NCBI GenBank assembly: GCA_000310025.1
Contig: FN648527.1
Coordinates: 113,282 to 177,281, forward strand
Source of the DNA: Ectocarpus siliculosus
Taxonomy: Eukaryota > Sar > Phaeophyceae > Ectocarpales > Ectocarpaceae
Length of the DNA stretch: 64,000 nt
Reading direction: 5' to 3'
The position numbers and the translations under genes are program-made. The notes beneath the pieces are model-generated. The model was given only the letters and a program-made list of their open reading frames with translations, did no database searches and had not been told where the DNA came from. Below, piece by piece: positions 1 through 64,000 of this stretch (its first letter is position 1; every line of letters begins with the position of its first letter).

Positions 1-113
1 ATGGCGGCGTTGCAACCGTCTCATCGATATCATTCCCAAAATATATGTTTGGGTGTTGGCATCCTGTTCGTTGTGGAGTAGTCCAAGGGGTGTGGTATCT
101 CGTGTCCCTCACC
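1..113. mobile_element. Edge-truncated copy of the 31.4-kb MITE family
   Basis: The first ~113 bases resemble the right half of the MITE at 31390-31606. Shared landmarks in the same order are 'cggcgttg.aaccgtctc', 'gcatcct.ttcgt.gtggagta' and an end matching 'ggtgtg.tatct.gtgt'. Identity fades after about position 113, so the terminal TA cannot be placed, and the left half lies outside the window. Confidence 0.6.
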
Positions 114-876
114 CTTTTGTTTTGTCATGTTCGTTGAGAGGTTTACACTACCACGACGTCCACCACCAGATAACAAGAACAGAAACTCCGTCTATGATCA
201 AGGGTTGTCGTATGGACGGGCTCTTTCCGACCACGCAACACGGGTTGGCCGCACCAGCCATGTCACCATCGTTTTCTGCCGTTTGGGGATCACCGGTTAA
301 CAAAACGTGTGTAACCCTTACACTCAGCGTCTTGAGGAAATCCAGTCAATGCGGTTCGCCCTAAGCCACATTTGGCTAATCATACGCCTAAGCTGTGAAC
401 TCACCACGGGCGTGGATGCTTATGAAAATTCGACCTCATCTCTTGGAGGACTTCTCGAACGATGTGTTGTTTCCTCTCGTCCCATGACCCAATGTTTACG
501 AGGTGATGGGTTGCCTCCATTAGATCCAGGGAAAAAACCACACGACCCCAGCGCTGGCGCTTTTTGTCCGATTGCTGCAGCTTGGTTTGTATCTGAAGTA
601 TAAATTGAGTGAAGGATCCCTTCTCAGCCTGTCGGGGTCAAACGTCGAGAGAGAGAGAACAACGGACGACCGTGGATGTCGAAGGACACGACACGCTGAA
701 GATATTGCATGACATAAACAGTTTAGTCCACGGCTCCCATATTTTGCGAAGAACTAGCGTTTGACTCTCAGAGCACGGCTTCGCCTATCTGTTGCAAGCA
801 TGTTTAATTTGATGGCCCGAGGCGTTTTGCAGTCCATTTCGTCGACAAAACGGCAAGGCCTCAAACCGACTCTGGC
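114..876. other. No gene seen
   Basis: Reading frames here are short and overlapping, without recognisable domains. A short GA-rich run lies near 648-658. I see nothing I can support as a gene. Confidence 0.5.
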
Positions 877-1500
877 CTAAGCGCTTGCCTCGACAACCAA
901 GAGCTTCTCATCCGCCGGAATCGGGACAGACGGCACATCGAACTGGAAGTACGACAACCAGTCAATGATTACACAACGACGCAGTGCGTCCCGCTCCTCT
1001 TTCGTCTTGGAAAGATCCATTTCTGCGACAGTGCCGGCTCTGTGGCAGTACATCAGCGCCGTCCCGTCGCCGCCGCCCACGAACCTCTTCCCCCAACCGG
1101 GAGTGGCCCAATCGCACCCCATTTCTCTCGAAAATATCCACGTCGCCAGATGTCTGATGGTGGTACTGCCGGCACCGTCATAGTTTGGTTTCGAATCGAC
1201 GAGGCATGGCGACCCTGCACGTCTTAGCTCCTCGGCCGTATCGATCCAAAGGTCCGCGTCCGGCATACGCGGATGAAACCCTTTCCATATGGTATCGTTG
1301 AAGTCGTTCCAAACGTGCAAGCAGTCTTCAAAGGTCCACCCTGACTCGGCATATTGGCCAGATGCAAGGTCGGCGCACACATCGGCAGGTTCCACCCGAC
1401 TTAGCGCTCCAGTTGCAAGTGCCAAACCGCTTTCCTCAAAAAATGGCGTGAGCAGCAGAAGCGACCCCGGCAGAGCCCAGCGCGACACGATCATCACCAT
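877..1500 (-). CDS. Hypothetical secreted or membrane-anchored protein
   Basis: I do not recognise this protein. It is 207 residues from the ATG at 1500; an in-frame GTG lies 18 bases upstream and the frame is open back to a TAG near 1566. Residues ~7-21 are hydrophobic (ALPGSLLLLTPFF), consistent with a signal peptide or anchor. The rest is rich in Trp and has six well-spaced Cys. Composition looks like a folded protein: 'RHLATWIFSREMGCDW', 'YCHR', 'EMDLS' and 'DWLSYFQFDVPSV'. It is the only long frame in the first 7 kb with this quality. A minus-strand AG lies just upstream of the GTG (1519-1520), so it could be the last exon of a longer gene. There is no neighbour context. Function unknown; a glycan-related lumenal enzyme is only a guess. 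Confidence 0.5.
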   Translation of the reverse strand: MVMIVSRWALPGSLLLLTPFFEESGLALATGALSRVEPADVCADLASGQYAESGWTFEDCLHVWNDFNDTIWKGFHPRMPDADLWIDTAEELRRAGSPCLVDSKPNYDGAGSTTIRHLATWIFSREMGCDWATPGWGKRFVGGGDGTALMYCHRAGTVAEMDLSKTKEERDALRRCVIIDWLSYFQFDVPSVPIPADEKLLVVEASA

Positions 1501-1518
1501 TCTTCTTTCCAGGGACAC

Positions 1519-2227
1519 CTGCTCATGAGCAAGTATTTTCGGGTTGATTACGGTAGATGACGTGTGGTCCTAAAGAGGGACGTTGACGGCCATTTCTGCA
1601 TGGTCTGCGAGAGGGGGCGTCATGGGGGAGGTTGTTAATGACAGAAAGGGTAGCAGATGAAGAGGGATCAAGTTGCTTGCAGCGACTCCACTCTCGTGTT
1701 GTTTGCTGTTCTACCATCCTCCTTGCCCGTACTCTTCGTATCGCCAAGTCTACCATGCGGTGAACGCAGAGACAAGGAGGGAAGCGTCGCCATGAAAGCA
1801 GCAACGTCACCCGCGGCTCATTCCCCCCTCTCTGTAGTATTGGTGTATTGGTTCGAGCTGAGCACAATGTGCGCTCGCCATCAAAGCAAACTTGATGATG
1901 GGGTCAACCAGTAACAACAACATATTCTTCTACCTCTTTGTTCCTGAACACCGAGCTGCAATGGAACTCGAAGTGTCCACCTCTGCTTGTAGGCTCACAC
2001 ACTAGCCCACGGATTGAATCTTTCGTACCACGGCACGACGGCAGTAAGGATCTTCTTCTCAATGCACTAGTCACCAGCTCGGACCTGTGGCGGTACACAT
2101 CTAAAGACTACAGCACATATATCTCCTGGTGCTGTTCATGGTGGCACGGTGCGGCAGGACTGCGCCGAGTATTACCGAGAACTAGACGCCTTCTATGGTG
2201 TTATCTTTCGGTTACTACAATGGTGGT
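1519..2227. other. No gene seen
   Basis: Only short frames on both strands. I find no conserved motif or tandem repeat that I could confirm by eye. Confidence 0.45.
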
Positions 2228-2330
2228 CGAGAACATCATGTTGTGCGGGATCGAGAACCTTTACTGCGTGCAAAGGGGATGATCGGACCACGTTGTTTCG
2301 AATTTGTCAAGCACCCTCGAGGCAGGTACA
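2228..2330 (+). repeat. Dispersed repeat, second copy at 40926-41040
   Basis: About 100 bases match the piggyBac intron at 40926-41040: 'gtcgagaac', 'gtgcaaaggg.atgat', 'accacgttgt' and 'tgtcaagcaccctcga' occur in the same order. Probably an unclassified interspersed element. Confidence 0.6.
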
Positions 2331-2699
2331 CACGAAACGTTCAACGGTTTCAGGAAGTGAAAGCAAACTATTAAGTCATACGCAGCGAACTGCCATCCGT
2401 ACGCGAGGAAGTAACCCAAGATGCCGAACACCCTTAGCAGGGTGCAGCGCACCCTTCGTGGGACTCGCCAAATACCTCACGGTCCTTCGCGCTTAGTGAT
2501 GTGAAAGCCTGGTCCGGTGAGAACCCTTCCTAAACGCACTATTTCTTGTGGCGAAGAATCATGCTATATACTTGCAGGATGGTCGACGTGTCGTGACTAT
2601 TTCATACTTTTAGTGTCGGGAAAAAAACAAATCGTAGGTCGGAATTCGTTTTTGGCTACACAGCAGTATGGACCAGACACCGGGGGAGGTTCTCGTTCA

Positions 2700-3085
2700 G
2701 CATGATGAAGGCCGACACGCATCGTAAATGATGAACAGCACGGAGCATAGACGTGCAGCACGCGCCAGCCGTACTTGTAGGCCTACCGCAAGCCATGAAG
2801 GGGTAGCGCAGCTTTGGTAGCACGCATGCATCCACACCACGCTCTTTTACGCTGCAGCAGCACGCACAGCAACAGTACATACGTGCAATCACTCACAGAT
2901 AAAGGCCGACACACGACGCAACTGATTGAAAGCATAGAACGACGCGTAGCAGGGGTCGCCCGTACCTGCAGGCCTACCGCAAGCTAACTCATGTTTATGC
3001 GCAGCTTTGGACGCACGTGTATGCATATCGACAGCGGCATCACGCTTGAGACGGCACACACAGCAGTACGCGACAGACAGCAACG
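2700..3085. repeat. Unit B, about 190 bp, two diverged tandem copies
   Basis: Copy 1 starts near 2705 and copy 2 near 2903. Both run 'aaggccgacac...cgtac.tg.aggcctaccgcaagc...gcgcagctttgg...cgca.g.atgca'. An inverted relative lies at 18160-18340 (the same words reverse-complemented, including 'catggcttgcggtagg'). It is followed at both loci by unit C repeats. Confidence 0.65.
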
Positions 3086-3117
3086 TTCCTTCTCGTAAAT
3101 CCCCCCCCGGGGGGGTG

Positions 3118-3490
3118 TTAGTGTCTAAATCCCCCCCCGTCTGTATCTCCGCCCACAAGGCGCCAATCGAGCCAGGACATGCACGGCTGTGTTGCTGTAA
3201 TGTAGGGCTATCGCGAGACCCACCGAACAGCCGAAACGATGCAAGTTTTGGTGCAACCATGGCTGATGGGCACAATGTATCTGTTGCCCCAACCTGCCCT
3301 CCGGGAGGGGATTAGTGTCAAAAAAAACCCCGTCTGTATCCCCGCCCACAAGGCACCAATCGAACCACGAACACCGGTAGAAGTGTTTGAAACATGCGCG
3401 TAGAGCGCACAGCAGCGGGCAGCAGGTGAGGCGACCAGCACGTCACGTATTCCTGCCCCAACTTTACACGCACCCAATGGGAACCGAACA
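3118..3490 (+). repeat. Unit C and C2 repeats
   Basis: Begins in a C-run followed by 'gtctgtatctccgcccaca', with 'ccatggctgatggg' and a CCGGGAGGGG end. It is followed by a second start (3336) that continues into a different tail, C2 ('cagcagcgggcagcaggtga', 'aaccgaaca'). The same C-C2 order recurs at 18419-18800, and inverted C copies lie at 20060-20545. These unit starts account for the G/C homopolymers seen here. Confidence 0.75.
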
Positions 3491-3499
3491 TATACATAC

Positions 3500-4083
3500 G
3501 TGGACGAACTGACAGACAAGATGATAGAGATATCAACCTGTGCAAGAAGATACGAATTTTTGGCCCTGCGGACCTACACCCCGACCTATATCCGCACATC
3601 CGCAAAAGCCATGGAACATCGAATGCTCAATAGCACAAACCGCATGTACCGCCGCAAACACCAGCGCTGCGTCGAGATAGGGCGTGACAGATACATGTGC
3701 GGCAAGAACGCGATGGAGCCGCGGGCGGCCTCCTACCTGGCGGTAGTCTATCTGCGATGGTACGCCTACGGATGTGTTACATGCTGCTGCTGGTATTTAC
3801 TGCGATGATGGGAAAAAAGTGGTGCTGAGGCTGCTGCTGTCCTGTCTGTGTGTGTGTGTATTCTATTTTCGCCGTTTCTCGGTGTAAGTGGGGTGCGATC
3901 ACGAAATGCTAGCGATGTTGTGATGGATGGTACAGCAGTACTATATTGCTGTTTTCTTTCGAAATGCTTCATTATTCTTCTTCGGTTGCTGGGGAGTGAG
4001 ACACACCGAACACCCGTCGTCTTGCCGGCAACATTATCTACGAGGCTTTGCGCTGACTCTTTCAAACCCACGCGTACTATTTA
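3500..4083. other. No gene seen
   Basis: Short frames only, with a (TG)n-like stretch near 3845-3860. No supported feature. Confidence 0.45.
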
Positions 4084-4345
4084 CTATAGGTAAGGATTGG
4101 CCCCCGCCCCCCGATGGGGCAGGGGGCCAACATCCAGGACGGATGGTGGTGAGTGTCCGGGAGGACGGCAAGAAGAAGAAGAAGGGGAGAGGATTTGTAG
4201 GGGCGGGAAGAAGGGACGGTGTTGGGAGAGGCAAGGAAGTGGTGAAGAATTTCGGCACTCGACGAGCGCGTGGTCCCGTCGGGGGTGAAAGGTAAACGTC
4301 AGTCCGTAGTCTTGTCTATCGGAATCGAAAAGCCGAAAAATCGAG
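4084..4345 (-). repeat. Diverged copy of the 22.4/33.1-kb dispersed repeat
   Basis: Starts with the family's G/C palindrome (CCCC.ATGGGG between runs of C and G). It continues with 'ggatggtggtgagtgtccgg' and a purine-rich tract that matches the reverse complement of the 22405-22815 copy. The far end is diverged and its boundary is approximate. Confidence 0.55.
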
Positions 4346-5430
4346 GTATACATTATGTACACAGCGATGGAAAAGGCCGACGAGGATGTACGAAGAGAGG
4401 GAATTGCACCCCACGTTCGAAGTCGGTGTGAAAACCGCGGCAAGGAAGGAGTGCGAAGGGAACAAAAAAAAAAAGGAGACGTCGACGTTTGCGTCGTGGA
4501 ACGATCCTTCCGTATATCGCAGGTACTCACCAATGCAAGACGGGGAGGTAAAATACCCATCGTGAAAGTCAAAGCGCAGATCATAACTGCATATGACTCA
4601 TGCGCGGAGAAGTTACCACGAAGACTTATCAACAAGAAGTTTGAAGGCCGGCTGAGAAGGTTTGAAGCCACAAACACTTCAGCGACGATGGCAAGTGCAA
4701 CGTCAAAACTTCACAGGAAGAAAAGTGCATATGAAAAAAGTGCATACAAAAAAAGAAAAGGCCTGATGCCGACCGACGGCTCTCTCGGAATAAAGGGATT
4801 CCCACAATTTCCAACAGGTAATCCACAAGTATCGAGGAGGCCGACGACAATTAGTGACACACATGTGGTACGCAAAGAAAGATAGGGCAAGGAAACGCAA
4901 GGGGAAAAAAGTCATACTTTAATGCAATCCTTCCTTATAACTTCACTCACCGACGAAAGTCATAGCGAGATTGAACCAAGGGGGTGTACCGCTTTCTCTT
5001 TCCCGTGATGCTGACTCCTAGTCTCAGTTGATACCTTGCATAGCGCGCAGAGGGAGCGGAGAACTCCGGAATATCTGTCGTTGGTTTCTGTTTGCTTGCG
5101 GACCCCTCCGGGCCAGTTTGTTTGAGCGTACCTTTTTAGGGTAAGTTAGCCTGTGACCACGGTAATCGACCGCGTCAAGGGTTGGATCAGTAGGGTACTT
5201 GGGTAGAGAGAGATCGGAACGGTTTTTAACGGGAAGACAATAACAAGAACAACAATGATGAAGGTCGACTCGTCTTGCGTCGTTCGGTTTAAAATGATAA
5301 ATGCGAAGGGTGGGCTGCGTAAAGATCCAGCCGTCTTTTTCGGCAGTGGCAAAGAAATATGCAACCACATGCCGCAAAAACCAAAGTTGAGCGGGTACTG
5401 CTGTATGTAGTAAATAGAACACCGCCTTCT
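4346..5430. other. No convincing gene; two long frames of doubtful status
   Basis: Two frames stand out by length only. One at 4355-4885 (+, 176 residues) is Lys/Arg-rich with no domain. One at 5024-5767 (-, 247 residues) has low-complexity Cys/Arg/Leu content and overlaps a dispersed repeat. Neither shows splice support or a family motif. I treat both as probably non-coding. Confidence 0.35.
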
Positions 5431-6010
5431 CTGTTGTTACAGGCAGGTTTGCTTCCACAACCCCGGAACCCAACCCACTCTTGTATTTCGGCGTACAAGA
5501 CCCCAATCGACGCAAGCACCGGTAGGAGAGTGCGTGGAAGATGCCGCGACAGCACAACTCCACCTTCCTACAACAGCGATGTACAGTTGTACTGCTGTCG
5601 TTGTAGCACCATGTGGAAGATCTAAGAGGGGTCCTCCTGCGCGGTAACGACAACATGGCGAGAGCTCTACGTGTACCTGTCGTCGACACATGTGGCAGCC
5701 GTACGACACACGAACGGATGATTGCATCGCATGGTACTATGGTTCGCCGTGGCAGGAAGTATCCCATCCAGTTAGGTCGTTGCGGTAGTACGCGGACGTC
5801 GTTCGGCGTCTAGTCCATACTGCTGTAGCAAAAACACAGCAGTAATCGAGCTGTGCATGCAATTTTTTGCTCTGGTTCACTTTTTTGCCTCCACAACCCG
5901 AGAATCCCACTGCTGCATCTCGACCTACAAGACTCCAATCAACAAACCAGCACTGGCAGAAGCGCGTGGAAGATGCTGTGACAGCACAACTGAGTCGACA
6001 CTCGTACGAC
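5430..6010 (+). repeat. Two direct copies of a repeat related to unit C
   Basis: Copies near 5450-5605 and 5885-6050 share 'ccacaacccg.gaa.ccac', 'acaagac.ccaatc.ac', 'gcgtggaagatgc.g.gacag' and 'cacaact', and end in ACTGCTGT. The 'cgcc.acaag.caccaatcga' core of unit C is recognisable, so the families are related. Confidence 0.6.
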
Positions 6011-6224
6011 TTTTATGTACAGTCGGCGCATGGTCCCAACTGCTGTAGAAATTCAAAAATCGAGCCATCTTTTTTTTATTTTTTTCCATACTAATAACAA
6101 GAAATGTATCACGTCACGACGACCATCCTGTAAGTATAGACTTAACTACGATTATGTCGGAGGCCTGAGACGCAAGAGTTCAGCCATTATTCCACTCTAA
6201 AAACAAGACGTTAAATATTGGTGC

Positions 6225-6552
6225 ATCAGTTCGCGGTCGCCTTGATACTTTATTTTTCGCCGGCTGGCTGTTGCCCGCTGCAGCGGGCCAGTCTCTGGAT
6301 CGCATCGCCCCTGTCGCGAGCTCGAAACTCCAAAGGAGAGTAGAGTTACAGCACGGTGAATGCACGCAACCACTTTCTCAGTCATTGGGCTAGACGTTGC
6401 GGTGCGGCAAGTCGGTTTTATTTGTTTTTTATTGGGGTTGAAATACTTTCTCGGCCGTCTTCGCCGACGTGGGCGTGCCACTTTCACGACCACAGCGTCG
6501 CTGTCGCGAGCTCCAAACTCCAAGGGAGAGCAGAGTGACAGCACCGTGAAGT
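6225..6552 (+). repeat. Tandem duplication, about 193 bp
   Basis: 'ctgtcgcgagctc.aaactcc' followed by 'gagagtagagt.acagca' occurs at about 6310 and again at about 6502 with few changes. The sequence upstream of each is more diverged. Confidence 0.65.
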
Positions 6553-7146
6553 ATGGCTAAATATCGTGCATCCGGGCGCGTCTACGCAAGGGACTTCAAG
6601 GGACTGTGATCTCTAAAAAATTACGCAGCTCATTGGACGAGATTTCGGAGAACGTCAACTCATAAATCATGCCACATACTTGAAGTACAAGCGTACATGC
6701 AGTACCTTGCACAGTTTTTTTTTGCCGCATGGTCTCATCTGTAGATAGATATCGACAGACTGTCCGTACAATCTGGTATGCGTTGTAGGCACAGTGGTAG
6801 TGCATGCATGCATCCTGTCGCCTTCTCTAGCGGAAGCAACGCGAACTGGAGTATGTGCATCGTGTATTGTCACCGCACGCACGGATGGTTATTACGTACT
6901 ACGTGGTATATGCCACACACACCCTCCAACCCTCCAAGTTGCACATACTATACAGCTGTAGCAAGGAAGATTGGACAAATGAATGTAGATTAATACAACT
7001 TTAGACTTGAACATGCACACAAATCTCACGGCATCATCAATTGCTGCAAGTGCTGCAAGGTTGTACGCATATGTCTGTGAACACTGTTGTTGTACTGCTG
7101 CTGTTGTATTGAAGGTGGTGCTGTAGACTGCGCCCCATCGTATATA
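6553..7146. other. No gene seen
   Basis: AT-richer stretch with short frames and a CTGCTGTTGT run near 7094. No supported gene up to the inverted-repeat element starting at 7147. Confidence 0.45.
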
Positions 7147-8032
7147 CTTCCTCTGTCCCATAAGTCTAGTCGGTTATGTTGGGGGAGACCGTTAACGGTG
7201 TCGGATGCCTTCGGCGATGATTTTTTTAAAATCTTGAGCGTTTTTTGGGTCGAAACACATTTTTTTTTCTTGCGCACTACCCTGCATGATCTAGCGGCCA
7301 GCAAAAAAGTAGTCTGACCAAAAATGGCCATTTTTAGACCCCTTTCCAGAGGGGGGTGGGGTGGGGGCACTATGAAAAACAATACAACGACACCCAAGCC
7401 TTGCCCCAAACCCTAAACCTAACTCCGCTCTACTCAAGAATCACACCGCGTCCCCACATACTAAAACCAGTATAATAGTGAACCCGCACTAAAAAAGACA
7501 CGGGCCTTACACAAAAACAAGGATACTTGGGGACCCACACTGAAACCAAGACAATTGGGGTTACCACACTAAAACCAAGACACTTGCGGGGCAAAACAAA
7601 GAGGGGTACGGCCCTCTTACCTTACGCCTCCTCGTCATCTGCCAGATAGTCCCAAGCCTTCTTAAAGGCCTCCTCATCGTACTTTACCCTTCTTTCCAAC
7701 GTTCCCGCCCTCTGCCGCACCCTCACCCCGGTACGTTCAACACTTAAGCCGTTGTCGCCCATCTTGCGGAGTGTTTGTGGGCTGTGGTATGCTGAATTTT
7801 AGGAAGTTTTGCGGGAATTCTATAAAATATTCTAAATAAAAAACTTGAAAAAATTCCCATAATTTCCTGTTTTCTGACCCTTTGTTTGTGGTCAAGTACT
7901 TTTTTTTTCTTTCCCATCACCATCGTCTACACGTCAGCTTTCAAACGAACCTAACTAAAAGGGTAGGGTCAACTTCTAATTACACGAACAACTTGTCATC
8001 CATAACCGACTAGACTTTTGGGACAGAGGAAG
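7147..8032. mobile_element. 886-bp TA-flanked TIR element (mariner/Stowaway-like)
   Basis: The left end at 7147 begins CTTCCTCTGTCCCA and continues AAGTCTAGTCGGTTATG after one variable base. The right end (8032, reverse strand) repeats this with a single mismatch over about 32 bp. Both ends are flanked directly by TA (7145-7146 and 8033-8034), the target duplication typical of Tc1/mariner. The CTYCCTCTGTCCCA terminus resembles Stowaway-type mariner-related MITEs. The interior has short direct repeats around 7525-7600 ('cacact.aaaccaagaca') and a 46-codon ORF on the minus strand (7622-7762). No full transposase is present, so it is non-autonomous. Confidence 0.85.
7622..7762 (-). CDS. Small 46-residue ORF inside the TIR element
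   Basis: ATG at 7762, stop TAA at 7622-7624. The product starts MGDNGLSVERTG, has an Arg-rich middle (RVRQRAGTLERRVKYDEE) and ends in an acidic amphipathic stretch (AFKKAWDYLADDEEA). Local GC is higher than in the rest of the element and the frame ends in a clean stop, which suggests past coding selection. It has no motif I recognise and is too small for a transposase. It could be an accessory peptide, or the tail of a captured or deleted gene. Confidence 0.4.
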   Translation of the reverse strand: MGDNGLSVERTGVRVRQRAGTLERRVKYDEEAFKKAWDYLADDEEA

Positions 8033-8288
8033 TACACAGTTAAACAAAAGAGATAAACTTTTCGTGATACCACACCGTTTCATGGAATAATTGCTGCAAG
8101 TTAGTCAGAAGTTAATCTGCGCACAGTGAACGTTCTGGGTTGTGTAATCAACTTCATGGGATAACTGCAGGAAGTTAGTCAGAGGTTAGAATATTTGCAG
8201 AGTGAATGAAAGAGTGCATATCCGGGTCACTCTCACTTTCGACATCCTCTCCTCTCATCCCCGCATCGACCTTCAGCTGCAACACAAC
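8033..8288. other. Short spacer with a degenerate duplication
   Basis: 'aattgctgcaagttagtcagaagtta' near 8090 and 'aactgcaggaagttagtcagaggtta' near 8164 form a roughly 70-bp degenerate tandem duplication. No gene seen. Confidence 0.5.
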
Positions 8289-8658
8289 ATGAACGCCCTC
8301 TCCCATAATGCCCAGCAACCTCGCCCCGGTGGGAGGTACTCCTCCGCTCGGGATCCCAACCGACCAGGTCAACAGCCGCGGCTACAAAGGTAAAAGAAAG
8401 TTCTCTCTTTTTAATTTTTTTCAATTTAATTCCGCCTGATGTGTGCCCGAACGTTGTTCAGGTGTTGCATGAAGACCTGACATGAAACTGCATCGCAACC
8501 GCAACCGCTAAATCTCTCCACAACAATGCCCTTTTTGCTTGCTGTTGTTGTCAGAGTGGAACAATATCCACGCGGTGTGGCGTCTTTACGCTGGTGTCAA
8601 GTCTCCGGACGGCAAGGAGTTCAAGCACGTCACCGTCGCCCCCGCCAGCCTTATCAAA
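8289..8658 (+). pseudogene. Possible 5' exons of the hAT-like relic
   Basis: A first block starts with ATG (8289; NALSHNAQQPRPGG) and ends at a GTAAAA donor after 'ctacaaag'. A second block begins after '...gttgttgtcag' (8554). Read from TGG at 8557 it gives WNNIHAVWRLYAGVKSPDGK then EFKHVTVAPASLIK, and it ends at AAA|GTAAAT (8658). The second block looks strongly coding, but the two do not join in frame without a shift, so the order of exons is inferred. It precedes the relic at 9033-11138 on the same strand and may be its N-terminus. Confidence 0.4.
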
Positions 8659-9032
8659 GTAAATCATGTGTACACCCGTTTACATCGGAACGTGATTGTG
8701 TAGTGAACAGTTAGCCCTGCGCCTGACCCTGTTTTTGCGCCAAATTTCTGTCCAGCGGATGTTCTTTCGAACATACTTTTTTATTTTTCATTTCGTTCTC
8801 AGACCAATCAACGCCCACCAATTTTGAAAGCAGCGTGCGTTTCCAGGACGAACGGACCGAACATTTGCTGTGATGGCTCGAATTTGAATTTTTTTGAATT
8901 TGTTTTGAGCGCGTGTGGATGCGCATGAACAACAACACACTGACAACACACGGCGGTGGGGTTGGTGTTAGTGCTCCCTCGTGATCCAAGTAGACCTGCG
9001 ACCACCCCACCGCGGACCAGCGCCACAATTTA

Positions 9033-11138
9033 ATGGCCGATGACGCGGAAGATGCGCGGAACGCATCCTCTACTCTGCCAACTCTTCCTGAAATCATTTT
9101 TGAATTCGAGGAGGAGAGTGGGGACCTTCCCCTTTTTGCTCTCCGCATTGGCTGCCTGCTTCACGTGCTACACCTCTCCATCAACGCGGGGATGGCGTGT
9201 GAGGTTTTCATGGGCCTTCTTGGCAAAGGTTCCTGGCACGAGTTGGAACATCAACACCTCGTGGCACTGCTTGGGTCGATCTGATACAACACCAGCAAGT
9301 CCGACTCCTCTTGCATTTCATGGAAAATATTTCAGCGCCTCGTGTTTGGGTGCAAAGGCTTTCAGTGGAAGAACAAGTTCATTAGGCCGGCCGAAACGCG
9401 ATGGAAGGTCGTTTGGGACGGGGCAGAAGTGCTTGAGGACCGATGGGAGGAGGCTAGATGGTTGCATGCGAAGTGAGCCGCCCAGGAGATGCTAGGCACG
9501 CCGTTCATGGGTTACTGGTTCAAGGCACTCTGCATGCTTGACAACCCTCTCATTCGTGTACACGCAAAGTTTTGCGTTGAGCTGAGAAAAGCAGTTGTCG
9601 GCTGGGCATACAACTGGATTCGGGGGAAGGGTGGCTACTTGTTGAAGGGCACGGCTGGCGGAGCGGAGCGTCTGCCCCCTGGGATGCGTTTGGCGGAGGC
9701 GGCCGACTTCTCTTTGCTGCTGCTGCGGCGGATCGAGGAGCTTCGCGCTCGCCCGTGGAAATATTTGACGGAGCTGCTCTGGTTTGCTCTCAACGAGCTG
9801 ACAGAAAACGAGGTAAGAAGGATGGGCATAGATGTATGTTGTACGTGATTGATGTGTTCCCTGTTCGTTTCCTGCACTTCATCCCTGCCGAAGTGCCGTC
9901 TTTCGGGCTGTGCTTGGCAAGTGCTGCTGCTGCTGCTGCTGCTGCATACCCTCCTCGTTTTCATGTTTTGTTTCTTTAGAAAAAGCCCGCCTTTTTCTCG
10001 GTGATTCTTTGCCAGACCTCGTTTCGTTTTGGTCCGTCTGCTCTCCTCATGTATGCTACGCGCCCTCCTTATGCCGCTGAAGGGCAATCGCTAGCAGCAC
10101 CGATCAACCCTCACACCCCATGATTTACCTCACGATTCTCTCCCTAAGGCTGGACCCTCACGCCCCTGGATTCCCTGCTGCCCTCCCCAAATGCTGCATG
10201 CAGTTTCGCCACTTTTTGCAGAACTTCGAGAACGAGGAAGGTGTTTTTTTCTGGGAGATGAGTGAGCGCTGGACAAAATGGACCGACATGCATCAGCACC
10301 TCCCCTACAGCATGGCCAGGTTAGCTTGCAGTTACTATACGAGGGCAAGTGGGCGGGGGCGGACAAGGCAAACGAGCATGCTGTAGGGAAGGAGTTTGCG
10401 CGGGCATTGCTAGTGGCGCTATGGCCTGAGAAAAACGAGAGTGCTGAGTGGAGGGAGTGGCAGGAGGAGCATGACATTCTCGGAATTTTGGAGGGGGACC
10501 TCTCGGAGGCAACGACACCAGGAGAAAAAGATAAGCTAACGTTTGGCATGTACACGGAGTTGAACGAGAGTGCTGAGTTCAGAAAAGAGGTTGAGGTGTA
10601 CGCCGCATCTGCGCACGAGAAGAAAGAGGTTGTAAGCGACGACCTAGATGTTGACAATCCACCGCCGCGTGTCTCAGCTTTTGGCATGATTTGGAACTTC
10701 CCTCTTTTATACGAATGGGCTCGTCACGCGATTTTCCTCGCTGTAATTCATGAACAGCTTGTGGGGAGCGTGTTTTCAAAGTACGATACTTGCACGCAGC
10801 AGCACGACTCGAGGGAGATTGATATCGTTCGCCTTGGCCAGTTCCGCTCGGCCCAGTCTAGGAGAATACGGAAGTTGCACGCGTCCAACCATGAAATTCG
10901 GGAGGCAGGAAACAAGGCAATTGCCGAAGCGAGAGCGTTGCGGAAAGCTGCCTCAGAAGCAGTTCCGAATGAGAGACAGCAGCGCAAACGCGGGCATGAT
11001 GTAACCCAGTTTGTGAGGACTGCAACTAATAAAGCTAAGTATGGCCCAGGGTGGCAGGTTAGGAGCGTGCTTGATATGTCGGAGTCGGAGTCTGAGAGTG
11101 ATGTGTCCGCGGAGCTCAGCGGAGAGGAGGATGATTAG
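9033..11138 (+). pseudogene. hAT-like transposase, C-terminal half, decayed
   Basis: One frame runs 9033-9812 with two internal TGA codons (9282 and 9474), ending at GAG|GTAAGA. A second exon begins near 10148 (LDPHAPGFPAALP). A one-base loss near 10325 shifts it into the frame of 10278-11138, which is then open to the stop. Family hints: 'GCLLHVLHLSIN' resembles the hAT C..H..HL segment; 'PAETRWKVVWDGAEVL' resembles the TRW block; 'PLLYEWARHAIFLAVIHEQL' with 'GSVFSKYD' sits where the C-terminal dimerisation region (P..L..A...L..P.S....R.FS) would be. The tail is acidic (SESESESDVSAE, EEDD). The N-terminal catalytic part is missing here and seems to lie inverted at 12054-13807. It cannot encode an active enzyme as it stands. 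Confidence 0.55.
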
Positions 11139-11170
11139 ATGTGATAGAAAATACGCCGTACTTCGGAAGT

Positions 11171-11905
11171 AGATGGATGAAGGCTGCAGTATTTTTGAAT
11201 CAACACGAAAAAAAAACTTTGGTTAAACAACACAACAACACCCGAAGGAACTGCCCGCGCTCGCAACCTTTCCTCCCCTGCTCGAGGTCGAAGAGGTATT
11301 GGGCAGCAAGTGTATAAGCCAGAGCCACTGATGGCGCAGCAACGATACAAAGGGCTGTAGTAGCGCCGGCCGTACAGCCTGTGCGCCGTGGTGCAAATGT
11401 TGGTGATGACGAAAGGAAGTCCGAAATCGATGGATTAATGAAGCAATATTTTCCAATCACCACGAAAAAAAAAGTTGTTTGCAGCAACACGGCATCCAAA
11501 AGGAACTGCCCGCGCTCGCAAACTTTCTTTCCCCGCACGTGGTCAAAGAGGTACTACGCAGCAAGGGTATGGGCCAGAGCTACTAATGACACAGCAACGA
11601 TATCAAGAGCTGCAGCAGCGCCGGCGGTAGCCTTTGCGCCGTGACGCAAAATGTTAGCCATGACGAAAGAAACGAAGAAACAGATGGATGAAGGCAGCCA
11701 TATTCTTTATTCAACACGCAAAAAAAATTTGTTTGACAAACACAACATCCACAAGGAACTGCCCACGCTCGCAACCTTTCCTCCCCTGCACGAGGTCGAA
11801 GATGCAATGCGCAGCAAGTGTAGAATCCAGAGCTACTGATAACGCAGCAACGACAGAAAGGACTGCAGTATCGCCGGCGGTACAGCCTTTGCGCCGTGGC
11901 GCAAA
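11171..11905 (+). repeat. Three tandem copies, about 255 bp each
   Basis: Copies start near 11171, 11428 and 11681. Each has 'gatgga.gaag', an A-run after 'caacacgaaaaa', 'aaggaactgcccgcgctcgca', 'tttcctcccctgc' and 'gcgccg.cggta.agcctttgcgccg'. They lie between the two convergent transposase relics and may be the subterminal part of that element. Confidence 0.85.
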
Positions 11906-12053
11906 AATCAATTCACCGAAAAAAGGCAGCAGCAGCAGCAGCAACAGCTGAAAAAAGAACACACGCACGAAAAACAACTTTACCCTCTCACACATTATCT
12001 CTGGTGCTCCGGCCACCACCGCGCTTGCTTTGTCTCCAGCCCCACCCACGAAC

Positions 12054-13807
12054 CTAAGACGAGTGCCTGCCACCCCGACCCCTACCAGCTCGCCCTTCGC
12101 CGCTCCTTCCTCTTGCGCTGCTGCGTCCTCTCTCCGCGTTTCCGCCACGGCCTCTTCCCGCGTTTTGACCTCTTGCTTGCCCACCCCGCGATCCTCGCCC
12201 ACGCCCTCTATCGCGGCCAGGTGCCGTGGTGTCCTCCCCACGGAGTTTCTGATGCAGGTTGGTCACACAGCCGCCCCTTGCGCCCGAGACAAAAGCAGTG
12301 TTGTCAGAGAGGACGTAAAGCACTTGGTGGCGAGGATATTTCAACACGTTCACGATTGTGTCGGTAGAAGAGTGCCGCTTGAGTTTCTGCTGTCTTGTCT
12401 TTCATGCTGCACATGCGAAGGAGCCCCCACCAAGGTGCATCAGCAACCACGTCCCAAAACCCCACGAAGATGGGGAAATTTTTGTCGCCCTTTCGCAGCG
12501 ATTCGTCGCCCGCGATAAGCAAGTAGGGTGCTTTCGAGAATGGTGGCGATCAGTTCCGCCATGTCTAGATGCGCGCTGCCAAGAGCGAGCCGCTGTGCGG
12601 TTTTGCCATGAAATTTCATCTTGCCGCTGTTGACGTCTAGCGCGACATCCACCGCCAACCGCAACGTGGACATGATCAAGCGACCGCCCTGGCAAAGCGG
12701 GGTGCCGACCTCGGGGTATTCTTGAACAACCCCATACGACCGCCTCTTGCTGCTCTTCTCCTCCGTCGAGTCACCCTCTTCTTCTTCCGCGATCACAGCG
12801 AGCGCCCGCTCGGAGTCAATATCAATCCGGCGAAAATTGCTTTGCATCATTTCGAACGGTCCATCGTCCTTCGCGGTGCTGATTTTCATCATCATTGCGG
12901 CGAGGGCCTCAGAGCACTCTTTGCCTCCTCGCGGAGCACGGTGATCCTCTCTTTCTGACGTTTGCCCTGTTGTCGGCACAAACAGCGCGGTCATGGCAGT
13001 AGCTACGCATGAGATACACAAACAAAAACATATCAGAAAACCTATGCATGCTTTGTCGCACAAAATTTCCAGTTGCCTGTTTTTTTGTTGGCATGAAAAA
13101 AAAAGACCGTTGAAGTGAGCAAGAGTACGTAGCCCTCTCCTCGCTCTCTCCTCGCTTACCTGCTTCCTCAAAATTGCGTTGGCGTTCACCAGCGCGGCCA
13201 TTGAAGCCAGTTCTCTCTTCCTCTGGCCTCTCGCCATCGAGTCTCGGATGACCTGCTTCCGAAGAGAAAGCGCGGGAGAAGTAGCAGCACCACCACCACC
13301 ACCCCCACCACCACCAGCAGGAGCGTGGAGACCAGCGTCCTTTACTGTCTGTCGATATTTCGCATCCAGCTTGCGCTTCTCCAGCGCCAACACCGACAGC
13401 TTCTCCGTCAAGCGCTGCACTTGCTGGCGCTCCTTCTCCAGCTTCTTCTCCGTCCTCACTCGGCTCTCGTGCTCAGCCGCTGCCGCTTGTGCTGCTCCCA
13501 GGCGTAGCTCTCGTTGCTTGCTTGCTTCAACGTTTGCTGCTGCTGCTAGTTTTTCCGCCTCTCTCTTTGTCGCATTCGCCTTGTTCCTTTGTACGCGGAC
13601 GGCATCAGCTCTCGCTTTTGCGGCGTCGTGGCTCCGTGTCAACTCCTTGACGTCTGCTTTCTGCACGAGCTTGTTGTACCTGGCTTGCGACGCTCTATTT
13701 TCCATCGTCATGCCGTTTCGTTCGACACATTTCGCATTTTGGGCCTTGAATTTTATGTTGAGTTTCCTCTGCGAAGGCGGTGAAGAATTCGACCGTGCCT
13801 TGCCCAT
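12054..13807 (-). pseudogene. hAT-like transposase, N-terminal half, decayed
   Basis: Exon 1 runs from ATG 13807 to 13160 (216 codons, ending CAG|GTAAGC). It is basic and coiled-coil-like (Ala/Lys/Arg/Gln heptads, 'RTEKKLEKERQQVQRLTEKL'), with a Gly-run near residue 165. Exon 2 appears to start at 12954 (KERITVLREEAKSAL) and needs a frameshift near 12915 to continue as EALAAMMMKIS. Further shifts are needed near 12530 ('YLLIAGDESLRKGDKNFPIF', 'FWDVVADAPWWGLLRMC', 'KDKTAETQA') and near 12375 ('VLYVLSDNTAFVSGARGGC'). The GDES...FP...FW and LSDN...G blocks look like hAT-type RNase H strands. One frame ends in an Arg/Gly-rich tail (RGRGSRGGQARG) at 12054. Convergent with, and complementary in content to, 9033-11138. 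Confidence 0.5.
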
Positions 13808-14434
13808 GGCAACACGCCAGCACCCGGTCTTAGGATGCGAAGTGACCGACGACGGTGCACTCGTTTTAAGAACGGTTTCTTGTGTGACCTCGATAGAAAC
13901 AAGAGCTGTGTTTTGGTCGGTGGCGATATTTGTTATAGACTTGCACGTTCGCGGCAGCTGGGAATAAAGGCCGAAATTGACTTGGTTTTAGAGAGTTTGG
14001 TGGGTTAGAACCCGCCGATTGAAAAACTGACAGACAATAACACGCATATGTCCTGTTCACAGGTGTATCCTTTACCGCAGGAGCCAACTCGTTTGTGGCA
14101 TCGAGTATTTCGCGTTCTCCTCTCGCTGTTTAATATCAAGTCAAAACAAGGTTTGGCGTCGTCAACCGGACAAGCGGAAAAACTTTGTTTTGGTCAGAGA
14201 AAGCCGAATAGCCGTGCCACGCGCATACAACATTTTGGGTCAGGCGCAGGGCTAACAGTCGTGCGTGTGCGTAGTTACCTAGATATGGGTGCGCGGATGC
14301 ATCCGACTGTTGCTGTAAATTAGTTACCAATATGTCACAAAATTACGCCGTGTTCACCGGTCGCCGTCACAAATAAAATATCACTTTTTTATATAGTAAA
14401 ACCATGTGAAATTTATTCCTTATATTTTCCCCAG
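13808..14434. other. No gene seen
   Basis: Short frames only. The segment just before 14435 is pyrimidine-rich and ends in 'tattttccccag', a good 3' splice site for the exon that follows. Confidence 0.5.
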
Positions 14435-14722
14435 ACACCCATCCGATATCCACTGCAAAGGTGCACTGCGAGTGTCATGACGCAGCGACTAACGAGGAAG
14501 ACCTGACCGACGGGTGCACGGGCGAGATCGTCGAGGACAACCTGATCATCAAGGATTGGGACTCCCCGCCGCTGCACTACTAGTGCGCCCGCCGCCTGTG
14601 GGACCAGACCATCCACGAGTTCCCGTACAAGACCGACGAGCACCGCGACCTGGGAACTACCCACGACAAGGAGTCTTCCCAGCCCTCCGCCACCTTCCCG
14701 GCCGCCCTCGCCGACCTCTATA
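14435..14722 (+). pseudogene. Orphan GC-rich exon with one in-frame stop
   Basis: A 288-base block framed by a strong acceptor ('tattttccccag') and a GTAAGA donor. Read in one frame it gives THPISTAKVHCECHDAATNE, then EDLTDGCTGEIVEDNLIIKD and WDSPPLHY, a TAG (14581-14583), then CARRLWDQTIHEFPYKTDEH and so on to ALADLY. GC and codon use are clearly higher than in the AT-rich DNA on both sides. I do not recognise the protein; the Cys and Trp spacing looks like a folded extracellular or enzyme domain. No neighbouring exons are visible, and a Helitron relic follows directly, so capture of a host gene fragment is plausible. Confidence 0.55.
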
Positions 14723-14836
14723 GTAAGACGCGTGTTTCCATTTCAGAAAAAAGCAAACGTCTCAAGTCATTTAAGGCACATTGTGCCACCTTCAACTGGC
14801 TTTCGCCAACTACCAATAGAGTAAAGATATCACCAC

Positions 14837-15247
14837 ATGTCTGACAATCATCGATGTCGGCCGACGCCAATTCATCGGGTAACTCGTTCAGCAGCCGCAT
14901 CTCAAAATCGCCAAACACGATCACATACTGCACGTCACAATCCACACCAAATATCAACACCCAGCCAGAGTAATACTCCCTCAAAGAACGAACAAACAAC
15001 TCAAACTCGACGACCACCTTCAGCTCGTCGAAATACCCAACGAAGATCGCTCGGCCAACAACGAACAACGCCTGAAACTCGAACTCCACAAACCTGTCCG
15101 GATAACGAGCAACACGCAGTACTAGCAAGATCTCGCAGACGAAGACGTGCTGAAATCTTAACGGAACGTCGACGTCGCAATGCAAACAATAACACACCAC
15201 ACGAGTCAGACCCTGAACTCGATATGATACGTACGTCAATATTTTAG
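14837..15247 (+). CDS. Basic Arg-rich ORF, probable Helitron N-terminal region
   Basis: A 136-residue frame rich in Arg, Thr, Gln and Asn, with a stretch 'RSRRRRRAEILTERRRRNAN' that looks like a DNA-binding or nuclear-localisation segment. Similar Arg-rich leaders precede the Rep part of many Helitron proteins. It is AT-rich and A-biased like the Helitron remnant at 15330-16065 and unlike the exon upstream. No intact link between the two frames is visible. The antisense frame (14718-15251) is longer but has an unlikely composition, so I reject it. Confidence 0.4.
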   Translation: MSDNHRCRPTPIHRVTRSAAASQNRQTRSHTARHNPHQISTPSQSNTPSKNEQTTQTRRPPSARRNTQRRSLGQQRTTPETRTPQTCPDNEQHAVLARSRRRRRAEILTERRRRNANNNTPHESDPELDMIRTSIF

Positions 15248-15329
15248 CCAAATACGGAATCGTGCACCAAGGTTACCGGCACCCAAACTAGACAGCCATC
15301 GCGGTGATGCAAAAAACAAATCCGCTTTG

Positions 15330-16065
15330 GAGTGCAAGACATTGACTCGCAATCATTCGACTTCCCCTCGGCACCTTTCGAGCTAAAACACAAGGAAGGA
15401 TGGATTTGGATTATTCACAAAATATCACTGTTCTCACTGCAATGCTCAACGTTGGAAAGAAGAAACGAGATTAAATTGTTGTACCAAAGGCAAGTCGTGT
15501 ATCCATCGTCTCAAATCTACCCCCCACCATCTTATGGCGCTGTTTGAAACTGCTAAATATACTTCTGCTCAAAGAAGGTACAACGGGCTTTTCGGATTTA
15601 ATGCATTAGGCGCAGGCAGTATTCAAAAAAAGACATGGACTCACCTTGCATGGGCGTGCTTACCACCGCATATTCGACCTCCAACAACATTATGAGAACT
15701 ATTCCGTGTCGAACAAATCGAGGTTTTACATATACGATTCTGAATTCACACAGAACATTTCATCCCTTGAATTGGACGAAAACATCGCGACAACTTTACG
15801 AACGCATGTGCACAATAATATTCCGTGGGCACAACAATACCGATCTGCTGTAGATAGCGTTATTAACCAACCTAACGCCCACCACGCTGAATCCGCGGAC
15901 CCTGCGTACATTGAGTTCGTTGAAGTAAGCCGAACAAACGACGGACCCGTTGTAGGTGAAAAGGTTTCAGCACCGGAAGTTGCAGCTTTAGTAATCACAT
16001 CAGGTCAGGAAAACAGCGGATCACGTGCTGTAGTAACTTATCCACGCTACAGTCATGTGCTGTAG
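15330..16065 (+). pseudogene. Helitron Rep/helicase fragment (Helitron-like N domain)
   Basis: Around 15400-15640 one frame reads 'KYHCSHCNAQRWKEET', 'NCCTKGKS', 'HHLMALFETAKYTSAQRRYN' and 'LFGFNALGAGS'. This matches the Helitron hallmark: a C..C.A..W..E zinc motif, CC..GK, then the RxYN..F.F...GA start of the N domain. An extra C near 15646 shifts the frame, which continues 'LHGRAYHRIFDLQQHYENYS', 'RFYIYDSEFTQNISSLELDE' and 'IPWAQQYRSAVDS', equivalent to the H.RI..L.P.......LYIYD segment. The Rep catalytic HxH/Y part and the helicase are absent. A 32-bp direct duplication (16026-16085, 'gtgctgtagtaacttatcca') supplies the stop. A truncated, frameshifted Helitron. Confidence 0.75.
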
Positions 16066-17356
16066 TAACTTATCCACGCGACAGTCCGAACGACAAGCCT
16101 AGGTTCCTGCCCCATCGCAGCTAAACGAATTTTTGATGCTCAGATAAACATCCACTTTAACGCCTCCACATTACCTCTTCCCCAACAACCTCTTTCTTCT
16201 GCTTGATGCTTGCCTTTTACGGTATCATCTAGGCATTATGACACGTACACGCTCTTACATCCATCTACCCAATAATTGCATTCTGCCGCCAGCGCATGCA
16301 CCCTACCGCCTGCACCATCACCGACATCATCACGGCCATCACTGTCGCGCTTCAACATTATGAAGTTTGAGATCTCCGTACAATGCTGCAAAAGAAACCA
16401 TACCTTCAGCAGTGGTAATCGGCAATAGCCACCAGGGCTGTAAGGCGCAACGATGACCCGAGGCGGGAGGCGTCAACTCTTTCACCGTCAACTAGCGGCA
16501 ACGCAGTCTGAATATTGCAAGTGTTCAACTCCTTTCACATTGGGAGGGATACCGCATATCGGCGTCATTAGAGGGGGACATTAGAGAAGGGCGCGACATT
16601 AGAGCGGATCGACACTGAAGAAGATCGAATATGACCATTCGAGCGGGACGACACTGACGAAGTTAGAGTAATAGTTCCAGAAGTTTAACACTGAAAAAGT
16701 TTGAATATGAGAGCTAGGCGGCAACACACCATCAACTACCGGCAAAACCGTCGAACAATTGCAGTGTTCGTTCTTTCTTTGGCTCCTTTGGGGAGAATAT
16801 TGGCCACCGCTAAGCCACTTAGAGATCGCTGCCTGCGATTGTGACTACGTTCTTACCGGTGCAAGAACAAGGAGGCGACCGTAGCTTACATCTCTTTTTC
16901 GTCCGCACCGGGCGAAGCTAGACAAAAATTCACGTACACGCAACTCATTTGGCTTCATGTTACACCGGGAACGACACATTTCTCGAATACAACGCTGACA
17001 TCTTCACACCGTTCATTCGGTCGCCCTTCGGCTTCATGACCTTGGTATGCAGTGCACAGCCTTCACACCTTCCCTTTAAGCCTACTACTGAGGACGAGGG
17101 CGCCTCCGCGCCCGAAGTCCGGAGCCCTTGTATATAACATGATATGTGTATGTGTATGTTATGTGACAGACGCACGCCGCTGACTCAACGCCATCGTCGG
17201 GTCACGTGTGTGTCGCCCGCGCTGCTGGTGGACGGCGTGGTGGACGGCAGCGCGTGTATGTATGCGATGTGCCAGGCGCTGCGTGCCCCTTCCAGAAAGG
17301 GGCTTGCATGCGTGCTGGCACACAGCAGTTTCGGTTTGGTTGGGTTGTTTGGTGAG
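16066..17356. other. No gene; short tandem motifs
   Basis: Contains small degenerate repeats around 16560-16720 ('gacattagagcgg', 'gacactgaagaag', 'aatatga'). Frames are short. No supported gene. Confidence 0.5.
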
Positions 17357-17391
17357 GTTGGGTTGGGTTGGGTTGGGTTGGGTTGGGTTGG
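17357..17391 (+). repeat. (GGTTG)n pentanucleotide microsatellite
   Basis: Seven GGTTG units in a row. The same pentamer in C-rich orientation dominates 32130-32300. Confidence 0.95.
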
Positions 17392-17448
17392 TACAATCAC
17401 TTCAGTAGGGTATTGACTTTTTGCGGTATAAGTTACTTGAGTTGAGTA

Positions 17449-17538
17449 TTAATTGCCATTACACATGTTACTGAGTTGAGTGTCAACTGTTTTTAATTGC
17501 CATTACACATGTTACTGAGTTGAGTGTCGACTGTTTGT
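17449..17538 (+). repeat. 44-bp direct tandem repeat, two copies
   Basis: 'aattgccattacacatgtta' followed by 'ctgagttgagtgtc.actgt' occurs at 17451 and 17495 with one change. Flanking DNA carries further 'acttgagttgagtatt' words. Confidence 0.85.
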
Positions 17539-17679
17539 TGTGACACAAAGTACTTGAGTTGAGTATTGATTTCGATCAAATTTTACTTGATTCCAGTATA
17601 TAAATGTCGGACAAGATTTTTGTGTGGCATTTTAGCGGAAGTGTGCTGGGTAAAACTCCAATTTCCATTTGGGGAACAG

Positions 17680-18150
17680 AGTCAACTGTAGAAAGCGATT
17701 ACAATATACTTCGAGCACATAACACCGTAGCCCCCATGGCAAGTTGTGTGCAAAACTACAATACTCAAATGTACACCTATCAAGCATACACTCCGAGTAG
17801 TGAAGACTGTTGGATATCTCTGATGGATATTCCTACATGAAAACGAACAAGGTAGGGAGCTCTGGACAAACAAACGCTGTGAACACATGGACATGCGGAA
17901 AACCAAGACAAAAATAAATAAATAAACAGCCAACTCCATTCTGAGCACTGTCGTCCAAACGGCAAAATCACGTATGTATATGATATGAAGTGATGAAACT
18001 GGAGAATACGACAGGCGTGTGCACAGCAGTAGTTTCCAGACTGGTGTGTTTGGCGCACGACAACGGCCGCAGCTCCCTCTGCTTTCGTAGTTGCGACGTG
18101 TGTCGGACATTGTCTGTGAGTGGTTGAATGTGTGTATCTGATGCAGCACG
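17680..18150 (-). repeat. Left arm of the inverted repeat (segment A)
   Basis: Its reverse complement matches 20590-21085 with moderate divergence; the middle part around 18000-18110 versus 20650-20760 is clearest. Confidence 0.7.
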
Positions 18151-18159
18151 TGGTGCTGC

Positions 18160-19170
18160 AGCGTAAAACAGCGTGGCGTGGATACATGTGTGCTACTACA
18201 CCTACGCTACCCCTTCATGGCTTGCGGTAGGTAGGTCTACAAGTACGACTGACGCGTGCTACGCGTCTATGCGCCGTGCTGTCATTCATTTGCGACGCGT
18301 GTCGGCCTTGATCATGCGGTTGCGCGTGACTCAACGAGAACCTTCTCCGGGGTCTGGTCCACAGTACTGTGTAGCCGAAAAACAAATGGGATCTACCATT
18401 TACTTTTCGGCGTGTCTAAATCCCCCGCCCCCATCTGTATCTCTGCCCACAAGGTACCAATCGAGCCAGGACATGCACGGCCGTGCTGCTGTAATGTGGA
18501 GGTATCGCGAGCTACATCGTACAGCGGAGATGGGGCAGGTTTGGTGCAGCCATGGCCGATGGCCAAAATATTTCTGTTGGGCAAAATATATCGGTTGCGC
18601 CAACCTGCTCCCCCGGGGGGGAATAATGTCTACTAACCCCCCCGTCTGTATCTCCGCCCACAAGGCACCAATCGACTGACAAACACAGGTGGAAGTGTGT
18701 GAAAACATGCACGTACAGCGCACAGCAGCGGGCAGCAGGTGAGGCGACCAGCACAACAAGAATTCCCACAGCTTTTCACACACCCAAGAGGAACCGAACA
18801 CTTTTTCTCTTCTTCTTGAGGCAGACTTCTTTCAGCTTCACGAGAAAGAATCCCACTGCTGTACATGTATGTAGTGCTTCCAGGCACCAATCGACTGTAG
18901 AAGTGTGTGGAACGTGCACGCACAGCACACAGCAGCGGGCACGAGGTAAGGCGACCAGCACATCAAGTATTCCTAACCACAGCGTTACACACACACAGTG
19001 GGAAGCGAACACCGCCGTCTCACTGGTGGGGCGCAAAAGCCTCGCTTACCCCGGCCAGCGGTATGTCGTCACACAAGTCTTCAGTCGACACAGGACATGC
19101 TCGGCTATGTTGCTTCGCTGTAGGGCTACCATATGACCCATCATTAGCCCGAACGGCGTAGCCCGAACGG
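18160..19170 (+). repeat. Units B, C, C2 and partial copies
   Basis: Unit B (18160-18340) is inverted relative to 2700-2885. Full unit C is at 18419-18630, C2 at 18638-18800, a second C2 at 18868-19015, and a partial C near 19060-19170 ('caggacatgctcggctatgt'). The C and C2 copies are collinear with 3118-3490. Confidence 0.75.
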
Positions 19171-20059
19171 TTCCATTCAGGTGGTAACACCGCCGGTGGG
19201 GTAAACTACGGATGTGTTCCTGGGGGGGGGCGTACTCGTATGTTTTGCATGCCTTAGGGGTTTGACCATTGACCACGCGTCCTCGAGAGGATGAAGCATT
19301 GTTCCCACAGGACCGATCACCGATGGTCAATCGTTCCTTCCTAGGTAGCCAGAGGTGGCTCAAAAATGTCTTCCTTTGTCTGTCTATCCTAACGACATCC
19401 CTTCCCGCCTCGGTGAGCTCTGTCATCACCAAGCGCGAAGCGCCGTGAGGTATTCGGCGAGTCGCATGAAGGGTGCGCTGCATCGTTTTAAGGGTGTTTG
19501 GCATCTTGTGCTTACTTCCTTGCGGACGGATGACAGCTGCGTATGACTAAGTTTATTTTCTGGTGTTTTCACTTCCAGAGACAGTTATAAGCACTGTGTA
19601 ACTGCCTCGAGGATGTGTTACTATTTAACCACAACGTGGTGCGATCATCCCACTTGCGCGGAGTGAGGGTTATCGGCCCCGCACAACACAATCTACAAGA
19701 CCACCATGATGGTTACCGCAAAGAAAAAACTACAGAGGAAAAAAAAGAAACGGTAACCTGGTTGCCGAGTTCGAAAGGTCAATTGGCTTGTTTTACAACG
19801 TCGTTGCCAAGCGACGAAAACCCAACCCCGATGGCAAACACCAAGCCGGCTTGTTCTACAACGTTGTTGCCAAGCGATGACAACCCAACCCCGATGGTAA
19901 ATACAACGGGGACGGGGGGAGGGGGGGGATATGTCTAATACCCCATCAAGGACCTCGCACCTCTGTACAAGGCTCCGATGGCCACACAAGGACCGCGGTG
20001 GAAGTGTAACGATGATCCAAGAGTCACCTTCAGCACGATGGAGATACGAGCAAAACCCA

Positions 20060-20545
20060 CCGCGATGACAACACAGCCGTGCATGTCCTGGCTCGATTGG
20101 TGCCTTGTGGGCGAAGATACAGACGAGGGGGTGTTTAGAGACAAATTCCCCCTGGGGGGCAGGGTGGGGCAGCGTATATTTGTTTTCCCATCAGCCATGG
20201 CTGCACCAAACCTGCGCCGTGTTGGCTGTTCTGTGGGCCTCGCGATAGCCCCACATCGCAGCAGCACAGCCGTGCATGTCTTGGCTCGATTGGTGCCTTG
20301 TGGCAGAGGTACAGGCGGGGGGGTATTGAGACATTATTCCCCCCCCGGGGGGCAGGTTGGGGCAACATATTATATGTATTTTGCCCATCACCCATGGATG
20401 CACCAAACGTGCACCGTTTCCCCTGTACGATGTCTCTCGCGATAGCCCCCACATCACAGCAGCACAGCCGTGCATGTCCTGGCTGGATTGGTGCCTTGCG
20501 GGCGGATATATAGACGGGGGGGTAATTAGACACTACCCCCCCCCG
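20060..20545 (-). repeat. Three unit C copies in reverse orientation
   Basis: Copies end near 20160, 20345 and 20545. Each has 'tgtcctggctcgattggtgc' (or a near match), 'cttgtgggcg.agatacagac' and a G-run, with CCCCCGGGG-type palindromes between copies. Confidence 0.85.
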
Positions 20546-20589
20546 GGGCGGGGTTCAGATACGCCGTTTATTTTGTTTTTGTACTAACA

Positions 20590-21085
20590 CTAAGAAATGT
20601 CTCACGACACGAGACAGAGCACTCTACTGCTGTAGTCTGGTGTGTGTCTCTATCCATCACAATGAAAGCAGAAGTAGTTGCGGCCGCCGCCGTGCGCCCA
20701 GCACACCAATCTGGAACCTGCTGTGCATCCGCCCTTACAGTCTTGTTCAGTTTTATCACTTTAGATACGCGATTTCGCCGGCTGCAGCACAGTGCTCCGC
20801 ATGGGGTAGGTGCCGGGACGGCACGCACAGCGTTTGACACGCCCCGAGCTCGACGCTGGGCTGATTCTCTTCCTGTGTTTTTCTCTACTTTTCTGCATGG
20901 CGTCCATGTGTCCACAGCGTTTGTCCAGAGCTCGTTACGTTGTTCGTTTGTGTATTTATGTCCATCAGAGATATCCGCTACTCGGAGTATGACTATGGTT
21001 GATAGTTCATGCTCACGAAACACTCTTCTTTCGGTTTCTCACCATGGGGGCCAAAATCTTGCACGAAGAAATACGTAGAGCGGTC
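20590..21085 (+). repeat. Right arm of the inverted repeat (segment A)
   Basis: Partner of 17680-18150. It contains a 144-residue open frame (20644-21078) with no domain, which I regard as accidental. Confidence 0.7.
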
Positions 21086-22404
21086 GACTGTTGCCGCACG
21101 GAATGAAGGATGTGGATAGGTGATGCGAGTCTTGGTTGTATGGGACAACAAGTTGCACGCTTTGAACACGAAGTTTGTTGCATGGTTAGACTACAGATAG
21201 CGCCCGCAGTAAGGGAAAGTTCTATAAAGAAACTGAGGCTCAACTTGTAAAGAAAAATAGGAGAAAAGGCTAAGAAACACAGCTCAATCTTGGCAATAAC
21301 ACAGTAAACGCCCCAATAAGAAGCATGATGATGGTGCGATACCCCAAGACGTAAGAAACAAGGAGTAGTTGGGGGGGCGTGTACAATAAGAAACGTCCCA
21401 CTTGCCGCACCTTCGGTGCTTTCACCCCCCTACCTAGCTGCAAAGTGATTTTTTTTAGGGGGGAGAGAGTGTGCATGGAACAGCTGTCTCCACCTATAGT
21501 CCATGAGGGAAGCCCGCGACAGGGTGGTGGCGACAGCCAGGGTCATAGAAAGGCTGACGGGTGGTCGCGGTGCGGCTAATAGGGCAGACTTGCCTTGTGG
21601 GCTTCAATTGATCAGTCGCCAAGCTGCCAAAACGCCTCTTTCTTCAATATGATAAAGTGATCTATGTCGAATGAAATTATCTACGAGAGGACTTGTAGAC
21701 CTTTAGCCGGGTTCTGCACTTTTGTACTTCTCTGACCCCCCCGATTGTTAGCCCTGCCGGGTCACTAAAACTCCAGTGTTTTTCCCACAAGCACACAACC
21801 ACAACAGCAAACTCCCTAGGTTCGGCCGGGGACATCCGTGGAGCTTGATCGTGTACATGCGCGTTGCTGTTTTTACAACTTGTCCATATTGCTGCTGTGT
21901 AGTGTAGTTGCTGACGCGATGCGTGCTGGATTTTGGGAGTGTACATCGTCAAATTTGGAGATACATACCGGGATATCCTTGCTTGGCTGGGCTTGATATA
22001 CCCCTTTCGCTACAGTCCGCTCTTTGCTTTTCAGTGGCTTCATAGGTTTGGGTAAGGGCATGTTTGTATGTGGAGCTCTATTGTGTGTCTCTGTGAAAGG
22101 GTATTACTTCGAGAGATGCACTGTGGCATTCGTATTTAGCGAAATGTGCATTATTTCCGCATTTTGGCATGCTTACCCTGCCAGAGACCTCGATTCTCCC
22201 GCTGGTACTGACGCATTTTCATTGGTTACCGGTGACCGCGGTCGATGCTTATAATTAAGACACATCTATCTATGCGTTCCTACGGACTTGCCAACACCTA
22301 GCGTGAAGGGATACTGGGCGGCAACTCCGTGGCATGCCCACACACTGGTCCATGGAGACTGATCTATCAAAGATATATCAGAACGCGTGAAGACCCAAAC
22401 ATTT
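21086..22404. other. No gene seen
   Basis: Short frames on both strands. A C-rich/G-rich imperfect hairpin lies around 21370-21460. No supported gene or known repeat. Confidence 0.45.
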
Positions 22405-22815
22405 TCTACTGCGGACGGTCTCTGTAGTACTGTAGTCGGCCTTCGAAATGAAATGGTCGAGAGGTGGTGTACTACAGTACGACATGTAGAACATGATTGA
22501 CAGCTTCGACCGTAGCCAGCCGCGCAACACACGTCGGCCGTTCTCGCAGACGACCTACTCGACATCTGTCACACCTTATGCCCCCCTCGCCAACTGGGGG
22601 CGCGGGGACAATCTTTCACCCTCCTGTGACCTCTCGCTATTCGCGAACATCTTCACGTTTTCATTGCGTCCCAATGCACCGTCCCTTCTTGTACTTCTAA
22701 CGTATCATCCTCCTTCTTCTTATTCCAAACTTCCCCCCGAACCCTCACCGTCATTCATCCCGGTGTGGCCGCCCTGCCCATTGGGGGGCGGATGGCCACA
22801 ACCCGGTCAACCATT
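22405..22815 (+). repeat. Dispersed ~400-bp repeat, plus-strand copy
   Basis: Matches the reverse complement of 33055-33440 over its length, including 'cgaccgtagccagccgc', 'cagacgacctac', 'ttcaccctcctgtg' and 'accctcaccgtcat.catccc'. It ends in a CCCATTGGGG palindrome between C/G runs. Probably an unclassified interspersed element. Confidence 0.8.
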
Positions 22816-25160
22816 AACCCTAGTTCCTACTACCGCCGAGAATGTTTGCTGATCTACGTGCATCTGGTCACGCACGAATACAGCCAAATACTCTTGGGTT
22901 GACATCACTCAGGACGCGCTCGGACGTTCTGCTCATTTGGTTGCATGCGAGCGGACCCCAATCGACGCAGCTTTCCTCTCCCTGAAAGATGAGCCGGCGG
23001 GAGATTGACGGGAGGGGAGAGAGGAACAGGTCGTACAACCTGCATTCTCTCCCGTCCGAACATGGAATAAGAAGTGTTCTTGTGGTGAACTGTTGTACAC
23101 TACAGTAGTAGCCTCCCTCTAGACGATCAGCCTGGAAGACCGGCACCAGCAGAAGGCGGTCTGTAGTTATTCATCGTACCCGAGGAACTCGGTACGATGA
23201 ATCGAAAGGCTTCAACGTGTCTTTGATGGAGACAAAAGAAAAAGCCAGGCGCATGAGACATATGGATGCAGCAGCGCATGTATAGTTGTAGTAGAGTGAA
23301 ATATGTGGAGACCACGGACGAAATATTGTCGGGCGAAAGAAGGAAGATGGAAGATCTCAGCCATGATGATGCTGGCCCAACTGTTGGGCACGGGAAGGGC
23401 CGTGCGTGAGCGGTGTGTGTGTGATCCACTGGATGGAAGGGGGTAAAACACCTTTCTGTGCGCCAGACCAGGTAATACGATATGGGAAGGAAACACGCCC
23501 TCAAAATCAAACAAACAAACAAACAACCGTTGTCTGCTGTGAACTTGGACAGTTGGCGGGGCGCTGGCTCTCATGCTTATCGACGGTGGCCCCCCGCGCC
23601 TTCGATGTCTCGGAAGGCATACTGGTGTATATGAACTATTGCTGTTGATGTTGGAAGAATGTGTGAAGGGAGGGCGGCGACCTGCCTTATGGGGGCTGCC
23701 ACCTGTGCAAACAAGGATATTAACCCGTTCAATACATGAATTTCATGTTTGGGGCAGGACCCATGGGACCCCAACAATACTGTCACAAAATATGAAAGAA
23801 GGGGGGGGAGATCCGAGAGGGACGAAAATAGTATAGCTAGACGAAATACAATACTTGGGAATACGGCAGAGTAAGAATGGGAGAGTTCGCGAACCCTATA
23901 CAGCAGCGTACGTACACTACATCGAGGAAGCTATTTGCCGCGCAACCAAGGCTTCTCGAGGCCTTCTCATGTAGTCTCGATGGAGTCGGCCTCACGCTTC
24001 ACGAACCCTACGCATACAAACAAATTTACTACATACAAACAAATTCATTACGGAGCATGGCTGAAAATGGTGGTGGAGTACACTGCTGTACCTATGAAGA
24101 GCCGGAAAGGGCAGGGACGGAGGGCGGGGAGAAGGGAGAATCATGGGCGAAGGCATCGACTATGTAGTAGGCGTTTCCTCCGCCCTTGATATCTGCACTC
24201 TTTGACGTGGAAAGCAGTAGTTGGTGGCTTGCGCCTCACTCGCGTTTACGGCGCACGCCGACAGTGATATTATTTTTGTTTGAGAGCATGGTTGAGATGG
24301 ACGAAGGGATGGCAGTTGCAACGAAGTCAACTTGAATGCCAACGTCAAAGTTCGATGTAGACGTTTGTAGCCGCGTAGATGCACAAGGCCGAACCATGTA
24401 CTGCAGCAAGACCAGGGGCAGCGATCGCGGCAGTTGACATGCGCCCGGGAAACCCTGCTGGACATGCGGTTCGGCAAAACTGTCCAAAGCAACATAATGC
24501 GCATGAAAGATACACAAACATGGCCCGCAGAATCTATTCTTCGAAGATGCGTCGTGCTCACGAACGAGAGCAACGATGATCTTGTTGCCGTCCGTGCATC
24601 TTAGCGAATGAGGGATGCGTACGGGTTAGTGTGTGTCGAACAATAACACACAGAGACAGTATACCTCCGAGATTCCCGCAGTGGTACGTTACAACAGCAG
24701 TCTGAGGAATACAAACCATCGAGGTGGGAAGCACCGTGCGGCACGAAAGATATAATACAAACATTGTGATACGCCCTCGGGCCCTTCTTTCTCTGTTCAA
24801 CCGCCCCGTTCGGGTGGCGACACAGACAATGCCTACTCTTGTCGGCCCCAGGACGCGGAAGCTTCTCAACCTCGGGGAGGATTTATCATCTGAGATTCTC
24901 CACCGAACCATGCTCTAGACTCCTCGAGATTAGCAGTGTAGCTGGAGATAAGCATTGCCGGCCGGGTCGGGCAAGGGGTGGGGGAGTGAAATAAAACTTT
25001 CACGGACATTGGTTTGAAAAGCTGAAGTGAAATCTTCAAAATTGCTGCTTCTTTTTGCGAAGGGGCGGCGTGCTTGCTAACAATAGCTTTATTGAGACGC
25101 CCCGATAGGGGTGTTGTTTTGTTAAAGCAAGAAGAAATGCTGATTAGAGGGATCGTGATG
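22816..25160. other. No gene seen
   Basis: Several frames of 90-140 codons on both strands overlap one another without recognisable domains. A strong hairpin at 23169-23202 is listed separately. Nothing else supported. Confidence 0.45.
23169..23202. other. 34-nt near-perfect hairpin
   Basis: ATTCATCGTACC pairs with GGTACGATGAAT; inside, GAG pairs with CTC around a GAA loop, with one bulged C. It is isolated, with no T-run after it, so it does not look like a bacterial-type terminator. Confidence 0.8.
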
Positions 25161-25162
25161 TA

Positions 25163-25187
25163 CCGTAGGTTGCATAAGATATCACAC
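25163..25187 (+). repeat. Left TIR of the pogo-type element
   Basis: 25-bp terminal inverted repeat, 24/25 identical to the right end. The variant base is T here and C at the right end. Confidence 0.93.
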
Positions 25188-25405
25188 TTTCATTAGATAC
25201 CACACCCCCTCAGAAAACGTACACAATACCACACCCGTGTGCTATTTTTTTCAGCCCCCCAAAAAACGTCATTTTATCACACGGTGACATAAGATACCAC
25301 ACCCCCTGAAGTTGGGCCGCATTAAATCGACGGAGCCCCTGCTTATCACACGGTGTGACAACGTGAGGACAGAGATCACGACCACACCACCTGCTCGCAA
25401 GAGCC

Positions 25406-28400
25406 ATGGAGGCGGACAATGTCGTGGAGGGTGGTGCAGTTAGGAACCCTGCTGAAAGCCCCGCGGCTCAGACTGCAGTGGGTAAGACTCCAGCGGCGGC
25501 CCCACGCTCCATAGCGTCCTACTTTCCACCCGCCCCGGGGGAACGTGGGGCTGCTCGGACGACTCCCTCAGCAGCCGCACATGACACCGCACGTACTGCT
25601 GAGGCCCGCTCAAAAGAATCTACTGCTACTGAGACTCCCACAGCACCGGCTGCGCCTGCCACCGCGGGTGCCGCCGAAACCTGCGAAGCAGAACCTACTG
25701 CTGAGAATCCCGCAGCACCCACACCCACACCCGAAAAGGCAGCTCTCCCGCCAACCACCAACACCCTGAGCGCGGCTACTGCTGAGAATCCTGCAGCAGC
25801 ACCGCGCTGCGGAGAACCATCGTGCACCAACAAGCCCTTGTGGGCAGAGCCAGGGAAGGATATGCCGGAGTTTTGCGGCAGGCATGCGAAGTCTGGCGAC
25901 GTCTACATCAAAATAAGGTGTGCGCAGAGCGTCTTGCAGTTTGCAGCACATGGGTGTTTGTGAGGATTCTCATGGCTCAAGCAAACCAAAGAACATGCCA
26001 CGCCTGATTGCCTGATCGATAACCAGATCGAAAAATAATGTGATTTTGACGTCGTGTCGTCGCGCTCGCCTCACTGCACATTGGCATGTACACACTACAT
26101 TTACATGTAGTTCATATATTCTGGTGTGGGCGAAATGTTTACTGGATTGTTTTTGTCACACACACGACACGTTTCCGCATACCGTTTTTTGTGTTTGTGA
26201 TGTTTCGGTAGGAAGACTGCGAAACCCATACCCAACACGTGCAAATATGTACACATAACCTCGACAGCAGTTCGTGCCTGTTTGTGTGAGATACGAAATA
26301 GGTGCCGTCAGCTGCTCACCCTCTGTACCTTGCATGCGTGGACGCCATGACTCTCAACCTGGTGGCCGTTGTCAGAGCTATCCGCTAGCCATCGTATTTT
26401 TGGTACGTTTGCCTGATGGTCGTTGGAGCGAGCGCATTGTTACAGATACTGCACTTAACGACACGTATGCTACATGTTTTGTTGCTTCCTCGAACTCATG
26501 CGCTTTTCAGGAACGTGCACCTGCCTGAAGCACCGACGACAGCAGCCGCAACGGCGCCCGTCGGTGACGCCATGTTTCCTGGAGAGTCAGAGGAGTGGAC
26601 AGATGGTTTCGGTGGGCGTCTCGACGGCACGCCGGCCGAGGGCAAGGGCAAGGGCAAGAGGAAAAGAGAGCCGCTGGAATTGGAGCCACCAAACTTCCCC
26701 ATTAAGTTTGGTGGTGGCCAGAAACGCAAGCGGTACGATTTGGAATTCAAAGTAAACGCCATTAAGTACGCGACCATGCAAAGCCCGGGGGCGCAGGGGC
26801 CTAATGGAACCATCGGTGTGTCGTATGCGCAACGAGTGCTTGGGATTCCCGAGAAGATCACACTCTCTGAGTGGATAAAAGACAGAACAAAGTACGAGAA
26901 GCAGCTGGAACAGGCAGACCAGCTCGGGGCCAAACGGAAGAAAAAAGCCCGGAGCGTGAAGTCGTTCAACACGGGGAGGGTTAGGTCAAACGCTGAGGCC
27001 GAGCTCGAACTTCTCGACTGGATCAACGATGTTCGTTCGGAAGCCATCTCTGCCCGCGTCTCTACAAGGATGATCAAGAACAAGGCGGTATCGCTCAACT
27101 CGCTTTGGTTCGGCCCGAGGCCTGCAGCGAACGACCTGGAGGGCAGTAGAAAGTACCGCAACAAGCAGACTCACTGGTGCAGGAGGTTCCTTAGGAAGAA
27201 CCGGTTGTCATTCCGGGCGGTTACCAGGCAAGGCCAGAAACTCCCTTCCGGGTGGCCTGCGATTGCCATGAAAGCCGTCAAGGAATGGAGGGCGCTTCGT
27301 CACGGAGGAATCGACGGTGGGGGAGGACGGAGCATGGGGGGGGCAACGAGCAGTGCGCCTTCGAAGCCACCTCTGTTGTTCAAGGAGGAGCAGAGCTACA
27401 GCATGGATGAAACTGCTGTGTGGATGGAGCCCGCTGGCACGTCGACCGTGGCGGTGAGTTCAATAGTGTTGCTTCGAGTCATGTGCCTGTCTGGTCGTTT
27501 CTTGGCATTCCGTGCAAACAGTGGGCATTGTGATGCAATATTTCTTGCCGTACCTACTCAGTGTCCAGCCAGTAAGGCTAGACGACGTTGGTGTTGTGCT
27601 TATGCCGGGTTAGAAGTTTCTTACCATTCGCATCCATCATCGCTGTACTGCAAAACCCATACGTTACTTTGTGCGTGAAGAGCTGTCATTCTCATCTACA
27701 AAATCGACCTTTTTCGTCGCCTCTGCTTTCTCTATTGTTTTTTGCTTCTTATTTTTGTCGTTCGCAGCACACCGGTCAGAAAGAGGTGGCCATCAAAACC
27801 GGTGGAAAGGAAAAGTTGCGGATCACTGCCGTGCTTGCAGCAAACATGAAGGGCGGCAAACTCCCGCCGCTGCTCATCTTCAAGGGTAAGCCTACGGCGC
27901 CGGGCAAAACCCCCGCTGCCAACAGCATCGAACGAGAGTTCAAGGTGGGCAAGGACAAGAAGGGGGTAGTATACCCTCAGAGCGTTGTGTACGCCGTGGA
28001 CGACAAGGCGTGGCACACGCAGCGCGTCTTCAGAGATGTTTGGCTCCCCCAAGTGTGGAACCGGCGCCCGGGTCGCGAGGGGGTCCTGGGCAACTACCGT
28101 CAGCCGGACACGCTGCTATCGTGGGACGATTACACCGTGCACAAGACAGCCCTGTGCAAGGAAGCGATGGATAAGTCCAACACGACGCTGTTTTTTGTCC
28201 CCGGAGGCCTAACGCCCAAGATCCAGCCTTGCGATGGACTTATCAACAAGCTGTTCAAGTCCAACATTTCCAGGCTCTACGATGACCACATGGCCTCCAC
28301 CGACGCCGTGCGCAACGACCGCGGCTACCCGGATCCCCCATCGAGGGGATTGCTCGCGCAGTGGGTGAAGAAAGCGTGGGATGAAGTGGACCCTGAGAGC

Positions 28401-28703
28401 ATCCGTTCGAGCTGGAGGAAGGCTGGCATGACCCTTGCCTTCGATGGATCTGAGGACGAGGCGTGGGCCAACAAGGAGCTCAACTCCGACGCCCAAGGGA
28501 AACCACTTCGTGCAGACGGCGATGCGGCCGCTGCCGGCGTGGAGGAGGCTGGCCCATCGGAGGAGGGGGAGACGATGGCCGACTTGTTGGAGGTGTTGGA
28601 AATCGACGACGATGACAGCTCGGGAGATGGCGAAGGCAACGATGACTCGGAGGTTGAGGTCATGGCAGACTTGCCGGGGGCGGACGTTGTTTGCATAGAC
28701 TGA
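25406..28703 (+). CDS. EsV-1-7/pogo-type DDD transposase fusion, three exons
   Basis: Exons 25406-25917, 26511-27453 and 27768-28703. Introns are GT-AG (phases 2 and 0), and splicing gives an uninterrupted 796-residue frame. Residues 35-40 (SIASYF) resemble a PCNA-binding PIP box, followed by an Ala/Pro/Thr-rich linker. C135, C140, C157 and H160 make a perfect C-X4-C-X16-C-X2-H EsV-1-7 motif. A basic stretch (~215-245) leads to a psq-like helix-turn-helix (~243-300, '[15 protein letters not shown]', 'SEWIK') and a CENP-B-type HTH (~330-405, '[20 protein letters not shown]'). The DDE_1 core follows with D470 (SMDETAVW), D605 (LLSWDD) and D641 (QPCD), spacing DD35D. The C-terminus is acidic ([11 protein letters not shown]). 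Role: nuclear cut-and-paste transposition of this element. The EsV-1-7 exon is joined by splicing, so alternative products are possible. Confidence 0.88.
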
Positions 28704-29164
28704 GGTGTCTTGTCTGGTATCTACCTACCGTAGTTGCATGCCATGGTCAAGTCAACCAAAGCTGCTATTCGAGCCAATTTGTCCTGGGTTTCATATGTTT
28801 CGGTAGTCGCTTGTCCTCTTGGTTTCTAGCTTTGGTTGATACGTAGCTGGCACTTGCTTGCGTCCTATGTGGTTCCAGCTTGAGTGTTGGATGCAAGTCT
28901 TGCAAGTGGTTGCGTCGTCCAGGTACCTGTGTGCTGTCGTTTTGTCGCACACAACACCGGCACAACCGCTCTGAGGTGTCGGTTCTACGTCTTCGTTGTG
29001 TACCTATGCGAAGAATTTCCAAAGGATACTGCGAAAATGCACGTGGGAAAGCATTTACGTGATGGAGTGGTGTGAGCCATCCTAGCTATCACACCTGTTT
29101 ACACCCCTTGACGCCCTTTGTACGTGGGTGCCTCCTGTAAGCGCACCGCATCACTCGAGCGACA

Positions 29165-29460
29165 TTATTATCACACCCCCGTAGGTAGGGTCTTGTGGGC
29201 GCACTGCAACCACACGGGCGACATTATCACACCCCCGTCAGGCCGGGTCCTGTGAGCGCGTATCATCACACGGGCGAAGTTATCACACCCCCTTGTTATC
29301 ACACCCCCTGTAAGCCGGGTCCTGTGAGCGCGCTTCATCACACGGGCGACGGTATCACACCCCCTTGTTATCACACCCCCTGTTGGTGAGACTCTGTGAG
29401 TACACTTTGTCACACGGGTGACATAAGATATCACACCCCCTACAGAATACCACACCCGTG
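29165..29460 (+). repeat. Subterminal repeats of the pogo-type element
   Basis: Five to six copies of 'tatcacaccccc' alternate with 'gggtcctgtgagcgcg' and 'tcacacgggcga', with a ~55-70 bp period. The same words occur at the left end (25180-25310). Arrays like this often bind the transposase. Confidence 0.8.
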
Positions 29461-29497
29461 TGATAACTTTCGTCCTCCCGAAAATGTTATCACACGG

Positions 29498-29522
29498 GTG
29501 TGGTATCTTATGCAACCTACGG
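29498..29522 (-). repeat. Right TIR of the pogo-type element
   Basis: 25-bp terminal inverted repeat followed by TA. Confidence 0.93.
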
Positions 29523-29524
29523 TA

Positions 29525-30229
29525 CATGTACGTGCGGGAAAACACAAAATGTCTGCAGAATGTGTCTGGTGTCTTGTGTCGCGATACACGCCCAGGGAGG
29601 CCATTTCACCATCTAGGCACCAAATCGCAATCTGAGACTTGTGCACAACGAGTAGCACTTTGCCCGAGCGCTCTCTTCTGCTACCCTTTCAATTCGTCGC
29701 CGGTGCCGTGATGCCGGGAAGCGAGTGTCCCCGCCCGAAAGCCCAGCCAGGCGCGATTTGTTTTGGTTCCCCACTGCTGTGTGCTCAGCAGCTAGCTCCG
29801 ACTGCGATGTCAAGACACACACTGCACAGAGACAGGGAAACGACATGGACATGGGGAGCGGGAGATGCACACACCACCGGGAGAGCCAGCGGTAGAGTGT
29901 GCCGTATACTATACGGCCGTCAGCTATCGGCGGAGGAAGCGAGAGGAGAGGACAAGACGCGTCGTTTGATTGTGTCGTGCGTTTTGAAGAGCAGCAGGGT
30001 AGTTCTGTCATCAGCAAGAGCGAGGATAGAGGTCCCCCAGAGAAGATGGAGAACCAACTAACACACTGCCAGAAATTAATGATGCATGAACTGCTGGAAA
30101 CCTCTGTAAATTGTGTGCGAGGGACTAGGGTGCCACAAGTTTGAGTTGCTCCGGATCAAAGCTCGAACCAGGGAAGAGAGGACGTTTTTGTTGCGCTACA
30201 ACAGCAGCTGCTCATAACCCCCCTGGTAT
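29525..30229. other. No gene seen
   Basis: Overlapping frames of up to 140 codons on both strands with no domain or splice support. Confidence 0.45.
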
Positions 30230-30510
30230 TCAATTCAATATGTAGCTGATGGTCAACACCACCCCCCTTCTCTTGCTGATGACGAACACCCTCCCTCTCC
30301 AGCTGACGATGACCACCACGTCCCCTCTCTAGCACCACCTCCCAACTCTAGCTGATGTTGAACACCACCCCCCTTTCTTCTAACTGACGATGAACACGAC
30401 CCCCCAACTCTAGCTGATGATGAACAGCACCCCGCCCATTTTAGCTGATGATGATGAAGATCACCCCCGCTCTTTACTGATGATGATGAACACGACAACC
30501 CCCAACTCGA
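30230..30510 (+). repeat. Minisatellite, about 35-40 bp unit
   Basis: Seven or so degenerate units of the form 'ctctagctgatgatgaacac' followed by 'cacccccc'. The C-runs and GATGA triplets are conserved, the lengths vary. Confidence 0.85.
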
Positions 30511-30569
30511 CACTGCTGCTGTGTGGAATGAACGGGCCTATGTTAGCAACGCACGAGCCTACTGCAGGT

Positions 30570-30894
30570 ACATATTTCCACGCCCGAACTAGTAGGCATA
30601 GTGCTGACGTTTTCGCGCAATGCCACAATTACAGCATCGACACGAGACAAAACGACAAATTATTCAAGGCGAAGAAAGCTCGAAAGTTTTCGGAAGGCTA
30701 TAAGTCTACTGCTGCTGTAGGCAGGCAGAGCTTGCCCGCCGTTCTTCAACTTATCGAGACCATACCTGAAAAGGTAGGGTTTCGGGATTCGTGTCGAATC
30801 TTGCAGCTGTTGCCTAGCTGTGATGAGGGGAGATGTGCGTGGTGTATGGTGGGTGTGCCTGGCCTATTAGTTCGTGACCAACAAATCGTTCAGG
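30570..30894 (+). CDS. Possible exon of an unrecognised gene
   Basis: An open block from an AG at 30568 to a good donor at 30894 (GTTCAG|GTAAGAAG). The translation looks coding towards its end: 'NDKLFKAKKARKFSEGYKST', 'RQSLPAVLQLIETIPEKVGF', then a C..C-containing part (EGRCAWCMVGVPG). No ATG or partner exon can be assigned; the frame at 31059-31270 (ILRMWKRRFVRLFSAAQSTK) could be one. Family not recognised. Confidence 0.3.
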
Positions 30895-31389
30895 TAAGAA
30901 GAAACAAACAGGTTGATGCTTTTGTGCTTCTATAATCTGGCAACGAATTCATCTGTTATGTGTTCGGAAAAAATATCGCATTTTCCCCAGTATAACCGGA
31001 GAGTTTATCCCTGTCAATCAATCATGTTGTTGTCGTAAGGTCAACCGTTGACTTTTTCGTGATCGGCAAGACGGCGACGGGTCATCGAGGCCAGGGCTGC
31101 ACGCACACGATTCTGAGGATGTGGAAGAGAAGGTTCGTTCGATTGTTCTCCGCCGCCCAATCAACCAAGTTGCCTGCGCCAGTCGATCTCTGCAATCAGA
31201 TCGTGCGGGCGGAAAAGCCTGCTGTGGTGCAATCGGGCCGCTTTTCTTGGAACTGGGGAATTACCGGATAACTACGGGTAAAGGTGTGGTATGGAACAGC
31301 GCTGGTGTGAATGGAGTACAATCATGCGTACTACTTGAAAAGAGACTCTGTGGAAAAGAGCGGGAAATGTTTGAAAGGGTACTGAACTA

Positions 31390-31606
31390 CCGTATATGAC
31401 ACAAGATAACACACCCCCTTGGCCGATTTTCAAAGCTCAATTTCTCAACAGCAGGAAGAGTCACAGCGCCGAAAACGGCGGCGTTGGAACCGTCTCGTCG
31501 AGAGCTGTTCGAAAACGTATTGTTTCGTTTATGCATCCTCTTCGTCGTGGAGTAATCGAGCTTTGGAAATCGGTCCAGGGGGTGTGTTATCTTGTGTCAT
31601 ATACGG
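31390..31606. mobile_element. 217-bp MITE with ~29-bp perfect TIRs
   Basis: The left end CCGTATATGACACAAGATAA continues CACACCCCC and is repeated without mismatch on the reverse strand at the right end. TA flanks both sides (31388-31389 and 31607-31608). The pattern CCGTA...AAGATA.CACACCC is shared with the pogo element at 25163-29522. There is no coding content. A diverged relative lies at 1-113. Confidence 0.92.
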
Positions 31607-31608
31607 TA

Positions 31609-32079
31609 TCCAAATATAGTCGGTGAATAAGTTTGAGAGATTTGGATAAAATTTTCAGGTTCTCGGAACGCATGTATTGACCGTCAGCAGAGTTGAGGTT
31701 GAGAGTAAGATGTTGAGAGTTTGTGAACATGTGTGTGGACGAAGAGACACGCACACAAGGTCAGTACAACTAATAAACAGGACACTCGATCGCAGCTCTC
31801 CTGGAGTTAAACATTCCCACGACAAGACCCTTGGTATCATCACAAATACATACGTTGTGGGAAACGCCTCCCGATCCCCTGATACTGCCAACGGCGGTTT
31901 CCGTGAAAAAGATTTTTCAAATTTTCGAACGTTTTCAGAAAACAATGATATTCAGATTCCCCATAAACTTCCATAAACAAAGTCGCCACTAATTTTGCCA
32001 CCATGTCGTTCCGATTTCCTATAATTACAGGTATACAAGGGCGATCGACGGTGATGATCGACGGAGCGACGGCGGTGCG
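31609..32079. other. No gene seen
   Basis: Short frames. A local inverted echo of 'tttcagaaaa/gaaaat' words near 31640 and 31935. Nothing supported. Confidence 0.45.
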
Positions 32080-32800
32080 ACCGACGAAGGCGGCCGAAGG
32101 CCACCCGATCGACCGACCGACAGACCGACCGACCCTACCCAACCCTACCCAACCCAACCCAACCCAACCTAACGGCGACGAACGACGAAGCGACGGCAGC
32201 GCGATCGACGGCGGCGACCCAACCCCAACCCCAACACAACCCCAACCCCAACCCCAACGCCAACCCCAACCCAACCCACCCCAACCCAATATAACCCAAA
32301 ACCACAGAGAGACACGGTCGGTCGGGTGGAGTTTCGTTTGGTTTGCAGAAAGCGAGGATGGTGGAGACGATAAACACTTCGCCACAAACATGTAGATAGA
32401 AGAGTGACGCAGAGGAGCCGAGTGACCACGAAGAATCCGCCGTACGAACCAGGCCGTCCGATCGACCGACCAACACCAGCAACCGACATAACCTACCCTA
32501 CCCCTACGAACAACCGATCGACCAAACCCACACCCTCCACCCTACCCAACCAAACCCAAGACCCGACCCAATCAACCGACCGACCGACCGACCGACCGAC
32601 CGACCGAACAACCAGCCCAACCCTACCCTACGTAACGCTACGCTACCCAGGTCAGAACCGAACCCAACCCCAACCCGGCCGACCGACCGTCCGTCCGACC
32701 CAAACGCACCCTACCCCAACCTAACCCGCGCCCGAGCCAACCCTACCCCATCCTACCCCACCCAAAATACAACCCATCCCCCACCTGACCGACCGAGTGG
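32080..32800 (+). repeat. Microsatellite cluster (CCAACC/CCCTA and CGAC types)
   Basis: Blocks of (CGAC)n (32110-32135, 32575-32610, 32680-32700) alternate with CCAACCC/CCCTACCC blocks (32135-32175, 32215-32305, 32490-32570, 32650-32770). The long frames here are by-products of the stop-free repeats. Confidence 0.9.
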
Positions 32801-33054
32801 TTTGGAAGCTAAAAATATACTTCTAGTTGAATAGCCAGCTTAATTTGTTTTAAACGCGAAATAATACATCGCCTAAATGTACGTCGATCATCATCATCTT
32901 GTCTCTTTTCCGGAATTACTTTTTTTCAACACGATGAACAGCGCATCCACCTCAAATATTTCCTTGCAGAGGGTACAGCATAATTCAGAACACACAGGCA
33001 GAGGTACAGACCACGCTACTTCGTCGCACTTTTCTTCGTACCTACTACGGTTAC

Positions 33055-33440
33055 GGATTGACCCCCCGCCTCCCAATGGGGCGACCGGCCACACCGGGAT
33101 GGATGACGGTGAGGGTTTGAGGGGAAGTTAGGAATATGAGGAAGGAAGACGACACGTTATAAGTACAGTAAGGGACGGTGTATCGAGACGCAATGAAGAC
33201 GTCAAGACATGAAGACGTTCGCGAAGAGCGAAAGGGCACAGGAGGGTGAAGGATCCCCCCGCGCCCTCCGTGGACGGGGGGGGAAAAGATGTACCTGATA
33301 TCGGGTAGGTCGTCTGCCTGAACGGGCTACGTGTGTTAAGCGGCTGGCTACGGTCGATGTTGTTATTCATTGTCTACATGATGTACTGTAGTACAGTAAT
33401 TCGGAACCACCTCTTGACCATTTCAGCGTCCGCAGTTAAG
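33055..33440 (-). repeat. Dispersed ~400-bp repeat, minus-strand copy
   Basis: Inverted partner of 22405-22815, with the same CCCAATGGGG palindrome at its end (33075) and homology continuing past 'ctactgtagtacag' to about 33440. Confidence 0.8.
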
Positions 33441-36059
33441 AAACGTCAAAATCAGGTCGAGCCCCAATCCCTTGTTTTGGGATCGAAGGACCATCCGAAG
33501 TCGTCCTTGTTCTTACGAAGCATTTCATATTTGTTTTAACTGTCGCATCCTCCTGATTCTCTTGTTTCGTAGACGTATTTCGCATTTGCTCATTTCTGCC
33601 TTTTGATCTCTGAGGGCTGTCCACGTCTTCAAGCTCTCAACAGAGGCGGTGGCGAGTTCCATCAAACCCGTACAGCGGACAGCATGTGGTTGTCCACGGT
33701 GTGTGGCAGCACCGCTCTCTCCCCCGTACAATAAAACATGCACTCTTCGGCTAGGTAGGGGAGTGGAAGCACCGAAGGAGCAGCACTGGGACGCTTAATT
33801 GTTTTCCTTCGAATTGCCTTGATTAACATCTCTGTGGGCTACGGAGGGAGACTTCCCCCGTACCACATGTTCCGCACGGCACAAAGCCTCTGAGGTATCC
33901 TAACGTGTTTCTGCTCCTAAAACACAAAACCCCCCTCAGAATACTATAAGACGGGACGAAACTGTTGTACAGTAGCAGTTTTGAACGATCGAGCCTCCCA
34001 ATGATACGCACTACCATTCAGAAAACACCCAATTCGAAGTCGTGCGATACCTGCTTCGAGATACAACAGTACAACCCGTCGAACCGTCCGATGTCGTGCA
34101 ATACGCTTATATTACCAACACAGAACTGTACGATACGCACCCTGCACGCATTTTGACCGCGAAACGGGACGGCACAGCTCAGCCGTTGGCCTTCCTGACG
34201 CACCACCCACCTAGAAAATCCCCATATCAGAGGACTCAAAGAGTTCCTCCACCAAGAAGCACAACGGCGAGTGTTACTTCAGAGAAACCCTAGTCTGTCC
34301 CTCGGCGGTGACGTGCAGTACCGACTGGCGATGGCCAGCTGTGGTGCACTATGAAGCGCTAAGTGTCGTTTGCCTTACCCTTCTGGATCGTCATGGACCC
34401 CGCGCCGTATGTTGGTTTCATGGCGTTGCTTGCTTCCCGCTGTATCTTTGCGGTTCCCATGAATGATTCCCATGATGCCTGAGATATCTCACTACACGGG
34501 GAAACATGACGAAAAACACAATTCAGAAAAAATAAAAACAGAAACAACAGAAGGAAAGCGATAGGGCTGCGCTATCGTGCTGCCCGGGTTTCCAAATATC
34601 GTGGGCATCCAAACGTACAGGGACAGGTTGCATGGGATCAAGCGACGCGCGAGGCATCGTATCGTTTGTTTGTTTTGTTTTGTCCGGGAGGGGGGGGTTA
34701 CGCGGCGCCACGTCAAATTCCTTCTTGCGGTTCGGCTTACGGCGCGGCCCATGATATACAAACAATGGGACCGTATAGCACGTGGCTTCATCATAGGAAA
34801 GGAATAACGTGGCTTCACATTGGTTGTCTCTGTAGATATAGTCGAGCGTCAATATTCTGCGCGCATCCGATATTCACGAGCGAGCTGACCGGCACGCACA
34901 TGACAATGCCGACCCGGGGCATTTGAACCACAATTGTCCCCGCCCGCGTCATGAGTCCATGTGGAAGACGCGTTATGAATGGCGCAATTTCCCGAAGGTC
35001 CAAACAAGGAGAATTCACGGTGTTGCTGCATACTGCGCCAACCTTGGTGAGAAACTAACCCTAAGAAACAGGTACTCCTACCATCCTAACCGTGTTGGGG
35101 GAGGGGAGAGGGCACGTAGTTCGACCTTAACTCTGCGCTCTCGCCGCTATGCATCGTTCGAGACATGACCAAGTTTTACGAGAACATTCTCGGGTATCTT
35201 TCACCTACAGTATATCGATTCCAACCATGCGGCCGAAGCGACATAGGTGGCCAATGCCACTATACTAGTACAGTGATTTTCGCGATCGTCGATACCTGAC
35301 GGAGTAAAGTTTGTCTCACAAAAACAAACAAACAGACGTGCATGTCTGAAGAAGACGTGCATGTGCACACACACACCATTAACAACACAATGTGCGTGCC
35401 AGAGCTGTTGCATCGATGAATGAAACTGTTCGGAAGCATCACACTGGGAGATACTTCTCGACCAGTTGATGCTTTGGTTCCCCAAAACCTAGGCCCTGAG
35501 AATGTGTACTCGACATTTGAGAAACTAACGCCGTCGTCGGCGCCAAGCTAAGACTGGTGTGACGAGGAACTGTCTTCGAAACCGCGGTGCGGAAATACCA
35601 GCAACGGGCCGATGCACGGGGCGTGACCCATTTCTTTCGCTCTCCCCCACAAAATACACGAGTAATGGCCAAGGGCATGTCTTGCACAGGGGCGGGTCCC
35701 CTTTCCCGTCCACACAGCGCTTCGTGTGGGGAAGGTAGACCAGACTTTCTCTGGTTTTCTCCCACTATGATAAGCAGCAGATTAATTAAGACACTGACGG
35801 TCGGAACCCTGAATACAGGCCCATGGTCGCCGGATTTTGCCTGGAACTAGTGCTCATATTTGTTTTTCCGTAAGGAGTCGCACGCTTGTTGGCACGTTTC
35901 GTTTATTTTCGCTAGACAACAACAAGGCAATCTCCGATATTTCCCCTGTGTGATTTCAGCAACTTCATCCGCATCTACAATGCGTCAGAACGAAAGAGCA
36001 GCGTTTTTGTGACGTACGTTGGCTGCTGTCAGCGATACGGACGCAACCGTCTTGCATGA
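33441..36059. other. No gene seen
   Basis: Frames of up to ~110 codons on both strands without domain, splice or repeat support. I could not identify any element here. Confidence 0.4.
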
Positions 36060-36765
36060 GCGTAGCGATCGGCAACATGGCACCGTTCGAGCGAGTTTCC
36101 GGAAATATACATCGGTATGCTTGTTTTGGTGTGTCAACGGCGGCGTCAGGTTCGTGAGAGCCGACATGAGTAATGTTTGGGACACTCCGGATCCGACTCC
36201 CTGCGGACTTTGCGACTACCGCTGAGTTTGCAGCAGCGGCGAGGGCCAGTCCCAACCTCAGCGACCGGGCACCGTTCGAAGGTTTGAGTTTTCAATATTG
36301 GTATATATCAACTGTATTACCTACTGAGTTAGCGGCGATGGCCGAAGCCCCCGGCTCAGTGGCAGGGCACCGTTCGAGCCACAGTTCAAAAATTTTTGAC
36401 AGTATGTTATTGTTAGTGCACTCCGGGTCCAACTACCCTACCGAGTTGGCGGCGATGGACAGAGCCATCCACCTGCTCGGTAACAGGGCACCGTTCGAGC
36501 GGAAATTTACTGTTGTTCGACAATGGTGTCTTTTTTTTTGTGATTGCGCTCCGGATTCGACTACCTACTGAGTTGGCGGCGATGGCCGATGCCAGCCACC
36601 AGCGCACCGTTCGAGCGACCAATTTATATTTACTCATTGTTGTGTGACATGATTATTTATTTGGGGTGATTGCCCTCCGGATCCGACTACTTGCGGAGTT
36701 GGAAACGATAGCCGAAACCAGCCCCAGCCTCAGTAACAGGGCACCGTTCGAGCGACATTGTTATC
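36060..36765 (+). repeat. Tandem array, about 110-150 bp unit, five copies
   Basis: Units share 'ctccgga.ccgactacct', 'gagttggcggcgatggccga' and 'cagggcaccgttcgagcga'. Copies lie near 36185, 36325, 36420, 36547 and 36665, with one stray 'ggcaccgttcgagcgag' at 36079. Spacers are AT-rich and variable. Confidence 0.85.
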
Positions 36766-37259
36766 GCCTGCATGCGATATGGCGCTACATGTAGGTATAG
36801 GCGGCCGCCCGCCGATGAGCGGGACGGCCACCTGGAGGCATTTTTTTTGCCATTGTGTGATTAGCCGTACATTGGCCGAGACGGACACGGCGGTCACGAA
36901 ATATGCGAGAAGGTCGTGTTTATTTTGTTTAATTTAGTACGGAACAATTACTTTGTTTGGCGTATTTAATTTTGCAACAAATACTTCGGCAACCCTAAAT
37001 AAAATGTCGGCACCATCGCACTTGGAAAATAAGAGAATGACGCACGCTTAACCCTGTGGCGTCTTCGGCCGGTCTGAGATTGATCATTTTTCCATTTTTT
37101 TTCTAAGGCGCTGAACAGACGGTCTATGAATAGTCGTGTAGTGGAGGATGGAAAAAAAAAACGAACCCGCACGCAAAGGAGTTGTACCGCACAGCATGCT
37201 AGCGAGGGCACGCCACACACACGCCACGCATACACCACGAGGGGGTGCGCCGAGAGCTC
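36766..37259. other. Spacer before the piggyBac-type gene
   Basis: AT-rich, with a GGCGGCCGCCCGCC palindromic patch near 36800 and a TTAA at ~36967. TTAA is the piggyBac target site, but I could not match it with a right-hand partner. Confidence 0.4.
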
Positions 37260-37868
37260 ATGGGGAAGCATCTACGCCCCGCGTGGTCTGCCCTTCTAGG
37301 GGGGGCGGCGCTGTTGGTAGCGCTTGCGGTTGCGCTACCAGCAGCGCCAGTTGGCATTCCTGCTTCTACATTGGCGCCCGTGTCCCGCGTGCAGCAGTCC
37401 ACACTTGCTTTGTACCCTGGCATGGAGGACAGCGCGGCTGACATCGACCCAAATGAGGCTAGCGATGATGGGGATTCAGACGACGAGTTTGATCTAGTCC
37501 CCAAGTCCCAAGCGCGGTATGCTGTAAACTCGCACAACGCTGGTCTCAACACGAGGGGGGCAGCTCGGCACCATCAACAACAGCGGCAGCAGCATCCCAC
37601 CCCGGCATCACCGGCCACACCGCCGGCTCGGACGACCACGCGTGAGCCGCGACAACCGATGATTCTGTGGATAGCCGAGTCGAAGCGGCAAGCGCGTGAG
37701 GCTGCAGAGCGGGAGCAGCAGCAGCGGGAGCAGCAGCAGCAGCAACCATCACCGGAGCCTGCTCCAGCCAAGAGCTCAAACTCGCAAGACGTTGGGCGGC
37801 ATGAACAACAACGGACCCCGGCACGATCGTTGACGGAGCTGCTCCGGACAACGTCGCGTGAGCCGCAA

Positions 37869-37915
<47 letters not shown>

Positions 37916-38294
37916 GCAGCAACAACAGCAGCAACAACAGCAGCAACAGCAACCGCCCCCACCGGATCCTTCTCCGGCCACCAAGTCCGTCTGCGGCGCT
38001 ATCATTAGCCGCGGCCCACGGGCTGAGCAAAAGTGCGGCAACAAGGATGGAGGTAGGACACCAGGGTTTTGCAAGCACCATGATGGACAACAGCAGCGCC
38101 GCAAAACGGCCTCCGGTGCAGCCGTTGGAGTGGGGGACAGCGTCCAGGCAGGGAATCATGACTCGGAGGCGGGGGTGGGTGGTGGCGTGGACGAACTGCA
38201 GACTCCTGGTGCGCATCCTATCATAGCGAAGTCCAGGGAACTGCACTACGCGCAGGCCGGGAAAATCCAGGACATTGGATTCAGGGCAGCGTAG
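37260..38294 (+). CDS. Poly-Gln, Cys/His-motif protein; likely first exon of the piggyBac gene
   Basis: The frame opens with ATG at 37260, and another ATG at 37422 starts MEDSAADIDPNEASDDGDSD. The acidic start is typical of piggyBac-type transposase N-termini. A Pro/Thr-rich part follows, then two Gln tracts, the longer from uninterrupted CAG/CAA codons (37869-37955). A C-X13-C-X11-C-X2-H motif comes next (VCGAI...KCGNKDGG...GFCKHH), a looser relative of the EsV-1-7 pattern. A GTGGGT donor in phase 0 at 38175 would join it to the exon at 38736, whose phase also is 0; that link is inferred. If unspliced it ends at 38292-38294. The Gln tract is likely length-variable. Confidence 0.55.
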
Positions 38295-38735
38295 GAGAGT
38301 GTGTGGCACCTCAAGCACCACGAACTCCAAAAACCAAAGGTGCGCCACATAGTGCTTCGCCTACCTTTGAGCGTTGGTGTGTTTGTACGAAATTGTACAT
38401 CTGCGTGAGAAAACACCATGAAGCACACAACAGCAGTGTGCTTTGATTAGGTACAATAAACACAGTCTTCACGCGTTTATTGTTTTACTGTTTTTGGAGT
38501 AACACCGACCGCGCACAATGTAGACGGCTCACTAATGACAAATGTGTGTGTCGCTCATTGCCGAAGGCGATACTGCTATTTGTTTGTCGTACTGTGACCA
38601 ATCGTAATGTATGTTCGTACCATTGCGTCGTGTGTTGTTCGGTGCTGCTGTGCGACTCTATTTTGCTTTCGGGTGTATTTTTGGGTTGCCCCCTAACGAT
38701 ACCCCTCCCTGGTGTTTTTTGTTGGCCTTTTCCAG

Positions 38736-41700
38736 GCTGGTGATCCACCTCTCCGTCCCATGCCGGATGATGCCAAAGGTTGGGTGTTGGAGGGACTACC
38801 CCGGGACGAGTCATCCGACCCGTACAAGAGACGGCACAAACACCCCGGCGGCAACAAGTTCAGCCTATCGGACCAGCTGAAGACGAGTCTACCGAAGGTC
38901 GACAGGAAGGGTGGGGGTCTCCCATTCATGTTCTTCGAGAACACTTTCCCGAAGGAGGCGCAGGACGCCGTCCTTGAGGAGGTGAGGAAAACCAAGGTCG
39001 TGCTTTGTGTCTTTCAAAAATATTCTGCGAGTTAGGGCATACCCCCCCCCCCACACACACACAAACAACAAAAGAGTGGTGTTCAAGTCGTGGAATGGTG
39101 TTCATCATGCCACGCGGTAGGAGGACGCGTATATCGGCCACCACGCGCACTTTAGCATAAGCGCGGACTGTATAACGACGGACAGTGTCCACGAAGCATT
39201 CGGCACTTCGAATTTCACTTCGAACTGTTTGTGAGGGCCATGGGTTTATCGTTATATGTTGAGACGTGCAGGAGCCTTGCTTAGAAGGCCGTGGGGGGGA
39301 AAGGGCCTTCGTGAAACACGATGGGCCTAGGATCCACCAGGTGTCAGAGTCGACAAGAGAAAACATGCATGCATACGTCAAAGGTAGGCAGCGAAGACGC
39401 GTGAAAGTAGTTCTAGCATCGCACTCGCCAAAAACAATTACCATCATCAGCGAAAATGTTAATCACACCATGCACATTGCACGGGACCCGCCGGAGTCAT
39501 GTATGCCTTTATGGCTACCTGAAACCAGGAGCTGTGTTTTCGAAGGGACGCTGTGCACCACCAACTATCTTCACGATGTTGTGCTACGCTTCCTCCAGGC
39601 TGGCTGACTTTTTGTTGTGCCAAATTGTTTTTCACAGATCCCTCTTGTGTCCCGCCCCTTCCCGCCGTTATATCCCGCCCTCTTTTCAGAAGCACGGGTA
39701 CGTCAACTTCTGCGCCGACGAGTCTGACCCGCCCCTTGAACACCAAGAAGATCGGAACCGGGCGAAAAAGGTGACGCGTGGCTTTCAGACGTTGCCGTAC
39801 AAGGACCTGGCGCATGGATCTCGAGAGTACGGCTTCGAGCGCAAGCACCTGTACGGTGTGATGGGTATCCTGATCACCGCGGGAATCACCCAGAAGCGGT
39901 GGATCACCGATCACTGGGGACTGGAAGCCCATGACAACTACCCCCTGGTCCGTATTTGCATGCCTCGAGACCTGTTTGTCCTGTTCTACGGCCGCTTCTT
40001 CCACTTGGCCCCGGCCACCGGCAAGGTGAACAAGGACGATCCCCAGTACGACTGCCAACACCACATTAGGTATGCCCGACAACGTATACGTTTTGGGTCC
40101 CTCGATGTGCTGCCTGCTCCGCCCCTTCAGCACAACGGCCTAAGATATGTATTCCCGAAACGTGAGAAACAACTAATTATGTACTAGAGGAAACGTCTCA
40201 ATAAGAAAACAGAGGAGGGACCCCTAAAATAGAATACTCTACTATTCATCAGACACGAGAGGTTGCGGGGGGGGAGTGTGTGTGTCGAACAATAAAACTA
40301 AGAAAGATACACCAAGCAAACTGCTTTTCTCTCTCTCTTCCCCCTCTCCCATGTGCTACCCATCCCCTCATATGAAGTGCATGAAAACGGACCCCTCAGG
40401 CCCGCGGGCGGCTGCTTTGACACAAATTGTGTGTCGTTGTCGGAGCGTGAAGCGCCCATAGCGACGCCGGCCCAAAATACGCCGGGTAGCTCGGCAGATG
40501 CTGTCTTCCGACGGTATAATGTTTTCCGGCAAAACAAGTGTGCCGTCCGTCAGACCGTGTACGATGACTCGTTCGGATGTGACCACAATAAATATCTCCT
40601 ACTCTCGGCAGGAAGCTGGAGGACGTGTTAAACAAGTGCTGGAGCGAGCTTGTGGAACCGGGCGCATGCCTATCGTACGACGAGCAGATGGTTAAGAGCA
40701 CGGCGAGAGTGATGTTCGCGCTCATGAGGTTCAACGAGGCGAAGCCTATCAAGCACGGTGAGGTTGAAAGTGAAAACCCGAGTAGATCGTGGGGGGGGGG
40801 GGCGGGGGCGTTAGTCCTTGTGTCTGATGTCGGTCGCATCATCGGTTCCCACACCGTTGCATGTAAACATTGCATGTTCGCCTTTTTTTTTTTTTTTGGT
40901 GTACAACTATGAGGGTGGTATTGTAGAACATATTGTGCGGAGTCGAGAACCCTTTGCACTCCGAACCCTCACTTCGTGCAAAGGGTATGATCACACCACG
41001 TTGTATTGAAATTGTCAAGCACCCTCGATATAGTTACACAGTGCTGCTGTCTCTAGGAGTTGAAGAACCAGAATTTTGTTTTTCCATTCGCACTTTCCTC
41101 CAAACGGACGTAAGCAAGCACAGTACGCCAAACACTAAATGGTAACATTGAACTATTTACAGATTCCTGCGGGTGTGTCAAACAAAAGCTGAAGTGCATC
41201 GCGTGTGTCAACTTTGACATATTATACAGCGCGGGAGTAATGGCGACAGCTCACGTGCCCGTTTTCTTTTTTGTTGTTGTTCTTCGTCGGCTCCCGCCCA
41301 GGAATCAAATGCTGGCTATTTGCTGCCCTTCCGGCTACTGCTTCGTCCAGAGCATCGACGGCGGGTTCAGCAGCGACACCAAGCTGAGGCCATATGCGAG
41401 TTGCCCCCTTGGGCGGTCGGCACACACGGTGGTGTACGTCCTACTCGAGGCATGCGAGACTTTCTCCAACAAGATCACCGGCAAGGGTAATACGGTAGGT
41501 ATGGACAAGTTTTCACCGGAGCCCTCCTGCATCGCTACGCGCGACATTTTCGCCGTCGGGACTCTACGCGGGAACCGCATCGGAGTGGAGCTCGCCAACT
41601 ACCTCTGGGCAAAGGAGGGCATGACGGGGACGGAGCGTGGGCAAATGCTGACGGCCCGCTTGGACGAGCTCGTGATCGTCAAGTGGATAGACTCCCAGGA

Positions 41701-42758
41701 GGTGTACCTGATGTCGACGAAACATGTATTGCGGGCGAGTGGCGACCTCTCGCGTACGAGTGAGTACAACCGCACAATTACGCCGTAATGATAGTTTCTC
41801 CCGGACCTGCACCCAATCGTTGTGTACCGTTCGTGTCGCCCCAACAAAGTGATGCGTAGATTGGTTGTTTCATGGTTTTCTCCCAAACAAGTTGTTGGCG
41901 GTGTGTTGTACGGCATGATCGATGGGGGAAATATAGTTTGGTTTGGGAGGGCATGCTTGTCTGCTGTAGGTGAAAGACTTCCATGGTGAGACTGAAAAGT
42001 TGTTTTGCCTGCAGCACGGACTAAGGTTACATGTGCATCACCCACCGTAATATTTTTTCCGATCAACCTGACACGTCTGCCGAACTTCTTTTTTCATATC
42101 TTCACAGGAAGCAAGCTGCGAACAACTACGGCGAGAGAGTGTCGAACAGGCAGCCACTTGCTCGCAAGAAGTATGTGAACAACATGGGTGGCGTCGACGT
42201 CGCGAACCAGCGGCTAGGCGTCCACGCCCATTCGCACAGGCCGATGACGTTCTTCTGGAGGCAGGCGTGTCTTCGATCAAAAGTTCGCTCAAGCTGTCAG
42301 CAACGCGTGGCTCCTGTTTTACGAGTGGGCTGGGGTGCTAGTCACGCAGTGTACGGCGGCGTTGAAGGCAGCGACCGAAGACGGGGGGGTGGGTGACGCC
42401 GGGGAGGCCGAACAGGGAGGGGCGGCGGCGGACAGTTGCGACCTCACGGTGGCAGAGCTTCGCGAGTTTCAAACCCTCGTCAAGAAGACCATGAAGATGG
42501 AGCGTGTTGACTGGGAGCGTGGCTCGCGAATCACCTCAGGTCCTTGTGCAATGTAGGACACACCGAAAATGGGGCGAGGCGCGCGACGATACCTCTTGAG
42601 TCGTACCTCGTGAACGGCGCATGTTCTCCCCGTGTATGTCGTGGGGGGGCTTGCAAAAAGACATCCGGTCCGTACACTGGGACCAGAACTTGTGGCGTAT
42701 GCTGGTGTGATACTTGAACGGCTGGGAACGGGAAAGGCCCGGCGTTGATCCTGTGCAC
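38736..42758 (+). pseudogene. piggyBac-type (DDE_Tnp_1_7) transposase, frameshifted
   Basis: Exons 38736-38981, 39690-40069, 40612-40757, 41302-~41759 and 42107-~42700. The first three junctions keep phase (0, 2, 1). The core is recognisable: 'LFVLFYGRFFHLAP', then the first Asp in LSYDEQMV with NEAKPIKHGIKCW, the second in VGMDKFSPEP with VGTLRGNRIGVE, and the third in VKWIDSQEVYLMSTKH. KKYVNNMGGVDVANQRLG is the family's MGGVD.ADQ block. A C-terminal Cys cluster (CSPRVCRGGACKK...CGVCWC) corresponds to the piggyBac Cys-rich domain. Damage: one base lost after GIKCW (41318), an unresolved phase at 41759/42107, an extra base near 42267 (before VFDQKFAQAVSNAWLLFYEW), and a TGA (42714) inside the Cys domain. 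All three Asp survive, so the decay is recent. Confidence 0.85.
40926..41040 (+). repeat. Dispersed repeat inside a piggyBac intron
   Basis: Second copy of the 2228-2330 repeat. Confidence 0.6.
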
Positions 42759-45700
42759 GAAGTGTCACAAACTACCGGAAGCGCATGTTGCCGCTAGGGA
42801 ATGGGTCGCCGGGAGAATGGACAAGCCAATCTCTTGGTTGGAATCGACGCCAGAACATTTTTTTGTTTTTTCGTGTGTTCTAGGTACCAGCAAGGAAGGC
42901 GTCACCGCCGTCAGAATACGATCGGGGGGGCGGCGGGGGGGGGGGTGCTTCCCTGTGGCAGTGTGTGGGCAAACACAGCCCTGTTGTAACGATATATATT
43001 TGAACCAGGCGTGGGGCGGCCAATTGTGCTTATTTACATGGAAAGGGATGGCGACCGGTAAGGGGGTTCGTGTTTTCTGATGGCATGCAGAGCAACAGAA
43101 GTAACCAAGACTTATCGCGAGGCTCGTGTGTACAAGATGAACTAGTTTTTTGTGCTTCTTGGCTGCCACGGCAGAAATGTTCCGTCTCGGGTTTGCAGTT
43201 TGCTGCCTGTGATGTTCCTAGGTCAATATTGATAATTTACGTTTCGGCGCTCGAAGTGTGACGAACGCAATGAATAGTTATTGGGTGAGGTATCGTTCGC
43301 TGCTAGTTCGATGGGGCGATTGTCAAGCGCCAACAGTAAAACTATTTATATTGTGAATAGCATGTGTAAAAACACCCAGCACACATGTTACGCTTTCATG
43401 GTTCGTGGGTACAGCCTACCCTCTGTTTTGCATGCGTGTGCAAAGCATGAACGCCCAAAGTTTGCTGTGCGCTGGTGCCGTTCGTGGCGATGGATACGGC
43501 CAGATTGAACGTGCATGCACGTTTCATGCCTCGTCAATGTTTGCGCAAACACTCCTAACCCTACGGCTTTTGTGCGAGAGCTCGCGTGGTTGCCGCGCTT
43601 TTGCTTGTTGTAATATTGTTGTTCTTCAGAAAATATAAAAAAACGCTGCAGCACATGCTGCTTCCTCCGCTCAGTAGCGGCTAACATCCGGCTGGCTCGT
43701 ACGCCTGCCGTGGTGACAGGCCAACTACCCCAACAAGGGTGCACGCATCCCGAATGAGGTAGATTATACCGTGAACAACACAAGACAAAGCCCCCACCCA
43801 CCAGACATCGCTGACGTCAGGTCGGGCTAAGACAGCCCCCAAAAGAGCCGATCGCTCCCGCTCGCACGAGCTCCCAAACAAAGGCCAACACAACGAATCA
43901 CAAACAACCAAGACATCGAAAATGTACTTCGGTCTTTGTACCCTACACTACAGACCGGGATTTAGTCACCAGGGACTGTTGCAACCTTCACATTTCCGAT
44001 GGGTACCACCTATGCGGAGGGAGGGAAGACAACCACGCGAGGGCCGTCGTGTTCCAACACATCACACAGGCTACAAGTTGGCAAATTTCCGGTGAACATC
44101 CTGTTCTCCAATCCAAGCACCAATCAAGACGGGGCATTCCAAGCATAAATCAAGACAGGGTGGTATTTCTCGGCACCCCCTAACCTTGTAGTAGGTCCAT
44201 TTTTTAGGGCAACGCCACAGGAACACGGCACTCCCGAGACCATTGTAGAGGCGATCAAAACAACAAGTCAAATTGAAAGCATGACAACGAAAACATCCGG
44301 CTTTGACCCTGACACAACAGCATTGTGCCTTCAGCCACGACAACGTCGAACACACCACAGCTACATAGTACTTTTTTGCAACACGCCAACATGTCAAAGT
44401 AGTAGGTCTTGCGAAGGACGGCTGGCGCCTCTAGCACGAGAACGCCTCAACCACGGAGGCTTCCATTTCCTCGTTTCCAGGCCACAACGCACGGCAAGTG
44501 TGCGTGAAACAATCTTGAGCTGCACCCCCCTCCCTCGAGCGTTCATGGCCATCGCCCCATCGAATCAAGCCTGTGGTACTACATGCGTTGACCGGGATAC
44601 ACACATCAGTCACCGGAGCCGTACTTACATACACATTCAAATGGAAGGAGAAGGCGATGTACCAATCAGCCATGCTGCAGTGGGCCAATTGGCGTTTCAA
44701 GGCGGCATGCCACGTCCAACTCAAATTCCTAGCATCGTGACGGGGGCATTCGCGATATTCGCCGACACCGCACCGACAGTCATTTTCGAAGAGTATGGCA
44801 TAGATAAGGAAGGAGGCCAACAACATAAAGCACACAGAACCTCGTACAGCAGTACATAACACCGCCTACGACACATTGCCCAGCAGGCGCTTACTCTAAC
44901 AGCGACTCGCGGGCAGCAGCAGGAAGGAAGGAGTTTATCTTCTGTGCCTGTAGTCTACTTGCTGACTTGTTTGTTGCACGGCTGAATAGATAGGTGGCAT
45001 TATTTCACTAACATTGAGGACACTGGCTACTGTCGGAAAATTTTGCACCTCCAACGGTATCAATACATATATATACTGGTAGGTGTTTTTTAATTAATTA
45101 TTAGTTATTTTTTGGGTATTTGGATGGCAAGTGGAGAGACTGATCACCTGCGACCTGAATGCCCCATTTTCTATCAAGATGAAAAAACACAAGGGCACAA
45201 AGGGGTTTGAATTGACGTCGCTGGGCTGAAAGTTCCACGCGTTACCACTACATCAACCTGTGGATCAGTTGTTACCATACTGTGGCAATCTTGCGTTTCT
45301 AAATATGACAAAAATGGCCCGGCTGTTTTTTTTTTTATGACGGTCACGATTTTTGTTGTTCCGCTCGCCGCTCAACGAATCTGTGCATATGTGGTGTCCC
45401 AAGAATCACAGACTGAGACCGACAAACACAGACACAGACAGACTTCGAGCGGGAGTACAAGAAGCAGGGTGCAAAACCAGACCGTTCGGAGAGGCTCTGC
45501 ATCAGCCCTTCCTTTGTGTGTGCTGGGTGGGGCTGATGGGCCTTTTCGCTTGTTCTTCAGGTCTTCTTGCCTGCACGCCGGGAAACTTCAGAGTCATGCA
45601 ACGGTAGGGGTTCACGTTTTGGCACGAATCCCTTCTGAGTTCAGTGGCTGCGACATTATCAGTCGTCACAGGTGCACGACGTAGATGTCTAAAGCGTGTA

Positions 45701-45887
45701 ATGGCTGGCAAATTTTGCCCTTTCGAGTCAAAATTGGAGTAGGGATGTCCCAGATCAATCTATAGCTTCACACCATGTGTGTCCCGAACATCCTCGCTCC
45801 CATTCGCTCACACCACTGCCAACCGCCCAATTCGGCTGAATAAGTTCCTCAAAGCAAAATAGAAGGTAAGCACCCCAAATGTAAAGT
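42759..45887. other. No gene seen
   Basis: Includes G-runs near 42925 and several 100-190-codon frames on both strands (for example 44281-44859 plus and 44431-44862 minus, which overlap). They lack domains and splice support. I see no recognisable element. Confidence 0.4.
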
Positions 45888-48800
45888 CTACACAGCAGTA
45901 GTTGGAACTACCTCGACGTCCCCGGTACGATACTGTTCGACGTGCCCTTCATCCACAAATTCCTCCACCTCAGCCAAAACCAGGATCATGAGTTCTCCCG
46001 ACCACTGCAGTTTGTACTGATGGCGACGTGACTTTATATCTGTTTGGCATGCAATGACGATTGCACGAAGCTTCTTTCCGTGCTTCCAAATCGGTCTACC
46101 GTTACTATTTCGCGGGCCCTTGAACAACTGCTCAATAACTGTACCATTTACAAACATTCTGGGCTCAACGGGGGCCCGGGTTTCGTCTTCGACCGACAGC
46201 GGCACGGGCTGGAAGGACTCAAACGCCGCAAGAGGGTTCCTTGAAAGAAGGACAACTGTAGACCGCGCATTCTCAACGACGCCTTCCCGCAACACAAACG
46301 TTTCACTGGACAAGGAACTCTGGGAACACTGCGGGTGCTCCATATACCCAAGGACCCCTTGGCCTAATCCAGCAATGCACGCGAGAGGAACCGCCCGAAA
46401 CTTGACCCCTGAAATACTCCTCGGAACCAAATATTCCACTTCTTTACCTCGCACAATCGCCTGAGGCAGGTCTACAACCCACACGATAGTGTCCCCATGA
46501 TCGAACATGCCGTCTACTGCTACTCTCGGCGTCCAAGGACATGCAGCCTTGCGAGCTACGACAACTGGCACGATATCTTGGCCATCGTGCTCCGAAGTGT
46601 CGACACGTAGCAAAGCAATGGATCCGAATGGCAGCTGGCTGGGCATCCATCCAGACAGTTCTTCCAGGTCGTCCTCCTTCGCGCTGACAATGTCCGTGTT
46701 TCGGTTTGCTCGGCGGGAAAACTCTTGTGGGCCCGACATGATGCCCTTTCGAATGAGCGGGCAGTTTTCCGGCTTACTGTCACGGCACACCGCACAGCTG
46801 AAAGAAAATATGGAGATTATGATACACGGGAGAGGAACGATTGGGTAAGATTTAGTACTTGCATGTGTGTTGTCAACCAAAACCTATCCACCGATCCATA
46901 CCAAAATGTGAACAAACAACGTAGAAAATCTTATGACATATTGGATATGAACTCGTGATGCACTCACTAGCAAGAAAACTGGTTGGTCAAGAGAACGCCA
47001 GGCGTATCGGTGGCCGCAGTCATGCTGATAGTCTGACATCCGGAAACCTCGATTTCCTTTGCTGACGAGCGGGCGGCTTTCCGTACGTCAGATGACACAT
47101 CCGAGGCACCGATGAAGATGTAGCGTCGCCCCATCATCGTGTTGGGGTTCTTGGTCAATAGGAAGGTCGTCTCCTGCGTTTGGTCTGAATCCTCGCCGAT
47201 CCACGTCTATCAACGGCACCGGGAGCACGCAAGCGGGGGGCGGTGCACGTAAACATGTAGCTGAGTAATGATAACGAACCAATAACTCCGGAGGACGGTC
47301 GTAGGGTAGGTTGTGTACTGGGTTACTCACATCAGTAAGACCGCGATGGCATTACTCACACGACGAGCAACACCACGACTGCTGTATATACAAGAATAGA
47401 GATGTACACCGACGACACAAACGATCGACATTCTCCATGTGGTCGTGTCGAATACATGTATGCAGTGGGGGCGATTGTTGATAAATTATTTCGTGAACAT
47501 GTCATTTACTTACAAGTACTCTGGGTTGTCTCTAAGTTGATGAGGTCTAAACTGGCGAAGACCCGACGCAAAAACAGTTGACGAGCCCCGAGGCCACGAA
47601 ACCAATCTCTGCTTACTCACATGAACAACACCGAGGCCATAACGGCAAAAATCTTGGTCTAGACTATTAGTCACCTTTGTGACGAGCAGCTGCTCCGTTC
47701 CTCCTTCCCTCCCGTTGCGGTCTTTCCAGAATGCCTCGGTCTCCTCGCCATTGGCGAACCGAAGAAAGAAGTTTAGCGCCTTCTCCAGTTTCTCGCACAA
47801 GTCTCTCGAGCTGGCCACTCGCCACATCATGTTGAGTATCATCCGCCGCACGTACTCCTTCGTCATTCCTCCCTCCGCGTCCGATACGTTTTTGCCGTGG
47901 CATGCTCCAAAGTAGTGATGTTCCATGTGCACCCTGATTCCGGTGGGCTCGCCATCCTTGTCGAGCCCCATTATCTGGGCGTCGGCTACCCAGCCGAAGT
48001 GGAACCTGCACTTGAACTGCTTGGCGCAGTTATCGGTCCAGATGGTACAGCGGGTCATGGGTTTCGCTCCAATCTTCCGCAGTAAGGCAGGGATATCTTC
48101 GTTCAGTAACTTCGACATGACGAACTGCACCCAGGCGTTATCTTGAGCCATGTCGTCGCTGAGGATCTGGAAGGAGTATGCCCAGACACGTCCATCAACC
48201 TTGAAGAAAATCGGGCACGGAAAGATCGTGGTAGCCTCACGGTCCCAGTGCTGTGACTGAACTTCGTCTTGCTCTCCGACCTGTAGTCGTTCCTGGAAGT
48301 CTACGATGCACAGAACTTCTCCTTCTTCGATCGTGAGCTTCTTCTCCGTAAATGCTGCCCGCTGTGTTTTGTAACTCCGCCGGTGTTTGCCGAAAGACGC
48401 GCGGTGGTCCTTTAGCTCCGCCATGAACTCATCGACCGTCCCTGTCTTCTCGGCAACCGCCTGCGCCGCACGATGCAAGGGACACAACAACCATCGCCAG
48501 GTTAGTGCGAGACACGGCGGTTCCCCCCAGAATTATGCTTTAATAGATAAACTCCATTGATAATGGGCAACAGACAGCTGTCGCGGAAGGAAGCGATGAT
48601 GTCATGTGGAAGCGGCGCGCCTCTCGCACACAAGCGGCTGCCTCTTTGCCATTGTATATTCTATTTCGTTTCGCTTCAACAAGATCGACGTCGATATGGG
48701 AATGTAAGTTCCAAATAAGACAAGTGTATATTCAAAAGAATAGAGCGGCGACCCTATTGTGGTGCAGATGCCACACCATTCCCTTCGACATACACATAAA

Positions 48801-51451
48801 GCATAACATATGAGGTTTCCGCCACGCATAAAACCACGAATTCCCTGGAAGAGTTGGTTATTAACTTGAAGAACAGCCACGACGACACGGAGAGTCAGAG
48901 ACTACTACCCGTATCCTCTGACCGTAATCTTCGAGTCTTTGATAGATTTTTGGGATTAGCAACTGACACGAGTTTAATGTGAAGAAAAACAACAACAACA
49001 ACAACAATCTTTAGAAAATCTTACTACATAGCATACGTAACTTGTGAAGAAATGGTTATTCACATGAAGAACAAATAACCACCAGGAAGTCATGATGATG
49101 GAGTACACTCGTATTCATCTTTACAAAATCTTACTACATAGCATACGTAACTTGTGAAGAAATGGTTATTCACATGAAGAACAAATAACCACCAGGAAGT
49201 CATGATGATGGAGTACACTCGTATGCATAACTAGGTACTTGTGTGAAGAATGGTTAGAACGGGCCGTATCATCTGAGACCATAATATTTACCATCTTACT
49301 ACAGCATATGCACGCGTGACTAGGCACTTGTATGAAGAAATGGTTTTTCACACATATCAGGACAAATAACCGCCAGGAAGTCACTATGGAGTATCAGACT
49401 TGAACTCGTATCCTCTGACTAATATATTTACCGTACAATGTATGACATGGATATGCAACTAAGTACACTTTGTGAAAAAAAGGTTACTCACGCGAAGAAC
49501 GAACAACCGCCAGGAAGTCGTCACGACATGAAGCATCAGATTTGCAACCGCTCACCCTTCGGGTCCTGCGTTTCGAACCGCCCAGCGGGTCGAAGTCCTC
49601 GTCATCTTCGCCACCCGCCGTTGAATTGGGAGCTCGCCTCCTTTGCAGCGGTGCCGAAGTTGCCTGCCCATTGTCGTCTACAGTAGTGAAGTTCTTCCAC
49701 CGTACTTCCCCCGGCGGCGGCGCCCCGACTTGGGCTGGCCCCGCCGCTGGGTTCAGTTGCCGGTCGGCGTTCCCTTTGTTTTTCGGACAGTCGAAGAAAC
49801 GCTCTTGCTTCTGCTTGCAAAGCAAGCAGTGTCCAGAAACGCAAACCGCCTTGTGGGCATCCTCCAGCGTTCCGTCTTCGGAACAGTACAGTTGCTCCTT
49901 GGGGCACATGAGCATGTCGCTAAAGTCAGCCATGCTGTGGACGGCTTTGCTGGAGCCATACGGAAGGTATTCCGCGCATCCACCATCCTTACACAGTTCA
50001 CACTCGCAGTCACACTTTGATCCCGGGGTTGAGCCTTGATGAAGGGTCGGCCACAGGTCACACAGCCCTTTCGTGACGAGCTTCGCCTTGTAGCAGTGTA
50101 CACAGATGCAGGACCTCAGGGACTGCTCCACCACGTAGAAGGGGATGATCTTGTCAAACGATGGCCGACTGATGCTGGGTACCTCGACCTTTTCCGCAGC
50201 GAACTACAAAAGGAAGGGGCAAGCAATAGGCAATATGCAAGGTACGCAACATTATTAGTGTGAGCTGTCACTAGGAGTGTGGCGTCACGTGTAAGGAGGT
50301 GAGATATAAGATGAAGTGACTCATTCCTGCTGCCATTCGCTATGACACCCCCGCGCCTCGCCGTTACAAGTAGCATATTTTGGTTATCAGAATGATGGAG
50401 CTTATCCAAATTGTCTTGTCAGGCTATTGTACATGCATGCATTCGGGTGCATGTCTCACCGCTTGGTCTAAGTCCTTCATGACTGTCTGATAGAGCTGCA
50501 GCTTCGTCCCCATCAAATAGCGCACAGACTCGGTCTTGCACCGCGCAGGATAGACGCAGACCAACGAGTTGTCCGCTTCTGAGCGCCTGTGGTTTCCAGT
50601 GTCGTAATCGTGCTCCGTCTTCACCAGGCAAGGAGAGGGCTGAGTGTGGAAAATGATTCTCTCGACAATCCAGGCCAAAGCCTTGGGGCAGCTGACCTCC
50701 AGCCGATCCGATCGCAACTTCCTGTCCGATATCCTGTACACGTAGGGGACGATTCACGAAAACAAAGGATTGGTGAACAGGAAGGGGTATGATGGTTTTG
50801 GGTTGTTGTTACATAACAAAGCGCCAGCACATCCGGTGGGGGGGCTTCACATGCAGGCCATAACACCAACACGCTTCTTTCTCTCAGGGAAGAACAAGAG
50901 CAAAGTTGTTTTAGGGATATCTCTATTGTAGGGACACGTACAGGTCGTGAAGGATGCTCGTGGTGTCCGTGGCATCTCGCCGTATCTGGGCCTCGTTGAA
51001 CGCACGATGGCTCAGGCTGCCTCCGACAAACTCGTGAACCTCCTTGTAGGTGGTGTTAGGGCCACAAAGCGCGCCCAGCAGCACCCTCCGAAACTGCCAT
51101 CCCTCGGAGCTCGCAACCGTTTCACTCGATGAGAGTCTTTTCCACAACGCGCGAATGTTGTCCCGGATGGCCTCGTTTCCCCTCTCCTTGTGCTTCCTGC
51201 TGCTGCTGGCCAAGTCCTCCATGAAAGCTGTTAAGTCCTTGTTGGCTAGGAGGGCGTCGACTGTGGCGTCCTCGACGGCGACTGGTTCAAAGTTCTTGTT
51301 TAGTCTCTCAGTCCAGGCAGCACAAGCGTCTTGGAGAGAGTTGACGAAGACGCTTACGTTGTGGTCAAGGACCTTCTTCATTCTCGACCTGGATGCATCC
51401 TGGGGGGTCAGGCGGAGCTTCTTCGCGGCCGACGAATGCCGTGGCGTGGCC
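45888..51451 (-). CDS. RNase H-like transposase of an undercharacterised class, at least six exons
   Basis: Minus-strand exons: A 51451-50942, B 50733-50460, C 50203-49492, D ~48460-47514, E ~47206-46968, F 46797-45888. Junctions A-B, B-C and E-F keep phase exactly; C-D and D-E do not, so a small exon or damage is missing there. The upstream start is not found. Exon C is Cys-rich (CICVHC, CDCECELC, CLLCKQK..FFDC), a likely zinc domain. Exon D carries an RNase H-like core: VLCIVDFQERLQ, QDEVQSQHW, CTIWTDNCAKQFKCRF and CHGKNVSDAEGG (Asp near 48301 and 48034, Asp/Glu near 47881). Uncharacterised animal proteins have D(F)AENY..QDEIQS.HW, SDG..SQFKN and HGK...DG.GG in this order. Exon F (303 codons) is unfamiliar and ends EVVPTTAV. 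I infer a DNA transposase; no TIRs were found. Confidence 0.6.
48845..49440. repeat. Minisatellite copied from an exon/intron border
   Basis: 'gaagaaatggttattcacat' then 'gaagaacaaataaccaccag' then 'gaagtc' recurs near 49045 and 49155 (110-bp period, identical over ~100 bases). It recurs more loosely near 48855, 49239 and 49333. The unit matches 49473-49530, where exon C of the flanking gene meets its intron, including the 3' end of the coding exon. Confidence 0.85.
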
Positions 51452-51683
51452 CTGATGAAATTGACATGGGCAAATGGTTTGGTTAGAGACTATATTTTAG
51501 TGCGAGATGCAGTTCAGCTCCAAGTTTGTCAATAGATTAAATCAAACCATATCGTCGATGCAAACAGAGAAAGATCAACACAGTTTTGAACCAATCGCGT
51601 CTGGGTTATCTGAACAACCTCCATCTGTATGTCATGTTCATGTCCCAATCAACATCGGAAGGGTATATATATTCGAAAAGCGT
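51452..51683. other. Upstream flank of the RNase H-like gene
   Basis: No further exon could be recognised. The AG preceding exon A (51453-51452) implies one lies beyond. Confidence 0.4.
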
Positions 51684-52330
51684 GTCACTCATCTGAATAA
51701 CGTCTCGGGGGTCGGTAACGTCTAGGGGGGGCGGTTTTACTCATGTCAATAACCTCGAGCGTGTCTGTTACACTCATCCGAATATACCCTCCAGCCACAT
51801 GTTCCAAACAACAAACGGTTAGAGGATGTAATATATATACGACGGGTGGGTCACTCATCTGAGTAACGTATATCGGTCGGTTATTCTCATCTGAATAAAT
51901 CTTGAGCGAGTATGTTACTCATCCGAACAACCCCGTGGCAAATGTCCCAAACAAAACGGGTAGTACATATACGACGGGTTGGTCACTCATCTGAAAATCG
52001 TCTACGGGTTCGTTACTCAGCTGAATAACGTCCAGGTTTTTCTGTTACTCCTCGGGGCGATCCCTTCTTCATGGAACATTACCAATTAGTCTGCGGGGTG
52101 GTAATGTACGACGGGTTGGTCTGACATGTAACAAACGTTTACGAGTTCGTTACTCATGTGAATAACCCTGAGGGAGTCTGATACCCATCGATAATACCTC
52201 CTGGTAAATGTCCCAAACAACCCGCGGGTCTATGCGACGGGTTGGTCGAACATCTAAAATACGTCCACGGGTTCGTTACTCATCTGAATAACCTCGCGAG
52301 CGAGTACATGTTCTTCCTCTGTGTGAACAA
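51684..52330 (+). repeat. Degenerate tandem array, about 125-165 bp unit, five copies
   Basis: Units start near 51684, 51851, 51983, 52119 and 52244. They carry 'cgacgggttggtcactcatc', 'tcgttactcatctgaataac' and 'tgtcccaaacaa'. The inverse of 'gttactca' reads TGAGTAAC, like the donor sequences of the neighbouring gene. Confidence 0.8.
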
Positions 52331-55301
52331 CCTCTTGCTTCCATGGCCCAAATAAAAATACGGGGTGGTTAATAAAATGACCTCCAATATACGAGAAGCC
52401 TCGAGGGACCCGAACACAGTGCAAAAACCCCGAACGTGGCATGACTCGTTGTTCGGGTGAAGAACGCCGGATGAAACGTCGAAGGCGCCTTGGATGTACT
52501 GTGCGTCATGATATGTTCGTTCTGCAGGAAAAATCAGAACTATGAAAAATGAAAAAAACCGGCAAATTTTGATTGGAGACTGTCAGTGAGGTGGCTCTTT
52601 CGATACTATACGCAGCTGGAGAACACCGCGACTTAAAAGTTCTCACGCTGGGGTCCTCTGGAATATATCCTTGGATGAAAACAATACAAAATGTACGGGT
52701 TTTTAGTTGAACAACAGATAGCGAGGAACCTGGCAAATAAATGTGTGGACACCTCAATCAAAAAATGCATGAACCAAAAAACGCACTGTGTAGGCGACTT
52801 TTTTACTCTCTAGAGCAGCTGCTGTCTAGATGCACATCCAACATACTCTCCCACGATTGCGTAGTGTAGATGAAGTGGCTAATCCCTGCGAGAGTTGTTC
52901 GTCCGACACCATGACAAGTTGTGCGCGTAACGGGCTAATAGCCGAAATGTGACTCTTTACCCGCACGTGTCATTCTCGTCGACTTTCAATTTGTCGGACG
53001 TAGAGTTTTCGGAACAGAACATATTCCGTCGTTTTTTGGTCTCGTTGTGGTGCAACAGCTTGTTTCGAAATTCACCTGGAATAACAAATCGGGAAAATGG
53101 ATGTGTGAACTGATCGGGCGACCTTGCTGCGTTCACGGCAGGGTGCTGCCGTGCAGCCCAGCAGAACCACCCTGCCTGCTGTGTACACAGCAGTACCGAT
53201 GGATGCAGCCCATACGACCGGATTAGGCATGATATCGTTTCAGCGTCACAAATTGAGGGTCGCTGCGAGTTTATAATTCACGGTCGCACTTGGTCAAAGC
53301 GGAGAGTTCACCGGCATATTGGGATGGCAGACTCCTGGCTACTTGCTATAGACGATATGGTGATGTTCGTCGAGGAAAGGCATCATGCTTGCGAGGAACC
53401 CCACCACTCCACGCGGTTCCGTTGGCAACTATCGTGGTGCATGAACACTACATAAGCTGTACGAATACTCGCAAACAGAACGTGTGTACTCTCCAATCTA
53501 CCGAAGAACGTTTGGTTGGTTTGAGCATCATATGCATATGGGTGTTTGTGCGTTGGGAAAAAAGGCGGCGACTTAACGCCTATTTTTCGGTTCGAACCGT
53601 GCCTTCCCAACCGTGTGAAAGGGAAGGTGCAGAGCGCTGCCGTTCGGTCCTTCGTGAGGCCCGTCTTTTAGCGATGTAGTTCGTCATTGGCAACGCCAGT
53701 TTCGCACGGCAGCAAAGTGAACCACCTAGCGTAGCCAGTCAACGTAATATCGAATGCGAAGAGATAATTTCGTGGAAGCACGAAGAAAAAAGTGGCAGTT
53801 GTGATTTTCGTGTGTGTCACGTGTCATGTTCAAGGTTACGAGGTTGTTGTCACCACGGGCTGCCACTCGATCCGCCGCAACAGGATAAGCGTGCAGGCAA
53901 AAACACCGTTGGGCAGTGCCACCAGATGATGAACGAGAACAACAACAGGGTGGTTTTGATATGACGAGCTCAGTGACTTCTGATAGCCCATTCCAACCAA
54001 TTGGGAGCTTGGGGAGGGCTTATTCGCACCACGACGAGTAGCAGCAGCAGCAGCACCAGCACCAAGAAGCAGCAGCAACCGCAGGGCAACGCCCACCGCA
54101 ATGAAACAGCTGTAAGGTCCACAGCCTTCGCGACTCAATACCAGCTCACCTCCGGTCTGTGTTGGGGCTTATTTCGGAGAGGAGACCAAGCGGTTGGCGA
54201 GCAGAAGCAGTCGAGGGCGCCGGAACCTCAGGAACAGTGCCGGGATCGGTGGCCGCAGCAACCCTGTCGATCTCGCCAACTGAGGCCATGAGTAGCGCGA
54301 GCAGCAGCAGTACCACAGTACGGGGTGAGCACAGAAGACGGAGGCTCCACATCGCGTGCATCCGTGGCGTCGGTGGTGCGCACTATTTGAACAGCAATAG
54401 GTTGGGTGTGTGAAGTTTAAACATTGAGTTTTCACGCATCCCTCTCTACCCTAACCGACCAAAAAATATAGTTTCGGGGTCCCCCCCCCCCCCCCCCCCC
54501 GTTTTGTATAGGAATCCTACAAATATTGCAATGAGTTCCAGGGAGACCGAATGTGTACTCCAAATTGATTCGCTGGTGTATGTAGGCACACTTAGGTAAC
54601 GCCCTGTGAGGAAGCCCGACCCACCGTTAGCACACTCAGCTGTCGGAAAAACAACGGCCTTGTTTACTGTTTCGTATATATTATCGATGAGCAAGGAAGT
54701 TTACGTCACCCATGCCACCCTCGCGTACACCTCTTATCATAAAACCAGCACACAAATACCGACGTTCTTCGTACTTGTAGAGATACCTGGGTTTATTGAC
54801 GTCCACCAACTCAACGTTACGTATTCGCAACAACATGCAAACCAAAAGCGGTGGTATATGTTGGAGGAATTGGGTGCTGTTTGTTCCAGTTGAACATTAT
54901 GCATACCCCGCTGTGCCGTCCGTTCGAAACGCTCGCCTACTCTTGCGAGACGCAAATGTATAATATGGACATAACCGGAATCCGCACCAAGACTTGCGCC
55001 GCCCTAGAAACACCTACCATGGTAGATGGTTGCCGGAAGCTTCGGAAAATTACTACCCGAATCGCAAGGTCGGCGGACTCGTGTCATATGGTCCTTGGCG
55101 TCTCACCGCGTGGGGTCAAAACGGTGCATACAACCCGAGCCAGTGTTTCTTCTTTATCATAGAAGATACTTCCCACAAGCACTTTCACACATGCGCCGCA
55201 AATGATGATACGGGCAACCGACGAGTTTCTACTTGTCGCGTTTATCCGAAAATGAATTATGGAAAAAAGGAAAAACGGTAACGCTCTCGTATACAGACAC
55301 T
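52331..55301. other. No convincing gene; homopolymer and AGC runs
   Basis: Contains an (AGC)n patch at 54040-54085 and a 20-base C-run at 54481-54500. Frames reach ~130 codons (53290-53679 plus) but show no domain. A pair of overlapping frames at 54851-55281 is also without a known motif. Confidence 0.4.
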
Positions 55302-57410
55302 AAAATAGCTCCCTAGTGCGGAGTTTCACCTATTGTTTCCGGAACACGTGGGTTTGGCGTGCCTTGAATGCACAGGCGTCGCTGACAAAAAAAACAGTAA
55401 GGCACTGTATGACTAGGGTGCCCATGACAGTCGTTTGGCTGCCCACCAAACACTCAAAAACCCAGTCCGCACCAAAGGCAAGGGCAGGCTGCGTGGGTGA
55501 TGCGACCCGATTGAAAGCGTCTATCATCGAACAACACCGAAACAAAAAATGCAAAGCGCTTGCGTGTCTTGGCGACGAGCGTGGTGAAGAGCAAACACCG
55601 GTCTCAGACAGCGGGGGTGTCGGCATCGAGGAAGAGGTCAAGGGCTCATCTGGGACTCTGGAAGTTGACCACACAAACTCCGCCCCCACATCAACAGGTG
55701 TGAGCCGTGGGAAGGCAATACTCGATTGGTTCGTGTCAAGCGTGCAGGTTTTCGTGCACCATTTGTACTTGAGTAGGTGGTAGAAGCAGGAAGCACGTTC
55801 GTGCGGGAGATTAGTACCTCCAAAGTGCCAAGTGCTCGAGCTGCATTCCTTATCCTTGATCGACCTGCAGGGCTAACGGTCCGACTATTCAAAAAAAGGC
55901 ATTTCTAGGTGAAAAAATGTGAAAGCCGCTGGTTTGAAACTTTGACCGTCCCCGACCACGTCCAACACGTCTCCGACCACGTCCAACACGTCTTCTACAA
56001 GCTTCAGACAGGGTCGCGGAGCCCGTCGTGTGGCTGATTGCCTTGTTCCGGCTAAACAGAAAAATGCAAAATGTTCCTCAACTGTAACAGCCTTCCTACC
56101 GATTCACTGAAATAGCTCACTAGGCCGGCGGTTCAACTATTTTTGCCGAGGAACACGCTTGCTGCGTGCCTTGAGCATACAGATGCCGCTGAAAAAAAAG
56201 ACAGGCATGCACTGGCAGTGTAGAGCGTCCGCACGAGCGATTTCGGTATGTCAGAAGTACCGAAAAACACGGGGGATTGCTATGCCCATGACCGGGTCGG
56301 TGGGTGTTTCGACCAGATCGAAGGCGTTTATCATCGAACAACACCGAAATAAAAAATGCAAAGCGCTTGCATGTCTTGGCCACGAGCGTGGTGAAGAGCA
56401 AACACCGGTGTCAGACAACGGGGGTGTCGGTATCGACGAAGAGGTCGAGATATTCCCCCGGGTATGAAAATTCCACCACCCAAAGACCGCCCCAAGCGCA
56501 GCACGTGGGAGCCGTGCCAACGCAATGCTCGATTGGTTTCTGTCAAAAATGGAGGGTTTCGAGCACCATTCGTACTTGGGTAGGTGGTAAAAGCGGAGAG
56601 CATGGTGATACGGGAGATTAGTACCTCACAATGGCCAAGTGCTCGAGCTGCATTCCTTATCCTAGCGGGCCCCGTAGGGCTAACGGTCCGACTATTCAAA
56701 AAAAGGCATTTCTCCGTGCAAAATATGTGAAAGCCGCTGGTTTGAAACTTTGACCGTCCCCGACCACGTCCAACACGTCTTCTACAAGCTTCAGACAGGG
56801 TCGCGGAGCCCGTCGTGTGGCTGATTGCCTTGTTCCGGCTAAACAGAAAAATGCAAAATGTTCCTCAACTGTAGCAGCCTTCCTACCGATTCACTGAAAT
56901 AGCTCACTAGGCCGGCGATTCAACTATTTTTGCCGAGGAACACGCTTGCTGCGTGCCTTGAGCATACAGATGCCGCGGAAAAAAAGACAGGCATGCACTG
57001 GCAGTGTAGAGCGTCCGCACGAGCGATTTCGGTATGTCAGAAGTACCGAAAAACACGGGGGATTGCTATGCCCATGACCGGGTCGGTGGGTGTTTCGACC
57101 AGATTGAAGGCGTTTATCATCGAACAACACCGAAATAAAAAATGCAAAGCGCTTGCGTGTCTTGGCCACGAGCGTGGTGAAGAGCAAACACCGGTCTCAG
57201 ACAGCGGGGGTGTCGGTATCGACGAAGAGGTCGAGATATTCCCCCGGGTATGAAAATTCCACCACCCAAAGACCGCCCCAAGCGCAGCAAGTGGGAGCCG
57301 TGCCAACGCAATGCTCGATTGGTTTCTGTCAAAAATGGAGGGTTTCGTGCACCATTCGTACTTGGGTAGGTGGTAAAAGCGGAGAGCATGGTGATACGGG
57401 AGATTAGTGT
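55302..57410 (+). repeat. 0.8-kb tandem array, 2.6 copies
   Basis: Copy 1 55302-56108, copy 2 56109-56895, copy 3 56896-57410 (truncated). Copies 2 and 3 are nearly identical; copy 1 is more diverged. Copy 1 is ~20 bp longer because 'cgaccacgtccaacacgtct' is doubled. Each contains a frame with 'IIEQHRNKKCKALACLG' and 'ERGEEQTPVSD', of 155 residues in copy 1 but cut short in copies 2 and 3; coding status is doubtful. Copy 3 ends abruptly at an interstitial TTAGGG tract. Confidence 0.92.
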
Positions 57411-57412
57411 TT

Positions 57413-57439
57413 GGGTTAGGGTTAGGGTTAGGGTTAGGG
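57413..57439 (+). repeat. Interstitial telomere-type repeat (TTAGGG)4
   Basis: Four TTAGGG units preceded by GGG, at the breakpoint of the third 0.8-kb copy. The sequence beyond is unrelated to the array. Confidence 0.9.
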
Positions 57440-58365
57440 CCCCCTTTTTGTCACGTGTCACAGAAATCAGGGTTGGGGTTTCAAATCAGGATCTCAGATT
57501 GTCCGTCGAAAAAACGCGTTTTGCAACACCAAACGCCCGCCAGACGTCGGGAGAGCATCCAAAATCGCCAAGGCCTGCGCTGTCGATACCATCGTTCGTG
57601 GGTTAGGCATGGCTTACTTGTTCGGAGCCGAGAAGAACGAGCGTTTGCGGGTCGCCTCGCTCTCTTTGTCGCGCGGAGAGAATTGTCGCAAAAAAAAAAA
57701 ACGAGCACGTTGCCAAAAAAAAAAACGAGCGCGAGCCCTTGTTCACGTTTGGAGTTGTCCAGAGAACCTCACCCACTCATCCTTTCTGCTCGATGTCCAG
57801 TACCATCTCGACAAAAACGTACCATTGGCGGCGTCGACTACCCTGGTTGGACTGGGCTGGAGCGCTAAACAGGTACGGCAATGCCAACAAAGAGGCTTCA
57901 AGAGATGCGTTCCTCGACTGCTGTGTTTCACGCACACATCCCGCGTGCGCGGATTGTTCGTTGATACGCCCTGTTCCCACCGCCATCTTCCCACCATCTC
58001 GCACAACATCATGTTACACAGCACCTGCCCCGCATGTCTACCCCCCACATGCATGATTAGCTGTGACGGACATGCCACCCTCGCAGGTGCACGGGCGCGG
58101 GTAGGTGTGCCTTGCGCGGGGCCCATGAAGTTTCTCATTTGGTGAACACACGACGAACGAACTACAGCACGCGGGTGGTTCTTTTTTTGTCACACACACA
58201 CACATCACGGACGGTTTGAAAGTCAGTACCGATGAACCAAACACGATGTACTGCAGTGCTTTATGACCTTGTACTCGGGTAAGTAACTTTCGTGTGTTTC
58301 GTGTGTTGATGGGTCGTTAGTTAGGTTTCTTCTACCAGTCCATCGGTATGCAAGCGTGCAGTAGG
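57440..58365. other. No convincing gene
   Basis: Two A-runs and repeated 'aaaaaaacgagc' near 57690-57730. A 178-codon frame (57609-58145) crosses them and looks accidental. A (CA)n lies near 58190. Confidence 0.4.
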
Positions 58366-58689
58366 TCAACACCGCAAATGTCCTATCGGAAGTGCAAAGC
58401 TGTGTCCAACGAACCCCAACAGCTCAATCAACCCCAACAGCTCAACCTCCGTGAAGTAGAAGCTGTCACCTCCATTGCTTTGAAAACTGTCCGCGCTTTG
58501 GTCGCTCGCTGACGGTGGCGTGTGCTTCCGTTGCTGCTCAACTAGCTGGATGGGTCGTGGATGAGGTGGCTTGATCGTGATTTGGTTGGGGCCGCTTGAA
58601 TTGGCGTTAGATATGTTCGTACATTTCCTTCGAGCCGTACCCAATGTACAGCAGTTTACGAGCGAGATTCGCCAACATCGTTTTCTCAT
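58366..58689 (-). pseudogene. Weak relic with an FTEVELLGLIELL block
   Basis: One minus frame gives SGPNQITIKPPHPRPIQLVE, then 'GGDSFYFTEVELLGLIELLG' and ends soon after in LPIGHLRC. The pattern YT..EL..LL..I...LPIG resembles a DNA-binding-like region common near transposon genes in stramenopiles and fungi. A 21-base direct duplication ('gagctgttggggtt') breaks the block. The identification is tentative. Confidence 0.25.
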
Positions 58690-59164
58690 CCGTTGTTATC
58701 GGTGATGGTATCGTTCTCTTCAAGGCCGAGAGCACTGCTGTTTCGTGGTTAGTCTTCGCAGTCACTGTTGCGTGTCTGGGCTGCTTGTCAGGCTTGGTGC
58801 TGCAGTGGTGCCACCCACTCCACTCGTGGGTGTGAGTGGATTGAACACTTTCTGACGCACGCACACTTGCAGCGCAATGCATAGACTCAACCGCACGTGT
58901 CTCAAAAGAATGACCGCTCTCAGCCGATCACATGCAGATTGTTCTACGGCCTTGTTTGTCGCGGCTGTCATAAGCTTTGTTTGTCGCCGCTGTTAGAAAA
59001 CTGGACGAAACTGGGCGAGGGTGTCCAACCCTTGCTTGTGTCCTATGCGTCTCTGCTCACTGCTGTTCGCTGCATCGGCATGCACAACAACCTCATGAGA
59101 CATTCTGACTTGGCAATTTACTTTCAATTTTTTCCGCTCGTATTGACGCACCATCGCAGCATGA
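58690..59164. other. No gene seen
   Basis: Short frames only, without recognisable features. Confidence 0.45.
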
Positions 59165-59939
59165 CACCATCACCGCAGCAAACATAATATGTGTCAGAGT
59201 GAGAAGCTTGACGCTGTTGCAATACCGAGGCATACACAGTGGCTTCGTGACCCGACGTCATCGATATTGCCTGGTAAAGTGGTTGTGTTCCCGTGTCATG
59301 CCTCGAAGTTGTGTCGAATGGCTGGCTCCAGGGTTGCAGGTATTTTGTATTTTCTATTCTTAAAGTTGACAGTTTCGGAAGCAAAAAAAAGCTGAAGTAG
59401 TATCCGCATTTTTTTTTTTACGTATGTATGCCCTGCTGGCGCTCGCCCCTCTCTCTCGTCTTGCTTTCCGGTTTCACAGTAGCGTCTCTGCTGGGACGGA
59501 AGTGTGCCTCTCTTCGATGCCGATGCTGCTGCTGCTGTGTACACCCGGCAGGGGATGTCAGGTGAGGTTCACGAAAGAACGCTACTGACTTCGGCAATAT
59601 ATGTCGTGTTGTTTTTTCCGCACCTCTTGTTGGGTGAGCATCAAGGAATAACAAGAGCGTCCCAAATCTGGAAATCACATCATCACCAGCCGTAGCATGA
59701 TACCATCACCGCAGCAAACATCTGTCGGAGTGAGAAGCTTAAAGCTATGTTTCAAAAGCAAGGCTGGAAGAGTATAGACGTGGCCCAAATCGCTGATATT
59801 TTGTGTTGGAATGCAGGCAGTGCTCTCATGGTTGTATTCATCTCATGCTTCGAGGTGTGTCTCATATATCTCGCTCAAGGTTGAGATTTTGTAGGCATTG
59901 ACTACCGCTGTACATATTTACACGCTTGCTCCCGCTCGC

Positions 59940-59970
<31 letters not shown>

Positions 59971-60245
59971 GCCAAGGCTTGATTTTGGATTTCACAGCAG
60001 CCCATCCGCTCGGCCAGAAGTGTGCCCTTCCCGGGCGCCGAAAGATTCCTTACTGCTCCGTCTGCGGGTAGGTGCTGGGTGCACTCCGTAGGAGATGTCA
60101 GGTAAGGGTTACCAGAGAGCGTCACGGCTTGACCAATTTAGGTTGTTTTTTTCAGATCCTTAGCATTGGTGCATGTCGGGCATGTGCAATTACACCTCAC
60201 CAGTGTAGAGGCGTGTCGGAGTGAGAAGGTTAAACCTGTTTTAAC
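59165..60245 (+). repeat. About 0.5-kb repeat, two to three tandem copies
   Basis: 'gtcggagtgagaagctta' occurs at 59190, 59731 and 60213 (with changes). Between them run 'accatcaccgcagcaaacat', a CT-rich patch, 'aagtgtgcc' and 'ggggatgtcaggt.agg'. A further copy of the second half lies at 61830-62130. Confidence 0.8.
59938..59970 (+). repeat. (CT)n microsatellite
   Basis: About 14 CT dinucleotides within the second 0.5-kb copy; the sister copies have only short CT runs. Confidence 0.9.
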
Positions 60246-60409
60246 AGTAGAGGCGGACATGGAACGGGAAGGGCGTGGCCAACTATGGGCTTTTGCTGAT
60301 CATGTAAATACTCTAAAGATTTCGTCGTCAGACCTTGACTTGATTTTTATCTACAGCAGTAAGTAGTGCCCCATAATTGGTGCTGCCGTTTATTTATATT
60401 TTTCACGTG
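60246..60409. other. Short spacer
   Basis: No gene. It ends in a TACAGCAGTA word. Confidence 0.4.
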
Positions 60410-61100
60410 CCACACAGCAGTAGCGCGTTGCGACGAAATGCCTAGGTTTGTGGTCCTCCACTCACCACGTATCTCACGAACTTAGTGCAGCAACAACAAC
60501 GTGTTTCGAACCTTAACGTGCCCTCGTCACACCCTGTACTGAGTGCACTTTTGGACTGCTCGCGTTTTCTTCAGTGTTGTTTTGATGTTGTGGCGACCAC
60601 GTGCTTTTGCAGGGTGTAGCACCAAATCGGTGTCGTCTGCATTTTGTTCCCGGCACGCAGCATGCGTTGCGACGGAATACCTAGCGTTGAGGCCACCACA
60701 TATCGAACGGACTTTGGTGCAGCAACAACAGCTTGTAGTGCAGCCTTGCGTGCTATCGTCACACGCTGTCATGGATGCATTAGACGACGGTTCACGTTCG
60801 ATTTTGTTTCGGTTTGACTGTCGTTGCGACCACATGCACGCGTGCAGTGTACTTCGTCTACGGCATGTCGCTCTCCAAAACCGGCTATCAGCTACTGCTG
60901 TGCTGCAGTGTACCTAGTTTCGAAACGACAGTTCACGTTTGGTGTACGGTATTGTTTTTTTAACGATTTTGCGATCACGTACTGCGTGTGGCAGCCATCA
61001 CGAACACCATCACGAACATGTACAGCAGTGCAGCAGTGTAGTTCGGCTACGTCACGTGTCGCGTGCGCTCTGCAACACCGACTCCACTGCTGCGAAACTC
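60410..61100 (+). repeat. About 240-bp repeat, two to three diverged copies
   Basis: 'cgttgcgacg.aat.cctag', 'cac.tatc.cacgaac/gga' and 'ggtgcagcaacaac' recur at about 60425 and 60665. A looser third copy runs to ~61100. Confidence 0.7.
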
Positions 61101-61679
61101 AAACTTCACCTACTGCTGTTAGGTATGTAGAATACAACAACTCACAGCTTTGATCCGGCGTATAGATGTTGCCTAGAGGGCATGCTTGCGGGAAACCAGG
61201 ACGTAGTCCGCCCACATTATGTGCAGCCTCGAACATGACGTCTGCTCACCTCTACTGCGGCCATCATGCCAATCTCCTCACAAAACACAATTTGTATCCA
61301 CTGCCGCTGGCTCCACTGGCTCTGCAGGACTGTACGTCGGCGTTCAATCTGCCTTGTTCGTAACTGCTCCTGCGCAGAGTCTGCACTTTCCGTATAACTG
61401 TTGCTCTTAGACTACAGTGTTACTGCTTGACTGTATCCATGCGACACAAGTATTACTCCTTGGTTGACACATACGTACCCCAAATTCCGTTGTGTCCGAC
61501 TGCCACAACCAACGACACGCGCACTTGTTTTCCATCTTGGAGATTTCGCACCACGCCCCGACCCGTGCAGCCAACAACTAATTGTGGTCTACGCAGTGGA
61601 AGTTTCACTTCCACTATCGTCTGCATATTGGGTTACAGGAGGCAAAGTCCTTTATTGAGACACAGGTTCAACATAGCGT
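61101..61679. other. No gene seen
   Basis: Short frames without domains. Confidence 0.45.
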
Positions 61680-61816
61680 CAACCGTTGAAAGTTGGCGAC
61701 GCCGAAATCCCGTCATGATACTGTCCGACATCCATCCGACATCCATCACTAATGTCTTGCTAGGGGAGTCAGGCCACCCGCCCCATTGGGGGCGGGGGGC
61801 CAATCGTTGCCCCTAG
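61680..61816 (+). repeat. Short relative of the 22.4/33.1-kb repeat end
   Basis: Ends with the same CCCCATTGGGG palindrome between C/G runs (61776-61805) as 22405-22815 and 33055-33440. Upstream homology is weak and includes a doubled 'ccgacatccat'. Confidence 0.5.
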
Positions 61817-61829
61817 TATGCAATATCTA

Positions 61830-62130
61830 AGTGCAGGCAGTGTTTTGGGTGCTTGGGAGTTTTTTAGGGTCGTATGTAATGTCCTACCCTATGTACGTAA
61901 TGTCAGCTAGTAACTATGTATCATATTGGCTCAGGTTGCATGATGCTTTCCTGACATATGTATGCATACACCCTGCTGTTGCCCGGCCTCGCCCGCTTGT
62001 TTGTTTCGTAATTTACAGCAGCCCAGCGGCTCGGCCGAAAGTGTGACTCTCTTCGATGCCGTGGGAAGTCCTCTCTGCCCATGCTGCTATGTGTACGCCG
62101 TAGGGGGTGTCAGGTGAGTGCCGCCAATGA
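61830..62130 (+). repeat. Separate copy of the 0.5-kb repeat, second half
   Basis: Shares 'acagcagcccagcggctcgg', 'ccgaaagtgtg' and 'ggggtgtcaggtgag' with 59165-60130. Confidence 0.7.
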
Positions 62131-62989
62131 CTCATGATTTCTCCCTGTAAGAAAAGCTTCCGCTTCTTGGGCAGATGTTTTGGCTGGGTATACTAACACA
62201 GCGAGACACACGGAAGAATACCGCGCAACGGAGTACTGCTGCTGGAGAATCACCTCTGGGGCCGGCGGGGGGAGGGAGGGGTATGCGTCCTAGACTAGCT
62301 TTTTCACAGGAGTGTAGACCCTTTTGGGACCAAGCAATGCAGCAGTTTTACCACAGAGTAGAACTAGGCTGTGTAGCAGTTTTACCACCTGCAGGGGACG
62401 CGCGGCTCAGGGGATTTTGCACATTAAGTTAGGCGCCCAGGCACTACACTAAACCTAGACAGGACCACAGCGTGCCAACTCCACCACAGCGTAGCACCTC
62501 ACCGAGTCACGATACACCAAGGGTTCTCTCTGCGCTAGAAGCACAGCGGAGCCTCGGGCGACTACCGTGCGGTAAACAGAGTTTAGTGACCATGCTTTGG
62601 ACCTTTGTGTTCATGTGTCTCAAGGACAGGAATGTGCTGGCGAAGGGCCCTACCGCGTTAAGAAAAAAAACTTAAAAAAATGCCTCTTGTAGCTCATCTG
62701 ATTTTTTGTCGTCGTTTTTTGGGGTCGTTTATGTCCTTTTGCTTTCGATAGTGCAAGTTGAAGTTAGTTAGAGAAACAGAGAAATGCTAGGGGGAGGTTC
62801 ATGGAAAGGGCGAGTGGAGATGACCGATCGCTAATCGAAAAAATAGAAAGGACTTGAACGATTAACGGTGTGCTTCCATTTCGCGTCCCCTAACCCCTCC
62901 TACTTTCTGATGGTGCGGAGACCCTCCCGCGTTTTACCCATGTCTCCCTCGCTCGTCATTGCTCGCTCGTCATCAACGTGAGCATGTAG
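62131..62989. other. No gene seen
   Basis: Contains a local duplication near 62337-62395 ('gcagttttaccac'). No supported gene before the ATPase relic. Confidence 0.45.
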
Positions 62990-63905
62990 GCACTACCACC
63001 CTGGTCGCCTCGGACAAGACCGGCACCCTTGGCGTGAACAGAATGAGCGTGGAGGATGTCTGGATGAACGGGAAGCGCCTTTCGGCTTAGGGGGCAATCA
63101 TCGCGGAGGCCAGCTTAGGCTCCGCGCCGGAGGTGAGTGGGAGGTGAGTGGGAGGATGGCGGCGTTGTTGGTGCTTTCGCTGCGAGCGAAGGAGCCGTGT
63201 ATTTTTTTGCCATGTTTATGTTGTTGTTAAGGTGGATAGACCGATGCTTAGGGTTGACCCGATGTATCGTGATTGGTGGAGGACACGGGACATGCTGGTA
63301 CCGTGGCGAAGTCGAGGTTAGGTTGGGAATAATAGTTCCTCCGTCTAACCTATAGACGCAATCAAACCCCTTCTTCCTCTCGCCCTCCGTCGTTGTTTGC
63401 GGCGGACCTCCGGCCTCCTACTAGGCCTGACGCTTGTCACCGCCATTCTGATACCCTTTCTTAACCCTGCGTGCTTGCCTTTCCCGCGACCTCACCTGCG
63501 TTCGGTCCGTGGTATTCAACTAGCGGCTCAATCACCACGGTTGTAAATAGAACGCGAATACCGCTTGTCAGACGCTGTAGGGCTTCGGGTAGGTTGATTC
63601 GGTTGCATGCACATGTTTCGCTCGCTTGTGAAGAACAGGCATGAGCTTTCACCGTTCATTTCACACGAGTTGTTTGTTCGCTTTCCGCTCGCTTGTGATG
63701 CTATGTGGGTATCGTTCGCGGATTGGTGGGGTGGGTTGGGGTTGGAGGGTATTTGGCACGGTGGTCCTTCGTCAGCCTCGTGGGGCTACGTGATCCGCCC
63801 AAGCCGGCGGTGCAGGAGGTCATGCACGAGTGCAACGCGGGTTAGGTGCATGTGGTGATGGTCATTGGGGACCGCCCGCTATCGGTTAGGGCGATCGCTC
63901 GACAG
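62990..63905 (+). pseudogene. P-type cation ATPase relic, two exons
   Basis: Exon 1 (62990-63132) follows 'catgtag' and ends GAG|GTGAGT. It reads TTTLVASDKTGTLGVNRMSV then EDVWMNGKRLSA, a TAG (63088), then GAIIAEASLGSAPE. DKTGT is the invariant P-type ATPase phosphorylation motif; the usual TLT is TLG here. Exon 2 (~63750-63905, ending CAG|GTTTGT) reads SFVSLVGLRDPPKPAVQEVM, HECNAG, a TAG (63843), then VHVVMVIGDRPLSVRAIARQ. This is the hinge segment, normally MVTGDHP; here T and H are replaced. Exon order and strand agree with one gene. Two stops and two altered core residues mark a pseudogene. It resembles animal/fungal-type cation ATPases (type II), subtype not decided. It continues past the window. 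Confidence 0.85.
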
Positions 63906-64000
63906 GTTTGTTGTTTGTTGCTGTTGCTGTTGCCGTTGCCGTTGTTGTTGGTGTTGGTGTCGCTGTGTGTCTTGTTTTTCGTTTTGTCTTGCGTCGTTTG

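Follow-up and report, generated by a model that had tools for sequence, protein, structure and literature searches.

A pogo-type transposase of Ectocarpus with an EsV-1-7 motif and a recurrent PIP-like peptide in its first exon

A pogo-type transposase and an EsV-1-7 motif are indeed fused here, as had already been published for Ectocarpus in 2025 (PMC12477816). What we add to the printed account is that three sister transposases, all those read upstream, have first exons with an I-x-S-F-F peptide and the same splice phase, and no EsV-1-7 module. These findings place the first exon with the transposase group, and the EsV-1-7 module with one side of it. The element lies within a 64,000-nucleotide stretch of Ectocarpus siliculosus contig FN648527.1 (the window), and its features are collected in Table 1.

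Table 1. Features of the transposon, in positions of the window
Feature	Position	Strand	Evidence or remark
Left TA target-site duplication	25161..25162	.	Adjoins terminal repeat; copy identity begins at 25161 or a few bases away
Whole transposon, 4,360 bp	25163..29522	+	Terminal inverted repeats; 18 further near-full-length copies
Left terminal inverted repeat, 25 nt	25163..25187	+	Inverted-repeat match
Exon 1: start Met, low-complexity tail, PIP-like peptide, EsV-1-7 module	25406..25917	+	In-frame join
PIP-like peptide SIASYF, residues 35-40	25508..25525	+	
EsV-1-7 cysteine-rich motif, residues 135-168	25808..25909	+	Pfam PF19114, E 5.7e-8
Intron 1, phase 2, GT..AG	25918..26510	+	Phase same in three sister elements
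Exon 2: putative DNA-binding half and first catalytic Asp	26511..27453	+	
Weak Tc5/CENP-B-like HTH, residues 332-406	26992..27216	+	PF03221, 15.5 bits, cut-off 22.2
Catalytic Asp 470 (putative)	27406..27408	+	
Intron 2, GT..AG	27454..27767	+	
Exon 3: DDE_1 catalytic core (residues 501-701) and acidic tail	27768..28703	+	Pfam PF03184, E 8.5e-19
Catalytic Asp 605 (putative)	28125..28127	+	
Catalytic Asp 641 (putative)	28233..28235	+	35 residues from Asp 605
Subterminal tandem repeats with TATCACACCCCC and CACACGGG words	29168..29422	.	
Right terminal inverted repeat	29498..29522	-	
Right TA target-site duplication	29523..29524	.	Adjoins terminal repeat

Identity of the element

We are confident that this is an autonomous pogo-type DNA transposon of the Tc1/mariner group, most likely the published TcMar-2, and that confidence covers its anatomy as well as its identity. 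TcMar-2_Ec32 of Ectocarpus sp. 7 is described as a 4.4-kb autonomous Mariner-Tc1 element with an N-terminal EsV-1-7 domain, and has a 217-bp MITE partner (PMC12477816, Genome Biol. 2025, 26:320). The window element resembles it in every one of these respects, and is filed in that family because size, N-terminal EsV-1-7 and MITE agree; the two are matched by description and not by comparison of their sequences. In the main text of that paper 'pogo' and 'PCNA' have 0 occurrences each, and the available passages of PMC12993054 contain no EsV-1-7/transposase fusion.

The two ends of the element form an inverted match of 30 nt at 97% identity once the flanking ATGTA is counted. The 21-mer end word TACCGTAGGTTGCATAAGATA has 91 exact occurrences in the genome, compared with 0 for a reversed-pattern control. 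A genome-wide search with this word found two pairs lying 221 and 222 bp apart, TA included. Read out, the first pair delimits a 217-bp element with ends identical to those of the window transposon, which with TA on both sides matches the size of the published 217-bp MITE. TA-type duplications next to terminal inverted repeats, as in the pogo group, are present in the window and at both ends of 15 of the 18 other copies (exact repeat match). The exceptions are L031, which has GT on its right end, and L034 and L036, each with one end unmatched. No match to Rfam was found within the window.

The transposase gene

The gene has three exons, bordered by GT..AG, which together make a single open frame for a transposase of 796 residues, so that the predicted joining of the first exon to the transposase exons in exact phase holds. 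Splicing is deduced from the open frame, from the splice sites kept in the copies and from the gene models of relatives. The splice dinucleotides are intact in all 18 extracted sequences, window included, and a donor is also visible in the first-exon extraction of L036, which is outside that set. The frame of exon 1 continues beyond the donor and, counted from the start Met, comprises 185 residues (25406-25963 of the window, + strand). Were intron 1 retained, a 185-residue protein would result, with the PIP-like peptide and the EsV-1-7 motif and without the catalytic core.

The match to Pfam DDE_1 bears out the predicted catalytic core, and D470, D605 and D641 are likely to form a pogo-like DD35D triad, the spacing depending on the putative assignment of the aspartates. 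Spacings of DD29-59D are reported across pogo families; nearly all Fot/Fot-like and Passer elements have DD35D, and ranges overlap elsewhere, in the part of the source available (PMC7386202). Exon 3 has a dN/dS of 0.23 against three sister elements. A search of solved structures with this exon returned nothing meaningful (2 rows, best E 0.25). From family knowledge and the sequence, the spliced transposase would excise the element and reinsert it at TA using the DD35D core.

Transposases of the pogo group typically have an N-terminal HTH of the psq/CENP-B type, and HTHs of this kind had been predicted here. The sole HTH model found in the window transposase is HTH_Tnp_Tc5, below its threshold, and the psq and CENP-B models are absent from the Pfam output. 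The same model scores 21.1 bits in the sister element on C43, likewise under the 22.2 cut-off. These profiles weakly suggest an HTH of the Tc5/CENP-B-like kind, and the psq/CENP-B assignment is weaker than the original prediction had it.

Copies in the genome

Copies were counted in the window's own genome (189.5 Mb, 492 contigs). Exon 3 as query gave 30 rows, window included, and 20 of these places were examined with their flanks: 18 are near full length besides the window, and two are partial (L049, L050). The all-round layout of the window element recurs in the 18, some of which bear insertions or an inverted stretch. With exon 1 as query there were 18 full-length matches, again including the window, among 46 rows.

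The entire frame is open in three of 18 translated sequences (the window, L034 and L039), and L043 and L044 stay open for 786 of their roughly 800 residues. The module of L034 carries W146R and H160R despite its open frame, and therefore an open frame can accompany a lost ligand. Sixteen first exons were extracted, nine without a stop and seven with one (L032, L033, L037, L038, L040, L041, L045). L038, L040, L041 and L045 have one frameshift in common, and the module of L046 has identical gaps.

Between recent copies pN/pS is 0.88-1.11 in four regions, so these copies say little about function. It is 0.54 in residues 172-241 and undefined in residues 471-485, where there are zero synonymous changes. 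The values for exon 1 and the PIP-like peptide (0.88 and 0.95) are spoiled by L037, which has an inverted stretch in exon 1, and that of the module (0.35) comes from 5 nonsynonymous and 4 synonymous changes, which are too few.

Older copies with internal deletions (L056 at C10:2325400-2326900, L069 and L070) are 84-91% identical and retain exon 1 as far as the middle of the EsV-1-7 motif, with breakpoints about 10 bases or less from one another. Decayed relatives of the window family are found on C9 (83-84% DNA identity in the main matches) and C63 (83-90%). No exon 1 was present in the 2.2 kb (C9) and 3.9 kb (C63) read upstream. Both look truncated, because similarity begins inside intron 1 and the left end was not found.

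Sister elements have the first exon and lack the module

Seven further places in the genome (C10, C43, C6, C76, C1, C75 and C23) have 65-68% protein identity to the window transposase in the longest exon-3 match. Searching proteins with the spliced product found six relatives, all from Ectocarpus CCAP 1310/34, the best being 66% identical; a database search with the exon-1 protein gave three matches, all ENA. In a tree that has no outgroup, contains 4 of the 19 window-family copies and has 4 of 13 inner branches well supported, the seven sister places and P0002-P0005 of CCAP 1310/34 are separated from the window family by a branch with support 100/100. P0001, also from CCAP 1310/34, lies beside the window family, and its model begins inside exon 2.

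We read upstream of three of the seven sisters (C10, C43 and C75), and all three have a first exon with the peptide ITSFF. It ends in a phase-2 donor, and the acceptor preserves the frame. Neither an EsV-1-7 module nor a visible trace of one is present in these three first exons, nor in P0004, which reads KEITSFF and then leaves the frame after exon 1. The three sisters and P0004 resemble the window element in having a corresponding first exon and a related core, and differ from it in the absence of the module; in the three sisters the intron phase is also the same. Upstream of the first exon there is left-end-like sequence in C10 and C43, while C75 matched inner pieces only. The first exons of window and sisters are 26-28% identical (E 3e-6 to 9e-6 without the low-complexity filter), and because this likeness is weak their correspondence rests on place, phase and peptide taken together. 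Under the original prediction, a consistent lack of the first exon in sister elements would have spoken against its being part of the transposase. All three read upstream possess one, without the module, and hence the PIP-like peptide looks more widespread and the module lineage-specific.

Gene models of CCAP 1310/34 contain the junction too. In P0002 the sister exon 1 runs into exon 2 at the identical position (EERSK-AGSTPG), and the N-terminus of this model is chimeric, with a weak reverse-transcriptase match. P0006 reads through a similar junction, joining a similar tail. From the search with the exon-1 protein, P0009 runs into apparent terminal repeats and looks like a deletion derivative. 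Separately, there is a second pogo-like family in the genome (C423, L071).

These results bear on whether exon 1 could instead be an independent EsV-1-7 gene, or a remnant, unjoined to the transposase. It could make a protein of its own, because its frame runs past the donor to 185 residues, and the sequence read at C9 and C63 is without exon 1. Against this, exon 1 lies inside the terminal repeats, at one and the same position across the near-full-length copies; intron 1 is where C9 and C63 appear to be cut off; and the three sisters have a corresponding first exon of the same phase, which P0002 joins to exon 2. We therefore consider a separate gene very unlikely, and treat exon 1 as part of the transposase.

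The EsV-1-7 module

The EsV-1-7 domain is best known from algal developmental regulators and from an algal virus. As predicted, the module has the motif C-X4-C-X16-C-X2-H, with C135, C140, C157 and H160, and a profile check places it in the EsV_1_7_cys family (PF19114), where it scores 32.9 bits against a curated cut-off of 25. It retains the positions conserved in other genomic motifs (C, G, P, EFC, H and G). The CX4CX16CX2H motif and the conserved C, G, P, EFC and H are common to EsV-1-7 domain proteins such as IMMEDIATE UPRIGHT; unlike these, the window has one divergent motif fused to a transposase. Judged by sequence, the positions of putative metal ligands are present, and metal binding is a hypothesis even for the EsV-1-7 family. 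A search of solved structures with the module returned nothing meaningful (2 rows, best E 0.39). An AlphaFold model made with 19 sequences reached a pLDDT of 81.6 once and 48-58 in four cases, with a pTM of 0.46; it was unreliable, and we have not used it.

At least 150 EsV-1-7 motifs in the genome exceed the Pfam cut-off (of 880 candidates, 150 were given a score and every one of these passes), and among the matches listed many sit in arrays. We aligned 16 of these other motifs, drawn from 12 places (eight by similarity to the module, four from the Pfam-scored list, near the top of each), and the module is 31-46% identical to them. With family copies, fragments and L055 set aside, none of the matches listed is more than 50% identical. 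By its sequence, the module of the transposon is one solitary and divergent motif, at a distance from the genomic motifs it was compared with.

L055 (C43:269200-273000) is a decayed first exon whose module is 69% identical, with the second Cys read as Arg. Between window and L055 dN/dS is 0.37 in the module (25.7 synonymous sites only) and 0.45 across the remainder of exon 1, and therefore the contrast is slight. In another motif, L059 (C24:907474-907584), the words CGEP and AEPG are common with the transposon module, and identity overall is 38%; from its sequence it is a possible relative of the module's donor.

Origin of the module

It had been proposed that transposons were a route by which EsV-1-7 spread. 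This is not supported; the divergence of the module from the 16 motifs, and the failure to find a relative of the catalytic exon in one scan of viral contigs, speak against it. Capture from the host genome fits better: the host has many EsV-1-7 motifs, and one of them would have been acquired at the 3' end of exon 1.

A stronger form of the earlier proposal would have transposons or viruses ferrying EsV-1-7 modules between genomes, with the window element as a vehicle. The module does sit on a mobile element, and EsV-1-7 genes are patchily distributed and occur in viruses, according to the part of the source available (PMC7457493). Against it, the module lies far from the genomic motifs in the comparison, and one scan of viral contigs with the catalytic exon found four stretches that fit a pattern, none of them confirmed as a relative. 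Moreover, no DDE_1 place lies less than 10 kb from an EsV-1-7 place among the matches listed, as judged by eye with family copies and L055 aside; L055 itself has a sister core some 6 kb away, on the opposite strand. We consider a role as vehicle very unlikely.

The module might instead have been ancestral to both lineages and lost in the sisters. The fossil L055, strongly divergent from the window family, already has the module, and a tree without an outgroup displays merely two sides of one branch. The three sister first exons and P0004 bear no visible trace of the module. In the rest of exon 1, dS between window and L055 is 1.04, compared with 2.2-2.3 between window and C43 or C75 (C10 being saturated), and because L055 is closer to the window than these sisters are it could lie on the module-bearing side. 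We regard ancestral presence followed by loss as unlikely, if far from negligible, and prefer capture on the window side.

The PIP-like peptide

SIASFF is found in 14 of 18 readable copies and SIASYF in four, window included; L037 was excluded for its inverted stretch. Ten first exons were aligned, a chosen set with two from one family and L056 left out. Position 36 is Ile in 9/10, Ser is kept in 9/10, position 39 is Phe in 9/10 (Tyr in the window), and position 40 is Phe in 10/10. Twenty-five columns of this alignment reach 8/10, and many of the others are Ala, Thr or Pro, in low-complexity sequence. The decayed L056 reads KASFF at the peptide, and in L055 the motif is lost.

The consensus of the PIP box is Qxx[ILM]xx[FY][FY], in the parts of the two sources available (PMC5371812, PMC4103810). 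Its hydrophobic residue and two aromatics are present in the aligned first exons. The Gln is absent in 10/10, and the nine that retain Ile have P, A or L in its place. In shuffled sequences [ILMV]xx[FY][FY] arises in 0.5% (window) and 0.2% (C43), for a pattern picked after the peptide had been seen. The original prediction likened SIASYF to a PCNA box. That likeness gains from the recurrence of the peptide as I-x-S-F-F in sisters that lack EsV-1-7, and is weakened by the missing Gln. There is thus some support for the peptide as a recurrent feature of the first exons, and from its sequence it is a putative PCNA box only.

In Drosophila the PIP box of pogo transposase sits near the C-terminus. 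That transposase and the window's both have a pogo-type catalytic core and an I-x-x-aromatic-aromatic PIP-like peptide; unlike that of Drosophila pogo, the window peptide is N-terminal and without Gln. From what was available of the sources, Drosophila pogo transposase is a PCNA interactor whose PIP box is conserved in Tigger and Lemi1, its relevance being called unclear (PMC5371812), and a pogo-ligase hybrid peptide has been used as a PCNA ligand (PMC4103810). By analogy with Drosophila pogo, the window peptide may dock on PCNA. No published report of a PIP-like peptide in a brown-algal transposase was found in the literature listings. The present case adds one more lineage with such a peptide on a pogo-type transposase, and bears on whether transposition is tied to replication.

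Function of the first exon

The first exon adds to the transposase a low-complexity tail with two modules, I-x-S-F-F, common to the sisters, and EsV-1-7, on the window side only. The EsV-1-7 motif might act as an extra nuclear tether through contact with chromatin, DNA or protein, a reading that we put forward tentatively and at less than even confidence. A wider proposal, which we think distinctly improbable, is that the first exon is a docking platform: an old PCNA-docking peptide in both lineages, joined in one of them by a captured EsV-1-7 finger that tethers to host chromatin. Such a platform without the core, arising from deleted copies or, at 185 residues, from retention of intron 1, could repress.

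The module might also be decorative, hitch-hiking without function in transposition. Copies have proliferated although their module or exon 1 is broken, L034 lost the His with its frame still open, and the module's dN/dS against L055 is near that of the rest of exon 1. Yet broken copies can be mobilised in trans, and the value of 0.37 was obtained even though L055 is a decayed fossil. We judge a decorative module unlikely, with an appreciable chance of being right. The function of the EsV-1-7 motif can be tested compactly on this transposase, because it is a single motif on a protein whose activity can be measured, and nature offers relatives without it for comparison.

Elsewhere in the window

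An open frame at 37203-38294 (+) encodes a polyglutamine stretch and the Cys/His motif CGAIISRGPRAEQKCGNKDGGRTPGFCKHH, with sub-threshold matches only, to DUF5763 and MAP7. Another at 39417-40187 (+), of 256 codons, appears piggyBac-like by eye and has no Pfam match at E 0.01. Tandem repeats with periods of 253, 193 and 110 lie at 11171-11906, 20072-20548 and 49007-49228, respectively.
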